Shown here piece by piece: positions 1 to 54,541 of a stretch of 54,541 bases of DNA (within the stretch, counting starts at the first letter, position 1; every line of letters starts with the position of its first letter). The position numbers and the translations under genes are program-made. Below the pieces are notes generated by a model. That model was not told the origin of the DNA, did not search any database, and was given only the letters and a program-made list of their open reading frames with translations. The stretch covers positions 1 to 54,541 of the IMG/VR virus record IMGVR_UViG_3300022602_000128, one strand, 5' to 3'. This stretch comes from a virus.

Positions 1-30
1 CAGTAGAGTAATCCAAAACTGAAAAAGGAT

Positions 31-89
31 TTGATTTGATCAAATCAATATTAAACTGCCCGTGACTTATTAACGGAACGTTTAATATT
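31..89. repeat. Inverted repeats at the left edge
   Basis: Positions 31-48 are a perfect 18-base palindrome. Positions 47-56 pair perfectly with 80-89 (10 bp), enclosing a smaller CCGT/ACGG pairing. No convincing ORF covers 1-137, so this lies between the capsid gene terminator and whatever gene lies outside the window. It may be a terminator-like or structured RNA segment. Only its folding potential is visible; no function is claimed. Confidence 0.45.
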
Positions 90-137
90 GACTTCAAGTA
101 GTCGTCTTGTCTTGGAAGCATACGATTACTTAGCCAA

Positions 138-163
138 TAAAAAAGGCTCCGAAGAGCCTTTTT
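138..163 (-). terminator. Rho-independent terminator after the capsid gene
   Basis: Read on the minus strand, a 10-bp stem (AAAAAGGCTC with its complement) closes a UUCG tetraloop with the favourable C-G closing pair and ends in a run of six U. It lies about 20 bases beyond the stop codon of the major capsid gene, where the leftward head operon should end. The stem is A/T-flanked on both sides, so it could also work on plus-strand transcripts, but the UUCG loop favours the minus strand. Confidence 0.85.
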
Positions 164-184
164 GTTAAACAAACCAATAATGGA

Positions 185-1357
185 TTACTGGAATGATAGG
201 TTGTTAACACTGATCTCAGAAACGTAGTCGCCTGCGTTACCTAGAGAAGAAGCAGTATTTGTTAACTCTACATAACCATATCTGGTCATAAAGCCAACTA
301 CTGGTTCAAAAGTGTTTGGATCTAAAACAACACCAGAACTCATTAAAGGAATATAAGGGCAATAGAACGCAGCTGCATCAGCCTCGCTAGAACCTTTGTA
401 TCCAATTAGAACTGGAGTTGAATCATTTGCGTATGCATTTACATAGATACGCATAGCACCGTTCAATGTACCAACAAACTTTGTGTTTGTAGGTGCTTCG
501 AAAGTACCTTCTGTTGTACGTGCAAATGCACTTGTTGTAGCACTTTGTAGTACTGTTAGTACTGCTGGAGATACAATCGCCCAGTTACCAGCGCCACGAC
601 GTGTACGTTGTGCAATCAAGTTAGCACTACGATTGATCAACACTGCTAGAGCGGCATGCTCGTCACCAACGAATGTTGCTGTACCAGATACTGCTGATTG
701 GTCAAATGCGTAATCAGTTGCAGCCAAAGAACTTAGTGAACCGATAATTTCTTGATCGATTTCAACTGTAATTTCTTGTGCTAGAGCAGCCATAATTTCT
801 GCTTCAACATCCAAACCGTGCATAGATTGTGCATCTTGCGCGGCTTCAAATGTCCAACGTGCTGACATTTTACGTGTCTTCGCTTCAACAACTTGTTTCA
901 AGATTTGAACGTTGATACGGTTGCCAGGTACACCTTCAAGTGTTGCTGTGCTTGATGCATAGCCTGATGTAGTACCAGAATATGCAGTAGCAATCTTGAA
1001 TGGGCTCAATGCCTCGTCGCCAGATACAGCACCAGTAGCGCCATTTGTACCTGAAACAGTATCTGCATAACGTACACGTAGTGTATGGATTTGTGATACT
1101 GGACCTGTCATTGGTTGAACACCAATAATTTCATTTGCAATAACTGTAGGCATAACACGACGGATAACTGGTAGAATAACACGGTTAAGTGTTGCTACGT
1201 TACCTGCAGATGTTGCGCCGGCTGTTGCATTTTCAACTAGGTGCTTGCGTGTATTCTCTAATACTACCGCCATTGTTGTTCTTTTAGAACCATTTAAGCC
1301 TTCTAGCAGAGCGTCTTTTGTCTCGCCCCAACGGCTTTCTAATAATGCTTGTGTCAT
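185..1357 (-). CDS. 23: Major capsid protein (gp23-like)
   Basis: This 390-residue protein is the major head subunit; the family forms the hexamers of the T4-type head with an HK97 fold. Recognition rests on the overall gp23 pattern: an N-terminal prepeptide-like segment, a central region with the RVMPTVIANEIIGVQPM block (about 88-106), and the C-terminal VVLDPNTFEPVVGFMTRYGY block. It is clearly shorter than T4 gp23 (521 aa), as in several aquatic T4-like phages. A possible gp21 processing site of the L-x-E type lies after Glu42 (LVE followed by NATAG). The ATG is preceded by an A/G-rich ribosome site (AAAAGGAAAAAGGAA). It is last in the leftward head operon, directly downstream of the scaffold gene and followed by a strong terminator. 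Some copies of its RNA may come from a promoter in the scaffold gene, but none was recognised. Confidence 0.93.
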   Translation of the reverse strand: MTQALLESRWGETKDALLEGLNGSKRTTMAVVLENTRKHLVENATAGATSAGNVATLNRVILPVIRRVMPTVIANEIIGVQPMTGPVSQIHTLRVRYADTVSGTNGATGAVSGDEALSPFKIATAYSGTTSGYASSTATLEGVPGNRINVQILKQVVEAKTRKMSARWTFEAAQDAQSMHGLDVEAEIMAALAQEITVEIDQEIIGSLSSLAATDYAFDQSAVSGTATFVGDEHAALAVLINRSANLIAQRTRRGAGNWAIVSPAVLTVLQSATTSAFARTTEGTFEAPTNTKFVGTLNGAMRIYVNAYANDSTPVLIGYKGSSEADAAAFYCPYIPLMSSGVVLDPNTFEPVVGFMTRYGYVELTNTASSLGNAGDYVSEISVNNLSFQ

Positions 1358-1386
1358 AATATTTCCTTTTTCCTTTTAGGGTTAAG

Positions 1387-2499
1387 TCACTTTAGCCCTG
1401 CTAGTTTTCGCAATTCAAATACATTAGCGGATGCTTCTGTATCTGTAACTGTTACTTGCTTCGCAGTTTTGTCTCCTGTTACTTCTACACGTGATTCTGT
1501 CAAAACTTGTGCACTAGGTGCAGGTTGTTTTGTAGTACCATTGTTTAGAACTGCAGGTAGATACTTATCAAATGCGGACTGTAACTTGTCGGTCTGCACT
1601 GATTCGAGTAGGCTGCTCATTACAGCGGCTTTCTCTTTGTTTAGAGGTTTCAACATTTCTGCAAGACGTGTCTTGCGCTCAGTTGATTCCTTGATAATAC
1701 GAATTTCTTTTTCTTTTGATTCAACTAACATTGCTTTATTTTCGATAGCCTTTTTAGCCTCGGCAATAACTGCACTTTGTTTCTTCAACATCTCTTGCAT
1801 TTTAGCAATTTCTTTGTTCTCATTTAAGTGAGTAACAGCAAACTCGCTTGCAAAAGCTTCGAATAAACGACGACCAAACATGTTCTCGCGAGCAATATTG
1901 ATGTCTTCTTTTAGTTGAGTCATTTCAGACTCTAGTTTCGCGGTAATAGATTCTTTAACCATTTCAGCACTACGTGCAACAAAATTCTTTTGTAACTCGG
2001 CTAATTTTGCTTTAGCACCAGCCACAAGTTGAACTTTAGTTTCAACAACTGCTTTCTTGTCTGCTTCAAACTCTTGAATTTCTTCTGCAAGTGCTTTGAT
2101 AACAAACGATTCAAGTCTAGCGATGCTATTCTCATATTGTTTACGATCATTGCGTAGTTCTTGGATCTCTTCGGCTAGTTTTGTAACTAGGAATTGATCA
2201 AACTTACCTGCGCTTTCAACCATGCGAGTGTTAAACTTTGCACGATCTTCAGCAAGAGCCAGTTTTTCTGCTTTGAATTCTTCAATCTCAGCAGTTAAAG
2301 ATTCTGTAACCATTTTGTCTAGAGCCTCAACCATAACTTGTTTGTCATGTTGGTAACGGCCAGCGAACTCTTCACGAAGTTCAGCACGTAAGGTTTCACG
2401 TGCCTCAGTTAACTTGGTTTCCCACGCTTCACTGATTGCTTGTTGTGTTGATTCGTTGATTATGCCACTGTCCAACAATGGTTTGATAGCATCTAACAT
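1387..2499 (-). CDS. 22: Prohead core scaffolding protein (gp22-like)
   Basis: A 370-residue, highly charged, almost entirely helical protein. Long heptad-rich stretches (about residues 25-290), rich in E, K, A, L and Q, predict extended coiled coils. This is the expected architecture of T4 gp22, the main internal scaffold around which gp23 assembles and which gp21 later degrades. Several internal ALAEE/KLAEE-like sites could be protease targets. Its position between the gp21-like protease and the gp23-like coat protein matches T4 gene order (21-22-23). The last 60 residues are P/T/V-rich and probably flexible, ending in a short ELRKLAGLK tail that could act as the shell-binding end (inference). 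T4 gp22 is shorter (269 aa), so this one is enlarged. Confidence 0.87.
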   Translation of the reverse strand: MLDAIKPLLDSGIINESTQQAISEAWETKLTEARETLRAELREEFAGRYQHDKQVMVEALDKMVTESLTAEIEEFKAEKLALAEDRAKFNTRMVESAGKFDQFLVTKLAEEIQELRNDRKQYENSIARLESFVIKALAEEIQEFEADKKAVVETKVQLVAGAKAKLAELQKNFVARSAEMVKESITAKLESEMTQLKEDINIARENMFGRRLFEAFASEFAVTHLNENKEIAKMQEMLKKQSAVIAEAKKAIENKAMLVESKEKEIRIIKESTERKTRLAEMLKPLNKEKAAVMSSLLESVQTDKLQSAFDKYLPAVLNNGTTKQPAPSAQVLTESRVEVTGDKTAKQVTVTDTEASANVFELRKLAGLK

Positions 2500-2512
2500 T
2501 GGATTTGTTCTC

Positions 2513-3154
2513 CTATAGTTTCAAATCATTGATAAGGCGCACCACTTCCTTTTCCACGTACTTTTGTACTCTTTGATCGGTGCTGGCGTCTTTAGCCATG
2601 TTAAACAACTTTTCTCCGCCACGCATATTCATCAACGATTCGTAAATCGCTTTTGGATAAGCATTTGGGGCACTGGGTTGTGCAACAATGTCTACGGTAA
2701 TGATTTCAAAATCACTAACGTGTCCACTTCCTTCGTTAACATTACCAGATCCACGTGAACTAACGCCCAGTTTAACTCCGCTTGTTAGCATGGCTTCAAC
2801 TAGTTTGCCCATTGGCGTTGGTAATACTTTTAATTTCCCGTAACCATTCGGACCGTCCATCCACATTTTTGTTATCATGTGGCTAACACGATCTAAGTTA
2901 ATCTTTAAGTCATCTGGATGATCTAATTCGCCCAGTACACTATACCCACCGCCCAATTGCTCAGTGATGGTTTGAACAGCTTTTTTAATTTCGTGAGTGG
3001 GATATACACGTTTGTTGGCGTTTTGTACGCCACCTTGAATGAATATCCCATCCATATAGAAATGCTTGCCACCCTTGCCATCGCCGGAGTCTTCAGATAT
3101 AACCTGAAGCCCAGCGTTGTCAAAAGATAGAGTTTCCTTAAGGAACAAAGCCAT
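2513..3154 (-). CDS. 21: Prohead core protease (gp21-like)
   Basis: A 213-residue serine protease of the T4 gp21 type, which matures the prohead by cutting scaffold and coat proteins. The catalytic blocks are visible: GELDHP with His79, and GVSSRGSG with the nucleophile at Ser132 or Ser133. The following SDFEIITVDIVAQPSAPNA block is typical of the family and supplies the strand beyond the active site. The length matches T4 gp21 (212 aa). The gene lies 13 bases before the scaffold gene in the leftward operon and 15 bases after the acidic prohead protein, so translation is probably coordinated with both. The ATG is followed by a hydrophobic, propeptide-like N-terminus. Confidence 0.92.
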   Translation of the reverse strand: MALFLKETLSFDNAGLQVISEDSGDGKGGKHFYMDGIFIQGGVQNANKRVYPTHEIKKAVQTITEQLGGGYSVLGELDHPDDLKINLDRVSHMITKMWMDGPNGYGKLKVLPTPMGKLVEAMLTSGVKLGVSSRGSGNVNEGSGHVSDFEIITVDIVAQPSAPNAYPKAIYESLMNMRGGEKLFNMAKDASTDQRVQKYVEKEVVRLINDLKL

Positions 3155-3169
3155 TATAATAAGTTCCTA

Positions 3170-4381
3170 TTACTTCTTTTTACCTGTTGGCTGACCTGCT
3201 CCGCCTTCAACACCTTTAGTGTTTAGGCTAGGCTTGTCTCCACCTGTACCAACTGTCTTACCTTGTTCGGTTTGCTTTTGGTCAGCGCCAACTTTACCTT
3301 CATTTTTGTCCCAAACTTTCTTGTTGCCAGGAACGTTCTTGAACTGACCTGCATGAGGTAAGTCACCACGCTTCTTGCTGTACTCGTTGTTTGGTGCTTT
3401 GAATTGCTTGCCATCAGCAGCTTCTTCATTGCCTTGACCGTTTAGAATGTTTTCGTTAGTACCACCAAAGTCAGGTCCTTTATCTAGGCTAGTAGACTTC
3501 TTGTTTATTGTTGGCTCATCACCACCAGTACCAACAGTCTTACCACCTTCGGTATTAGGATTGTCTATTTTGTAGATCTCACCAATCTTGTCAACGTATT
3601 CTTTCATGATCTCTACTTCGGTCTTTTTGTAGCTTTCCATTTTGCCTGAACCAGACTTACCTGAACCGCTTACGCCAGAACCGCTTTTCTTAGCAGCCTC
3701 TTTAATACCAGAGCCAGACATACCAGAACCGCTCATTCCTGAACCGCTCATTTTCTTGGCTTCTTTCATTCCGCTACCAGATTTACCTGATCCACTTGCT
3801 GAACCGCTTTTACCTGATGCTGAACCACTCTTAGCAAAAGGATTAGCAGACTCCATGTTCATGCCTTCCATTTCGCCGCCCATTTCGTCTTCGGCGCCGT
3901 CCATGTCAAAGTCGCTTTCGCCGCCCATTTCGCCTTCATCACCAGCCATGTCGTCCATGCCGTGATCTTCACCGGCTAGCATGCCTTTTAATTCTTCCAA
4001 TTGTGCGCTTAGGTCATCAATCTTGGATTCGATTTCACCGTGCTCGGCTTCTTCACTACCCATGTCGTCCATTTCGCCATCGTCACCAAATGTCTCTTCT
4101 TCGCCGTCCATGTCTGCCATGTCGTCGTCAGTGCCGAACTCGTCTTCACCGTCTAGATCCATTTCTTCGTCATCTTCACCAAGACCTTGCTCTTGTGCAC
4201 TGTCGTTTTGATCGGTGATGTCTGATACAAAGTTTTGACTAGCGTTACCGCCTAAATCTTCGTCCATTAAACTCTCATAAATGTCACGTGATTTTTCAAC
4301 CACTAATTGATGAAATAGTTCTTTGGCTGCTTGTTCGTCTTCGTTGATGATGTGTTCGATCAACTGTTCGTATTTGTTCAT
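3170..4381 (-). CDS. Acidic, low-complexity prohead core protein
   Basis: A 403-residue protein of three parts. Residues 1-50 look helical and could be a docking segment. Residues about 55-180 are extremely acidic (D/E with M and G). Residues about 184-247 are a string of SGSG/SASG units interrupted by short KEAKK and KEAAKK basic patches. The C-terminal third contains two copies of a GKTVGTGGD-x-P motif in a disordered K/G/N-rich background. Its position between the portal and the protease corresponds to T4 genes 67/68 (internal prohead core proteins), and T4 gp67 is likewise small and very acidic. Function in the prohead core is therefore inferred from position and composition, not from alignment. 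The protein is much longer than T4 gp67 or gp68. Confidence 0.6.
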   Translation of the reverse strand: MNKYEQLIEHIINEDEQAAKELFHQLVVEKSRDIYESLMDEDLGGNASQNFVSDITDQNDSAQEQGLGEDDEEMDLDGEDEFGTDDDMADMDGEEETFGDDGEMDDMGSEEAEHGEIESKIDDLSAQLEELKGMLAGEDHGMDDMAGDEGEMGGESDFDMDGAEDEMGGEMEGMNMESANPFAKSGSASGKSGSASGSGKSGSGMKEAKKMSGSGMSGSGMSGSGIKEAAKKSGSGVSGSGKSGSGKMESYKKTEVEIMKEYVDKIGEIYKIDNPNTEGGKTVGTGGDEPTINKKSTSLDKGPDFGGTNENILNGQGNEEAADGKQFKAPNNEYSKKRGDLPHAGQFKNVPGNKKVWDKNEGKVGADQKQTEQGKTVGTGGDKPSLNTKGVEGGAGQPTGKKK

Positions 4382-4481
4382 TAAGAAACTCCTTTAAATA
4401 ATTGGCTTTGTAATTCTATTTACAATAGAACTGTAAAATATGCGTAATATACGTGTTTTTTAAGGTATTTTAGGCAACTAA
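4382..4481. other. 100-base gap within the head operon
   Basis: No gene is visible between the acidic prohead protein and the small conserved protein upstream. It holds a 7-bp inverted repeat around TTCTATT...AATAGAA (roughly 4413-4430) without a U-run, and a clear AAAGGAG ribosome site for the acidic protein just before its ATG (minus strand, about 4386-4392). The hairpin could protect or space the mRNA. There is no recognisable promoter. Confidence 0.4.
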
Positions 4482-4733
4482 CTATAAGCCGGGTATTGCG
4501 CCCATGCCTCCACCCTCTTCTGCGGGTGCCGCATACTGTGATTGTATGGTCTCGAGTTTCTTTTCAAACTCAAATTTACGCACATCATTTGCCATTCTCA
4601 AGCGATTTAAATGTGCTAATGTTAGTCGTGTTTTGCGTAGATCTGATAATTTCATGGTGGAATTATCATCTTTTTCTGTTTGGTATCCGGGCTTTGCGGG
4701 CTCCGGACTTTCAATAAGATCTAATATAAACAT
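4482..4733 (-). CDS. Small conserved prohead-region protein
   Basis: An 83-residue protein between the portal and the prohead core genes, a slot used in T4 by small core proteins. The second half is helical and charged (KLSDLRKTRLTLAHLNRLR, then VRKFEFEKKLETIQ) and ends in a flexible A/G-rich tail. Two starts are possible. The ATG at 4733 gives 83 residues but sits only seven bases after a TATAAATA late-promoter box, which would leave almost no leader. An internal ATG at 4655 gives 57 residues starting MKLSDLRKTR. The stretch between them (YQTEKDDNST) looks like real protein, so the longer form is kept, with doubt. The family was not firmly recognised. Confidence 0.6.
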   Translation of the reverse strand: MFILDLIESPEPAKPGYQTEKDDNSTMKLSDLRKTRLTLAHLNRLRMANDVRKFEFEKKLETIQSQYAAPAEEGGGMGAIPGL

Positions 4734-4740
4734 AGTAAAG

Positions 4741-4748
4741 TATTTATA
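4741..4748 (-). promoter_or_regulatory. Late promoter box TATAAATA
   Basis: On the minus strand this is an exact match to the T4 late promoter -10 element recognised by gp55. It lies in the 26-base gap downstream of the portal stop codon and would start RNA near 4735, boosting the small protein, prohead core, protease, scaffold and coat genes relative to the portal. Confidence 0.65.
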
Positions 4749-4759
4749 GCAAAGCGGTA

Positions 4760-6499
4760 TTAACCGCCTGCAGGGGCGGCTGGCGCAGGAGCACCAGGAG
4801 CCGCGCCACCAGGAGCCGCACCAGTATCCAATGCGCCACCTAGATCACCAGCGCCTGCTTCGGGAGTAACGTTTTCAAGATCACTAGCAAGTCCACCAGG
4901 AGTAACACCTACGTTACGCAAATTGGCTTGGCCCGGACTAGTTTCTTCGCTCTTGCCTTTTTCCTCGGCCCATTGCATTTCGTTTTCGCTCATCTCAAGT
5001 TCGCTTAGGCCCAAATAACGCTTCATTAGGAAACGTTTAGAGAAGTAAGGGTATTGCTCAAGTTGTGTGAATGTAGCAATCTTTGCACTGTCAATGTCTG
5101 CTTGACGATAACTTGCAAAGTTTTGTGGTGGATTAAATGTTAAATCAAAGATTTGCCCGTCAATGTTGATGCCTCTCCAGCGCATAAACATCTTGAATTC
5201 TTGGTCCAACTTGTCTACAATCATGCTTTGTAGACGCATACAGTATTGATTAAAACGCCACTCTTGTATTAGAGCAGTGCCCACTTTACCATCGCTTACT
5301 GCTTGAGTTCCATCATCAACACCTGTGGGCAAGTAACTTGCCGGAATACGTAATCCACGGAATAACTTGTTGGTAAAGAACTTTAAGTCAGTGATCTCGC
5401 CCAAGTTTTGCCCGCCTGGAAGAATCTCAACACTGGATCCACGCCCATCAGCAGTCTGTGGGAAGAAAAAGTCTTCGTTAGTCTGTAGAGGATTGTATGT
5501 AGCATCCATCATGTTAACACCAGCTTGTGTTTGTGTGGGGATGCGACGTTGATTTATTTCGTTTTTAATACGATCAACAAACGCCATAGCCATATGTGTG
5601 GGCATATTTCCCACGTCAATCTTAAACATACGACGCTCTGGTGCACGTTGTACACGATAGATAATAATACTGTCTTCCAGCAATTCTTTTTGCTTGAATA
5701 CTTTAAAAATATTCTCTAGTACACTATTTCCAAAAGGCCAGTATACGTCCAAACCCTCTGTTAAACTCAAATGCACTACGTGTTCGGCATTTACAACTGC
5801 TTCGTTTTGTGCATGACTAAATCTGCTACCACCACTGTAGGGGGTACGAGGCTGTGTATAAGACCCTGATGCGCCACCCACTTGTGGGTGATTGGTAAAT
5901 GTGTCACTTGTGCTTACTGCTGTTGTAGTTAAGTTTTGAAAGTTGGGCTGTATGTCTTTGATCACATACTGCTCGGGCTTTTTTCCGTCGCTTTCGTTTA
6001 CAATAACTTTAGTAACCTTCGACATCTCTGTCCAGAATAACTTAAATGTCTCCGGATCACGGATAAAAACTTGATCCCCATACTTGATAGTATTGCGGAC
6101 AATTTTAAATATACGTTTGTTAAATTCATTTAGATTGATCCACTGTTGCAGTTGTTCTTTAATAATCTTAACTTCGTTGTCTGTGGGCTTTTCATGAAAG
6201 TGCAAGTCAAACGCACTTAAGTTTTCTTCATTTTTTTGACTACAGAATTCTGCTAAAATATCCAGTGCGGCATTTACTTCCGAATCCATGTCCATTTGTT
6301 CGTATTGATTATAACGCTCAATACGATTTGGGTGGCCAATATAGACTTCGGGCAAACTGCTGGCCATACTGCGATATGCTGGGTTGGGTTGACTATTGCC
6401 CGGACTGCCCATTGGGCTGATTGCGCCCTGCATGTTCCCGGTCTTAAAATACTTTTTCCAACTCCCACCATTTTTTGGAGTGTTGTTTTGCGTTGCCAT
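4760..6499 (-). CDS. 20: Portal vertex protein (gp20-like)
   Basis: A 579-residue portal subunit: twelve copies form the DNA entry and exit channel at one head vertex and initiate prohead assembly. Family features include SLPEVYIGHPNRIERYNQYEQMD-type sequence (about 48-70), the MDSEVNAALDILAEFCSQ helix, the RVQRAPERRMFKIDVGNMP block (about 283-301), and the LPGGQNLGEITDLKFF block preceding the tunnel region. The length fits T4 gp20 (524 aa) plus a P/A/G-rich tail of about 50 residues that is probably disordered. The start ATG follows immediately after the stop codon of the upstream endonuclease gene, and its ribosome site (AGGAT) lies inside the last codons of that gene. It is transcribed leftward as part of the head operon. 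Confidence 0.94.
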   Translation of the reverse strand: MATQNNTPKNGGSWKKYFKTGNMQGAISPMGSPGNSQPNPAYRSMASSLPEVYIGHPNRIERYNQYEQMDMDSEVNAALDILAEFCSQKNEENLSAFDLHFHEKPTDNEVKIIKEQLQQWINLNEFNKRIFKIVRNTIKYGDQVFIRDPETFKLFWTEMSKVTKVIVNESDGKKPEQYVIKDIQPNFQNLTTTAVSTSDTFTNHPQVGGASGSYTQPRTPYSGGSRFSHAQNEAVVNAEHVVHLSLTEGLDVYWPFGNSVLENIFKVFKQKELLEDSIIIYRVQRAPERRMFKIDVGNMPTHMAMAFVDRIKNEINQRRIPTQTQAGVNMMDATYNPLQTNEDFFFPQTADGRGSSVEILPGGQNLGEITDLKFFTNKLFRGLRIPASYLPTGVDDGTQAVSDGKVGTALIQEWRFNQYCMRLQSMIVDKLDQEFKMFMRWRGINIDGQIFDLTFNPPQNFASYRQADIDSAKIATFTQLEQYPYFSKRFLMKRYLGLSELEMSENEMQWAEEKGKSEETSPGQANLRNVGVTPGGLASDLENVTPEAGAGDLGGALDTGAAPGGAAPGAPAPAAPAGG

Positions 6500-7087
6500 T
6501 TATATGTTATCCTGTGTTTTTTTCTTTATTTGGGCTAACCGTCTTGCTTCAGTCCAAGGCTTTCCCTTGCGTTCTTCAGATTGCTTTGCCTTTATATCCC
6601 AATATTTTTTAGCATACTCTGGATCTGTTGCTAATTTATATGCTCTAGTGGCGGCAGATTTTTTATTCCTACCATCATCAGGCCTGCCTAAATTAGCGAG
6701 GCGTATCTTTTCAGCGTGCTCTGCACTTTTAGGTTGTCTATATTTTTCTTTCTGTTCTTCTGTTCGAACTTTTCCCAAATTACTTTGTTTTATTTTTTCT
6801 TTAGTTTCTGCAGAGTGTTTCCAACCTGCGCGGCACGCCCATTGATTTATTTTAATATTTTCCAAAATACCACCATCAATCTTACGACCATACTTAGTTA
6901 TAAGATCTTTTTCGTACTGTTTGGCTTCTTCGTTGGATAAACCGTCTTTGACAATAATTCTTCGATCCTTGGGAGGAAGTTCTACTTTATGTCCGGCATT
7001 GATTCGATCACCAGTACCTTTACCAATATAGTACGGGTTTCCGTCTTCGGTTAAGTACTGGTATACATAAAATCTATTGTCCGACAT
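6500..7087 (-). CDS. GIY-YIG homing-type endonuclease with NUMOD3 motif
   Basis: A 195-residue free-standing endonuclease. The N-terminal GIY-YIG nuclease signature is seen as VYQYL...PYYIGKGTGDR (about 7-27), with an Arg and the later YEKDLITKYG helix completing the nuclease. A DNA-binding NUMOD3-like segment follows (HSAETKEKIKQSNLGK, about 91-106), repeated more loosely as SAEHAEKIRLANLGR. Such enzymes spread themselves into phage genomes lacking them. It sits between the tape-measure-like gene and the portal, in the same direction, with its stop codon abutting the portal ATG, so it has inserted without breaking either neighbour. No intron-like RNA surrounds it. Confidence 0.85.
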   Translation of the reverse strand: MSDNRFYVYQYLTEDGNPYYIGKGTGDRINAGHKVELPPKDRRIIVKDGLSNEEAKQYEKDLITKYGRKIDGGILENIKINQWACRAGWKHSAETKEKIKQSNLGKVRTEEQKEKYRQPKSAEHAEKIRLANLGRPDDGRNKKSAATRAYKLATDPEYAKKYWDIKAKQSEERKGKPWTEARRLAQIKKKTQDNI

Positions 7088-7121
7088 TTGTATTGTTTAT
7101 TCCTTGTATCCTATTTACCTG

Positions 7122-9839
7122 TTATGCGGTTGCATTTAGAAGTTTCTGAGTCAGATCTTTGTGATCTTTAACATGGCTCACAAGTTCTTTGCTTTGGTCT
7201 AGGTGTTGTTGCATGATACCGCTTAATTGATTGATACTTTCTGTCATGTCAGCACGGGGTGTTGCAGATCCCGGAAATGTTAGTTCAGTTTTGGTAGAAG
7301 CAACTTTGACATCCTTGAGACTGTTGGTCAACGAATCCGTCATTTGTTTTACCATTGTCGACATCATAGCATTGATTGGGGAATTGCCAGTGGCCAAATC
7401 CATTTGATTTGATAATCCGTTTATTGATGTAACTAAGTCTGCATGGTCTTTGGCAGTGGGCATGGCAGTCATCATTGTTTTTAGATTATCCGACATGTCG
7501 GCAGTTTGCTTGTTAACTAATCCCAGTAAGTCGTTATGGTCCCGCATTGCGCCGTTGTTGGTAATTGACGCTGACAAGTCACCCAAGTTAAACGTGTCTT
7601 TTATAGTACGATTAAAAGAATTTATAATATCAGTTAGATAACTGGGTGCAGTATTCTGCTTAGAGTCTTGCATTCCCTTCATTGATTCGTTCATTGATGT
7701 TAATATACTAGAGAATCCGCCCATGTTAATGGGGATAGATCTTCCGTCTGGTAATGGAACGTGTGCTTCGTTCATGCCGTTTTCGCTGACCAATGCCACT
7801 TGACCCTTGGGCGTTGATATACCGCCGTCAGCAAAGCCCAACATGTCAGATAATTTAGATCCGGCTGCCATACCAATTGCGCCGCCTTCCAGGGCTCCCA
7901 ATGGGGACAAAGCACCGCCTGATACCACTGCGGCGCCTGCCCCGCCTATAGCCCCACCAATCAAAGTGCCAGCACCAATTGTTGTTACTTTGCCAATTGT
8001 TTTTAATGTGCTCTTTATAGTGCCCCAAACTCCGCTTTCGGCACCCTCACCATTGCCAAGACCAACATCTTTTAGCATTTTTCTAACACCACTGAGCATT
8101 TCCTTGGACACGTTGGCAAAGTCTTTGATAGCCGGAGTCAGTTCATCCTGTAGAGCAATTTTTAAATTTTGAGCCGCAGTTTCTGCACCCATTACAGAAT
8201 CCTGCAATTTACCGTTGGCACCCGCGGCTGCTTCTGTTGCATTAGTAGCGGTGTCTAAATTCTTTTCAGTTAGTTTGTATTGTGCTTGTCCCAAAGAATC
8301 AGCACTCTTGGCCAAGTTATTGAGTCCGTCAGCGCCAGCGATTGCACCAGTGGATATTGCTTTGGCAGTGTCACCATAGCGGCTTTCGAAGTTGTCGTTT
8401 GCTCTAGCAAAACCACCAGTCAAGTCTTTAAGGCTTGAATTTCCTCGTTCTAGACTTTGTGCGAATTCTCGGCCAGCATCTGCTTGGCCCAATACGTTTG
8501 CAGACACATCGGTAACTGCCCCACCCAACACTGTGGCTTGTATGGCGGCACGTTGTTGTGTTTCATCCATCAATGCCAAACTTGCTCGCACTCTTGCTGG
8601 CAAGCCTGGATCATTTGTGCGTTTGGCTATTTCATTTACTTTGGCAAAGAAAGCATATTGCTCTGCTTGTTTCTTTGCTTGATCCATCTTGGCTTTGGCA
8701 TCCTCGCCCATAATGTCAGCAACTGTTCTTATGTTCTTGGCCATCTCGGTAGTGGCCTGGGCTACTTGTGCATTGGTGGCAGTGCCGCCAGTTCTCTTCA
8801 AGTCCGATGTCATTTGAGCAACCAAGTTTGCTTGATCCTCAAAACTATAGCCTAGATTTAATAATTCATTTTGTAAACTTTTACCGCTCTTGCCTGTTTG
8901 TGTTGCTAGGTTACTAGTGACTCCGGCAACAATTTTTGCTCCACCGGCAACAGTGTAGCCCGATTCAGCCAATAAGCCCGCATTGTTCTTGATTACGTTT
9001 GAAAATTGATCTACAGTAAGTCCTGCTTGACCCGAATACTTGCGTAAATCATCCATGCCCTGTGCAAATGTAGCACCACTGGCTGTTGCATCATTAAATG
9101 CTTTGACTGTTTTTTCTACTTCTTTGCTTAATACTTCTACACCAAACTTGGCCAGTTTGCTGGCATTTTCTCCCAGTGCACCCAGTAATGGGCCAACAAC
9201 TGAAACAATATTACCAAATCTCTTAATCGCCGGACTGGCGCTGGTTGACATTATTTGCCCAAATGTGCCCGCGGCTTGACCGGCGGCTGCGGCTGTTTGC
9301 CCCTCCATGTCATATTGGGCCTGCATCAGTCCACTGGCTAACTCTATACCAGACTGACCGCTTTGTAGTCCCTTGACAAAAGCACCAACGCCCTGCACAC
9401 CAGACGATGCCACTTTACCCAATGCTTTGCCAAGATTCTTAGTGGTTTCAATTGTGTCGGATTTTACTGCTTCGTCTCTAAGTGCATTGCGTTTGGCCAA
9501 CAGTTCGTCTCGGGCTTTTTGCTCGTCACGAGTCTTTGCGTTTTTGGTAGCCTCTTCAATTGCCTTGTCTAGTGCATCCAATTCATCCTTGAAGTTGGAC
9601 AAGGCATTGGGTGTTGGCGACAACATTTTACTAAAACTTGTGGTTTTTTCGTTGGCTTTCTTTAAAGAAGCAGTATATCGTTCAGTTTGTTTAGACAGGG
9701 TGTCTAAATCTGCGGCTAACTCATCAATGGTTTTGCCTGCCCCGTAAACAGCACCACCCTTGGCTCCACCAGACTGCCTACCAGCAGTACGCATCTCGTC
9801 CAAGAGGTTCTTGAGTAGGCCTTTGATTTCGTCATCCAT
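7122..9839 (-). CDS. Tail tape-measure-like protein
   Basis: A 905-residue protein with the general look of a tail tape measure: a helical N-terminal half rich in K, A, E and D, a central hydrophobic Gly/Ala segment (IGAGTLIGGAIGGAGAAVVSG, about residues 625-645), and the FADGG...VALVSENG..EAHVPLPDGRSIPI block (about 673-706) that is very common near the C-terminus of phage tape measures. Tape measures set tail length and are kept soluble by chaperones. T4's own tape measure, gp29, is 590 aa and is not obviously similar. The gene lies upstream of the portal, transcribed leftward from a TATAAATA promoter at 9888-9895, and back-to-back with the gp26-like gene. Alternative: another internal tail or virion protein. 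Identification rests on composition and the C-terminal block. Confidence 0.72.
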   Translation of the reverse strand: MDDEIKGLLKNLLDEMRTAGRQSGGAKGGAVYGAGKTIDELAADLDTLSKQTERYTASLKKANEKTTSFSKMLSPTPNALSNFKDELDALDKAIEEATKNAKTRDEQKARDELLAKRNALRDEAVKSDTIETTKNLGKALGKVASSGVQGVGAFVKGLQSGQSGIELASGLMQAQYDMEGQTAAAAGQAAGTFGQIMSTSASPAIKRFGNIVSVVGPLLGALGENASKLAKFGVEVLSKEVEKTVKAFNDATASGATFAQGMDDLRKYSGQAGLTVDQFSNVIKNNAGLLAESGYTVAGGAKIVAGVTSNLATQTGKSGKSLQNELLNLGYSFEDQANLVAQMTSDLKRTGGTATNAQVAQATTEMAKNIRTVADIMGEDAKAKMDQAKKQAEQYAFFAKVNEIAKRTNDPGLPARVRASLALMDETQQRAAIQATVLGGAVTDVSANVLGQADAGREFAQSLERGNSSLKDLTGGFARANDNFESRYGDTAKAISTGAIAGADGLNNLAKSADSLGQAQYKLTEKNLDTATNATEAAAGANGKLQDSVMGAETAAQNLKIALQDELTPAIKDFANVSKEMLSGVRKMLKDVGLGNGEGAESGVWGTIKSTLKTIGKVTTIGAGTLIGGAIGGAGAAVVSGGALSPLGALEGGAIGMAAGSKLSDMLGFADGGISTPKGQVALVSENGMNEAHVPLPDGRSIPINMGGFSSILTSMNESMKGMQDSKQNTAPSYLTDIINSFNRTIKDTFNLGDLSASITNNGAMRDHNDLLGLVNKQTADMSDNLKTMMTAMPTAKDHADLVTSINGLSNQMDLATGNSPINAMMSTMVKQMTDSLTNSLKDVKVASTKTELTFPGSATPRADMTESINQLSGIMQQHLDQSKELVSHVKDHKDLTQKLLNATA

Positions 9840-9865
9840 ATTTAAAATTCCAGTTATTTTTAGTC

Positions 9866-9873
9866 TATAAATA
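9866..9873 (+). promoter_or_regulatory. Late promoter box TATAAATA (rightward)
   Basis: Exact late -10 box 42 bases before the gp26 ATG. RNA would start near 9879-9880 and carry the AGGAT ribosome site at about 9895-9899. Confidence 0.75.
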
Positions 9874-9887
9874 ATTATAGTATCATA

Positions 9888-9895
9888 TATTTATA
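9888..9895 (-). promoter_or_regulatory. Late promoter box TATAAATA (leftward)
   Basis: On the minus strand this is an exact late -10 box, predicted to start RNA near 9881-9882 for the tape-measure gene at 9839. It faces the rightward box at 9866-9873, so each transcript runs through the other promoter. Confidence 0.7.
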
Positions 9896-9907
9896 GGATT
9901 CAAATAC

Positions 9908-10750
9908 ATGTCTGAGCAACAATCAAACCCTTTAGCCAACTTCTTTCGTCAGCCCGCAATCTACATCAAACTGCCCAGTGGGGGCAAATGGTGGAAAGAC
10001 GGCAGTTTGGAACTGACTGTGACCGGGGAAATAGGGATTTATCCCATGACCACGAAAGATGAAATAACACTAAAAACACCCGACGCACTAATGAATGGTC
10101 AGGGTGTAGTGGATGTTATTCAAAGTTGTGTGCCATCAATTAAAAATGCGTGGGATATGCCCAGTATTGATGTGGATGCAGTACTTATTGCCATACGCAT
10201 TGCCAGTTATGGTGAAAACATGGAGTTTGAAAGCACTTGCCCGCATTGCAATGAAGAAAACAAACACGAGATTGATCTCAAAGGGCCACTAAGTGGAATC
10301 CGATCACCGGACTACAGCCAAACAGTAGTATACAAGACATTGAAAATCAAATTGCACCCACAGAACTATTATGCAGTTAATAGATCCAATCGAGTTAACT
10401 TTGAGGAACAAAAGATATCCGACGCACTGAACATGGGCAAAGATGTCGATCCCGAAGTCAAAGTCAAGTATTTGACTGAGAGCATGAGCAGACTAATCGA
10501 ATTGGGCTTGGAATCAATAACTGCCAGTGTGGAGTATATTGAGATGGAAGATGGTGCTAGGATTGACAACAAGGCGCATATCAAGGACTTCTTTAAAAAT
10601 GCCGAAGCCAGCGTGGTGCGTTTAGTCCAAGACAAACTCAGCGATCTAGCAGAACAAAGCAAGATACAACCAGCAAAACTACAATGCATGGAGTGCACAA
10701 AACCCTATGAAGTGGCATTGTTGTTTGATTACTCTAATTTTTTCGGTTAA
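9908..10750 (+). CDS. 26: gp26-like baseplate hub/tail assembly protein (T4_baseplate family)
   Basis: A 280-residue protein of the T4 gp26 family, which takes part in assembling the central baseplate hub. Typical features are the N-terminal IYIKLPSGGKWW (about 17-28) and the EITLKTPDALMNGQGVVDVIQSCVP block. Two CxxC knuckles, C111/C114 (CPHC) and C260/C263 (CMEC), could bind one zinc. The gene has its own late promoter and a clear AGGAT ribosome site. Its 3' end carries a T TTT TTC heptamer and overlaps a small ORF in the -1 frame, so most ribosomes would make the 280-aa form and some a 356-aa fusion. Being divergent from the tape measure gene, it may serve as that protein's chaperone in the manner of lambda gpG/gpGT (inference). 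Confidence 0.82.
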   Translation: MSEQQSNPLANFFRQPAIYIKLPSGGKWWKDGSLELTVTGEIGIYPMTTKDEITLKTPDALMNGQGVVDVIQSCVPSIKNAWDMPSIDVDAVLIAIRIASYGENMEFESTCPHCNEENKHEIDLKGPLSGIRSPDYSQTVVYKTLKIKLHPQNYYAVNRSNRVNFEEQKISDALNMGKDVDPEVKVKYLTESMSRLIELGLESITASVEYIEMEDGARIDNKAHIKDFFKNAEASVVRLVQDKLSDLAEQSKIQPAKLQCMECTKPYEVALLFDYSNFFG

Positions 10751-10825
10751 GGCTTTTATCAATAACTGATGATGCCGAACTCATTAAGTTCTTGGAACGA
10801 TATGAGAAACAGGTAAAAGCCTTAA
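10738..10825 (+). promoter_or_regulatory. Predicted -1 ribosomal frameshift signal
   Basis: Slippery heptamer T TTT TTC at 10738-10744, in the correct X XXY YYZ register for the gp26 frame (codons TTT and TTC at residues 278-279). The gp26 stop TAA lies at 10748-10750. Bases 10747-10758 are perfectly complementary to 10814-10825 (12 bp), with smaller nested pairings inside (10780-10784 with 10802-10806, and GTTC/GAAC within). The -1 frame has a stop at 10735-10737, so it opens exactly at the heptamer. The helix starts only two bases beyond the heptamer, closer than usual, so its lowest pairs would have to melt. Confidence 0.65.
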
Positions 10826-10977
10826 AGCATGAAGCACTTACTATGGCATGGCATATGAGAGGTGGGTTAACTTATGCCGAAGTGATGTCAATAGGAGATC
10901 AAGAAAGAACTATTATATCAGATATAGTCAAAGATCACATAGAAGCAACTAAAAAATCAGGACTTCCTTTCTTCTGA
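10744..10977 (+). CDS. gp51/chaperone-like extension, made by -1 frameshift from gp26
   Basis: In the -1 frame after the heptamer there are 77 codons. They encode a helical, charged segment with a WHMRGGLTYAEVM block and a TKKSGLPFF end, resembling the C-terminal domain that frameshifting adds to phage tail-assembly chaperones. If translated alone it has no good start: only a TTG at 10792 (61 aa, no ribosome site) or an ATG at about 10841 (44-46 aa). The simplest reading is a 356-aa gp26-extension fusion. Position right after gp26 corresponds to T4 gene 51, a hub assembly factor, but this ORF is much shorter than T4 gp51 (249 aa). The alternative is a separate small protein from an unusual start. 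Confidence 0.62.
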   Translation, partial: RLRLLSITDDAELIKFLERYEKQVKALKHEALTMAWHMRGGLTYAEVMSIGDQERTIISDIVKDHIEATKKSGLPFF

Positions 10978-11016
10978 TTTTCTTTTCAATTCTTTGAGTT
11001 TGTTATGTTCCTTAAG

Positions 11017-11464
11017 AGATGTCTAAAGACATCTGTTGTTGCGCTATCGCTTACAACATTATTCTTTAATTATTGATTAAAAACTTTACGAAGTAAAGTA
11101 AAGGCCATTCATCCAGAACAAGCAGTCACACTTTGCCCGATAAACGGGCAAAAAATGATTTCATCCGAGACGCACAATCATCAGCGTTAGGGCATTGCAG
11201 AGGCGGTTGACCTGTACCTCGAGCCCCGTCTTTTATTCAACGGCAGTTAATATAATATACGCAGACATACTATATTAACCTGTGGGAGTTACCCACTCAT
11301 TTAGCCTTGGTTTAATTCTTTTCAAATAGCAAAACCGGTTGTATGAAGGCATATCCGATCGTCGTCCTGTTAAGGATAGTTGCTAAGTGCTCTGTACGGC
11401 GCAGAGTCTTCCGTCCGAGTGACACGTAGTCCTCTTGTCTTGGGCACACGTTTTTAACTTGTGC
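11017..11464 (+). ncRNA. Candidate large structured RNA (unclassified)
   Basis: This non-coding stretch of about 490 bases (10978-11469) contains many perfect hairpins in close order: 11017-11023/11028-11034; 11035-11039/11053-11057 enclosing GCG/CGC; 11083-11089/11093-11099; 11132-11139/11145-11152; a nested arm GGGC 11190-11193 with GCCC 11223-11226 around GAGG 11200-11203 with CCTC 11217-11220; 11246-11254/11271-11279; 11282-11286/11292-11296; 11309-11313/11332-11336; 11352-11356/11374-11378; 11390-11394/11402-11406; 11444-11448/11460-11464. G-U pairs can extend two helices only if the plus strand is the RNA, which weakly favours that strand. Size and context recall the phage-borne GOLLD and ROOL ornate RNAs, but neither was recognised by sequence. 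No promoter was identified; read-through from the gp26 promoter is possible. Confidence 0.5.
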
Positions 11465-11469
11465 GAGTC

Positions 11470-11904
11470 TTAACCGTTTAATTTGTTTAGTATGTGGGAG
11501 CCATGGACACGGACTTGTATATGTCCGTTATAGTAATCTGTAGATTCTAATACTCTATTTGTAAATTGCTCGCGGGCTTCAATGTAACTACATTCTGCCT
11601 TGCTTTTGCAATAATAGAGTATTTCTCTGGTAAAGTTTTCGGTGCCATGAGTTTGAACGTCTTTGTTGAGTTGGTCGTTAGAGCCATAATATGTAAGCCA
11701 ATCGGAATCTACTTTTGATCGTATTTTCTTCTTTTTCTTGGTGCCGTTCTTGAGTTTTACAGTTTTGTAAGATGTTTTTGCGAATTTCGCTAGTTTTTTG
11801 CCTATGTACTTTTTGCCAGATAGATTATTAGTGATAAGATACACAAAACCCACACAGTCTTCGGGAAGTTCCTGTACAGGTGAGTTCTGAAATATCCATG
11901 TCAT
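11470..11904 (-). CDS. GIY-YIG endonuclease-like protein
   Basis: A 144-residue single-domain protein. GFVYLITNNLSGKKYIGKK (about 19-37) gives the GIY-YIG core, and later residues (the EAREQF segment) include the Glu expected for metal binding. A lysine-rich loop (NGTKKKKKIRSK) and a WLTYYGSN block precede it, a form seen in Seg-like and hypothetical phage nucleases. It lacks an obvious NUMOD DNA-binding tail, so specificity is unclear. It lies downstream of gp46 in the same direction, and its stop codon adjoins the structured non-coding region, which could be its target or co-mobilised neighbour (inference). The role may be homing, or repair and resolution. Confidence 0.78.
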   Translation of the reverse strand: MTWIFQNSPVQELPEDCVGFVYLITNNLSGKKYIGKKLAKFAKTSYKTVKLKNGTKKKKKIRSKVDSDWLTYYGSNDQLNKDVQTHGTENFTREILYYCKSKAECSYIEAREQFTNRVLESTDYYNGHIQVRVHGSHILNKLNG

Positions 11905-11939
11905 GTAATATAGTTATGATTGTTGGAGCCATGATTAAA

Positions 11940-13709
11940 TTATTTTATTTCAATATCAGTATTATATGTTGTGAATCCGTTTTCTTTGACAACGTGCAGG
12001 GTATTATGAACCCGTCCTGCCAATTCATCCTTGTGAGATACCAACCAAATACTCTTGTTGGCATCCCGGCTCATCTTTTTAAGTATCCCGAGACTGTTTT
12101 CAACCCCACTGCTGTCCATTCCGCTGTCAATAAGTTCGTCAATGAATAACAGGTTAATGGGCTGGTATAGGCTTTCCCATACATCACGGAAACTCCAACT
12201 CAGGGATAAGATCAAACGATTGCGCTCTCCCCTACTCAAATTGTCAAAGTCCAGTTCTCTGCCCAGTTCGCTGATACTAACAGTCAAATCGTTATTGAAC
12301 TTGACAGTGTGCGGTAGGCCTATGCGATCTAAGTATTGCCCCAATCGTGCATTTAGATAACTTAAATTTTGATCAATGATACGTTTGCGAATAAACGAAT
12401 CCTTGTTAGTCAGTAACTTGTGTAAGAACTCTTGATGCTGTTTAACACGATCAAGTTCATTCATTAAGTCGTAATTGACATCTTCCAGTGCTTGTTCACT
12501 CATGTCCTTGATCTGTTCAGCATAGGGGTCAGATTCTTCTTGCTTGGCAGTTAACTGTGCAAGAATACTGCCCATACTACTTCTATGTTCAAATGCATCT
12601 GATTCATTGGTATAGTAAACTGTGGGCTTATCGCCTAGTTCGCCCAATGCAGTCAACGCCTCGGTATTCTCCAGCCATTGCGTATGGGCCGCAAGTGCAT
12701 TGAGTGCAGTGTCGCTAATTTGCCTTTGCTTGTCCTCAAGCATTTGTTCATGATTGTCGTCATGCAAGTCCTGTCCACAAGCATGGCACTGGTGATTTTG
12801 CAAGGCCTCTAGTTCGGCCCGTAGTCGAGCCAACACTTTGTCTTCTCTGGCTTGGTCACGTTCGTTTTGTGCAATGTAACCTTTGATCTTGTCTATTTCG
12901 GCTTTCTTCTTGTTGTACTCATTTAACTTTTGGTGGGCCACTAGTTCTGATTCAATGTCTAAGGCATTTAGTTCGTCAAATGACGCAACCAACTTGTCTA
13001 AATCTTCGTCTTTCTTTCTAAGCCAAAGCGTTTGCCTGCGCTTTAGATTTTCTATTTGTTCTTGTATACGTGCATTGGCATCAGTTACTGCTTTGATTCT
13101 ATACTCCTCTTGAGTAATAGCATCCTTGGTAACTTTGACTTGTTCTTTAAGCAATTCTGCTTTTTCACTTAACAGTGTAATACCCAATAACTGCTCAATG
13201 ATAGTTCTTTGATCATTGGCTTTTAACGATAAAAACGGTTCAGTATAGGTGTTTAAAGCCACAATGTGTTTAAACATGTCATGGCTCATGCCCAACATAC
13301 GTTCTATCTCTGCTTGCGTTTCTCGGCTATCGCCCTGTGCTTCGTCTGTGATCTCTTTTTCTTGATCGTTCACAAAGAATCGCATAACATTGGGTTTACG
13401 CCCACGTTCAATTCTATAGGTTGCACCATCTTTCTCAAAGTCAATAGTCACCATCATACCTTTGGTATTGGTTTTATTGATCAAGTTGTCTTTCTTGATA
13501 TTGGTTAGAGCATTGCCGTAAAGGGCATAACTCAATGCATTGATAATAGTTGTTTTACCAGTACCATTGCGTGCACCCGAATCATCTCCACCCAAGTCCA
13601 AGTTTTCACCCAGCACCAGAGTTAAATCATTGCGATCAAAACTGACGGCTTGTGTGGAGTTACCCACACTCATAAAGTTTCTAACTGTTAAATCTTTTAT
13701 TTTAAACAT
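11940..13709 (-). CDS. 46: Recombination nuclease ATPase subunit (gp46, Rad50/SbcC-like)
   Basis: A 589-residue SMC-type ATPase that pairs with gp47 to resect DNA ends for recombination-dependent replication and host DNA breakdown. Walker A is GARNGTGKTT near residue 45-54; the ABC signature is in LSRGERNRLILSLSW near the C-terminus, followed by Walker B LLFIDELIDSGMD and the WLVSHKDEL switch. Between them are coiled-coil arms with a zinc hook C308-H-A-C311. The length matches T4 gp46 (560 aa). Its start codon overlaps the stop of the gp47 gene upstream, indicating coupled translation. In T4 these genes are early/middle; no late box was seen here. Confidence 0.95.
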   Translation of the reverse strand: MFKIKDLTVRNFMSVGNSTQAVSFDRNDLTLVLGENLDLGGDDSGARNGTGKTTIINALSYALYGNALTNIKKDNLINKTNTKGMMVTIDFEKDGATYRIERGRKPNVMRFFVNDQEKEITDEAQGDSRETQAEIERMLGMSHDMFKHIVALNTYTEPFLSLKANDQRTIIEQLLGITLLSEKAELLKEQVKVTKDAITQEEYRIKAVTDANARIQEQIENLKRRQTLWLRKKDEDLDKLVASFDELNALDIESELVAHQKLNEYNKKKAEIDKIKGYIAQNERDQAREDKVLARLRAELEALQNHQCHACGQDLHDDNHEQMLEDKQRQISDTALNALAAHTQWLENTEALTALGELGDKPTVYYTNESDAFEHRSSMGSILAQLTAKQEESDPYAEQIKDMSEQALEDVNYDLMNELDRVKQHQEFLHKLLTNKDSFIRKRIIDQNLSYLNARLGQYLDRIGLPHTVKFNNDLTVSISELGRELDFDNLSRGERNRLILSLSWSFRDVWESLYQPINLLFIDELIDSGMDSSGVENSLGILKKMSRDANKSIWLVSHKDELAGRVHNTLHVVKENGFTTYNTDIEIK

Positions 13710-14725
13710 TAAAGGTTTCTATATAAATCAAGTAGTAAGTTGGGATCGTATTGCTTGCTGTCTATCGTAGTTAGTTGACTATACACGATTTGATCCACAG
13801 ATTCAAATTCAATATTACCTTGTATTTGGTAGTCAGTCAAGTCTGTGACTTTGGCGGGAATAAGAGTAATCTCACGTAACCCATAAGTGCTGGTAAACGT
13901 TTCCTTGATAAAAGTTGCTTCTTCGTAACTGATGTCTACATCCAAATTGACTCTGACATGCATTCCGGGATGCAACATCTTTTCTGTGTGATTTAACACA
14001 TCGCTTAGATTGAATACCCGATATCGAGGTTGGTCAGGCCACGCATGATATGTGGGCGCATTGCCCCACTCAAGGATAGTCAAGCCACGTTCGTCATCTC
14101 CGGCATCGGCGTAGTTGTGCGGAAAGCAATTTCCAATGTATGTAATATTCTTTTGTGTTTGACGTTTGTGAAAGTGTCCCGTAAACACATGATCAAATTG
14201 TCTAAAGTGATCTCGTTCCAATTCACCATGTTGCGGCATCGCAACCATAGCATTCATTAAGTATCCAGGCAATTCGAAGTGACCGAACATGTATTTTCCT
14301 CGTAACTTAGTAATACGTTTATGGTCATCACCACAGAGCCAAGGAGCGATAACCACATCACCAGCACTAAACCAATCATTACAAATTTGTACGTTGGGGA
14401 GATGCTTTGCCCATTCGACACTCTGCACATCACGCTTATCCCTATAATAGAGATCATGGTTGCCAGGAATAAAATAAACAGTAGAAAAATTAGCATTCAA
14501 ATGCTCCAGTGCTTGTAGGCTATAGCCCAAAGTAAGTATATTGATACTGGCTCTGTTATTATGCCAATCACCGAGAAAGAATGCAGTTTCGCATCCCTCC
14601 TCTTTGGCTTTGGTAGTAGCCCATTTGACAAAATTCAAACAGTCTTCGTTGTGTAGAGTACTATTGGACTTTAGTCCAAAATGTATATCAGTGAATAGCG
14701 CGGCTTTTTTAAATAAGTTAGACAT
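13709..14725 (-). CDS. 47: Recombination nuclease subunit (gp47, Mre11/SbcD-like)
   Basis: A 338-residue metallophosphoesterase, partner of gp46. The metal-binding motifs are present in order: FTDIHFG (D and H, near 12-18), FLGDWHNN (about 50-57), FIPGNHDLYY (about 87-96), and the GHFHKRQ block (about 179-185). The length agrees with T4 gp47 (339 aa). The 3' end overlaps the gp46 start by one base. A 7-bp hairpin (14731-14754) sits just before the start codon and could modulate initiation. It lies downstream of the gp55 gene. Confidence 0.95.
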   Translation of the reverse strand: MSNLFKKAALFTDIHFGLKSNSTLHNEDCLNFVKWATTKAKEEGCETAFFLGDWHNNRASINILTLGYSLQALEHLNANFSTVYFIPGNHDLYYRDKRDVQSVEWAKHLPNVQICNDWFSAGDVVIAPWLCGDDHKRITKLRGKYMFGHFELPGYLMNAMVAMPQHGELERDHFRQFDHVFTGHFHKRQTQKNITYIGNCFPHNYADAGDDERGLTILEWGNAPTYHAWPDQPRYRVFNLSDVLNHTEKMLHPGMHVRVNLDVDISYEEATFIKETFTSTYGLREITLIPAKVTDLTDYQIQGNIEFESVDQIVYSQLTTIDSKQYDPNLLLDLYRNL

Positions 14726-14730
14726 TTTGC

Positions 14731-14754
14731 TAGTGTAACATTTCCGCTACACTA
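14731..14754 (-). promoter_or_regulatory. Hairpin in the leader of gene 47
   Basis: TAGTGTA at 14731-14737 pairs with TACACTA at 14748-14754. It lies five bases from the gp47 ATG and has no U-run, so it is not an ordinary terminator. The loop carries GGAAATG, a ribosome-site-like sequence with a four-codon mini-ORF. It may control gp47 translation or the gp55-gp47 junction. Confidence 0.35.
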
Positions 14755-14775
14755 AAGCAACATCTACTTTGCCAC

Positions 14776-15657
14776 TTAGTCGTCAAAATTTGATTCGCCA
14801 CCACTGCTATATCCGCCACCCATACCCTGTCTGGTGTAGGAAGGATTCAATCCATTCATTTCCAAAATATCATCACGTATGTTTTGATTACGTTTCTCAA
14901 TGTTTAACACTCTAGTAAATGAGTTAGTGACTGCGGCTGTGTAATAAGCAAAAGGATTAGCCGACTTTGATTCATCAAATCTCAATCCTATGTAAGTCAG
15001 TTGTAGCAGTGCTTGACTACGCATCTCATCGTTATAAGTATATCCACGCCAATTGCTACGTGTAGCATAACGTTCGCACAGTTTCATAAACATATGAGCC
15101 AACTTCTTAGTCATATTGCCATGCATCTTGTTGAACTCGCCAGTGGCCAAATCACCTTTCCAATGACTCTTGCCCACTAATATGGGGCTTCCCTCTTCAT
15201 CAACTTTAAAATGCTGAAAGGGCGGAAAGTTTACTTTGACATATTTGGTGTGCGTCAAATCCATTTCATCGTATTCTGTGAGCAATGGATCTTCGTCATC
15301 TTCAATTTCCAAGGCAGTCATGCGTGCTTTTTTGGTTTTAGCATCATCTACAGGAATATGATCCCAAGTCATAACTCTAAATACAACATCTGTTGCAGGA
15401 ACATCCTTGAGTTTAATCTCAAATTCGTCTAATTTACGCTTAACTCCGTCAGCAGTTGCGGCTTCGTGGGCTAGTTTAGCCAGTCTCTCGGCACGTAATT
15501 TTCGTGCTTCTAGGATGTTCTTTTTGTTAATTTTCCCAATATCGGGCAGGATCATATCATAATCTGCATACTCGGGCTGGGTATAAGTGCAGTATGTTGT
15601 CTTGCTTTTGTGTATCTCTTTAAGTATATCTTTGTTATTTAGGTAGTTATGTTTCAC
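14776..15657 (-). CDS. 55: Late-transcription sigma factor (gp55-like)
   Basis: A 293-residue sigma-like protein that directs host RNA polymerase to NATAAATA late promoters. The diagnostic half is C-terminal: FNKMHGNMTKKLAHMFMKLCERYATRSNWRGYTYNDEMRSQALLQ-type sequence (about 175-220), then FAYYTAAVTNSFTRVLNIEKRNQNIRDD, as in T4 gp55 sigma-2-like helices. It is longer than T4 gp55 (185 aa) because of an N-terminal extension. The start is GTG at 15657, supported by AAGGA six bases upstream. The C-terminal GMGGGYSSGGES tail is followed by FDD; an acidic/hydrophobic tail is what binds the sliding clamp in T4 (inference). Upstream lie both a sigma70-like promoter and a GATAAATA late box. Confidence 0.9.
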   Translation of the reverse strand: MKHNYLNNKDILKEIHKSKTTYCTYTQPEYADYDMILPDIGKINKKNILEARKLRAERLAKLAHEAATADGVKRKLDEFEIKLKDVPATDVVFRVMTWDHIPVDDAKTKKARMTALEIEDDEDPLLTEYDEMDLTHTKYVKVNFPPFQHFKVDEEGSPILVGKSHWKGDLATGEFNKMHGNMTKKLAHMFMKLCERYATRSNWRGYTYNDEMRSQALLQLTYIGLRFDESKSANPFAYYTAAVTNSFTRVLNIEKRNQNIRDDILEMNGLNPSYTRQGMGGGYSSGGESNFDD

Positions 15658-15672
15658 CTTAATTCCTTATAA

Positions 15673-15710
15673 GTTAGTGTATACTAACATATTTATCGTG
15701 GTATTGTCAA
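15673..15710 (-). promoter_or_regulatory. Sigma70-like promoter with late box and palindrome before gene 55
   Basis: On the minus strand: TTGACA (15710-15705), an 18-base spacer, then TAGTAT (15686-15681). A late box GATAAATA (15697-15690) lies within the spacer, so the gene may be switched on early by the host sigma and then fed by its own product. The palindrome GTTAGT-gtat-ACTAAC (15673-15688) covers the -10 and resembles an operator. Confidence 0.5.
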
Positions 15711-15742
15711 GACTTTTATAATATATGCATATTATTCCCGTT

Positions 15743-15750
15743 AATAAATA
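15743..15750 (+). promoter_or_regulatory. Late promoter box AATAAATA before the baseplate cluster
   Basis: A NATAAATA box 20 bases before the ATG at 15770; RNA would start near 15756 and read the baseplate genes. Confidence 0.55.
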
Positions 15751-15769
15751 CACTATAACGGAAATAATT

Positions 15770-16642
15770 ATGGCATCTACATCTGGATACGAAGTTGATT
15801 TATCGCAAGCCGAACCGCAGTTTTTTGGAACATCTGGCGGATCGCAACAAACGCCAATCAACACAGTCACTCCCACAACATCTAGACTATCAGCATCAGG
15901 TCTGCGTCAGGGCGGCGCACCGTCGGCAGCGATTCAGGGTGCCGGACCCAATGTTGGTGTTACGATAACAACTCCGCACAATGCAAATAACCCAACCAAT
16001 TCTGATTGGCGAGTACGTATAAGTATTCCCACTGGAAATGGTATATTTTATAACGATCCCGATAATCAGTTACAACAAATACTAAAGAGTACCAATGGTG
16101 TTATATTCCCCTATACCCCCTCTGTTACAGTAACCCATTCGGCAAGGTATCAAGAACAGGCATTGACTCACAACAATTATAAAAACTATTTTTATGAGGG
16201 ATCGGGTGTAGATGCTATTACAATTTCCGGTGATTTTACGGTGCAAAACCCATCAGATGGGTTATACTTGCTTGCGGCTATCTACTTTTTTAGAAGTGCA
16301 ACAAAAATGTTTTTTGGCGGAGATTTCTTAGCCGGCAATCCCCCACCTGTGGTATTCTTAGATGGTTATGGAGATTTTTATTTTCCGCATGTAAGTTGTG
16401 TTGTTACCAGTTTCCAACACACGCTACCGCCAGATGTTGATTACGTGGAAATTCCCTATTCACAAAATATATCTGCTTCAGTGAGAAGCACAACTAGTAA
16501 TTTAAAGACTCGCTTGCCCACAACCAGTCAACTGTCAGTTACTGTACAACCAATCTACAGTAGAAATAACATTCATAATAATATGACACTAACTGATTTT
16601 AGCCGAGGCGCTCTATTAAGTGGTCATGGAGGATTCCTATAA
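15770..16642 (+). CDS. Baseplate tail-tube cap/initiator-like protein (gp48/gp54-like)
   Basis: 290 residues from the ATG at 15770; an earlier in-frame ATG at 15725 precedes the late box and is unlikely. The C-terminal half has the tube-fold-like run ITISGDFTVQNPSDGLYLL...AIYFFRSATKMFFGG (about 165-195), then PPPVVFLDGYG and VVTSFQHTLPPDVDYVEIP, typical of T4-like gp48/gp54 proteins that join the tail tube to the baseplate. The exact gene (48 versus 54) was not resolved. Near the N-terminus is SGYEVDLSQAEPQF, repeated in the hub-like protein two genes on. Its stop codon overlaps the gp53 start (TAATG). Confidence 0.55.
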   Translation: MASTSGYEVDLSQAEPQFFGTSGGSQQTPINTVTPTTSRLSASGLRQGGAPSAAIQGAGPNVGVTITTPHNANNPTNSDWRVRISIPTGNGIFYNDPDNQLQQILKSTNGVIFPYTPSVTVTHSARYQEQALTHNNYKNYFYEGSGVDAITISGDFTVQNPSDGLYLLAAIYFFRSATKMFFGGDFLAGNPPPVVFLDGYGDFYFPHVSCVVTSFQHTLPPDVDYVEIPYSQNISASVRSTTSNLKTRLPTTSQLSVTVQPIYSRNNIHNNMTLTDFSRGALLSGHGGFL

Positions 16643-16953
16643 TGGCAACAGTAACTTATAACAAAACAAGTCCCTATTACAATACGCCCACGTGGGGCAA
16701 CGGACAATTCTTGGATTTAATTAATTATACTCCGGTTAGCAAAAAAGCCGATGACGTATTGTTTACCATCAATAAGATATATGAATATCGCCCGGACTTG
16801 TTGGCTTTTGACTTGTACGGTGATAGCGGTTTATGGTGGGTGTTTAAATCACGCAACCCCAATACCCTAGACGATCCAATATTTGATTTTCAAGCAGGTA
16901 TACAAATTTATGTACCGCAAAAAAATACATTAATCGCTAATCTAGGAATATAA
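16642..16953 (+). CDS. 53: Baseplate wedge protein (gp53-like)
   Basis: A 103-residue wedge component. The family's pattern is visible: YYNTPTWGNGQFLDL near the start, a Tyr/Arg/Pro block (IYEYRPDLLAFDLYGDSGLWWVF), NPNTLDDPIFDFQAGIQIYVP, and a short end. T4 gp53 is longer (196 aa), and its C-terminal part has a LysM-like fold matching this region, so this is a compact form. In T4 gp53 closes wedges into the six-fold baseplate. Translation is coupled to both neighbours by TAATG overlaps, and position next to gp5 matches T4 order (53-5). Confidence 0.82.
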   Translation: MATVTYNKTSPYYNTPTWGNGQFLDLINYTPVSKKADDVLFTINKIYEYRPDLLAFDLYGDSGLWWVFKSRNPNTLDDPIFDFQAGIQIYVPQKNTLIANLGI

Positions 16954-19526
16954 TGCCAAGTAGCATCCCGCAACAACAATTCGCCGCGGCACAAAAAGCG
17001 CAAGCCCAATCACAAGGTACTGCTGGTGATGCAGTTACGTCCGGCTACGCTGTTGATCTAAGTCAAGCAGAACCTCAATTCTTAGACAATATAAGCAAGC
17101 CTCCATCAGGTGATCCTTCGTTTGACACTGGATCGGGCAGTAACGACACTTGGGACGACTCTGCCGAAAATGCACCCACAGAACAACCTGATCCAGTAGT
17201 AATTGGCGGACCCAATTATGCAAAATCTAACCTAACTCCCAATCCACTGGGTAATTATTCAAGTTACACATACAATTTAAGTTTGCACTTGTTGTCAAGA
17301 GATGATTACAATGCCATAAACACATCTCCTACTACGTTTAAGCCTACTAGAAACTTAATAAGCGAAGCCAATAGATATAACATAACACTGGATGATAGTA
17401 ATATTGGTTCTGGCACGTACCGTGATCCAAATTTTACCGATGACTTTTATTTCGATAATTTGAAAATGACTACAATTATCGGTATGAATTCTCAGACTCG
17501 CGGCTCCAATGATGTGCAAATAAGTTTTACCATAATTGAGCCCTATGGAATGACATTGATGGATAGGATATTAGACATCAATAACAATGAAATAAATGGC
17601 AAAAATTATTTAGAATCCCCCTACCTATTGGAAATAAATTTCTTGGGCGCCGATGATTCTGGCGTCATGCAGACCATATACAATCAAACCAAATGGTTGC
17701 CCATTAAACTTGTTAACTTTAAAATAAAAGCATCTGTCAAGGGCGCCGAGTATCAAATTGAAGCAGTACCCTATAATCACGTGGCACATCTTGAAACATT
17801 GCAATCAATCAAAGCAAATTTTGAAGTTACTGCCAGCAAAGTATCTGAATATTTTGACAGCACATCTGATTCTAATGCTACATCTCAAGCAGATGCCGCA
17901 GTCAAACAACAGTCCGACGACAGCAAACGCCAACCAACCAGTAACCCAACTAACAATCAACCAGCACAGACTCGACAACCCACAACCACAGAACCCACTA
18001 CAATTAAAACAAAAAGTTTTACTGCCGCATACAATGCATGGATGCAGGCCGAACAGAAGAATGGTAATGTGGGCGTCGCGGATCAAATTGAATTTGTAAT
18101 TGATCCGGCCATAGCAGATTCCAACATTGTTGAACCCAAGAAAAACTCTTCAAAGAAAGTTCCTGCCACTGATGCAAAAACTGCGGCACAATCCACAAGC
18201 CCCCAAAGCGGTGCCACTCCGGCAACTACTGCAAATTTTGCATCAACAATTCACTCGTTGAATGTGGGCACAACAATCAAGGATGTGCTCAACTTGGTAA
18301 TACCCAACAGCAAGTATGTGTTGGATCAGTTAACTGATCCATCGACTCAAGCAAAAGAAACCAACACCCAAGCAGGCGATACTACCAAACTAAAAGATTC
18401 CAGCAAGCCCTTGAATTGGTACAAGATAGTGCCCAAAGTTACTTTGCTTGATTATGATAATATACGCAATACTTGGGGCAAGAAGGTAACATTCTACGTC
18501 CAGCAGTACAAGATATATAACAACCGTGATGACCGAGCGCCAAAAGCATCGCCCCCTCCACCAACCAAGGACTATCAATACATATACACCGGTCAAAATA
18601 CTGAGGTAATAGATTTTAATATAGAATTCAATGCTTTGTATTTTACGGCAATTAACGTTGACAAAGGAAAAACCTCTGCAACTGCCGGACCACAACAAAA
18701 AAATGATGATGCCAATCTAGCCGATAAAAGAGATATTCAAAGCAGTAAGCATATTGATCCTCCAAGATTTGAGCCAGTATCACAAACACAACAAACTTCT
18801 GCTGGTGGATCTGTGGACAAAAGCGATACTGTGAATAGCCAAAGTGTAGTGCAAAGTATCTATACTAGTGCACAGGGCGATATGATCAATCTGAAAATGA
18901 ATATAATCGGAGATCCGGAATTCATTAAACAAGACGACATCTTTGTTAATCCCGGAGTGATCAATGCAGCCTCCAATTCCAGCACTCCGTCTAACTATGT
19001 GCCACAGACACAAAGTATCGTTATGGATAACGGTGAGGTTTATTGTACTGTTACTTTTAAAACTCCCCGAGATTTTAATGATGCAACGGGACAATATTTA
19101 GATACTTCGGGCAAATATAAAATTAGTGCATTTAGTGGATACTACCGTATCAACACTGTTGAGAGTGAATTCAGAGGCGGTAAGTTTGTACAAAAATTAG
19201 ACTTGATTAGGTACCCAAATCAAACGTTTGCCGGTGGTGGCGCCGGGTCTTCCGAATTTGCGGCAACTGATCCCAGAAGACTAGACAATCCCTCAATTGT
19301 CAATGCTCCATCCTCTAGTAGCAAGGTCTCGGGAACATCTGTTGATGCGCCACCAAATGCACAACTAGTAAATTCAGCCCCGCCAAAAGTGCTTGACGAC
19401 ACTGCGTCAAGACCATTGCAACTAACACCCAAATCAGTTATCGGATCAAGCGTTGCTCTCCCGACCAATACTAACTTGCAAAATATTGTTTCAAATGGAG
19501 CAGTGGTTCCGATCGGTAACAACTAA
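16953..19526 (+). CDS. Baseplate hub-like structural protein (possible gp27 equivalent)
   Basis: An 857-residue protein immediately upstream of the gp5-like gene. It begins with a Q/A-rich stretch and SGYAVDLSQAEPQF (about 30-43). Residues about 90-290 form a beta-rich region (YTYNLSLHLLSRDDY, SFTIIEPYGMTLMDRI, WLPIKLVNFKIKASVKGAEY) resembling half of a gpD/gp27-type hub. A low-complexity Q/T/P/N linker follows (about 300-350), a second beta-rich region (about 480-770) with GDMINLKMNIIGDPEFIKQDD and KYKISAFSGYYRINTVESEF, and a disordered end. Position before the cell-puncturing protein suggests the hub trimer that carries it; T4 gp27 has 391 aa. The assignment is inferred from place and texture, not from close similarity. 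Confidence 0.5.
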   Translation: MPSSIPQQQFAAAQKAQAQSQGTAGDAVTSGYAVDLSQAEPQFLDNISKPPSGDPSFDTGSGSNDTWDDSAENAPTEQPDPVVIGGPNYAKSNLTPNPLGNYSSYTYNLSLHLLSRDDYNAINTSPTTFKPTRNLISEANRYNITLDDSNIGSGTYRDPNFTDDFYFDNLKMTTIIGMNSQTRGSNDVQISFTIIEPYGMTLMDRILDINNNEINGKNYLESPYLLEINFLGADDSGVMQTIYNQTKWLPIKLVNFKIKASVKGAEYQIEAVPYNHVAHLETLQSIKANFEVTASKVSEYFDSTSDSNATSQADAAVKQQSDDSKRQPTSNPTNNQPAQTRQPTTTEPTTIKTKSFTAAYNAWMQAEQKNGNVGVADQIEFVIDPAIADSNIVEPKKNSSKKVPATDAKTAAQSTSPQSGATPATTANFASTIHSLNVGTTIKDVLNLVIPNSKYVLDQLTDPSTQAKETNTQAGDTTKLKDSSKPLNWYKIVPKVTLLDYDNIRNTWGKKVTFYVQQYKIYNNRDDRAPKASPPPPTKDYQYIYTGQNTEVIDFNIEFNALYFTAINVDKGKTSATAGPQQKNDDANLADKRDIQSSKHIDPPRFEPVSQTQQTSAGGSVDKSDTVNSQSVVQSIYTSAQGDMINLKMNIIGDPEFIKQDDIFVNPGVINAASNSSTPSNYVPQTQSIVMDNGEVYCTVTFKTPRDFNDATGQYLDTSGKYKISAFSGYYRINTVESEFRGGKFVQKLDLIRYPNQTFAGGGAGSSEFAATDPRRLDNPSIVNAPSSSSKVSGTSVDAPPNAQLVNSAPPKVLDDTASRPLQLTPKSVIGSSVALPTNTNLQNIVSNGAVVPIGNN

Positions 19527-19540
19527 TTAAATAACAAACT

Positions 19541-22500
19541 ATGGCACAAAATAAATTAATAGGTTCAAAAGTATCAAAGTTTTACGACCGTAATGCAATT
19601 CCGGGAGTTAAATTTGACAGTGCAACGCAACTGGGTATAGTAAAAGACAATCTAGCACCTGCTAGAGATGGTCGCTTGCGTGTTTGGATTCCAGATTTTG
19701 GTGGTAATGAAAATGACTCTCAGATGTGGCGAACTGTGAGTTATGCCAGTCCCTATGCAGGTACTACCTATCAACCACAGACAAGTTTGAATAACAATTT
19801 TACCGGAGTTAATCATAGTTACGGTATGTTTATGGCGCCCCCGGATATTGGTAATTTAGTATTGTGTACATTTGTCAACGGAGACCCCGAACGAGGATTT
19901 TGGTTTGCTTGTGTGCCGGGAGTATTGAGTACTTGGATGATTCCAGGTATTGCCGCAGGCAATAAAGTAGATACATCATCAGTTAGTCCTGACCTACAAC
20001 GAAGTGTACTTCCATCAACTGCCTTCCCTCCGCAATATCTGCCTGTGGTGGAATTCAATGAGAATATCGATGGCACTGTAAACGATACTTTTTATAATAA
20101 TGCAAAACCCATACACGAATATCAAGCAAACATCTTGTTCCAGCAGGGCTTGGATCGAGACAAAGTTCGCGGGGCAATTAGTAGCACAAGTCAAAGAGAA
20201 ACGCCCAGTCATGTGTTTGGTATCAGTACTCCGGGACGTCCGTTGGGCAAAGATCCCGCAGACGATCCCAATTATGCGGCTCGTGTAAATTCCGGCGACA
20301 TAACCAACGATCAATATGCAATTCCTACTCGCAAGGGCGGGCACACTTTTGTAATGGATGATGGGGACACTACTGGTACTGATCAATTAATACGTTTGAG
20401 AACAGCCGGTGGACATCAAATATTAATGAATGATGATCAAAGCACAATGTACATCGCACACAAGGATGGCACTACGTGGCTTGAGATCGATACAACTGGC
20501 GTGAAATTATACACAGCCGGGGATTTAAGTTTTCGCACAGAGGGTAATTTAAATCTACATTCCGACAATGATATAAACATTGAAGCATTGGGTAACATAC
20601 GCATGGACAGTATGGCGGCTACTACTATAACCAGTCCCATTATTGCTATTGGTGGTATAGAAAGCACGTTGATATATGGTGCCAAAACCAATATTGGTGG
20701 TGGGCAATTAACTGTGAGCAGTGATGGTACACTAAATGTAAGTTCCGGTGGCGGTATGAGTATTACTGGTGGCGGTATAGATATTGATGGCGGTGGAGGT
20801 GGAAATAGTATTACTTGTCCGGTTATTAATAAAAATAAACTAGCAGACACTTCATTTGATTCGCAAAAAACCGGATTGTGGTATAGTGTTCCGCAAGCCG
20901 TTGATTCAGTAGTGAATATATTACCCAGTCATGAACCTTGGTTGCGTGTAGGAACACCGGCAAAAACCATCAAAGAAGTTGCAACCACTACATGTACTCC
21001 CAAAATGGGCAGTAATGTTACAGATTATACTTTGCCTCCTGCTAACGGTAATAAACTTGATAACGGTAAAATCAAAGGCGCTCCTGCACCTTGGACCACT
21101 GACACTGCATTTATCAGTGCAGTACAGGCCACGGCTGCCGCATTGAATCTAAATTACATAGACATGCTGGCCTGTATGCACCTCGAAACGGGTGGTACGA
21201 TGGATCCGGCTATCACCAACAGTTTGGGCTACACGGGCCTTATTCAGTTTGGTGGACCGGCTGCAACTGCATGTGGTACAACCACTGCCGCCCTGCGTGA
21301 AATGGATCGCCCCACACAGTGTACCTACGTAACAAAATATTTCCAAGCAAACCGATTGAATCAAAAGGCGCCCAATCCGAGACTAGTGGATATTTACTTG
21401 ACCATACTATGGCCAGCGGCAGTGGGCAAACCCGAGAACTTTGTTATTTGGGCCGGCGGTAGTGCTCAATATAATGCAAACCCCGCATTTGACAAAAGTT
21501 TACCCAACCCCACAGGTAGTGTTACTGTTCAATCAGTTGAAAATATTATTATGCAACACGAAGCCGCGGTCAAGCAAGCATTGGCCAATGCTGGTGTTGC
21601 TCAGCCAAATAATCTAACATCCTCTAATGGATCTACTGTTACCGATGGATCTGGCAACCCAGTCAAAACCGGCACTACCAGCAATAGTACTGCATCTGAT
21701 AATGACGTGGGCATTACCAATGCCGCAGGGCAACAAGTAAGCGGATCAACTTGCCCCGCAGAATTCTTATCGAAGAGTACCACATATAATCCTCCTGGAG
21801 GAATAGGTAATGCAAATCCTAGACTCACGCAACAACAAGCAAAAGCGATGTTGGCTGAATTGGGTTATTTTGAAAGCCAGTTTAATTATAGCGCAATAAT
21901 GGATGCACGAATAGGCAAGTATCAAGTTGATGCTGAATACCTAGCCGCCGCGGGATTTATCAAACCTGATGCCATTACACAATTTGGTGGAAATGTTCTT
22001 ACCAACGATGAGAGTTGGACCAACAACGAAAATATACAAAGCCAAGATGATTTCTTTACAAATCAAAATGTGCAAGATGTGACACAATATAACGAATTTG
22101 TCAGCAATTACGAACTGTTAATGGCCAACGGTGGTATACTGCCCGATGATGATATATGTACAGCCGCTGGTATGTTGTTTGTAGCACATCAATTCAGAGA
22201 TGCAGACAAAGCGACCGAATGGCGCCACAAGGGAGATTTGACTGACGCATTGGGTCAAAATGGAACCGTTTACTTTAACCAAGGCCGATACGCAATTGAT
22301 GTACTGGCTGCAGGTGGTGCTGGACCTGTGCAACAACTGGGGGTAAAAGATACGTCATCAATACCAGTTGTGGGTCCTACAGGCATTGACCCCGATAGTG
22401 TGTTTACTTTCCAATCTTCGGGATCGGGAACTCGTGCAAACTTTGATCATTTGAATAGTTCTTTTAGAAATGCTTTGCTAACAATGGCTCAAGATTTTAA

Positions 22501-22813
22501 AACCAAAGCCGGTGCAAAAATTAACATCACCAGTGCTTATCGCAGTCCTGCAGATCAAGAAGCAGTTTATCAGAAATGGTTGGCCGCAGGCGGTGGTCCA
22601 GGACACCCTACTGCTGGGGGTATTACAACTCCCGCAAAACCTGCAAGCCTGGGTGGCAAGGGTAGCCCGCATAATAACGGTGTTGCTATTGACAGTAGCC
22701 AGTGTCCGTTAATCGCACGTACAGTAAATCTAGCACAATACGGATTGAGATGGGGCGGTACATTCTCTACCCCTGATGCAGTGCACATACAAGAAGCCAA
22801 TGCAAGTCAATAA
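19541..22813 (+). CDS. 5: Cell-puncturing baseplate hub protein with three muralytic modules (gp5-like)
   Basis: A 1090-residue protein at the tail tip. In order: an OB-fold domain (GRLRVWIPDFGG, about 44-55, up to about 150); a VgrG/gp5C-like triple-beta-helix run (RLRTAGGHQILMND, DISGVKLYTAGDLSFRTEG-like repeats, about 285-430); a lytic transglycosylase-like domain (about 515-680, catalytic Glu549 in MHLETGG, with GYTGLIQF); a second helical module (about 760-915) of unknown fold with a cell-wall-hydrolase look; and a C-terminal M15/VanY-type peptidase (about 975-1090) with SAYRSPADQ, H1044 and D1051 in SPHNNGVAID, then D1079 and H1082. T4 gp5 instead has one lysozyme domain. The M15 zinc ligands appear intact. 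Confidence 0.85.
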   Translation: MAQNKLIGSKVSKFYDRNAIPGVKFDSATQLGIVKDNLAPARDGRLRVWIPDFGGNENDSQMWRTVSYASPYAGTTYQPQTSLNNNFTGVNHSYGMFMAPPDIGNLVLCTFVNGDPERGFWFACVPGVLSTWMIPGIAAGNKVDTSSVSPDLQRSVLPSTAFPPQYLPVVEFNENIDGTVNDTFYNNAKPIHEYQANILFQQGLDRDKVRGAISSTSQRETPSHVFGISTPGRPLGKDPADDPNYAARVNSGDITNDQYAIPTRKGGHTFVMDDGDTTGTDQLIRLRTAGGHQILMNDDQSTMYIAHKDGTTWLEIDTTGVKLYTAGDLSFRTEGNLNLHSDNDINIEALGNIRMDSMAATTITSPIIAIGGIESTLIYGAKTNIGGGQLTVSSDGTLNVSSGGGMSITGGGIDIDGGGGGNSITCPVINKNKLADTSFDSQKTGLWYSVPQAVDSVVNILPSHEPWLRVGTPAKTIKEVATTTCTPKMGSNVTDYTLPPANGNKLDNGKIKGAPAPWTTDTAFISAVQATAAALNLNYIDMLACMHLETGGTMDPAITNSLGYTGLIQFGGPAATACGTTTAALREMDRPTQCTYVTKYFQANRLNQKAPNPRLVDIYLTILWPAAVGKPENFVIWAGGSAQYNANPAFDKSLPNPTGSVTVQSVENIIMQHEAAVKQALANAGVAQPNNLTSSNGSTVTDGSGNPVKTGTTSNSTASDNDVGITNAAGQQVSGSTCPAEFLSKSTTYNPPGGIGNANPRLTQQQAKAMLAELGYFESQFNYSAIMDARIGKYQVDAEYLAAAGFIKPDAITQFGGNVLTNDESWTNNENIQSQDDFFTNQNVQDVTQYNEFVSNYELLMANGGILPDDDICTAAGMLFVAHQFRDADKATEWRHKGDLTDALGQNGTVYFNQGRYAIDVLAAGGAGPVQQLGVKDTSSIPVVGPTGIDPDSVFTFQSSGSGTRANFDHLNSSFRNALLTMAQDFKTKAGAKINITSAYRSPADQEAVYQKWLAAGGGPGHPTAGGITTPAKPASLGGKGSPHNNGVAIDSSQCPLIARTVNLAQYGLRWGGTFSTPDAVHIQEANASQ

Positions 22814-22821
22814 ATACTAGT

Positions 22822-23208
22822 ATGGCAATATTATATCGTGGATTTAGCACTATCAACAGGAATAAAAAATTCCGTTTAACTGATCTTGACTTGGTTAAAC
22901 AGGATCTAATAAATCACTTCAGCATCCGCAAGGGTGAAAAGTTAATGCAACCAAATTTTGGTAGCATAATATGGAGCATGTTATTTGAGCCCTTGACCGA
23001 TAGTGCGAATCAGCAGATAATTGATGATGTAAAGGCCATTGTGAGTTATGATCCACGCCTAAGTCTACAAAATATCGCGATTACCGAGCAAGAATATGGC
23101 CTACAAATAGAAGTAGACTTGATATTCCTGCCTCAAAACTTGTCTACTACGCTTAGTATGCAATTTGACTCTAATTCAATGACTCTCACAGCCGGCGGCC
23201 CGTATTAA
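22822..23208 (+). CDS. 25: Baseplate wedge protein (gp25-like)
   Basis: A 128-residue GPW/gp25-family protein, which triggers sheath assembly at the baseplate. The family's core EKLMQPNFGSIIWSMLFEPL (about 39-58) is followed by the IDDVKAIVSYDPRLSLQNI block (about 67-85) and paired beta-strands. The length matches T4 gp25 (132 aa). It starts eight bases after the gp5 stop codon. It is followed at once by a palindromic terminator-like element and a late box. Confidence 0.93.
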   Translation: MAILYRGFSTINRNKKFRLTDLDLVKQDLINHFSIRKGEKLMQPNFGSIIWSMLFEPLTDSANQQIIDDVKAIVSYDPRLSLQNIAITEQEYGLQIEVDLIFLPQNLSTTLSMQFDSNSMTLTAGGPY

Positions 23209-23230
23209 TAAACTACGTAGTTTATTTTTT
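23207..23230 (+). terminator. Terminator-like palindrome after gene 25
   Basis: Bases 23207-23226 form a perfect 20-base palindrome (8 bp with an ACGT loop) followed by T4. It overlaps the gp25 stop codon. It is A/T-rich, so probably a leaky terminator. Confidence 0.5.
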
Positions 23231-23231
23231 A

Positions 23232-23239
23232 AATAAATA
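23232..23239 (+). promoter_or_regulatory. Late promoter box AATAAATA before gene 6
   Basis: A NATAAATA box 30 bases before the gp6 ATG, directly behind the terminator-like palindrome; RNA would start near 23245. Confidence 0.55.
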
Positions 23240-23261
23240 TATAATAACGGGTATATATTAG

Positions 23262-26200
23262 ATGTCTATCACAACACGTCAAACGAATTTATTGGTCAAT
23301 CAGGATTGGACCACGCTCTATCAGACTTTTAAACAGGCCGACTTCCAAAGTTACGATTTTGAGACTTTACGCAAGTCCATGATCGATTATCTGCGAACAT
23401 ACTATCCTGAAGATTTTAATGACTTTACAGAAAGCAGTGAGTATGTCGCACTGATAGATTTAATTGCTTTCTTGGGGCAAAGTCTGTCATTTAGAACAGA
23501 TATGAATGCTCGTGAAAACTTTTTTGATACTGCCGAACGCCGTGACAGTATCTTAAAACTTGCACGATTGATCAGTTATAGTCCTAGTAGAAATATTGGT
23601 GCCAGCGGATACATGAAGATTGACAGTGTCAGCACCACCGAGAATTTAACAGACAGTAATGGGCTAAACCTAAGCAATTTGCTTATTTCTTGGAACGATT
23701 CATCAAATCAAGATTGGCAAGAACAATTCACAACAATCTTAAATGCGGCATTTGTAACCACTCAATCAGTGGGCAAGCCCGGCAATTCTAACGTGGTCAA
23801 TGGTATTAGTACCAACGAATACTCAATTAATCTAGTGCCCGGAGTGTTGCCTAGATATAGTTTCACTGCTCAAATTGAGGGTAACTCAATGGACTTTGAA
23901 GCAGTGAGTGCAACCACTGTTGGTGAAAGTTATATATACGAACCTGCCCCAACTCCATCGGGGTTATTTAATATTCTGCAACTAAATGATAATTTGGGCA
24001 ATGGCAGTATCAATACTGGATTCTTTGTTTACTTAAAGCAGGGCGATCTAGCATCACAAGATTTTAATCTACAACAAAGTCTACCCAATAGAGTTGTTAG
24101 CGTTTCAGTTGATAATATCAACAATAATGATGTTTGGTTATACCAATTGGATTCCAACGGTAACCCCACTATTCCTTGGACCGCAGTTCCGGCAGTTGCG
24201 GGCATCAACGTAATTTATAATCAAAGTTCTGATAGAAACCTATTCCAAGTTAACTCAAGCACCAACGATCAAATTAATTTGGTGTTTGGTGATGGCGCAT
24301 TTGCCAATATTCCCCAGGGCGTGTTTAGATTATACTATAGAACCAGCAACGGACTACAATATAAGATTACTCCTGATGAGTTACAAAGTATTTCTATACC
24401 CATTAATTACGTGAGTCGTAATAATACCGTAGAAACATTGACCATCACTGCAAGTTTGTACTATACAATATCAAATAGTCAAACAAGAGAATTGATTGAT
24501 GATATCCGCACCAAAGCACCTGCGGCCTACTATACACAAAATCGTATGATCACCGGGGAAGATTATAATCTATTCCCCTATACCAATTTCAGTAGTATTC
24601 TAAAAGTCAAGGCAGTCAATAGAACCAGTAGCGGTATTAGCCGTTACTTGGATGTATTGGATGTTACCGGAAAGTATTCTAGCACAAATATATTCTGCGA
24701 TGACGGGTGGTTGTATCAACAAGCGCCTACCTCAAGTACCACTTTTAGTTTCACTACAGCAACTGATTTATACAACGTAATTTACAACACAGTGGTTCCG
24801 TTATTGCAGGGTAATGATATATTGCATTTTTATTATGCAAATTTCCCTCGCTATACTCCCACCAACACACAATGGTATTTGCAAAGTGCTTCTAGCAATA
24901 GTAGCACAGGATACTTTACCAACAGTTCCAATACAATCTACCAAATTGGTTTGGGGGTAAGTAGCAATCTACAATACATAACAACAGGATCGTTGTTGAG
25001 ATTTAATGCTGGTGCCGGCAAGTATTTTGACGCACAAAACAACATCCAAACAGGAACTCCACAATATCCGAGTCAAAACTTGTATCTGTGGGCCAGCGTG
25101 GTAAGTGCCAACGCCGGACAACCTGTGCAGTTAAGTCAAAACTTGCCCAGCGGCGCTTTACTAGACACAATTATTCCGGTGTTTAAAAACGATCTACCAG
25201 GATCAACATTTACATCAGTGATGGTAAATCTGTTACAGAGTTATCAAAACATTGGGTTGAGTTATAATGTTCAAACACAATCTTGGCAGATTATACAACA
25301 AAAAGATTTGAATCTTGGAGCATTTAGTCTTGCCAACCAAGGTGACACCAGCGGAGAAAGCCTGGACAGTAGTTGGTTATTGGCATTTACTTATAACGGT
25401 ATCAACTACAATATAGCATACCGAGGACTACAATATGTATTCCAAAGTAACGGCGAAACACGTTTTTACTTTGATCCCGAAGTCAAAGTATATGACAGTA
25501 AGACTGGATTAACAATCACAGATCAAATTGTAGTGTTAAAAACCAACAGCCAACCAGATAGTGCTAGTCCGATCGGTGAAGACAAGACTTGGTACATCTA
25601 TGACAATGTTGTAACTGCCGATGGCTTTGTTGATAATACACAAGTCCTAGTGACTTTCCCGGACTCTAATAATGATGGAATCCCCAACGATCCTGATTTG
25701 TTTACAACTATTGTTAATCCATCAGTAAATCCTGATATGAAGTACGTGTTCTTTGAACAAGTGGCTGATGTGAACACAGACACCGGTGACTTCTTAACAA
25801 CTGCACCCATAGATAACACCACAGTGGTTTCTATATACCCAACCAAGGCGCAGATTCTAGCGAATCAAAACCTATATGTCAACGGGCAAATATTTTATGC
25901 AACCGCTGAAAATAATTTTTACGTATTGAGCATTTCTTCTACAAATGTAAGAACTTTAACATTGTCAACAAATTATGTTGCCGAGATTGGTAGACAGAAT
26001 TTGTACTTCCAATACAGACATGCAAGTCCCAATGATAGAAGAATTGATCCGAGTCCAAACAATATTATGGACTTATACATTCTAACACAACAGTACTCAA
26101 CTGATTATATTGCGTGGATACAGGATACAACAGGATCTGTTTCCGAGCCAACTCCGCCAACTAACGATCAGTTACAAAGCGAATACGGTTCCGGTAGCAA

Positions 26201-26651
26201 TGGCCTGCAAAACTTCAAAGCATTAAGCGACACTATCGTTTATAATCCTGGTGTGTACAAACCCCTGTTTGGCGCAAAAGCAGATCCAAGTCTGCAGGCA
26301 GTATTTAAAATTGTACCAAACCCCAGTGTAAACGTAAGCAACAATGATATCATTAGCCAAACTCTAGCAGCCATCAACACCTATTTTGATACTGCTAACT
26401 GGGACTTTGGTGATACCTTTTATTTTAGTGAACTAAGCACGTATCTTCACAATCAATTGGCGCCAAATGTGGCAGGTATTATTATAGTACCAAGTAGTAC
26501 CGATATCGCTTTTGGTGGATTATTGCAAATTAATTCAAATCCAAATGAAATCATAATCAGTGCAGCCACTGCGGATAATATCCAAATTATATCGGCAATC
26601 ACTGCGGCACAAATTAATCAGACATTAGCAGGTTTAGGAATAGTAATTTAA
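23262..26651 (+). CDS. 6: Baseplate wedge protein (gp6-like)
   Basis: An 1129-residue wedge protein, against 660 aa in T4. The N-terminus is very typical: LRKSMIDYLRTYYPEDFNDF (about 41-60), then SSEYVALIDLIAFLGQSLSFRTDMNARENFF and RRDSILKLARLISYSP. The gp6 family (baseplate J-like) forms the ring that holds the wedges together and opens on contraction. The C-terminal third has PNPSVNVSNNDIISQTLAAIN and a conserved C-terminal domain ending in QTLAGLGIVI. Extra length lies in the middle (about 450-950), where beta-rich insertions occur. Its stop codon is one base before the gp7 ATG. Confidence 0.92.
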   Translation: MSITTRQTNLLVNQDWTTLYQTFKQADFQSYDFETLRKSMIDYLRTYYPEDFNDFTESSEYVALIDLIAFLGQSLSFRTDMNARENFFDTAERRDSILKLARLISYSPSRNIGASGYMKIDSVSTTENLTDSNGLNLSNLLISWNDSSNQDWQEQFTTILNAAFVTTQSVGKPGNSNVVNGISTNEYSINLVPGVLPRYSFTAQIEGNSMDFEAVSATTVGESYIYEPAPTPSGLFNILQLNDNLGNGSINTGFFVYLKQGDLASQDFNLQQSLPNRVVSVSVDNINNNDVWLYQLDSNGNPTIPWTAVPAVAGINVIYNQSSDRNLFQVNSSTNDQINLVFGDGAFANIPQGVFRLYYRTSNGLQYKITPDELQSISIPINYVSRNNTVETLTITASLYYTISNSQTRELIDDIRTKAPAAYYTQNRMITGEDYNLFPYTNFSSILKVKAVNRTSSGISRYLDVLDVTGKYSSTNIFCDDGWLYQQAPTSSTTFSFTTATDLYNVIYNTVVPLLQGNDILHFYYANFPRYTPTNTQWYLQSASSNSSTGYFTNSSNTIYQIGLGVSSNLQYITTGSLLRFNAGAGKYFDAQNNIQTGTPQYPSQNLYLWASVVSANAGQPVQLSQNLPSGALLDTIIPVFKNDLPGSTFTSVMVNLLQSYQNIGLSYNVQTQSWQIIQQKDLNLGAFSLANQGDTSGESLDSSWLLAFTYNGINYNIAYRGLQYVFQSNGETRFYFDPEVKVYDSKTGLTITDQIVVLKTNSQPDSASPIGEDKTWYIYDNVVTADGFVDNTQVLVTFPDSNNDGIPNDPDLFTTIVNPSVNPDMKYVFFEQVADVNTDTGDFLTTAPIDNTTVVSIYPTKAQILANQNLYVNGQIFYATAENNFYVLSISSTNVRTLTLSTNYVAEIGRQNLYFQYRHASPNDRRIDPSPNNIMDLYILTQQYSTDYIAWIQDTTGSVSEPTPPTNDQLQSEYGSGSNGLQNFKALSDTIVYNPGVYKPLFGAKADPSLQAVFKIVPNPSVNVSNNDIISQTLAAINTYFDTANWDFGDTFYFSELSTYLHNQLAPNVAGIIIVPSSTDIAFGGLLQINSNPNEIIISAATADNIQIISAITAAQINQTLAGLGIVI

Positions 26652-26652
26652 T

Positions 26653-29600
26653 ATGGCACAAATACAAACAGTTAACTTCTTACCCGAAGCATTCAGAACC
26701 CCCACAAACCAAAAGTTCTTAAATGCAACGCTGGACCAACTAGTGACTCAACCCGACTTACGCAACATCAATGCATACGTGGGTCGTAAATTTGCGCCAA
26801 CATTTAAAAGTACTGATAATTATCAACCAGAACCAACTACACTACGTCAAAATTATCAATTAGAACCCAGTGTGGTTGTTAAAAACCCAACTACAAGTAA
26901 CATTGATTTCTTTAGCAGTTACATTGATATCATTAATCAAATTGAGTATGATGGTGGTTTGGTCAACAACCAAAGCAGATTATTCAGTAGTGAAAACTAC
27001 AGTTACGATGGCTTGTTTGATTTTGATAAATTTGTTAACTTCACACAATATTATTGGTTAGAAGACGGTCCGGACACAGTAAACGTATTTGGAGCACAAA
27101 TTCCAACCCAACAAACATTTGTTGTGACCCGTGACCCATCTACTGGCAGTTACTTGTTCTCTACAAACGGTTCTGTAGAAAATCCTATATTGCGTCTAGC
27201 CTATGGTGGTACTTACACTTTTGTTGTAAACCAACCTGGATATCCTTTTTGGATCCAAGTTGATCCGGGCACAAGCGGTTTAAAAACAAACCAGTCTAAC
27301 CTAACTGGTCGTGACGTACTTGGGGTAACCAACAACGGTACAGATGTTGGTACCATTACATTCTCAGTACCACAACCCAACGCACAGGACTATTATGTTC
27401 GTATGACTTTGGCTGGTACTGTAAATTTAAGCACGACTTTGCACTATAACCAAATTCAAGGGCAGTTGTTGAGTTCTGTGATTGCGTCAAGCGAGCACGG
27501 TATTGACGGTGTAACTTCCTACAACCAATTAAATCTTCAATCGTTGATCTTTGTTAATAACGATGTTGATGATGTTTATTGGACAGTTGATGGAGTCACA
27601 GTTCCGGTGGCCAATCGCCGAAATGCATGGAAAATGATTCTAACACCGGTGATTGTTAACAACGTTACTGTTGATTATACAATTAATATGAGTATAACTG
27701 CCCAGGCATTTAATGTCGCGGCACTAGAACGTGTGTTTGTGTTGTCCGGAACAACTAGATCAGAATACACCTACTACTTGAATAATGATTACTTAACATA
27801 TAACATTTATAATTTGATGCCTGATATTACGGCACCATTGACAAGTTTATATTACCAAGACGGTGTTGATTCTGGATATGCAGGTCAAATTGATTTATTG
27901 GTTGTTACTGACAATACATTAAATGTTGATATTGACATCGTTGGGCAAAAGAACTACATAAGCCCCAATGGAGTTACCTTTACCAACGGACTACTAGTAA
28001 CATTTGACAATAGTGCTAATCCCAGCACCTATGCGGGAAATAGTTATTATGTAGAAGGCGTTGGTACTGCTATTCAGTTACTGAATGTAGACACTTTCCA
28101 AACGCCCGAAGCGTATGCAGTGAATGGAATATCTACTCCAGATTATTTCACAATCAATCGTGCAAGTATGGATCTGAATCCGTGGACACGTAGCAATCGT
28201 TGGTTCCATATAGATATCATTAATGCCACAGCCAAATACAATAATACAGTTCCGTTGCTGGATCAAAATTTACGTGCAAAGCGCCCTATAATTGAATTTG
28301 AGGCAAATTTACAATTATACAACTTTGGACGTGTTGCCAAAGCGCCAGTGGACTTATTGGACTTTACCATTACCGATGCTCGAAATTCTGTTGAACTGCA
28401 ACCTGCGGGATATGCAATCAGCGGAACTACTTTGACACAGGGCATGAGAGTAATATTTGCCAACGACTTTGATCCCACAGTTCGAAATCAGATCTTTGTT
28501 GTAAACATTGTTTATATACAATCACAGGGTGGTAACCTTGTTAATTTGGTGCCTGCTGAAGATTATCAGGTATTCGCTAATAACAATTTAATTGTATTAC
28601 AGGGCATTAACAAGGGTATAGAATATTGGTTTGATGGTGCCAATTGGAATCAAGGGCAACAAAAGACAGCGGTAAATCAAACTCCCATGTTTGATATAAT
28701 AGACATTGTCAATGATGGTGATTATAGTATCGGAGATACTTCTTTATACCCATCATCATCATTTACAACTACGAAAAATAACTTGGGAACAGTGGTTGGC
28801 GGAAGTCCAATCTTCACTTACAGCGTTGGTACTGGCGTTGCAGATCCGGTGCTGGGATTCCCTCTAAGTTACAGAACTTTTAATCAGATTGGTGATATTC
28901 AATTCACCAACAACTACGACAGTGACACATTTACCTATGTGTCTAACGAAATCACACAAGCCACAACCACCCAGCATATTAACTCATCGGGTGCACTACA
29001 ACAAAATACCAGCCTAACAACCTATAATGTTAGAAATGCATGGACTACGAATGTTGAAGCATCAAAGCAGTTCCAAATTATCAATGGAATATATGACGGA
29101 AACACCCCATATTTTCAAATTGATATCACTGCAAATGCGTCAGTTAGTGTGCCTTATTTTAAAGTCTACATCAACAGTATACAAACTACTGCATATGAAG
29201 TAATCTCCAATGGAACATTGACCTATGTTAACGTAACTGCTTCTACCCTTGCCGCAGGTGATCAAGTTGATATTTTGATATACAGTGATCAAGTCAGTGC
29301 ATTGGGATATTATGAAGTTCCGGAGAATTTAGATTATAATAGTGCAAATGCAAATTTCTCAGTGATGACACTGGGGCAATTGCGTAACCATTTAACCACA
29401 ATGGTTGGTAATAGCAATCAAGTCGTTGGTCAAGTACCTGGCGATAGCAATCTAAGAGATATTCCAATCAAAGCACAGGGCGGTAGTATTCTGCAACATG
29501 CAAGCCCTGTTATGTATAGCGAGTTATTCCTAGTAGATCCTGACACCAACTTCTTAAAGGGACTTAACTTAGCACGATATGAATATTCTAAATTTAAAAA

Positions 29601-32600
29601 TAAGATTATTGAATTAAGTACCAAGACTCCAAATCTTGACTTAACTAATATACCCGCATTACTGGATACACTGCTAACACAAATCAATGCGGTTAAGAAT
29701 ACTTCCTTTGCTTGGTATTATAGCGATATGGTACCATACGGCAGTAATTATCTAAACACCATAACATATACTGTATTGAATCCTGCGCTGAATGATTTTG
29801 AAATTACAAACATTTTCAGCGATACTACCCTAAGCAATCTTGCTGTACTAGTATATAAAAATAATGTACAATTAGTCAAAGACCAAGACTATACATTTGA
29901 CACAACTCGATCGGGTGTTACTATAACCGCGCCCCTGTCGATTGGTGATATTATTACAATCAATGAATACAGTTCCACTGACGGAAACTATATTCCAGAA
30001 ACTCCCACCAAACTTGGTTTATATCCCAAGTTTACCCCAGGTATATATTTGGATACTACTTACGAAACCCCGATCAATGTGATACAGGGCCATGATGGTA
30101 GCATTACTCCTGCTTGGGGAGATTACCGTGATCAATTATTATTAGAATTTGAAAAGCGCATCTATAACAACATCAAAGTAAGTTATGAATCCAGCGTATT
30201 TGATATCTATGAATATGTTCCTGGTAGATTTAGAACTACAGATTATACCATAACAGAATTTACACAATTGTTAACAACTTCATTCTTGCAGTGGGTTGGT
30301 AATAACAAAGTAGATTATATAACCAATAGTTATTTTGATGTAAGCAATCCGTTTACATGGAACTACAACAACTTTAAAGATTCAATCGATGGCTCTCCAA
30401 TACCTGGTTATTGGCGTGCTATTTACAAATACTTCTACGATACTGATCGTCCTCATACAAATCCTTGGGAGATGCTGGGCTTTAGTCAAGCACCAAGTTG
30501 GTGGAATGAGCGATATGGTGCCGCACCCTATACGGGCGGTAACTTGGTATTGTGGGGCGATTTAGCCAAGGGCTATATTTGGAACGGCAGTGATGAAGCA
30601 GCCTACTACGATACTAGATTTGCTCGACCTGATCTACTGTCAATTATACCGGTAGACAACACTGGCGCACTTTTACCACCAAGTAGTTTTGCAGTAAAGA
30701 GTTATAATTCCACTCAAGCAAGTGCTCCATTTAGGGTTGGTGATCAAGGACCAGTAGAAACTGCATGGAGAAGAAGCAGTGATTATCCTTTTGCACTACA
30801 ACAAACACTGGCATTGAGCGCACCCGGTTTTTACTTTGGTTCTCTAGTGGATGTAAGCAACTACTTTAAGAATACTAGATTAAATCAATATGTCTTTGCA
30901 GACACCCTACAAAGACTTACTCCTTCCGCTATCAATATAAATGGAACACAGGTAAACGGCGAAATAGTTCGAGCATCAGGATACCCGAATTGGATAGCAG
31001 AATATTTGCGTAACCAGGGAATTGATCCCGGCACAAAATTATATGGATACTTGGACAACGTATCAATTCAACTTGCATACAAGATGGCTGGATTTACTGA
31101 TCAATCTTTTGTAGAAGTAATTGCCGAACAAACAAGTCCCACAAGTACAAATAATGGTGTTGTAATTCCAAATGAAAGTTACAATATTCAATTGTATAAA
31201 TCTACACCAACTAATACTATTGTGTATAGTGCAGTTAGTATAGAACGAACCAGTACTGGATATGCAGTTAGTGGATTTGACATAGATCAGCCATATTTTA
31301 CAATTATCCCCAGCATTGCAAATAATAACTCTTATCCAGTTACTGTGCTAAAAGCCACCGGGATAGTATATAACGACTATCAAAATTACAAAGTTACAGT
31401 TCCTTACGGATTTGAATTTTCTAATTTACAACAAGTAGTTGATTTCTTAGTAAGTTATCAACGTTACTTATTGGGATCAGGAGTACAATTCCTTGACATG
31501 GATACTGACTTGGGCGTGCAACGTGACTTTAATCTAAGCATACAAGAATTCTTAACTTGGGCACAGCAGGGTTGGAAGGCAAATAGTGTATTAGTAGTAA
31601 GTCCGATTCTAAACAAACTTACATTAGTTACTGCCAGTGGTGTTACAGACACGATTCTAAACCAACCAAATCAAAGTCGTATACTTGATATTAATATGAA
31701 TTTTATCAAGTACAATCAGTTATCGATCACAAGAACAAACACAGTTAATGGCAACACGTTCACTGTGACTGCCAATAACGGACAAACATTGGGCCTAGTC
31801 AAACTAGACTTAGTTGAGTATGAACATGTGATGATTTTTGACAATGTTGATATTTTCAATGACATTATATATGTACCAGAACTGGGTAACAGACAATATA
31901 GACTCAAGATAGTTGGAAAGAAAACTGGTTCTTGGACCGGGGCATTGAATCCTCCGGGCTTTGTATACAATAGCCCCAGCGTTGACTCATGGCAACCTGG
32001 CACTGATTATGCTATGGGCAGTCTTGTAAAATTTAAGAATGTAAATTATACAGCGTTATCTGATCTAGTAGCATCATCCACTTTCCAAGCCAACAGTTGG
32101 GCACAACTAACAAGTTCCGAGATTAAAACAGGTCTACTGCCCAACTTTAGTTACAACGCAGAAAAATTCAATAGATTTAATGATATTGATGATCCTGAAA
32201 CATTGGGAGACTTTAACTTATACAGCGACAGCACGATCGGATTCCATCCTCGTGACTACATGACTAACTTTGGTATTGACGAAGTTACTCAAGCCAAATT
32301 CTATCAAGGATTTATTCGTCAAAAGGGATCATTAAATGCGATCACTGCATTTACTGCTGCTGGTTTCAACGACATCACCAGTAATATCAGTCTTTACGAA
32401 GAATGGGGTATGCGTGTGGGCGAATACGGCGCATTGTCCAATAATCAATTCGTTGAATTAATTTTAACTGAGGGAACCTTTAACGGAGATCCAGTAACAT
32501 TTACGTTATTGCCCAACAATGGTTCAAGTATTAGTGGCATAATTGGAGTGCAACCAAGTCAATTATATTTGACAACCCCAGCATACCAACCCTCTATATA

Positions 32601-35600
32601 CCTCAACCGAGATGCAAGTAGCAACTATGAGAACGACATTCAGACTGCTGGGTATGTGAATATCAATGATGTCGATACTACTATATTTGATATTGGCAAC
32701 TATGCCCAATTATCGGCAAACTTATCCAGTGCTACAAGTAATTTTGGAATTGGTCAAACCATATGGTGCGCCAAGGACACTAACAGCAACTGGAATGTAT
32801 TCCGCGTAACTGAAACAAATTTATCAGTCACAACAGTAACATACAATATTGATAATATTGGTACAGTGACATTAAATGGTCAACATAAATTTGCCTACGG
32901 TGATATAATTATAATTGATGGTTTTGACGTAAGAGTCAATGGGTTCTACCAAGTCTACTCTATAGTAGATGCGTACAATATCAACATTGTATTCTATGGT
33001 CAAAACTTAGATCAAATTAAGTCGGCAAATAAAATCACAGGACTCGGACCGATTTATCGTTTACAAAGTTCTAGAATTCAACAAAGTACAGATTTAAATA
33101 GCATTACCCCGCCACAGGGGTGGTTGGATAATGATAAATTGTGGATCGACACAGATTACGTGTCCGGTGGTTGGGCAGTATATAACAAATCAACACCTTG
33201 GAGCGGCAATGTAAGTTTCTTCAATCCTAGTATGAAGTTGTCCACTAATAACTATGTGACCAGTGGTGGATTTGGAACTGTTACTGCAATTAATTCCACA
33301 GGAACGTTTGCGGCAGCCGGTATGCCTCTATACAATAACGGACAAGTGGCAGTGTTTGTATCCAACATCGCCAACGGAAATGTTTTGACCCAAGTTAGCA
33401 ATATCACAGCATTATCAAATGGTGTAAGCAAATTTGGTTCTAGTCTAGACACCGCGGGCAATTTATTATACGTGGGCGATCCTGGTAACGGAAGCAGTGA
33501 ATCAGGTCGAGTATTTGTGTACACGTTTGATGGTAATACGTCATTCGCCCAAACCCAAGTACTAATGAGCCCCAGCACCAGCAATGTTGGTGATACTTTT
33601 GGATCTGCAATAAGTGTAAGTTCTGATAAAGTTTGGTTATATGTGGGCGCACCCAATGCGGGCAATGTCTATGTTTATCATGCAAACTCAACAAGTTACT
33701 ATACTTACGCCAATACTATTAGCGTGGGCAGTAGCGCATACGCACAATTTGGTCATTCAATTAAGACTTCAACATACGGCCACCAAACAGTGGTCAGCGC
33801 ACCCTACCAAAGTGTTAATGGTGTAACAGCCGCAGGATCTGTTTATGTATTTGATCGCAGTATTGAATCCTTTGTTGCCACAGGCAATGTTGCGTTCTTT
33901 ACAGAGTATCCAATTAATTCTAACACACTACGAGTATCAGTCAACGGAAATGTAGTGACCACTGGATTTACATCAAATACCAGCGCAATCACTTTTACCA
34001 ATGCACCAGTTGTTGGCACCGTTGTTACCATTGATACAAACAAAATTCAATTGACCGAACAGTTAACAGCGCCTACACCATCAAGTGGAGCCGCATTTGG
34101 TACTACCACATGGCTTGCTGGTAATGATGCCGATGTATATGTAGCAAGCCCTGGATACAGTATTCCTGGATATCACAGTGGTATTGTTTATAGATTTGTA
34201 AATCAAGGCGCAAGTTATGGAACCATTACTGGAACTAATTTTGCACCAAACATCTCTGTGGGAGACAGTATCCGAATTAACGGGTTTAATGTTACCTTTA
34301 CGGGAAATACAGTTGCCAATGTAGCAACCAACATTAATCAAGCAAATATTGCCGGAGTCACTGCAATAGCCCAACCTTATGGAGCACTGACAATCGTCAG
34401 CAACGTTGCAACCCCCTATCAGAAATTGGTATTGGGTCCTGGTCCTGGAACTGCCCTAGCAAATCTTGGATTGAATGTTTATGCAAATGTACAGTCATTT
34501 ATTCATCCCGCAACGGATGATGTAAACCAATTTGGTTCACAAGTTATTTCTAGCCCTGACAGTACCAGTTTGGTTATTAGTGCAAGTGGCGGAAGTACAC
34601 AAAACATCACAACATTTGACAATGCAACAACGATGTTTGATTACGGATCAACCTCGTTTGTTGATAGTATCGAGGGATCTGGTATGGTTTATATATACGG
34701 ACTTGTTAATGGTTCGTTTACAGCCAATACACCTGACCAATACGTACTTGTACAAAGATTGCAAAACAACAGCCTAAGTCCAAACGATCAATTTGGATAC
34801 AGTGTTGCTATGAATAGTAATACAATGCTCGTTGGAGCCCCTGGTGACAGCAATAATCTAACAATAAGCACATTGAGTGGTGCGTATGTTAACTTGCCCA
34901 ATGCAGGAACTTATTACACCTATAATAACTTTAGCGGAAATGTTGGATGGGATATTATATCTCAACAACAACCACAAGTTGATATCAATAGCATCAGTAG
35001 ATTCTATTTGTACGATACAACTACATCAACAATCTTAACTAACTTGGATTATATTGATCCAGCCAAGGGCAAGATTTTAGGTGCTGCCGCAGAAGACTTG
35101 GACTTTATTACGGCTTACGATCCAGCAGTATATAATGCAGTTGGCGGAGTCGATTCAACACCCAACCTAGCAAACAGTTTGGATTTCCACTGGGGTGCAG
35201 ATCAAGTTACAAAAACTTGGTGGAATATTGATGCTGTGCGTTACATAGATTATGAACAAGGTAACTTAACTTATCGCGCCAATAATTGGGGTAGTTTCTT
35301 CCCAGGAAGCCAAGTGCAGGTATGTGAATGGGTAGCAAGCAGTATGCCGCCCAGCGCATACGATGGTCTTGGAACACCGTTGTATCCAAATAATACGGCT
35401 TATGTGGTTGAGAGTAAAATAAATCCAGTAACCAACCTAGTAACCAGTACCTACTACTATTGGGTTTATGGCAAGACCAGTTTGGAAGTTGGATCCACAC
35501 ACCAAAACACAGTAAGTACAATTCAATCAATTATTGAAAATCCCCAAGCACAGGGTATTCCCTATGCCGCAGTATTGCGTGATGATACAATAAGTTTGTA

Positions 35601-38600
35601 CGGGGTGAATAATTTACTATCAGGTAATACCACAGTACTTCACGCTGACTTTGATACTCTAAAGAATACAAATATTATTCACAGCGAATATCAATTGGTA
35701 CAAGAGGGCAACAGTAGCAGTCAAATACCCACACGCATCGTCAACAAGATGATTGATAGTTTAAGTGGTATTGATTCTGTTGGAAACCCTGTACCAGCAA
35801 CAGGCCTTACACCGCAGTCAATGATTGGCTTGGGCGTAAACCCCAACCAAACTCTGTTTGTCAATAGATTAACAGCACTGGAAAACTTTGTGCAGTATGT
35901 AAACGGGGTATTGATTCAATATCCTATTATTGAAGAATTCAATATTACTCCTCTGTATGAATCTGAACCCTTGCCCTTGCCAACAACATATGATTTAGAA
36001 GTTGCCAGTTATGCTGATTTGACTTATGTAAACACATCCGGACTACAAGTGGGATATACTATCCTTGTATTGGCAGACGAGACTGAAAACGGCTTGTGGT
36101 CTACTTATGTATGGAATGGTAGTATTTGGCACGCATCGATCATCCAAAGTTACAATACGCAAATGTATTGGGATAAGGTTGATTGGTACGACTCAACTTA
36201 TGATCCCACAGTGTTGCCCACTTATGTAGTGGCAACAACTACTGCTATAGCCGGACTATCTTTGAATTCCGGAGACACTGTAAAGGTATTGAATAACGGT
36301 AATAACCAATTTGCCATTTATCGATACAATAGTGATGGTACTACTGATCTAGTTGGTATTCAAAACGGAACTCTACAATTCAGTAGTGAATTATACTCGG
36401 GTAATGTTGCGGCAAATGAAATAAGAATCATATTTAAAGCAATACAAAACAATATCTTTGTAGATACTTTATTGGGTAATTTCAATAGTTTATTCTTCTC
36501 ATTGATTAACTATATTTTAACAGAACAACCCGCAGTTGATTGGGTATTCAAAACAAGTTTCATTAGCATATTGCACCAATTGCGTAAATTGGCTCAATAC
36601 CCAAGTTATATTCCGGATAATCAAACATATTATGAAGAATATATCAACGAAGTTAAACCTTATAGAACAAGTATTCGAGAATACAAGATTGACTATACTG
36701 GTACCGATGAGTACTACGGTGATACAACTGACTTTGATATACCAGCCACTTACCTAGCCAATATCAAAGCATACCGTAGTCCAAACGGAACTGGGGTATA
36801 CGATCAATATGCACTAAGCAGTTTACCACAGTACAATCAATGGTACAACAATCATACCTATGGTATCAGTGATGTAGTTGTCACCAATGCGGGTGTTGGT
36901 ACAGTTACTACCCTAACAGTAAGCGGTCCAGTGGTTGTTAACACCGGTGACATTATAACACAATTGTCAACCGGCGCAACTGGCGTTGTCCAAGCATCGG
37001 TGTCAGAAACCAGTATTATTAACTTGGTAGATGTTATAGGGACATTCCAAACTAACGTAAATGCAAATTGCTACATTTATGATGGAGTATCAAATCTACA
37101 AGTCAATGCTGTTAGTGTATCTACATTAACCGAAGCGGGCGGATACTATTTAACACCCACTGTGTCAGTAATTGGTGGTGGCGGAACTGGTGCAAATATT
37201 CAAGCCGTAGTAGATTTTACCACAGGCAAGATAGAATCGTTCCAAGTAATTGAGCCCGGATACGGATACACTAGCACTCCAACTATACAAATTAATGGTA
37301 CCGGTATTGGTGCGGCAGGATATCCAAAATTAAGCAATTATTACTTTGTTGATAGTCTGCCCACTGTTACTATAAATGCCAACGCAAACGTTACAGTATA
37401 TGCTGGTAATATTATTACTCAAGCAAATACCGGAGCCGCTGGTACAGTATATACGTCTAGTACAGGTAATGTAATCACATTAATAGATGTGAGTGGTACA
37501 TTTGCAAGCAATCAATATATCTTTAATGATTACGCAAATTTAAATACCACAGTTACTTCAACTTCATCATACACCCAATTTATCAATCAGAGTTACAATA
37601 CTGTAAGAACCTTTGATACTACATTAAAATTTGATCGTATAACATACTCAAGCAATGTTGTTGCATGGACTCCATCTACTACTATTCTTGCGAACACCAT
37701 CGTAAGTTATAACGGTCAGGCATACGAGGCAAAATCAAATGTTTACAGTAGTGCTATTATTACTTTAAATGGTAACGTAAGTGCGAACATTGGCAATTAC
37801 ATTACTCAAAGTAATTCGACTGCTAATTCCCAGATTATTTCTATTACAAACAACAACGTAATAACAGTATCTAATATTACGGGAACTTACACAAATCGCT
37901 GGGGCAACATTTATGTTAACGGAGTCAACTCCAATACTCAACCGATTATAATTAACAATCTATTTGATTATACAAAATACAATCAATTGAATGCCAATTC
38001 GTTTACGACTGCGGCAGATCGTATCTTTGCATACTATCAGCCCACTGCATCAATGCCCGGAAAAGATTTATCTCAGTTAATGACTGGTATTACCTATCCT
38101 GGTGTAAAAGTAACTGGTGTTGGATTCAATGACAGCACATCTGTTATTACTTCAAACGTAATTTATGCTTGGGCGAATTCAAATTCATTGTTTAGTTCAA
38201 ACGTAAGTCAACTTGATTTTACTACTTTGGGGTACACTATTGGTGAGCCGTTGGTATTAATCGATAGTAACACCAGTTCACAATATAATTTAACAATAGC
38301 AAGTATCACACAATCGCAGATTATTGCTTCGGGAATTACTCAAACAATTCCGTTAGGCGCAAATGTGTCGTTGCAATACTACAATTTTAACGATCCCACA
38401 TATTTGGATACTGCTATTCAAAATACCTACAAAAATACAACTTTTGGATCAAACGTTGGTGATGTGATAATAGACGGTGGTCAGTATTATGACACATATA
38501 GCAGTCATGCTCCGGAAGAATTAGTTCCTGGTGTTACATTTGACAACTTGAATATGTGCGTATACACCAATATGACAATCAATGGGGCGTCTGCTAATAT

Positions 38601-39174
38601 TGGTTACAGAATAGTTCAAAATATGTTGGGCAATGCGGCATCGACCAATACTGCACTATGGCCCACATATTACGGAATCAGCCCCAGCCATTCTACAACA
38701 TTGGCGGCAAACCTGCACATAACAGATACGTCAATGACTGTGGTCAATGCCAGCAATTTCACAGTTCCCAATAAAGAATTCTTGGAACCTGGTGTAGTTT
38801 TTGTCAACGGCGAAAAGATTACATTCTGGACTATAGCCCAAAGTGGTGGTAATTGGGTATTGGGTCAGATCCGTAGAGCAGTTGACGGCACTGGCGCTCC
38901 ATTAGTACACGTTGCGGGATCTCCAGTAATCGAGGCGGGTTCTTATGAATTGATTCCTGGCGGAAATGCAGTGCACACCACTACATGGTTGAATTTACCG
39001 CCCGGACCATCACAGTTGATTACAGACAACTTCAATGATCAGTTAGTGGCCAACGTGGGTGGAGTATTCATTAACATGGCTACTTATGGACAAATTCCTG
39101 GTGCAGTCACTGATGGATTGGGCATAGAAGCAAGCAATACTGTAGAAGCAGTATTCATCAAGAATTTAACATAA
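26653..39174 (+). CDS. 7: Giant baseplate wedge protein (gp7-like) with propeller and fibre-like modules
   Basis: A 4173-residue protein, four times T4 gp7 (1032 aa). The start has the wedge signature: VNFLPEAFRTPTNQKFLNATLDQLVTQP and DNYQPEPTTLRQNYQLEP, then FDFDKFVNFTQYYWLEDGPD (about 120-140). The first 1700 residues hold gp7-like regions (LARYEYSKFKNKIIEL near 975; PHTNPWEMLGFSQAPSWWNERYG near 1270). Residues about 2190-2740 contain repeated FGSS/FGSA...VGDPGNG/VGAPGDS units, an FG-GAP (integrin-type) beta-propeller. Further on are fibre-like beta modules: three related ~60-aa units near 3415, 3570 and 3700 and a GGGGTGA block. The C-terminus (NLHITDTSMTVVNASNF, about 4015) resembles tail-fibre ends. 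It sits after gp6, as in T4. The extra modules may reach the host surface. Confidence 0.85.
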   Translation: MAQIQTVNFLPEAFRTPTNQKFLNATLDQLVTQPDLRNINAYVGRKFAPTFKSTDNYQPEPTTLRQNYQLEPSVVVKNPTTSNIDFFSSYIDIINQIEYDGGLVNNQSRLFSSENYSYDGLFDFDKFVNFTQYYWLEDGPDTVNVFGAQIPTQQTFVVTRDPSTGSYLFSTNGSVENPILRLAYGGTYTFVVNQPGYPFWIQVDPGTSGLKTNQSNLTGRDVLGVTNNGTDVGTITFSVPQPNAQDYYVRMTLAGTVNLSTTLHYNQIQGQLLSSVIASSEHGIDGVTSYNQLNLQSLIFVNNDVDDVYWTVDGVTVPVANRRNAWKMILTPVIVNNVTVDYTINMSITAQAFNVAALERVFVLSGTTRSEYTYYLNNDYLTYNIYNLMPDITAPLTSLYYQDGVDSGYAGQIDLLVVTDNTLNVDIDIVGQKNYISPNGVTFTNGLLVTFDNSANPSTYAGNSYYVEGVGTAIQLLNVDTFQTPEAYAVNGISTPDYFTINRASMDLNPWTRSNRWFHIDIINATAKYNNTVPLLDQNLRAKRPIIEFEANLQLYNFGRVAKAPVDLLDFTITDARNSVELQPAGYAISGTTLTQGMRVIFANDFDPTVRNQIFVVNIVYIQSQGGNLVNLVPAEDYQVFANNNLIVLQGINKGIEYWFDGANWNQGQQKTAVNQTPMFDIIDIVNDGDYSIGDTSLYPSSSFTTTKNNLGTVVGGSPIFTYSVGTGVADPVLGFPLSYRTFNQIGDIQFTNNYDSDTFTYVSNEITQATTTQHINSSGALQQNTSLTTYNVRNAWTTNVEASKQFQIINGIYDGNTPYFQIDITANASVSVPYFKVYINSIQTTAYEVISNGTLTYVNVTASTLAAGDQVDILIYSDQVSALGYYEVPENLDYNSANANFSVMTLGQLRNHLTTMVGNSNQVVGQVPGDSNLRDIPIKAQGGSILQHASPVMYSELFLVDPDTNFLKGLNLARYEYSKFKNKIIELSTKTPNLDLTNIPALLDTLLTQINAVKNTSFAWYYSDMVPYGSNYLNTITYTVLNPALNDFEITNIFSDTTLSNLAVLVYKNNVQLVKDQDYTFDTTRSGVTITAPLSIGDIITINEYSSTDGNYIPETPTKLGLYPKFTPGIYLDTTYETPINVIQGHDGSITPAWGDYRDQLLLEFEKRIYNNIKVSYESSVFDIYEYVPGRFRTTDYTITEFTQLLTTSFLQWVGNNKVDYITNSYFDVSNPFTWNYNNFKDSIDGSPIPGYWRAIYKYFYDTDRPHTNPWEMLGFSQAPSWWNERYGAAPYTGGNLVLWGDLAKGYIWNGSDEAAYYDTRFARPDLLSIIPVDNTGALLPPSSFAVKSYNSTQASAPFRVGDQGPVETAWRRSSDYPFALQQTLALSAPGFYFGSLVDVSNYFKNTRLNQYVFADTLQRLTPSAININGTQVNGEIVRASGYPNWIAEYLRNQGIDPGTKLYGYLDNVSIQLAYKMAGFTDQSFVEVIAEQTSPTSTNNGVVIPNESYNIQLYKSTPTNTIVYSAVSIERTSTGYAVSGFDIDQPYFTIIPSIANNNSYPVTVLKATGIVYNDYQNYKVTVPYGFEFSNLQQVVDFLVSYQRYLLGSGVQFLDMDTDLGVQRDFNLSIQEFLTWAQQGWKANSVLVVSPILNKLTLVTASGVTDTILNQPNQSRILDINMNFIKYNQLSITRTNTVNGNTFTVTANNGQTLGLVKLDLVEYEHVMIFDNVDIFNDIIYVPELGNRQYRLKIVGKKTGSWTGALNPPGFVYNSPSVDSWQPGTDYAMGSLVKFKNVNYTALSDLVASSTFQANSWAQLTSSEIKTGLLPNFSYNAEKFNRFNDIDDPETLGDFNLYSDSTIGFHPRDYMTNFGIDEVTQAKFYQGFIRQKGSLNAITAFTAAGFNDITSNISLYEEWGMRVGEYGALSNNQFVELILTEGTFNGDPVTFTLLPNNGSSISGIIGVQPSQLYLTTPAYQPSIYLNRDASSNYENDIQTAGYVNINDVDTTIFDIGNYAQLSANLSSATSNFGIGQTIWCAKDTNSNWNVFRVTETNLSVTTVTYNIDNIGTVTLNGQHKFAYGDIIIIDGFDVRVNGFYQVYSIVDAYNINIVFYGQNLDQIKSANKITGLGPIYRLQSSRIQQSTDLNSITPPQGWLDNDKLWIDTDYVSGGWAVYNKSTPWSGNVSFFNPSMKLSTNNYVTSGGFGTVTAINSTGTFAAAGMPLYNNGQVAVFVSNIANGNVLTQVSNITALSNGVSKFGSSLDTAGNLLYVGDPGNGSSESGRVFVYTFDGNTSFAQTQVLMSPSTSNVGDTFGSAISVSSDKVWLYVGAPNAGNVYVYHANSTSYYTYANTISVGSSAYAQFGHSIKTSTYGHQTVVSAPYQSVNGVTAAGSVYVFDRSIESFVATGNVAFFTEYPINSNTLRVSVNGNVVTTGFTSNTSAITFTNAPVVGTVVTIDTNKIQLTEQLTAPTPSSGAAFGTTTWLAGNDADVYVASPGYSIPGYHSGIVYRFVNQGASYGTITGTNFAPNISVGDSIRINGFNVTFTGNTVANVATNINQANIAGVTAIAQPYGALTIVSNVATPYQKLVLGPGPGTALANLGLNVYANVQSFIHPATDDVNQFGSQVISSPDSTSLVISASGGSTQNITTFDNATTMFDYGSTSFVDSIEGSGMVYIYGLVNGSFTANTPDQYVLVQRLQNNSLSPNDQFGYSVAMNSNTMLVGAPGDSNNLTISTLSGAYVNLPNAGTYYTYNNFSGNVGWDIISQQQPQVDINSISRFYLYDTTTSTILTNLDYIDPAKGKILGAAAEDLDFITAYDPAVYNAVGGVDSTPNLANSLDFHWGADQVTKTWWNIDAVRYIDYEQGNLTYRANNWGSFFPGSQVQVCEWVASSMPPSAYDGLGTPLYPNNTAYVVESKINPVTNLVTSTYYYWVYGKTSLEVGSTHQNTVSTIQSIIENPQAQGIPYAAVLRDDTISLYGVNNLLSGNTTVLHADFDTLKNTNIIHSEYQLVQEGNSSSQIPTRIVNKMIDSLSGIDSVGNPVPATGLTPQSMIGLGVNPNQTLFVNRLTALENFVQYVNGVLIQYPIIEEFNITPLYESEPLPLPTTYDLEVASYADLTYVNTSGLQVGYTILVLADETENGLWSTYVWNGSIWHASIIQSYNTQMYWDKVDWYDSTYDPTVLPTYVVATTTAIAGLSLNSGDTVKVLNNGNNQFAIYRYNSDGTTDLVGIQNGTLQFSSELYSGNVAANEIRIIFKAIQNNIFVDTLLGNFNSLFFSLINYILTEQPAVDWVFKTSFISILHQLRKLAQYPSYIPDNQTYYEEYINEVKPYRTSIREYKIDYTGTDEYYGDTTDFDIPATYLANIKAYRSPNGTGVYDQYALSSLPQYNQWYNNHTYGISDVVVTNAGVGTVTTLTVSGPVVVNTGDIITQLSTGATGVVQASVSETSIINLVDVIGTFQTNVNANCYIYDGVSNLQVNAVSVSTLTEAGGYYLTPTVSVIGGGGTGANIQAVVDFTTGKIESFQVIEPGYGYTSTPTIQINGTGIGAAGYPKLSNYYFVDSLPTVTINANANVTVYAGNIITQANTGAAGTVYTSSTGNVITLIDVSGTFASNQYIFNDYANLNTTVTSTSSYTQFINQSYNTVRTFDTTLKFDRITYSSNVVAWTPSTTILANTIVSYNGQAYEAKSNVYSSAIITLNGNVSANIGNYITQSNSTANSQIISITNNNVITVSNITGTYTNRWGNIYVNGVNSNTQPIIINNLFDYTKYNQLNANSFTTAADRIFAYYQPTASMPGKDLSQLMTGITYPGVKVTGVGFNDSTSVITSNVIYAWANSNSLFSSNVSQLDFTTLGYTIGEPLVLIDSNTSSQYNLTIASITQSQIIASGITQTIPLGANVSLQYYNFNDPTYLDTAIQNTYKNTTFGSNVGDVIIDGGQYYDTYSSHAPEELVPGVTFDNLNMCVYTNMTINGASANIGYRIVQNMLGNAASTNTALWPTYYGISPSHSTTLAANLHITDTSMTVVNASNFTVPNKEFLEPGVVFVNGEKITFWTIAQSGGNWVLGQIRRAVDGTGAPLVHVAGSPVIEAGSYELIPGGNAVHTTTWLNLPPGPSQLITDNFNDQLVANVGGVFINMATYGQIPGAVTDGLGIEASNTVEAVFIKNLT

Positions 39175-39180
39175 TAAATA
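39173..39180 (+). promoter_or_regulatory. Late promoter box AATAAATA before the first fibre gene
   Basis: A NATAAATA box spanning the gp7 stop codon, 20 bases before the next ATG. Confidence 0.5.
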
Positions 39181-39199
39181 TATAAAAGCGAGAATTTAA

Positions 39200-40018
39200 A
39201 TGACAATTACAATAACGGCGTTACCTTTACAGTCTACTTTATTAAGCACTACCTATATTCCGGTAGAGACGGCCAACGTTACAGCCCACATCACAGCACC
39301 CACAATATTAAACTATGTCTCCACCAATCAATTGACAACGATTGGTGTAACAACCGGAACATTTGGTACTGTTATAGCAGGTGCTGTAGACTCGGTTGCA
39401 TTGGTATCTAGTGGTGATACATCTGTGGGCGGAAACGTGTATGTCACTGGTAATGTAGTGGGAGTAGTGTCCACTGGCTCTCAACCCTATATAACAAATT
39501 TATCAAATGTAGCGATAGGAAATTTAGCAGTAACTGGTATCACAAATCTCAGCGGAAACGTATACCCCACAGCCAACAGTAGTATTGGAATTGGTAGTTC
39601 ATCTAGTTGGTTTGGTGCAATTTATGGTACCGCAGTTCATGCATTATACGCTGACTTGGCAGAAAGATACACCAGCGATAGCCAATATCCCCCGGGAACT
39701 GTGGTAATTTTTGGAACAGACACTGAGGTTACAGCCAGTTATCAACCCAACGACACTAGGGTAGCGGGAGTTGTTTCAACTAACCCTGCATACACAATGA
39801 ATTCTGGAATAGACGGAGTAGACGTAGCGTTGACCGGGCGAGTACCCTGTCAAGTAGTGGGCGAAGTCAAACGTGGTGACTTAATGGTGACCAGTGCAAT
39901 TCCGGGTGTGGCTATGGCCAATAATACACCTGCTATCGGTACAGTAATTGGCAAGGCTTTGGGCAATTATAACAGTGCCACTGTGGGCTTAATCGAAGTT
40001 GTAGTGGGCAGAGTATAA
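39200..40018 (+). CDS. Fibre-tip-like structural protein
   Basis: A 272-residue protein. The first 150 residues are short repeated beta-strands (VTGNVVGVVSTG, GNLAVTGITNLSGNVYP) of the kind found in phage fibres. From about 150 on comes a compact domain starting HALYADLAERYTSDSQYPPGTVV and ending TVGLIEVVVGRV, which occurs as the C-terminal knob of many aquatic phage fibre proteins. It belongs to the fibre block with its own late box. T4 homologue not recognised. A receptor-contact role is inferred from architecture. Confidence 0.55.
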   Translation: MTITITALPLQSTLLSTTYIPVETANVTAHITAPTILNYVSTNQLTTIGVTTGTFGTVIAGAVDSVALVSSGDTSVGGNVYVTGNVVGVVSTGSQPYITNLSNVAIGNLAVTGITNLSGNVYPTANSSIGIGSSSSWFGAIYGTAVHALYADLAERYTSDSQYPPGTVVIFGTDTEVTASYQPNDTRVAGVVSTNPAYTMNSGIDGVDVALTGRVPCQVVGEVKRGDLMVTSAIPGVAMANNTPAIGTVIGKALGNYNSATVGLIEVVVGRV

Positions 40019-40021
40019 AGT

Positions 40022-40029
40022 AATAAATA
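40022..40029 (+). promoter_or_regulatory. Late promoter box AATAAATA
   Basis: A NATAAATA box 21 bases before the ATG at 40050. Confidence 0.5.
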
Positions 40030-40049
40030 TAAAGATAGAGTAAACAAAT

Positions 40050-40691
40050 ATGAACACACAAAGAAAACCAGACGAATTAAGCGGAATTTATGTCCGCGGG
40101 CATATCAAAATTTATGATCCAATATCTGGGCACATCTATCAGGATAAAAGCAATGCCATTCATTATGAGAATATCAGTACGGCATTGGCATACTGCTTGG
40201 GCAATAAAGAACAGAATTTTATATATGAAATGCATTTTGGAAACGGCGGATCATCAGTGGATCCCACTGGTGTTATTACCTATTTGCCCCCAAATACTAC
40301 AGGACAAAACAGTAACCTTTACAACGCCACGTATAGCAAAGTAGTAGACGATACTTCTGCAGCCAATACGAATCCCGCACAAAACTTTATCCAAATTCGT
40401 CACATTCCCGGACAAATTTACACAGATATTCTAGTAAGTTGTTTGCTAGACTACGGTGAACCTGCAGGGCAAAGCGCATTTGACAACAGTCAAACACTAA
40501 CAGACACATATACATTTGATGAATTGGGCTTATTTGGAAGAAGCACTGATGGTACTAGTGGGTTGACTTCTACCGGTCCTCTACTTACACACGTGGTATT
40601 TCACCCGGTACAAAAATCGCTGAACAGACTTATTCAAATTGACTATACAGTTCGTATTCAAACTTTAACAAACTTAACTAGCCAAGGATAA
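40050..40691 (+). CDS. Virion structural protein of unknown role
   Basis: A 213-residue protein in the baseplate-to-fibre interval. It starts with a flexible N-terminus and then SGIYVRGHIKIYDPISGHIYQDKSNAIHYENIS (about 11-43), followed by a beta-rich body with a DYGEP and TYTFDELGLFGR region; the end (FHPVQKSLNRLIQIDYTVRIQT) looks like a short assembly strand. Its place after the first fibre gene suggests a tail or collar protein. It is not clearly similar to T4 gp8-gp11, and no catalytic motif is visible. The fibre gene at 40695 follows after three bases. Confidence 0.6.
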   Translation: MNTQRKPDELSGIYVRGHIKIYDPISGHIYQDKSNAIHYENISTALAYCLGNKEQNFIYEMHFGNGGSSVDPTGVITYLPPNTTGQNSNLYNATYSKVVDDTSAANTNPAQNFIQIRHIPGQIYTDILVSCLLDYGEPAGQSAFDNSQTLTDTYTFDELGLFGRSTDGTSGLTSTGPLLTHVVFHPVQKSLNRLIQIDYTVRIQTLTNLTSQG

Positions 40692-40694
40692 TAG

Positions 40695-42092
40695 ATGTCA
40701 TACCTAATCAATTCCACCACAGGGCAGTTACTAATAAACATTATAGATGGCACTGCTGATGGTCCAGATATCAATCCGGGGCTAAACACCACTGACTTGG
40801 ATTTATTTGGTAAAAATTATCCCTTATTTGGTCAATATCAAAATGAAAACTTTATCAAGTTATTGCAAAACTTTGCAAACCCAAACCCGCCAACAAAACC
40901 CCTACAGGGTGAGTTGTGGTTCAATACCAATACAGGTTTTTTAAACGTTTACAACGGAACATCTTGGGTTTTGGTGAGTCCAGTTTTAGTAAGCAATGTG
41001 GCACCGGCCTCTACATCATTTGGTAGTATAAAGGGCACACAATGGTGGGATACAATCAACTATCAACTTAATTCTTGGAATGGCAGTTCATGGACTTTGG
41101 TGGGTCCGGGCTATAGCACAGTGACTGGAAAAAGTGGAGCAATATCAGAAACTGTACTGGATACAGTTGGCGGCTCACACATCATTATAAAATTTTACAG
41201 TGAAAATAATGTTATTGCAGTCAGTTCATACGATCCTACATTTACATTAAGCCCAGAAAACCCCATACCAGGGTTTAGTAGTATTGGTCCAGGTTTTACT
41301 GTGGCTACTGGCATCAGTAATGAAGTGTTATTTGTTGGCAGCGCCACTAACGCCAAGAGTTTGGGCAACGTAGCAGCCGCAAATTATGCTAGAACAGATA
41401 TTATCCCAGTATTCTCATCAAACATTGAAGTTGGTGGCGGAAATATTATCATTGATAGTGCACCCACTGGCACTTCTAGATATTACAATACTGTATTAGG
41501 CGGAAATATTAGCCTGCACTTAAATGTGGGCGGTGTTGATACCACTGCATTTAGAGTTAACGGTACCGACGGGTCAAGTCAGATTAATGGCAATTTGCTA
41601 TTAAATGGAAACTTGATTGCCTACGGAGTTACCAGCACTGGGATCACAGGTACCCAACGCCTAGTACTAAGCAACAATCCAACACTAACTGGTACACTAA
41701 CTGCTCAAACAGGCGTGTTTGGTAGTTTATCTACCACCGGCGCATTTTCAGTCAACACAAATATGTTTACTGTTACTCCGGCAACAGGCGATACTGTGAT
41801 TGCAGGAAATTTATCAGTTAACAAGCATATAACAATTGAGGGCGTTACCAGTGCAGGTGCAACTGGCACTGGTGATGTAGTGTTCAATGTGGGTCCAGCA
41901 TTGCAGGGCACACCAACTTCAACTACTCCGCCGCTTGGAGACATATCTACAAGTATCGCAACTACTGCATTTGTGAATACTGCGATTGCAACCAGCAGTC
42001 TTGGCTTGTGGCAAGGTAGCAGACAATTTGTGAGTTCATCATCCCCTTCATCCGGTCAAGGTAATGTCGGAGACTTTTGGTTCCAAATTTAA
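40695..42092 (+). CDS. Fibre protein A (paralogue of the protein at 44748-46292)
   Basis: A 465-residue protein with a conserved N-terminal domain: LLINIIDGTADGPD, LFGKNYPLFGQYQNENFIKLLQNFANPN-type block, then two W-rich mini-repeats, GELWFNTNTGFLNVYNGTSW and GTQWWDTINYQLNSWNGSSW (up to about 140). The middle is beta-repeat rich (NLLLNGNLIAYGVTSTG). The C-terminus has a fibre motif TTPPLGDISTSIATTAFVNTAIA seen in tail-fibre tips, and ends SSGQGNVGDFWFQI. The domain pattern matches the neighbouring 514-residue protein and implies an old duplication. The stop codon abuts the next ATG. It is probably attached to the baseplate, with the tip outward. Confidence 0.65.
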   Translation: MSYLINSTTGQLLINIIDGTADGPDINPGLNTTDLDLFGKNYPLFGQYQNENFIKLLQNFANPNPPTKPLQGELWFNTNTGFLNVYNGTSWVLVSPVLVSNVAPASTSFGSIKGTQWWDTINYQLNSWNGSSWTLVGPGYSTVTGKSGAISETVLDTVGGSHIIIKFYSENNVIAVSSYDPTFTLSPENPIPGFSSIGPGFTVATGISNEVLFVGSATNAKSLGNVAAANYARTDIIPVFSSNIEVGGGNIIIDSAPTGTSRYYNTVLGGNISLHLNVGGVDTTAFRVNGTDGSSQINGNLLLNGNLIAYGVTSTGITGTQRLVLSNNPTLTGTLTAQTGVFGSLSTTGAFSVNTNMFTVTPATGDTVIAGNLSVNKHITIEGVTSAGATGTGDVVFNVGPALQGTPTSTTPPLGDISTSIATTAFVNTAIATSSLGLWQGSRQFVSSSSPSSGQGNVGDFWFQI

Positions 42093-43388
42093 ATGACATT
42101 TTTAGCCAATGGATTTACCTTTATAAAGAGTAATGTCGGATACCAAGCACTTGCAAATCTATTTTATAAGACAGATAGTGCTACATGGACTCCTGTAAAA
42201 ACAGGCTGGATTAAAAACTCCAGCGGTAACTGGGAAACTATATTCCCCACACCCAGCGGCGTCCCGACATCAAACATTAGTTCACTAACGTTTAATCCAT
42301 ACCAACATCATTCAGATGCACCCCAACGTATTGGCATAACAAACACAGGTAATTATCCGTTAGTTATTAATAGTGTTATTGTCCTTGACAGTACAAGCAA
42401 TTATCACTCTACTACTATTAATAGCCAAAATACTCCAGTAACGATACCCATAAATGGAACATTCGTATCTAATATTAGTGTGTTGGGTCAAACAGTTGGT
42501 ACTGGATTTATTGGAAATGTTACATTCATTAATTATGTTGGCTATTTGGGTTATTCTAATGTGACTATTCCAGTAACAACCAATGTACTTGCAGATTTTA
42601 ATGGCCTGGCCGTAACCCCATCTACTACAACATTGCAGTATGACGTATTAGATACTCCGACAAAAGCAAACTTTACAATCACAAACACTGGTAACGGTGA
42701 TGACTTATTAATTAACAGTATTACTAGTCAGTACGGGTATGTAACAATATCCCATGTGCCCAGCAATGTGGGATACAATTTCTCAACAATGACCGGCAAC
42801 AGCGCATCATTTACCGTTACTGCGGCCAATTTAAATGTTGGAACTTATATTGACAATATAATTATATCCAGTAACTCATCCACTAGTCAAGCCACACAGA
42901 CCAGAGGTATAACAGTCAATGTTGTAAAACCTCAAGGTACACAAGCGTTCACCACTCCAGGCACTTATACCTGGCAAGTGCCCACATCATCTACACCGGG
43001 CTATCCAGTAACTGGAAATGTCCACAGGATCAGCATTGCTGGATGGGGTGGTGGTGGATCGGGCGGCGCCGCACTATCCAATGCCACAGCACTTCAAGGT
43101 GGCGGTGGAGGCGGTGGCGGGTCAGGCGCATTCCTTACAGACAATAACCTAACTGTGACTCCGGGAGAAACATTGACCATTGTTGTTGGCGACAGCGATC
43201 AAGCAACAACAATAACTGGTAGTTTTGGTACGGTAACAATACCCAGTGGCGGATCAGGCAGTGCAGCCTACGACGATGGCGTCGCACCCTATTATTCTGG
43301 TGGTGGCGATGGTGGCGGTTCTGACTCTGGTGGCGGTTCTGACTCTGGTGGCGGCGATGGTGGCGGTGGCGATGGTGGCGGTGATTAA
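42093..43388 (+). CDS. Glycine-rich fibre/adhesin, probably truncated by an inserted gene
   Basis: A 431-residue protein. Residues 1-55 are a fibre attachment-like segment. About 60-280 contain two immunoglobulin-like modules (ITNTGNYPLVINSVIV and FTITNTGNGDDLLINSIT; compare ASPM/SPD-2/Hydin beta-sandwiches). From about 285 comes a beta domain (AFTTPGTYTWQVP), then a long Gly run (GGGGSGGAALS, GGGGGGGGSGAFL) like the polyglycine adhesin tips of gp38. The C-terminus dissolves into short GGGSDSGGG/GGGDGGG repeats and stops at 43388. An expected end of the GALIISWGGG type is missing here but is found at 44352-44705, beyond the dioxygenase gene, suggesting that the gene has been split. Confidence 0.68.
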   Translation: MTFLANGFTFIKSNVGYQALANLFYKTDSATWTPVKTGWIKNSSGNWETIFPTPSGVPTSNISSLTFNPYQHHSDAPQRIGITNTGNYPLVINSVIVLDSTSNYHSTTINSQNTPVTIPINGTFVSNISVLGQTVGTGFIGNVTFINYVGYLGYSNVTIPVTTNVLADFNGLAVTPSTTTLQYDVLDTPTKANFTITNTGNGDDLLINSITSQYGYVTISHVPSNVGYNFSTMTGNSASFTVTAANLNVGTYIDNIIISSNSSTSQATQTRGITVNVVKPQGTQAFTTPGTYTWQVPTSSTPGYPVTGNVHRISIAGWGGGGSGGAALSNATALQGGGGGGGGSGAFLTDNNLTVTPGETLTIVVGDSDQATTITGSFGTVTIPSGGSGSAAYDDGVAPYYSGGGDGGGSDSGGGSDSGGGDGGGGDGGGD

Positions 43389-44349
43389 CACAAACATTAA
43401 CTCAATCAATGATTTTTTTCCGGATAATATTCTAATAAAACTTGATTTAGAATTGCAAAAATCGGGATGGAATTATGGCTGGAGATCAAACCCCACAATG
43501 GGCTACGGGCATTGGAATATTGATTTTGCTAACTGTATCATTGAAAACGGATTAGATGTTAGTGATAAACTCCCTGATGTACTTAAAGAAGCATGGGCTT
43601 ACACTCAAATAAAACATTTCCCCGATCACAGATTAATTCGTTGCTACGCCAATAGCCACACTTTTGGTGTAGAGGGATATCCGCATAGGGACTCACTTAG
43701 ACCCAACGACAAAACTGTAATAGTCTATATGAATAAACTGTGGCGTCGTGAGTGGGGCGGAGAAACTATGATATATGACGGTGACTCCATTGCTCATGCA
43801 GAATTGCCCAAACGAAACAAAGCCCTAGTCTTTACCGGCAATCAATTGCACGTGAGTCGTGGTGTGACTCGTATTTGTCCCGATCTTCGCATCAGTGTCA
43901 TGTTTAAAATAACTCCCAATTCTGCCACAGATGCTGATAGAGACAGAGTCCAAGTATTTTTAGAATCACTGGGCGCAGATAAAATAAATCACAGTAATAG
44001 AACATTGATAACACATCTACTTCGCACCTATGATATACTTAAAAACGCCGGGCAAAGTACTGATGTGTGTTTGGCGGGCGCAGTGCATTCAGTATTTGGC
44101 ACTAATATTTTTAAAACACAATTATTACCGCACCGCGATAGGAATATGGTTGTGGCAGTTGTGGGTGAAAAAGCCACGTATCTAGCAGAACAATTTTCTA
44201 AATTAGATAGGCCTGATGTTTTGGAACAAAATGCGGGCAATATTGTATACGATGACCTGTGTGTCATTGAATGTGCCAACCTAATAGATCAGAATTGTTT
44301 AGATAAATACCCAAAACTAAATGAGTTTTGGAAAAATAAAAGGAGATAA
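43372..44349 (+). CDS. 2OG-Fe(II) oxygenase fused to a helical HD-like domain, inserted in an adhesin gene
   Basis: A 325-residue protein from the ATG at 43372. Nearby in-frame ATGs (43357) and a GTG (43381) are alternatives; there is no clear ribosome site because the start lies in the Gly-repeat DNA, 17 bases before the adhesin stop. Residues 1-185 form a 2-oxoglutarate/Fe(II) dioxygenase: H105-R-D107 (HxD), H160 and R173, the usual double-stranded beta-helix metal and 2OG ligands. Residues 200-325 are helical with a HLLRTYDILKNAG...CLAGAVHSVFGT pattern, reminiscent of an HD-like hydrolase of unknown substrate. Such enzymes can hydroxylate proteins or glycans, so fibre modification is plausible (inference). 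Its own stop overlaps a strong AGGAG for the next gene. Confidence 0.78.
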   Translation: MVAVINTNINSINDFFPDNILIKLDLELQKSGWNYGWRSNPTMGYGHWNIDFANCIIENGLDVSDKLPDVLKEAWAYTQIKHFPDHRLIRCYANSHTFGVEGYPHRDSLRPNDKTVIVYMNKLWRREWGGETMIYDGDSIAHAELPKRNKALVFTGNQLHVSRGVTRICPDLRISVMFKITPNSATDADRDRVQVFLESLGADKINHSNRTLITHLLRTYDILKNAGQSTDVCLAGAVHSVFGTNIFKTQLLPHRDRNMVVAVVGEKATYLAEQFSKLDRPDVLEQNAGNIVYDDLCVIECANLIDQNCLDKYPKLNEFWKNKRR

Positions 44350-44351
44350 CT

Positions 44352-44705
44352 ATGGCAGGTGGTACAGGTGGTACAGGCGGCTCACCAAACGGAGTCGCAG
44401 GGTTGCCGGGAGCAGTAGAGCCTCAAGGCACAAACGTTCAGGCTATCGGCGGTCATGGCGGTGTTAATGAATTCAAAGTAATCGATGGTGGCACCACTTA
44501 CGGGCCCTATGGCACGGGCGGTGGGGGTGCATCTATTCTAAATTATCTAGAATGGTATACGATAACAACATACCCCAACGGAGCACAAACTGTAACCCCA
44601 GACTATGGTGTCACAGCATATCAACCCAGCGATGGTAATCCAGGGGCATTAATAATATCCTGGGGCGGCGGCAATTCGGGGCAGATCTATTCTACGAATT
44701 CCTAA
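44352..44705 (+). CDS. Small glycine-rich protein, likely the displaced end of the adhesin
   Basis: A 117-residue protein that begins MAGGTGGTGGSPNGVAG and ends in GNPGALIISWGGGNSGQIY, the characteristic last strand of phage glycine-rich fibre tips. A strong ribosome site (AAAAGGAGAT) precedes the ATG and overlaps the end of the oxygenase gene, so it is translated on its own. Its frame is the same as that of the adhesin at 42093. The straightforward reading is the former C-terminal tip of that adhesin, now a separate polypeptide. It may reassemble with the first part or act as a free tip. Confidence 0.65.
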   Translation: MAGGTGGTGGSPNGVAGLPGAVEPQGTNVQAIGGHGGVNEFKVIDGGTTYGPYGTGGGGASILNYLEWYTITTYPNGAQTVTPDYGVTAYQPSDGNPGALIISWGGGNSGQIYSTNS

Positions 44706-44715
44706 TCCAAATCCG

Positions 44716-44723
44716 CATAAATA
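44716..44723 (+). promoter_or_regulatory. Late promoter box CATAAATA
   Basis: A NATAAATA box 32 bases before the ATG at 44748, in the short gap after the glycine-rich protein. Confidence 0.5.
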
Positions 44724-44747
44724 AGTGATAAATGGGAATACAGGATA

Positions 44748-46292
44748 ATGGCGTATAATTTAACACTTACAAACGGTTCGGCTCTGCTGACGCTAAATGA
44801 CGGTACCGAAGATTCAACTACCACAAGTATCAACTTAGTGGGGGAAAATTATACGGGCTATGGTCTACTCATCAATGAAAATTTTATTAAAATCCTGGAA
44901 AATTTCTCCAGCGCATCAGCACCCAACAACCCGCTACTAGGTCAATTATGGTGGGATAGCACAAACAAACACCTTTCAGTTTGGCAGGGCACAAATTGGA
45001 AGATTATTTCCAGCAGTCAAACTGGCGCAACACCTCCGCTGAACCCAGTAGTGGGTGACTTTTGGTGGAATACCGTAAACAGTCAGTTTAGCGTTTATAG
45101 TGGAACATCATGGATCTCAATCGGTCCGGCAATATTGCCCGGTGCGGCTATTACTGCTATTACTGGAAATACAGTAACTGATATTACATCAACTCCTCAT
45201 ACTGTTGGTAACGTATTGGTTAATAATAAGTTGGTTGCTGTTGCCAGTAGTGATTCAACAGCCTTTGTGCCGCAAACGTCTATATCAGGTTTATCTACAA
45301 TCAATCCTGGATTGAATTTTGCATCATCAGTTGAATCAACAATGATTACTTCTGCTAACTCTGCTATTGGTGTATCCAGTGGTAACCTGCAGATATCATC
45401 AACTGCAAACAGCAATGGTCTTAATCTTTCAGTCAATGTTGGTGGAACACAAACCAATGTACTGGCTTTCTCGGGAACAACCGGTTTGGGCGTAGTTAAT
45501 GGTACTCCCACTGCTCCGTTGGGAATTGCCACAAAGGGTTATGTAGACACACAGATATCTGCAATCACTGGTGGTGGTAGCGGAAACACAATTTTTGCAT
45601 CAAATTTATTACCAGCCGCTACACTAAATTATACCATTGGTAATGTATCTAGACAATGGTTGACTGGCTACTTTGGTACAGTTTCTGCAGGCAATGTATA
45701 CGCCGCAACGATAGGTAATTCGGGTGCAACCATAACAGGTACAATCGCTACGGCAAGCCAAACAAATATCACAGCAATAGGAACTATTGCAACTGGTACT
45801 TGGCAAGGTAACATAGTTAACCCCACATATGGTGGTACTGGTGTCAACAACGGATCCAACACCCTGACTCTAAGTGGTGGTAGTTATACTCTAAATCAAA
45901 GCGTGGTAAACGGTGCCGCCCCAACATTTGTTGGTACAAACTTTAGCGGAACTGCCGCAAATTTGACTGTGGGTGCGGTCACCAACGGAGTTTACACCAG
46001 CGGTTCATATGCAAACCCTGTATGGATAACAAGTTTGGCATATGGTAAATTAACTGGTGCTCCCACAAGTTTAAATGCTTTTAGTAATGATCCTGGATAT
46101 CAAACAGCATCGGGTTCTGTGGCACATGCAACCACTGCTAGTTCTACCCCATCATTGTCAACAACTAATTTTGCAGTGTTCCAATCCGGTAGCAAATTAT
46201 ATTTTCAATACAACGGAACAAATATTGCATCACTTGACAGTTCTGGCAACTTTATTGCCCTAAATAACATAACAGCCTTCGCATCTCCATAA
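44748..46292 (+). CDS. Fibre protein B (paralogue of the protein at 40695-42092)
   Basis: A 514-residue protein sharing the whole N-terminal domain of fibre protein A: LTLNDGTEDSTT, LINENFIKILENFSS and the W-rich GQLWWDSTNKHLSVWQGTNW and GDFWWNTVNSQFSVYSGTSW repeats (about 64-122). The C-terminal 250 residues are long beta-repeats (GTIATASQTNITAIGTIATG, GTWQGNIVNPTYGGTG) typical of fibre shafts. It has an AGGAT ribosome site and its own late box. Different C-termini on a common base suggest an exchangeable-fibre pair for the same attachment point. No tip or chaperone domain was recognised. Confidence 0.65.
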   Translation: MAYNLTLTNGSALLTLNDGTEDSTTTSINLVGENYTGYGLLINENFIKILENFSSASAPNNPLLGQLWWDSTNKHLSVWQGTNWKIISSSQTGATPPLNPVVGDFWWNTVNSQFSVYSGTSWISIGPAILPGAAITAITGNTVTDITSTPHTVGNVLVNNKLVAVASSDSTAFVPQTSISGLSTINPGLNFASSVESTMITSANSAIGVSSGNLQISSTANSNGLNLSVNVGGTQTNVLAFSGTTGLGVVNGTPTAPLGIATKGYVDTQISAITGGGSGNTIFASNLLPAATLNYTIGNVSRQWLTGYFGTVSAGNVYAATIGNSGATITGTIATASQTNITAIGTIATGTWQGNIVNPTYGGTGVNNGSNTLTLSGGSYTLNQSVVNGAAPTFVGTNFSGTAANLTVGAVTNGVYTSGSYANPVWITSLAYGKLTGAPTSLNAFSNDPGYQTASGSVAHATTASSTPSLSTTNFAVFQSGSKLYFQYNGTNIASLDSSGNFIALNNITAFASP

Positions 46293-46293
46293 T

Positions 46294-47316
46294 ATGACAT
46301 TACCCACAAGTGCTATATCAATGTCGCAGGTCAACACAGAACTTGGGTTGTCAAGTACTCAATCCATCAGTTTTAACGACAGTGGTGTTAGATACTTAAC
46401 CAGCGAGTCTGGTATTGCTTCTGGTGGTGGTTCGTCAGGCACAACCAATTCCATGTATGAACTATTGGGCAAAGCGTATGTGTTTGAGTTTAATATGCCC
46501 GGTGGTTATAATTTAGATTTATACACTGCGGCAATCAACGCCGGGTGGAATGGATCTCGACCTCTGATAGCCGTAGTTCCTTCCGGAACTGTTATTGGAT
46601 CTACATCCACTGGTTCTCCGGCATTGACAATACAAAATTCCTTCCCTCGCGGCGTCACTCTAATTAATCAGGGATATATTATTGGTGCAGGTGGTGCCGG
46701 AGGCAATAGTCAGTGGATCAATGACTCAATTAATAACGGAGCACCGGCACAACCCAATTCTACTCCATTGTCCAGCACGGGCGGTAATGGCGGGCCTGCG
46801 ATATCAGTTTCAGTAGCAGTGACCATACAAAATAATGGCATCATTGGTGGTGGGGGTGGTGGGGGTGGCTCTGCTATAGTCGGCGACCATGTATATTGGA
46901 CTCTAGCAGATGGCGAGGGTGGCGGTGGTGCTGGCTCGGTGCCGGGCAGTGGCGGATTGACTTACGGATATTGGGACCAGGGCAATTATGCATGGTATCA
47001 GGGCAGTGGGTACTACTCTATGGGCGGAACAAATGCTCAAGGCGGATCGTTAACTGGTGGTGGATTGGGGTCTACGGGCCAATATGGCTATGGGCAACGA
47101 CAATCAACTTACTCCTTTTTAAACGGCCAGGGCACTGTTCAAGGGTATAGTTGCAGTGGCGGCAACGGCGGAGGTTTGGGATCATCTGGCGGTAGCGGTA
47201 CCAGTAATACCGACCCAGGTAGCAATAAATCTGGTGGTGCCGGTGGCGCCGCAGTATTGGGCAGTAGTAATGTATCTTGGTCACCACAGGGTACAACTTA
47301 CGGGGCGCTGTCTTAA
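46294..47316 (+). CDS. Glycine-rich receptor-binding tip-like protein
   Basis: A 340-residue protein. The N-terminus (ISMSQVNTELGLSSTQSISFNDSGVRYL, about 8-35) is a common fibre-tip or tail-tip attachment motif. A beta module follows, and from about 130 an unbroken series of Gly-rich stretches (IIGAGGAGGNS, GGGGGGGGSA, GGGGAGSVPGSGG) as in gp38-type adhesins with polyglycine helices, ending in GGAGGAAVLGSSN. The gene starts one base after the fibre gene. It probably determines host range with the adhesin at 42093. Downstream lie two host-type promoters. Confidence 0.62.
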   Translation: MTLPTSAISMSQVNTELGLSSTQSISFNDSGVRYLTSESGIASGGGSSGTTNSMYELLGKAYVFEFNMPGGYNLDLYTAAINAGWNGSRPLIAVVPSGTVIGSTSTGSPALTIQNSFPRGVTLINQGYIIGAGGAGGNSQWINDSINNGAPAQPNSTPLSSTGGNGGPAISVSVAVTIQNNGIIGGGGGGGGSAIVGDHVYWTLADGEGGGGAGSVPGSGGLTYGYWDQGNYAWYQGSGYYSMGGTNAQGGSLTGGGLGSTGQYGYGQRQSTYSFLNGQGTVQGYSCSGGNGGGLGSSGGSGTSNTDPGSNKSGGAGGAAVLGSSNVSWSPQGTTYGALS

Positions 47317-47328
47317 CTATTATGGCTA

Positions 47329-47376
47329 TTGACTTGCTCAAGTCATAAGTATATAATATAGTCTAGTGTCTTAGAC
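47329..47376 (+). promoter_or_regulatory. Sigma70-type promoter with two inverted repeats
   Basis: TTGACT (47329-47334), a 17-base spacer, and TATAAT (47352-47357). A perfect 7-bp inverted repeat, TGACTTG-ct-CAAGTCA (47330-47345), overlaps the -35, and GTCTA/TAGAC (47361-47376) covers the predicted start. This looks like a regulated early promoter for the gene at 47396. Confidence 0.7.
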
Positions 47377-47395
47377 AATTACATAGGATTTTACA

Positions 47396-48382
47396 ATGGC
47401 ATACAGTCAAGGCGGCATAATTGCGGCAACTGATTATAACGGTTTTGTTGGTACTAGCCCGAGTAGTACTGCCAATCAAATTAACACAATTTGGGCAGTG
47501 GGCAACGGTCAATATGGATATGGGCAAACGGCCCTGGCCCAGGTTTCTACTAGTGGTACTGTTACAGCCGCTCAATGGGCCAGTGCTATTAACTCATTGA
47601 ATAGTATAAAAACACACCAAACAGGTAGCGGAACTGGCATCGGTGCTCCCACTGCTGGTAGTTTAGTTTCTTATTTAAGCACCTTCAGTTCAAGTATCAG
47701 TACAGCATATACAAATCATTTACTTTTCAATAGTCAGGGTACAACAGTAACTGGCAGTAACTTTGCTGGAAATATATCCGATACCAATAGCCAAGGGGCA
47801 TACACACAAACATTTACAAGAACCATTACATTCCCCAGTGGTGACGCGGCACGTTATTTCTTTAATGCCGGTGGACAGTTAAACTTTGTGGTTTCCAGCG
47901 CAACAAATAACGATAGCACTAGTCGTTCTGGTGACATGGTTACACTGGCAGCAACTAACCTTGGTGGATTTACTGCATTTCGTGCCACAACTGGTGGTGG
48001 CAGAACTGGTAGTGGAGGTACATTGAACACCAACGCCACTGGAGTTGGTTATTACAATCTAACCACAACGCCACAGACATTGGTTGGAATTACCAGCACT
48101 ACTAGCGGATATACCAGTGACACTGCAACATTGACAGTACAATCTAATGGTGCACAGGGCTCAAATGGTGATGTAGGATCCGTTATTACTTTTGTGTTGT
48201 CGTTGACATCTGCGGCACGCCCAACACTAACTGCTCCAACTTGGGCAGGAGTTGGCACTGCGCCCACAGTTAACACCGTAGTGAATGATACAATCAATGT
48301 CACAGTTAATCATAGAATTGACATTATTCCTCCAGAAACCACTAACTTGACTTCGAGTTGGGGTTCAATCGTAGTAGCCTAA
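47396..48382 (+). CDS. Hypothetical virion or surface protein with beta-rich domains
   Basis: A 328-residue protein. The N-terminal part is helical and polar (ANQINTIWAVGNGQYGYGQTALAQ; AAQWASAINSLNSIKTHQTG), the rest rich in S, T, G and N with a FTRTITFPSGDAARYFFNAGGQLNFVVSS block. This segment type recurs in aquatic T4-like phages as a hypothetical structural protein, perhaps a head decoration or fibre. It is preceded by a strong sigma70-like promoter and an AGGAT ribosome site, unlike its late-promoter neighbours. No catalytic motif was seen. Confidence 0.55.
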   Translation: MAYSQGGIIAATDYNGFVGTSPSSTANQINTIWAVGNGQYGYGQTALAQVSTSGTVTAAQWASAINSLNSIKTHQTGSGTGIGAPTAGSLVSYLSTFSSSISTAYTNHLLFNSQGTTVTGSNFAGNISDTNSQGAYTQTFTRTITFPSGDAARYFFNAGGQLNFVVSSATNNDSTSRSGDMVTLAATNLGGFTAFRATTGGGRTGSGGTLNTNATGVGYYNLTTTPQTLVGITSTTSGYTSDTATLTVQSNGAQGSNGDVGSVITFVLSLTSAARPTLTAPTWAGVGTAPTVNTVVNDTINVTVNHRIDIIPPETTNLTSSWGSIVVA

Positions 48383-48393
48383 TCCAAAATCAG

Positions 48394-48422
48394 TTGACAT
48401 CGACCCCGTGTTGTGTTATACT
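48394..48422 (+). promoter_or_regulatory. Strong sigma70-type promoter before the modification cassette
   Basis: TTGACA (48394-48399), exactly 17 bases, then TATACT (48417-48422). The transcript would start at or next to the ATG at 48429, so the first gene may be leaderless. This would allow host polymerase to express the glycosyltransferase/radical-SAM operon early, apart from the late structural genes. Confidence 0.72.
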
Positions 48423-48428
48423 GTGTAG

Positions 48429-48758
48429 ATGGACTTAGACACATTCAAATCATACATCACGGTGGCCACAGACTACCAAGTTAACAAGCGTATTCTCCGA
48501 GAGAAAATCCAAACCGATTTGCATTTTGCCTACAATGGCGGCTTGTTTAAAGCCACTCCCGAATTGATATTATTTGCAAATGCATGGCCTCGGACTCGAG
48601 ACTTGTACCTGGAAGACACATATCAAAATCCCATACACATTCCCGATCCTGAAGTCTTTGCAGAGAAGTGTCAAGAATGTTATTCTAAAGTAATGAACCG
48701 CTGGCATCAACAACATGACGAACTCAAAAAACTTAGAAAAATCCACTTCAACATCTAG
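48429..48758 (+). CDS. Small protein of unknown function heading the cassette
   Basis: A 109-residue, mixed alpha/beta, soluble protein (TFKSYITVATDYQVNKRILREKIQTD; WPRTRDLYLEDTYQNPIHIPDPEVF; helical C-terminus with KCQECYSKVMNRW). No known family was recognised. It lies six bases after the -10 box of a sigma70-like promoter and overlaps the first glycosyltransferase gene by 44 bases. It could be an adaptor for the following enzymes, but this is context only. There is no separate ribosome site before the ATG. Confidence 0.55.
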   Translation: MDLDTFKSYITVATDYQVNKRILREKIQTDLHFAYNGGLFKATPELILFANAWPRTRDLYLEDTYQNPIHIPDPEVFAEKCQECYSKVMNRWHQQHDELKKLRKIHFNI

Positions 48759-49533
48759 GGGTGTTGTTGTATTTGCATTCAATACCAAGACTGTTGACTA
48801 CGTAAAGATTGCAGATCGCACAAGTCAACTTGCAAGTCGGTACCTAGGGTTGCCTGTTACATTGATAACTGATCATGACGCAGATCCCAAGTTTAGATAC
48901 GACAACATAATCACAATAGATCCACAAGGGGATAATTTTAGAGATGGAGTTGTACAATGGAGAAACTTTGGTAGACACTATGCCTATAGTCTAAGCCCTT
49001 ACGATGAGACTGTGCTTTTAGATACTGATTATTTGGTATTGGACAATAGTCTTAACACACTGTTTGAAACTGATTTTGACTACAAATTAATGCATCACAA
49101 TACAAACTATGCGGGTGCGGTTTACGAACAAATGGGCGAAGTTAGTTTGCCATTTGTTTGGGCCACAGTGGTGCTATTTCGTAAATCAAAACGTGCAGAA
49201 TTATTATTTGATCTAGTGGGAAAGATACAACGCAACTACAATTATTACAGAGCATTGTATAATATTCGTGAAGGCAATTATAGAAACGATTATGCGTTTG
49301 CTATCGCTAACAATATCTTAAACGGATACAACTTAAATGAAGATCAAGGAATTCCGTGGCCTATGTTTACTATAGAAGAAAAGATTGATCAAGTGTTATA
49401 TGACAGCAATTTTTTATACGTATACAGTAAAGAAACTGGCCGAGCAGTACCTAGACAAAACACACACGTCATGGACAAACAATATCTACAAAGTCATGAT
49501 TTTGAACAATTGATAAATGGACTACTAGCATGA
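48715..49533 (+). CDS. Glycosyltransferase-like protein (GT-A type), copy 1
   Basis: A 272-residue protein. The order GVVVFAFNT, LGLPVTLITDHD and ETVLLDTDYLVLDN (about 16-115) fits a GT-A fold, with DTDYLV as the DxD metal and nucleotide-sugar site. The later SLPFVWATVVLFRKS and DYAFAIANNILNGYN blocks complete the pattern of small phage and bacterial glycosyltransferases. It is related to the next gene (FAINTPEVDYGRLAY) and probably arose by duplication. The gene overlaps the one before and ends in ATGA with the one after. The sugar donor and acceptor are unknown. Confidence 0.65.
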   Translation: MTNSKNLEKSTSTSRGVVVFAFNTKTVDYVKIADRTSQLASRYLGLPVTLITDHDADPKFRYDNIITIDPQGDNFRDGVVQWRNFGRHYAYSLSPYDETVLLDTDYLVLDNSLNTLFETDFDYKLMHHNTNYAGAVYEQMGEVSLPFVWATVVLFRKSKRAELLFDLVGKIQRNYNYYRALYNIREGNYRNDYAFAIANNILNGYNLNEDQGIPWPMFTIEEKIDQVLYDSNFLYVYSKETGRAVPRQNTHVMDKQYLQSHDFEQLINGLLA

Positions 49534-50372
49534 GTCAACATCGAGAACAACAGGGTTTTTTAACCTTTGCAATTAACACGCCCGAAGTTGACTACGGCAG
49601 ACTGGCGTACCTACAATGCTTGAATGTTAAAGCCACACAACAAGAAAACCGTTATGCAGTTATAGCAGATGAAGCAACTTACAATTCATTCAACAACAAA
49701 CAACTGAATGCATTTGATTACATTATTAGACTGCCCGAGGGAATTGAACAAAATCCCTTTATGACAGAACCCTATGTGTTTTCTCTTACTCCATTTAAAG
49801 AAACTATAAAACTGGAAAGTGATTTACTATTTACCCGCAGTATCGATCATTGGTGGACTGCATTTAGACTTCGAGATGTTTGTTTGGGTAATGGCGCCAA
49901 AAATATTATGGACACACCCAGTGCGATTAGAAAATACAGACAATTGTTTGATGCAAACCGTTTACCTGATGTTTACACAGGTTTGATGTATTTTAGATAT
50001 ACAAAAACCGCCATGCAATTTTTCGAACTTGCTAGGTTTGTATTTAAGGAATGGAATTTCATTAAAACTTATCTTGAAGGTGTAGACCTAGAACTAAATC
50101 CCACAACAGATGTTGTATATGCATTGGCTGCATTGATATTGGGGGAAGAAGCAGTCACAATACCTAGCATGGACTTTATAAACTTTGTACACATGAAGTC
50201 GGGCTTTAATGGTTGGAGTGATGCACGTAGTTGGTTAGAAACTGTGATGCATGAACGTGATGGTGATGTTATACGTATCAACAATTTAAATCAGTATAGT
50301 CCTGTACATTATCATGACAAGACATACGCCACACAGGAACTAATAGAATATTATGAGCAACGACTGGGATAA
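49530..50372 (+). CDS. Glycosyltransferase-like protein (GT-A type), copy 2
   Basis: A 280-residue protein with the same layout as the preceding gene: GFLTFAINTPEVDYG, then YAVIADEAT, then ETIKLESDLLFTRS. ESDLLF replaces DTDYLV, so the first Asp of the DxD is Glu and catalysis may be altered or lost. The C-terminal half (VYTGLMYFRYTK; TDVVYALAALILGEEAVTIPSM) is again GT-like. It overlaps its neighbours (ATGA with the one before, 20 bases with the one after). The pair could add successive sugars, or one could be regulatory. Confidence 0.6.
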   Translation: MSQHREQQGFLTFAINTPEVDYGRLAYLQCLNVKATQQENRYAVIADEATYNSFNNKQLNAFDYIIRLPEGIEQNPFMTEPYVFSLTPFKETIKLESDLLFTRSIDHWWTAFRLRDVCLGNGAKNIMDTPSAIRKYRQLFDANRLPDVYTGLMYFRYTKTAMQFFELARFVFKEWNFIKTYLEGVDLELNPTTDVVYALAALILGEEAVTIPSMDFINFVHMKSGFNGWSDARSWLETVMHERDGDVIRINNLNQYSPVHYHDKTYATQELIEYYEQRLG

Positions 50373-50691
50373 TTTCGACAGTCTAATTAAACCTATACCC
50401 AATCAAGATTTGGAATATAGGATTTATTATAATGCAGAAGGTAATATCACAAGTTGTAGTATGCGGGATCATGCACTGGGAGACTATATAGTAGTGTCCA
50501 AAGATGTATACGATCATTATTTTCAATACCAAGTTATAAATGGAAAACTTAAAAAAATTGACAGTGATGCCAAGTACAGAGTAAAGTTGCAAAAAAGCAA
50601 TAAAGGGGTTGCAGTTGTAGCGGGACACGCTGGGCTTGTAATAGAAGATGAAGATTATAAAGATATAGAATATTATGCAAGAATTAATTGA
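50353..50691 (+). CDS. Small protein of unknown function
   Basis: A 112-residue protein starting in the last codons of the preceding gene. Composition is balanced, with beta-rich stretches (LEYRIYYNAEGNITSCSM, GDYIVVSKDVYDHYFQYQV, KGVAVVAGHAGLVIEDED). Nothing catalytic is visible and the family was not recognised. The 17-base overlap with the next gene shows that it is part of the operon. Confidence 0.55.
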   Translation: MSNDWDNFDSLIKPIPNQDLEYRIYYNAEGNITSCSMRDHALGDYIVVSKDVYDHYFQYQVINGKLKKIDSDAKYRVKLQKSNKGVAVVAGHAGLVIEDEDYKDIEYYARIN

Positions 50692-51571
50692 TATAGCAGA
50701 CTTAGATGTAATTTATTTGACTTATGATGAGCCCAAACGAGAAGAATTTTGGATTAAGATACAGAACATGGTGCCTTGGGCGCAAAGAGTGGACGGCGTT
50801 AAGGGTTCAGATGCGGCGCATAAAGCAGCCGCTGATGTCAGCACCACTGATCGCTTTGTGCTCGTTGATGGCGACAATATTCCCGATCCCAGTTTCTTCA
50901 ACTTACAATTGGATTCACGAATTAATACTCGTGGTGTATTTCGTTATCGTGCCAGGAATAACATTAATGGCTTGATGTATGGCAACGGTGGATTGAGCAT
51001 TTGGCACAAGGACTTTGTCCACAACATGAAGACGCATGAGAATACGGATGGCACAGATGCAACCGCTGTGGAGTTTTGTTTCCACCCTGACTATTGGGCT
51101 ATGCATGACTGCTATAGCACCACATACCCTGATGCCACTCCGTTTCAAGCATGGAGGGCAGGATTTAGAGAAGGTGTCAAGATGTGTTTGGACCGTGGAG
51201 CAAAGCCCAGTATTGCTGAGTTTAAAACTCGTGTGGTTAGTCGCAACATGGACAATCTCAGCATTTGGCACAATGTAGGTGCTGACAATGAGAATGGTGT
51301 TTGGGCCATGGCTGGTGCTAGACAAGGCACGTACAACACAATGCTCAGTGACTGGGATTATCGAGAAGTACAGGACTTTGGGATGTTAGCAGAGTATTGG
51401 GAAGAGACTGTACAACATTTTAATCCCGAGGACTTTCTCCACAATTATGAAGAAGAATTAACACAACGTCTAGGATTGCCAATGGTTAATTTGGATTCTG
51501 AACAAAGCAAATTTTTCAAGCACCATTATAAAAGTAATTTTAAAAATACAGGACCAATGGTAAGAGAATGA
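50675..51571 (+). CDS. Glycosyltransferase-like protein with DGDN motif
   Basis: A 298-residue protein. DLDVIYLTYDEPKREEFW near the start, KGSDAAHKAAADVSTTDRFVLVDGDNIPDPSFF (about 43-75) with DGD as probable DxD, and later SIWHKDFV and EYWEETVQHF blocks, consistent with a GT-A glycosyltransferase of unassigned specificity. Cysteines in FCFHPDYWAMHDC and CLDRG may be structural. It is the third GT-like gene in the cassette and overlaps both neighbours (17 and 4 bases). Confidence 0.6.
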   Translation: MQELIDIADLDVIYLTYDEPKREEFWIKIQNMVPWAQRVDGVKGSDAAHKAAADVSTTDRFVLVDGDNIPDPSFFNLQLDSRINTRGVFRYRARNNINGLMYGNGGLSIWHKDFVHNMKTHENTDGTDATAVEFCFHPDYWAMHDCYSTTYPDATPFQAWRAGFREGVKMCLDRGAKPSIAEFKTRVVSRNMDNLSIWHNVGADNENGVWAMAGARQGTYNTMLSDWDYREVQDFGMLAEYWEETVQHFNPEDFLHNYEEELTQRLGLPMVNLDSEQSKFFKHHYKSNFKNTGPMVRE

Positions 51572-52515
51572 TTAACTTGCCCAACAAAGATCGCGTAATA
51601 TTTGATCTTGCCCTACGTGTTGTGGACATGATAAAAGAATATCAAGTAACGGGCAACCTTGTATTGGAAACTAATTCAGAAGGGTTAAGTTTGGCCAGTG
51701 CAAACTTTTATCCTATATTAGATTATATATGTAATCAGTTTAGTATAGACAAGTCTAGGGTTACTATCGTCACCAATAATGCCGAAGAGTCCCATCCCGA
51801 ATACACAATACAAGTCAATGGAGATCATTGGATCTCTAATTGTAAACCAATTTTTAATTACGTTCTAAAGGAAAAAACATTTGAATATACCGCAGGTGCT
51901 TTCTTTGGAAAACCCAATTGGCATAGATTAGTCTTAGGCGCTTGGTTATATAAAGATCCACAATGCCTTTTGACTATGCATTATAATCCGCAAGATGAGC
52001 GTCATAGGATTGATGCTGGTTTTGGTGATATAAATATTATGGCACCTGAAGAGTTGACGGCTGTAACGGAGTTTGTTAACAAATGTCCTATCATACTTGA
52101 TGACGGATTTTTGAATTATACAATCGGTCCACCCATACACTATAATATTATACACCAATATCACAAAATATTTGTTGATGTTGTGAGTGAAACTTATGTG
52201 TCTGGCTTGTCGTTCTTTCCTACAGAGAAAACGCTAAGACCCATTATTGCCAAGACTCCCTTTATAGCAATGGGACCGGCTGGATACTTGAATAATTTAA
52301 AGCGTATGGGATTCAAAACATTCAACAGTTGGTGGGACGAGAGTTACGATGACCTTAGTGATTATGATCGTGTCAAGGCTATACAATGCACAATGGCACC
52401 TATATTAAAATTGTCATCAAGCGATCTTCGAGAACTAACCAAGGACATGACTCCAATATTAGAGCACAATAGACTACATCTACGCAAACTCAATGCAGAA
52501 AGTGTTAAACTATGA
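51568..52515 (+). CDS. Possible fucosyltransferase-like (GT10/GT-B) protein
   Basis: A 315-residue protein. The C-terminal motif FFPTEKTLRPIIAKTPFIAMGP (about 212-233) resembles the TEK...PI..GP signature of GT10 alpha-fucosyltransferases and other GT-B enzymes. The N-terminal half looks alpha/beta (DRVIFDLALRVVDMIKEYQ; RVTIVTNNAEESHPEY). The gene is joined to its neighbours by ATGA overlaps and lies next to the radical SAM gene. Donor and acceptor are unknown and the family assignment is weak. Confidence 0.5.
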   Translation: MINLPNKDRVIFDLALRVVDMIKEYQVTGNLVLETNSEGLSLASANFYPILDYICNQFSIDKSRVTIVTNNAEESHPEYTIQVNGDHWISNCKPIFNYVLKEKTFEYTAGAFFGKPNWHRLVLGAWLYKDPQCLLTMHYNPQDERHRIDAGFGDINIMAPEELTAVTEFVNKCPIILDDGFLNYTIGPPIHYNIIHQYHKIFVDVVSETYVSGLSFFPTEKTLRPIIAKTPFIAMGPAGYLNNLKRMGFKTFNSWWDESYDDLSDYDRVKAIQCTMAPILKLSSSDLRELTKDMTPILEHNRLHLRKLNAESVKL

Positions 52516-53357
52516 ATTACATAGACTATTGCGAATTTTATATTACCAATGTATGCAACCTTGCTTGTCCGGGATGTAATAGATTCAACAATTATAAATT
52601 TACAGGATTCCAACGTTGGGACGAATACAAAGATGATTATACCAAATGGAGCAAGGAGTTGACTTTTGGTAGTATTGCTGTTTTGGGCGGTGAACCGTTA
52701 TTGAATCCCGATTTTATGAAATGGGTCAGTGGTTTGCGATCACTGTGGCCATCGGCAATACTAAGAATTATCAGTAATGGGTTTCAACTGCCCAAAGTAA
52801 AAGGGCTATACGAGCATCTACTTGTAAGTAGAAAAACACAACTTTGGGTGGGTATTCACAATAAGAAACACAAAAGCGAGATCTTTAATATTGTTGAAAA
52901 CTTTTTAACCGCACCATTTAAGTATGAATTTAATGGCGATAACAAGTATCAAGAGTATATGACAATCACTGATGCCAATGGTATTCGAGTTAGAATAGAA
53001 TACAATTGGTGGTTCCATCAAGGAGCATTGATCAAACAGGACAATAAACTTACCCTACACACCAGTAATGCCGAAAAAGCACACGCCAACTGTCATATGA
53101 AAACGTGTCATCATTTTATAAGGGGCAAGTTATATAAATGCGGAGTAGTTGCGGTACTGCCCGAATTCTCTCAACAACATCCCCTAGAATTAACAACTGA
53201 TGATAGAGGTTTGATGCAGGGGTACACACCATTATCAATCGCAGACAGTGCAGAAACAAAAGCAACATTTATCAGCAACCTACCCAATGCAATACCACAA
53301 TGCAAGTTCTGTCCGGAGGCATACAAAGGTGATCAGATCTTTGCAGAACTCAAATGA
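52512..53357 (+). CDS. Radical SAM enzyme with SPASM-like C-terminal cysteines
   Basis: A 281-residue radical S-adenosylmethionine enzyme. The [4Fe-4S] motif is C15-x3-C19-x2-C22 (VCNLACPGC), then the GGEPLLNP (SAM-binding glycine) motif near 59. C-terminal cysteines (CHMKTCHHFIRGKLYKCG and CKFCPEAY, about 194-272) look like an extra cluster-binding SPASM/twitch region. Radical SAM/SPASM proteins modify peptides, sugars or methylated substrates. The substrate here is unknown; among glycosyltransferases a sugar or fibre-peptide target is plausible. Start and end overlap neighbours by ATGA. Confidence 0.82.
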   Translation: MNYIDYCEFYITNVCNLACPGCNRFNNYKFTGFQRWDEYKDDYTKWSKELTFGSIAVLGGEPLLNPDFMKWVSGLRSLWPSAILRIISNGFQLPKVKGLYEHLLVSRKTQLWVGIHNKKHKSEIFNIVENFLTAPFKYEFNGDNKYQEYMTITDANGIRVRIEYNWWFHQGALIKQDNKLTLHTSNAEKAHANCHMKTCHHFIRGKLYKCGVVAVLPEFSQQHPLELTTDDRGLMQGYTPLSIADSAETKATFISNLPNAIPQCKFCPEAYKGDQIFAELK

Positions 53358-53974
53358 AACTATTTTTATCCGGAGCACACGGTAGCGGTTGCAGTCTAGT
53401 AAAATCATTATTGACCAATATAAAAGTATTGGCCAATGAAGGCACATGTCATGAATCTTGGAAGATAGCATCAACACAGGCCCATGACTACATTTACTTT
53501 GATCATGTGCCCGATATTGATTTAATAAAGCAACAGTGGCAGTCAGATCAAGTAATATGGCTATGGTTGAATCCAAAAAATGTTGAGTTTGTGTGTAGAA
53601 GAATCGTTTATTTGGATTTTGTATATGCAAACGATCCAGAATGGTTGGCCAAAGATTGGGCATGGACAGTGAGCAAACATAACAGACTTGCGGGCAGTGA
53701 TTGGCCCGCATACAGTAAAAATTTACAAGACTATCCTTTATTTGTACGACAGGAATTATATCAAACAGCCTATGATCGCAGTGCCGATTGGATGCAATCA
53801 AATCCTCAAGCAGATTATTTTATCGATAGTGATGAATTATTTGGAAATGCCCTGCCTAGGACTTTACAAACAGTCGCAGATCAGTTACAATGTACAATAG
53901 ATTTAGAATTTTTAACTAAGTGGAAAACAAAAAATCATGCGATGTACGCAGAATACAAGAAGTTATTTGAATGA
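53354..53974 (+). CDS. P-loop sulfotransferase/kinase-like protein
   Basis: A 206-residue protein that begins MKLFLSGAHGSGCSLVKSLL, a P-loop in which GSGCS is close to both kinase and sulfotransferase (PAPS) binding loops. The middle has an IWLWLNPKNVEFVCRRIVY block and the end is helical. It could transfer sulfate or phosphate to the product of the neighbouring enzymes. The specific family was not recognised. It is connected by ATGA to the radical SAM gene and to the next gene. Confidence 0.55.
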   Translation: MKLFLSGAHGSGCSLVKSLLTNIKVLANEGTCHESWKIASTQAHDYIYFDHVPDIDLIKQQWQSDQVIWLWLNPKNVEFVCRRIVYLDFVYANDPEWLAKDWAWTVSKHNRLAGSDWPAYSKNLQDYPLFVRQELYQTAYDRSADWMQSNPQADYFIDSDELFGNALPRTLQTVADQLQCTIDLEFLTKWKTKNHAMYAEYKKLFE

Positions 53975-54541
53975 GTAAAAGCGATTTCATGGCCAGTGCT
54001 GAATGGATGAAGGAGAACCTTGGTCCTGCACTTTGCTTGGCTAAATGGAAACAAGTAAGTTTACACCTGCCTACGGGACTCAATAACAGTTGTTATCATC
54101 CTCCACTACACGCCATTGATGCTACTGTGTTAAAAACAAATCCTGGGGCATTACATAACACCGAGCATAAAAAGCAACAACGTGTTATGATGCTCAAACA
54201 GGAAAAGCCCAGTGAGTGTAGTTACTGTTGGAATATTGAAAAGCATGGGCAATTAAGTGATAGACATTACCGTAGCGGAGAGAAATGGGCCGCAGAAGAC
54301 TATGACACAATAGCGAACAGTACCGGAGAAGAAGATGATGTTGTCCCAAGTTACGTGGAAGTTAATTTTAATCATGCCTGCAACCTTGCTTGTAGTTATT
54401 GCAGTCCTCAATTCTCTAGTACCTGGCAAGCGGAAGTTGATAAGTGGGGAGGATATCCTACTAGCACTATTCATAACGACCCTAGTCACTTTGTTGGTAG
54501 AAACCGCCCTATACCTGCCAGCCATGACAACCCATATGTAG
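53971..54541 (+). CDS. Second radical SAM (twitch-type) enzyme, partial at the window end
   Basis: 190 codons are open to the end of the window, starting with ATG inside the stop of the preceding gene. The first 110 residues contain CSYCWNIEK (about 73-81), a cysteine site preceding the radical SAM domain. The radical SAM core follows at HACNLACSYCSPQFSSTW (about 127-144; CxxxCxxC). Cysteines before the domain suggest a phage twitch radical SAM protein. The rest lies outside. It is distinct from the enzyme at 52512 and probably acts in the same pathway. Confidence 0.72.
   Translation, partial: MSKSDFMASAEWMKENLGPALCLAKWKQVSLHLPTGLNNSCYHPPLHAIDATVLKTNPGALHNTEHKKQQRVMMLKQEKPSECSYCWNIEKHGQLSDRHYRSGEKWAAEDYDTIANSTGEEDDVVPSYVEVNFNHACNLACSYCSPQFSSTWQAEVDKWGGYPTSTIHNDPSHFVGRNRPIPASHDNPYV

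Follow-up and report, generated by a model that had tools for sequence, protein, structure and literature searches.

A probable programmed −1 frameshift joins a gp26-like protein to a chaperone-type extension beside a divergent tape measure gene

The viral DNA analysed here (the window; 54,541 nucleotides, IMG/VR record IMGVR_UViG_3300022602_000128) contains a gp26-like gene whose 3′ end was identified as a probable programmed −1 ribosomal frameshift site. We read the locus, with a probability of roughly 0.9, as a tail assembly chaperone (TAC) pair of which the long member would be made by ribosomal slippage. The frameshift strategy itself is known in tailed phages and has already been proposed for T4-like ones. 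The RNA stem and the divergent tape measure layout are the least described parts of the locus; neither is described in passages of PMC10885494 and PMC12846349, which is weak evidence of absence. Coordinates are given in Table 1.

The gp26-like reading frame ends in AAT TTT TTC GGT TAA, so that T TTT TTC falls in the X XXY YYZ register of the gp26 frame. The first-pass annotation had this exact register right; its remark that the heptamer lies ‘eleven codons from nothing but the end of gene 26’ makes no sense, and its distance of six bases to the stop codon is correct if counted to the end of the stop, which itself begins 3 nt (one codon) past the heptamer. In the −1 frame a stop (10735–10737) directly precedes the heptamer, and the frame is then open until the TGA at 10975–10977. 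This gives 79 codons including the two Phe codons and, as had been claimed, 77 beyond them. The earliest ATG, GTG or TTG in this frame is a TTG at 10792, upstream of which no Shine–Dalgarno-like sequence was found, in agreement with the earlier statement that the extension has no good start of its own. By sequence anatomy, a short and a long form would share one start. The sequence T TTT TTC is not rare by itself (eight occurrences in the window versus 16 expected); the case for a frameshift site is based on the register of the heptamer, its place and its conservation.

Table 1 Features of the putative tail assembly chaperone locus
Feature	Position	Strand	Evidence
Tape measure protein, 905 aa, presumed client	7122–9839	−	phrog_167 tail length tape measure protein, E 2.3e-8
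TATAAATA, T4-type late-promoter-like box, 34 nt upstream of gp26	9866–9873	+	Suggestive only
TATAAATA, late-promoter-like box for tape measure gene	9888–9895	−	Suggestive only
gp26-like gene, putative short tail assembly chaperone form (TAC-N), 280 aa	9908–10750	+	PF12322, phrog_150, tblastn
Slippery heptamer T TTT TTC	10738–10744	+	In register; conserved across homologues
−1 frame extension (putative TAC-C), 79 codons + TGA, FFRLRLL...GLPFF	10738–10977	+	Frame, alignment, model
6-nt spacer, heptamer to conserved stem core	10745–10750	+	Commonest helix start in homologues
0-frame stop TAA ending short form	10748–10750	+	Sequence; also homologue stop positions
Conserved stem core, 5′ arm GGCUUUUA	10751–10758 (full perfect arm 10747–10758)	+	Fold, pairing, covariation
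Conserved stem core, 3′ arm UAAAAGCC	10814–10821 (full perfect arm 10814–10825)	+	Fold, pairing, covariation

In the proposed mechanism, slippage would be the less frequent event: most ribosomes would stop at the TAA at 10748 and release the 280-aa short form. Some, slowed by the RNA stem about 6 nt downstream, would halt while U UUU UUC occupies the P and A sites; the two Phe-tRNAs would slip simultaneously and re-pair one base back (UUU UUU), and the −1 frame would be read through to 10977 to yield a long form with about 357 residues (...NFF-RLRLL...LPFF). If the pair works like lambda gpG/gpGT, the product of the neighbouring divergent tape measure gene would be coated by the short form, and tail tube subunits would be brought in through the extension of the long form.

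Homologues were gathered from IMG/VR and from isolate phages, and the 99 distinct sites considered below are those with a heptamer of the general class. A tblastn search with the gp26-like product returned 127 phage records. The motif T TTT TTC, in the 0-frame X XXY YYZ register, is kept at 97 of the 99 sites, the others having one T TTT TTT and one T TTA AAC, while other Phe-Phe pairs in the same genes have the T TTT TTC context in one of 38 cases. The distance from the heptamer to the 0-frame stop is 3–33 nt, most commonly 12 or 3. Holders of the motif comprise metagenomic relatives, jumbo phages (PA5oct, BF, 121Q, GAP32, RaK2, XbC2, 7t3, SCTP-2, Vibrio 2.275.O, Atu_ph07 and Phosso) and cyanophages (S-CAM1 and P-RSM6). 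Chance origin of the site was ruled out by this conservation. Sequencing error was ruled out as well, the identical frame break being seen in many independent contigs and isolate genomes. The comparison of homologues had been proposed in the first-pass annotation as a check, and both the heptamer and the helix core, the latter with compensatory changes, proved to be kept. The arrangement that it had set against a frameshift, namely homologues with no heptamer in which the second gene has its own start, did not turn up in this lineage. The separate full-length gp51 of T4 resembles that arrangement and fits the chaperone reading.

No heptamer of the class is present in five further homologues, in which the next frame is at +1; their phages infect the Gram-positive hosts Bacillus, Listeria and Streptomyces, and Flavobacterium and Microcystis. 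In these five loci (L050–L054; the Bacillus phage is SP-15) the second frame follows the gp26-like gene at +1 (or −2) and closely precedes a long ORF; in three of the loci this ORF is annotated as tape measure. Judged from the reading frames, another type of frameshift may possibly operate in the same pair in these phages.

The extension is conserved as a protein from the shift site on. The motifs FFRxRLL and WYMRGG are kept, FFR is invariant in a 19-sequence alignment, and the entropies at −1 codon positions 1, 2 and 3 are 1.06, 0.64 and 1.53, third positions varying most. An AlphaFold2 model of the extension is mostly helical (pLDDT 86.6). No named family was found for it in Pfam or PHROG, a pattern scan of viral contigs with the extension alone found no relatives, and a fold search against the viral library gave nothing significant. 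Expression of the extension as a separate small gene, whether through reinitiation after gp26 or from a start of its own, is very unlikely. Separate ORFs are indeed annotated here in several phages, and six homologues have an ATG at extension codon 3, near the gp26 stop; in the isolates Atu_ph07 and Phosso this ATG overlaps the stop, and reinitiation there is possible. However, no start codon position is conserved among the 99 distinct sites, 17 of which are without any ATG, GTG or TTG in codons 2–33; the conserved stretch already starts at FFR, before any start codon, and a separate gene leaves the invariance of the heptamer unexplained. Isolate records give the extension as a hypothetical protein or as gp51, or omit it. 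The P-RSM6 ‘gp51’ (L056:3166–3357), though annotated as a gene of its own, overlaps the −1 frame opening at the heptamer T TTT TTC that lies at the 3′ end of gp26, and its start is likely to be mis-annotated.

Downstream of the heptamer, the perfect 12-bp inverted repeat 10747–10758/10814–10825 was confirmed exactly as first described. A repeat of at least 12 bp occurred in none of 300 dinucleotide shuffles of the 100 nt past the heptamer, and a perfect 12-bp repeat occurred in one of 540 contig segments of 100 nt. The fold of 10747–10825 has a z of −4.4; for the 90 nt past the heptamer in 98 homologues the mean z is −2.9, versus −0.1 in upstream control stretches. The 8-bp core formed by GGCUUUUA with UAAAAGCC starts 6 nt past the heptamer. 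Among the homologues the long-range helix most commonly starts at +7 (27 of 97 sites), with the rest within a few nucleotides, and at least seven long-range pairs are present at 70 of 97 sites. Roughly a quarter of the sites have no stem or a different pairing, and in distant relatives among the jumbo phages and cyanophages the heptamer persists and this stem is missing. A downstream structure at 5–9 nt is found in the lineage of the window, not in all distant relatives.

Pair counting was performed on an 83-sequence alignment. The 12-bp helix gave 85 double-changed cells versus 46 in shuffles, and a score of 0.216 versus at most 0.108 in slid controls. On the gp26 protein tree, columns 21/77 changed jointly on 13 branches (1.45 expected) with the pair kept in 13 of 13, and columns 18/80 on six branches (1.19 expected) with the pair kept in six of six, the expected numbers being rough parsimony values that take branches as independent. 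Columns 18 and 21 each fall on the third, mostly silent position of a leucine codon, and their partner columns are second positions; silent changes thus track amino-acid changes, which points to selection at the RNA level. Within the helix of the window the outer four pairs (columns 10–13) are poorly conserved and the core is conserved. RNAalifold gave no consensus structure on the full 83-sequence alignment because part of the set pairs differently or has no stem. On this sequence evidence the stem is a real candidate for the stimulator of the shift.

The same element bears on whether the long form could arise by transcriptional slippage on the T run in place of ribosomal frameshifting, which we regard as highly improbable. 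There is a run of six T, and the relative XacN1 has seven, but RNA polymerase slippage usually needs longer runs. Moreover, the run keeps to six T and a closing C, in X XXY YYZ register, and base-paired RNA follows at ribosomal spacing.

The 280-aa product belongs to the T4 gp26 family (PF12322, T4_baseplate; E 1.8e-18, 67.5 bits against a curated cut-off of 24.5) and also matches the baseplate hub family phrog_150 (E 1.4e-20). Its AlphaFold2 model is confident (pLDDT 86.8) and resembles predicted structures of T4-like baseplate hub proteins, among them the ones from Bacillus phage SP-15 and Aeromonas phage 25. A Foldseek search of the PDB with the model gave nothing at E 0.001, and a sequence search of solved structures gave chance matches only. 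HK97 gp13 (PDB entry 2ob9) was among the structural matches of the model, with 100 of 107 residues aligned and a Z of 6.1 that is tied with unrelated chains; the resemblance to this chaperone is within background, and gp26 is far larger.

The tape measure gene adjoins gp26 in divergent orientation, and an equal layout is found at 67 of the 99 homologous sites. As in lambda gpG/gpGT, the locus would give a short product and, by −1 slippage shortly before the first gene ends, a long one, beside the tape measure gene. In contrast to lambda, the tape measure gene is on the opposite strand and the heptamer is T TTT TTC; the likeness proposed here is one of architecture. The proposal of a lambda-like chaperone pair at gp26 is supported by the heptamer, the stem and the tape measure neighbour.

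Several further elements were observed around the locus. The divergent gap (9840–9907) holds two of the four TATAAATA boxes of the window, one per direction; five such boxes are expected in the window. A late sigma factor gene is present at 14776–15657. The tape measure and chaperone genes lie between two homing-endonuclease-like ORFs, at 6500–7087 and 11470–11904 (both − strand), whose matches include phrog_7363 and phrog_314. Between the extension and a GIY-YIG-like gene lies a non-coding, well folded stretch that matches Rfam RF01718, Polynucleobacter-1 RNA (11324–11469, − strand; 95.7 bits against a cut-off of 37).

In T4 itself gp26 and gp51 are separate divergent genes, whereas the window has a single gene with a probable −1 frameshift. 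Alignment of the T4 gp51 C-terminus with cyanophage extensions and those of Rhizobium phage was better than chance (0 of 1000 shuffles better), and no match was found between gp51 and the extension of the window itself. The N-terminal part of gp51 is weakly similar to the gp26 profile (hhalign E 0.0045). These comparisons fit T4 gp51 being the long form in one frame, as a separate gene. Vladimirov, Gautam and Davidson (2022, Virology 566:9–15) reportedly linked gp26/gp51 to tape-measure chaperones and identified the TACs of T4. The connection between gp26 and tape-measure chaperones, raised in the first-pass annotation, is thus no longer a surprise, having been made already in 2022, as known from papers citing Vladimirov et al. 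PMC10885494 (PRFect) cites that work for T4-like phages with a short and a long gene in place of frameshifting, and PMC12846349 (Adele) gives poly-T as a known −1 signal in TAC genes of T4-like phages. The TAC of Pseudomonas phage Adele and of Vandenendeviridae/Andersonviridae, which we compared by description, shares with the present locus the −1 frameshift, a conserved poly-T and an extension of more than 200 bp without stops; it differs in its GTTTTT motif, and no stem is described in the passages of PMC12846349.

The chaperone role is proposed on the basis of the protein family, the tape measure neighbour and this published T4-like work, as far as it is reflected in PMC10885494 and PMC12846349. 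A real frameshift whose products act in baseplate hub assembly, not in tape measure chaperoning, is unlikely. gp26 is classically a hub or hub-assembly protein and is listed as a hub assembly chaperone, but the short/long architecture and the tape measure neighbourhood fit the chaperone kind, and TACs of T4 have been identified in work cited in passages of PMC10885494 and PMC12846349.

The locus thus provides a strongly supported recoding site that was overlooked by standard annotation. It supports taking gp26 and gp51, traditionally labelled ‘hub assembly’ proteins, as tape-measure chaperones, and it offers a large comparative set in which a frameshifted chaperone pair can be set against a two-gene pair as in T4. 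More tentatively, and with somewhat less than even confidence, we suggest that a large T4-related lineage has retained a frameshifted gp26 chaperone together with a dedicated RNA stimulator, a covarying stem of at least 8 bp around about 50 nt of further structure, and a divergent tape measure gene, while T4 has a full-length gp51 instead. If this is true, both the RNA element and the fact that some branches have lost or re-paired it would be new.

Follow-up and report, generated by a model that had tools for sequence, protein, structure and literature searches.

A structured RNA of jumbo myoviruses carries the Polynucleobacter-1 motif (RF01718) as its 5′ third and a pair of co-varying twin elements

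GOLLD and ROOL are phage-linked RNAs, and the RNA described here resembles them in being a large, ornate phage RNA so far without a function. GOLLD, ROOL and also OLE have been reported to be homo-oligomers (PMC12286853). Polynucleobacter-1 (RF01718) stems from a 2010 survey (Weinberg et al., PMC2864571), in which the table places the family in Burkholderiales and in fresh water/estuary, does not mention phages and marks it only 'y y ?'. Among the literature searched, no other publication mentioned the family by name or accession. The window analysed here (the whole stretch of viral DNA, 54,541 nt) has a gene order similar to that of the gp55-gp47-gp46 / gp26-gp51 region of the RaK2/PA5oct/Atu_ph07 type; judged by the neighbouring proteins, the nearest isolated relatives are the jumbo phages PA5oct, Phosso and Atu_ph07 and the RaK2 group (gp46 40–50%, gp26 28–33%). 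In regions of this type, however, no RNA was detectable by profile or covariance model, and several have gene-free gaps of 0.5–1 kb at this place.

A cmscan search of the whole 54.5-kb window returned RF01718 as the sole Rfam match, at 11324–11469 on the minus strand. The score of 95.7 bits (E 2.1e-19) exceeds the curated cut-off of 37 over the full model, all 141 positions being matched as in the bacterial copies, and the consensus helices of the family are kept with compensatory changes (helices 3–8 of the pair count). No other Rfam family was found at E up to 5 on either strand of 10700–11950, and ARAGORN detected no tRNA or tmRNA. GOLLD, ROOL, HEARO, group I intron and tmRNA identities were rejected by the same covariance-model search, so the likeness to GOLLD and ROOL suggested by a sequence-only reading of this stretch was not supported. 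That reading had also proposed an ornate structured RNA in the gene-free interval 10978–11469, with G-U pairs on the plus strand. The interval indeed has no ORF of 60 aa or more and folds better than dinucleotide shuffles (z −2.94 for minus, −2.74 for plus), and it encodes a real structured RNA on the minus strand. A U-G pair is fixed in 70/70 minus-strand sequences at A1 columns 360/372, and a G-U pair is present in 68/70 at columns 142/175; because these near-fixed pairs would be C-A mismatches on the plus strand, a plus-strand RNA is ruled out, and the strand is the one of the RF01718 match, opposite to that first proposed. The proposed limits also had to be moved: the supported structure starts at 11477, where it overlaps the final codons of the GIY-YIG gene, and ends at 11016, and 10978–11015 is spacer beyond it. 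The features are listed in Table 1.

Table 1. Positions of the RNA, its structural parts and the adjoining gene in the window
Feature	Position	Strand	Evidence
SegE-like GIY-YIG gene, directly 5′ of the RNA	11470..11904	-	PF19835, E 3.4e-33
Full structured RNA	11016..11477 (5′ end 11477, 3′ end 11016)	-	nhmmer profile spans about 170 contigs; supported helices at both ends
5′ domain, RF01718 Polynucleobacter-1	11324..11469	-	cmscan 95.7 bits, model 1–141
Long-range helix 1, ACGGU with GCCGU in a hairpin loop, pseudoknot; overlaps last SegE codons	11473..11477 with 11400-11396	-	5/5 pairs two-sided, 88.9% of cells paired
Multiloop-closing helix 6	11327..11385: 11385-11380 with 11332-11327	-	98.8% paired, 5/6 pairs two-sided
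Short pseudoknot helix 10, CCU with AGG	11305..11349: 11349-11347 with 11307-11305	-	3/3 two-sided, 90% paired
Long hairpin; loop 11265-11259 pairs with 11187-11182, kissing-type pseudoknot	11246..11279	-	helices 13–15: all 17 pairs two-sided, 94–96% paired
Compact pseudoknot: 11241-11237 with 11210-11206, crossing 11220-11216 with 11204-11200; plus helix 11227-11223 with 11193-11189	11189..11241	-	helices 16–18: 89–98% paired, 9/15 pairs with two-sided changes
Twin element 1, GGAUGAA, after CUC	11160..11166	-	same-letter covariation with element 2
Hairpin UUUUGCCC...GGGCAAAG between the twin elements	11131..11153	-	helices 19–20: 90–95% of cells paired, few two-sided changes
Twin element 2, GGAUGAA, after UCU	11108..11114	-	same-letter covariation with element 1
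3′-terminal hairpin AGAUGUCU...GACAUCUC	11016..11034	-	helix 21: 8/8 two-sided, 96.2% paired

Base pairs were derived from mutual information with background correction and were then counted directly on 70 sequences. The results showed that 93.7% of the cells of 96 pairs were standard, compared with 77.5% in shuffles, and that two-sided changes occurred in 73 pairs and 1045 cells, compared with 54.7 and 284 in shuffles; none of 500 shuffles reached any of these values, and the structural alignment thus bears out the compensatory changes for which the sequence-only reading had suggested looking. In slid-structure controls at most 43% of the cells were standard and 45 pairs had two-sided changes. 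The structure was read from the same 70 sequences, so this control favours it, but the two-sided changes are still numerous. Several of the supported helices form pseudoknots.

Viral contigs were scanned with the RF01718 core pattern, the SegE protein, a 3′-domain pattern and an iterated nhmmer profile. Homology was found to run past 141 nt: the profile detected the whole unit of ~460–470 nt in 172 loci, some overlapping in one contig, of which 121 were distinct at 93% identity, and part of it in about 50 more loci, some of them cut by contig ends. By the iterated profile, a further group of loci shares the 3′ part only. The about 170 viral contigs with the full ~460 nt belong to one jumbo-myovirus lineage, and 26 RF01718 matches in phage loci span all 141 model positions. 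Loci picked by the 3′ domain alone nearly all carry the RF01718 domain, implying that both parts are one unit. The RF01718 model stops at position 141, and its domain, the 5′ 146 nt, is only the first third of the RNA. The literature searched, including the main paper of the 2010 survey, gave no description of the remainder, of the twin covariation, of the paralogue with its different twins or of the ~600-nt bacterial homologues reported below. The isolated phages examined had no copy detectable by profile or covariance model. Gene-free gaps near gp46/gp26 were observed in the isolated jumbo phages BF (L342 5902-6706), PA5oct (L339 4517-5181), Phosso (L340 3759-4774) and XacN1 (L343 3353-3863); these gaps of 0.5–1 kb gave no profile match and could hold unrelated or diverged RNAs.

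Downstream of the RF01718 domain, a 7-nt element (RGAURAW) occurs twice, and the two copies were identical within the molecule in 118 of 121 RNAs, whereas 20 identical pairs were expected with shuffled partners (maximum 34). Over a tree from which the twin region was left out, about 49 changes of their sequence were counted. Columns 304/356 were G/G in 75 RNAs and A/A in 46, columns 308/360 were G/G in 81 and A/A in 40, neither pair was mixed in any of the 121 RNAs, and columns 310/362 were mixed in three. These same-letter pairs are among the strongest covariation signals in the RNA, the mutual information being equal to the full entropy at columns 304 and 308. Columns 304 and 356 changed 25 times each, and every independent pair that could be compared on supported branches showed both columns changing alike (17/17); the flanking CUC and UCU differed from each other in 121/121 RNAs. 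A third covarying segment was sought within the RNA and in its flanks (420 nt on the upstream and 250 nt on the downstream side), but columns outside the twins had a mutual information of at most 0.39; thus the search gave neither such a segment nor a cis partner strand close by. The twin element was not enriched on either strand in three whole phage genomes or in nearby flanks, a result that makes a target with many sites in the phage genome less likely. A search for a simple helix between the linkers preceding the twins gave no clear result. Small ORFs or bypassing at the twins were also considered (phage RGA-TRA resembles a codon followed by a stop); they were not upheld by eye, and the bacterial twins have no stop.

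The RNA shares its strand with genes for a gp55-like late sigma factor (phrog_12791, E 1.1e-80), gp47, gp46 and SegE, and gp51-gp26 is convergent. Among 179 loci with enough upstream sequence, SegE was present in 176 and adjoined the RNA in 163; in L003, L191 and L132 the RNA stands behind another gene and SegE was not found beside it. The RNA is kept in these three loci, demonstrating that it is independent of SegE and making it unlikely that it guides the GIY-YIG enzyme. A search upstream of the phage copy revealed no conserved promoter, and read-through from gp46-SegE is thus possible. The 'frameshifted assembly gene' that the sequence-only reading named as the other neighbour turned out to be gp26. 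The 3′ end of gp26 carries a U-UUU-UUC heptamer at 10738–10744, followed by the gp51 frame in −1 with no clear start of its own, and the N-TTTTTT run is kept in 138/139 distinct relatives. These sequences probably direct a programmed −1 frameshift giving a gp26-gp51 fusion, like lambda G/GT.

A second, diverged RNA was found in one 354-kb phage record (G1007:C1, 136495–137050, minus; L394 about 16490–17050), behind small genes and far from gp46. This paralogue contains GGATGAA twice and the main copy of the same phage AGATGAA twice. The difference disfavours one phage-wide protein that fixes the twin sequence and accords better with a separate target for each RNA.

In bacteria, RF01718 was found in 2/101 genomes when the family around a Zoogloea genome was searched, in 4/399 genomes of the order around it (one below the cut-off) and in 14/151 genomes (one below the cut-off) of a single genus, which is taken to be Polynucleobacter from its genome size of ~2 Mb and the name of the RNA family; in a genome-wide pattern scan of bacteria, none of the loci retrieved matched the profile significantly. 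The Burkholderiales chromosomal homologues are about 600 nt long and lie in small integrase-bearing elements. Besides the tyrosine integrase, these elements have a clamp-loader-like ATPase (phrog_168), DUF6641 and, on the 3′ side of the RNA, a small tyrosine recombinase. As regards a cis-regulatory position, the bacterial copies stand between DUF6641 and an integrase, before the latter, and the phage copies stand after genes, facing a convergent operon. A T4-late-promoter-like motif, TATAAATA or the variant TAAATAACT, was found ~60 nt upstream of most bacterial copies. The 3′ part of the bacterial RNA is laid out as ACTC-X, hairpin, AATCT-X, where X is, for example, AGCGAAAG, ATCAAAAG or AGAGAAAG, and the first 7 nt of the twins were identical in 16/20 and mismatched in 4/20. 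The phage 3′-domain covariance model weakly matched one bacterial copy at the correct place (E 0.14), and homology of the bacterial 3′ part therefore rests mainly on this layout and the aligned boxes. The compact Burkholderiales elements L346, L347 and L368–L387 resemble satellites of T4-type phages: their starts are T4-late-promoter-like, and they hold two tyrosine recombinases and DUF6641 together with a clamp-loader ATPase of phage type. Near one of them (L346 13978–14187, minus), a group I intron-like match scored 47.7 bits against a cut-off of 50.

We tentatively prefer, at somewhat less than even probability, the reading that this is a stand-alone trans-acting structured RNA of the jumbo myovirus, in which the RF01718 domain forms the 5′ third and the 3′ two-thirds would be a pseudoknotted platform on which one short element is displayed twice. 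The twins, probably single-stranded, would act as bivalent docking sites, so that each RNA engages a pair of identical partners. The product would then be a free RNA and not a UTR. It may be made late; as the phage promoter was not identified, this is suggested only by the late-promoter-like motif of the bacterial copies. Counted in favour of the stand-alone RNA were the pair covariation, the twin identity, a synteny that is fixed yet tolerates different 5′ neighbours, the second copy with different twins in G1007, and bacterial homologues that have the same twin architecture beside different genes. Counted against it were the lack of a conserved phage promoter, the failure to find a twin target, the mismatched bacterial twins, and the small variable set of the phage twins, mostly RGATRAW, which is not what a guide free to vary would show. 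The element may have a single target or a host target, the twins may contact each other symmetrically, or their role may lie at the DNA level.

The strongest alternative, although unlikely, is a cis-acting 3′-UTR element of the gp55-gp47-gp46-SegE operon that serves, for example, in mRNA 3′-end protection or in termination between convergent operons. It would be suited by the location of the RNA, which in most loci immediately follows SegE on the same strand and converges with gp51-gp26, and by the terminal hairpins, the overlap of the first helix strand with the SegE stop region in the window and the lack of a conserved promoter for the phage copy; however, the RNA is kept behind a different gene in L003, L191 and L132, the G1007 paralogue sits elsewhere, the bacterial copies are not behind this operon, and 450 nt with pseudoknots far exceeds what a terminator needs. 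It is distinctly improbable that the RNA is an RNA-only homo-oligomer, cage-like as GOLLD, ROOL and OLE may be, with the twins as protomer contacts. A large, ornate, phage-borne RNA with many tertiary contacts would be in keeping with the homo-oligomers reported for those three (PMC12286853), and like protomers could well meet through twins that are identical in each molecule, but there is no sequence relation, and Watson-Crick protomer contacts would give complementary, not same-letter, covariation. Lower still is the probability that the twins act in DNA, as direct repeats (iterons, a packaging or a recombination site) within a transcribed region: they are short, stand about 52–60 nt from each other, agree within each locus but vary from locus to locus, and lie near recombination genes gp46/gp47 in phage and tyrosine recombinases in bacteria, but the 96 surrounding pairs show covariation at the RNA level, G-U pairs that fit one strand only included, and the spacing varies (59 vs 72 nt in bacteria). 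Least probable is concerted evolution (local conversion or template switching) in place of selection on identity, which would give self-consistent loci and differing paralogues as in G1007, but whose tracts would have to end each time at the same borders of repeats of only 7 nt, with the adjacent CUC and UCU never alike in 121 RNAs.

The preferred reading of a stand-alone RNA can be carried further, to a bivalent, self-specific recognition RNA common to jumbo phages and to integrative elements that may live on them, whose twins have been rewritten together more than 20 times and differently in the paralogues of one genome; in this wider form it is rather doubtful. RF01718, listed since 2010 without a function, gains a full length, a phage home and a tertiary architecture, and the twins offer a sharp experimental handle on this RNA. 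That phages have this RNA core in common with chromosomal elements whose starts are late-promoter-like suggests that both take part in one step of infection.
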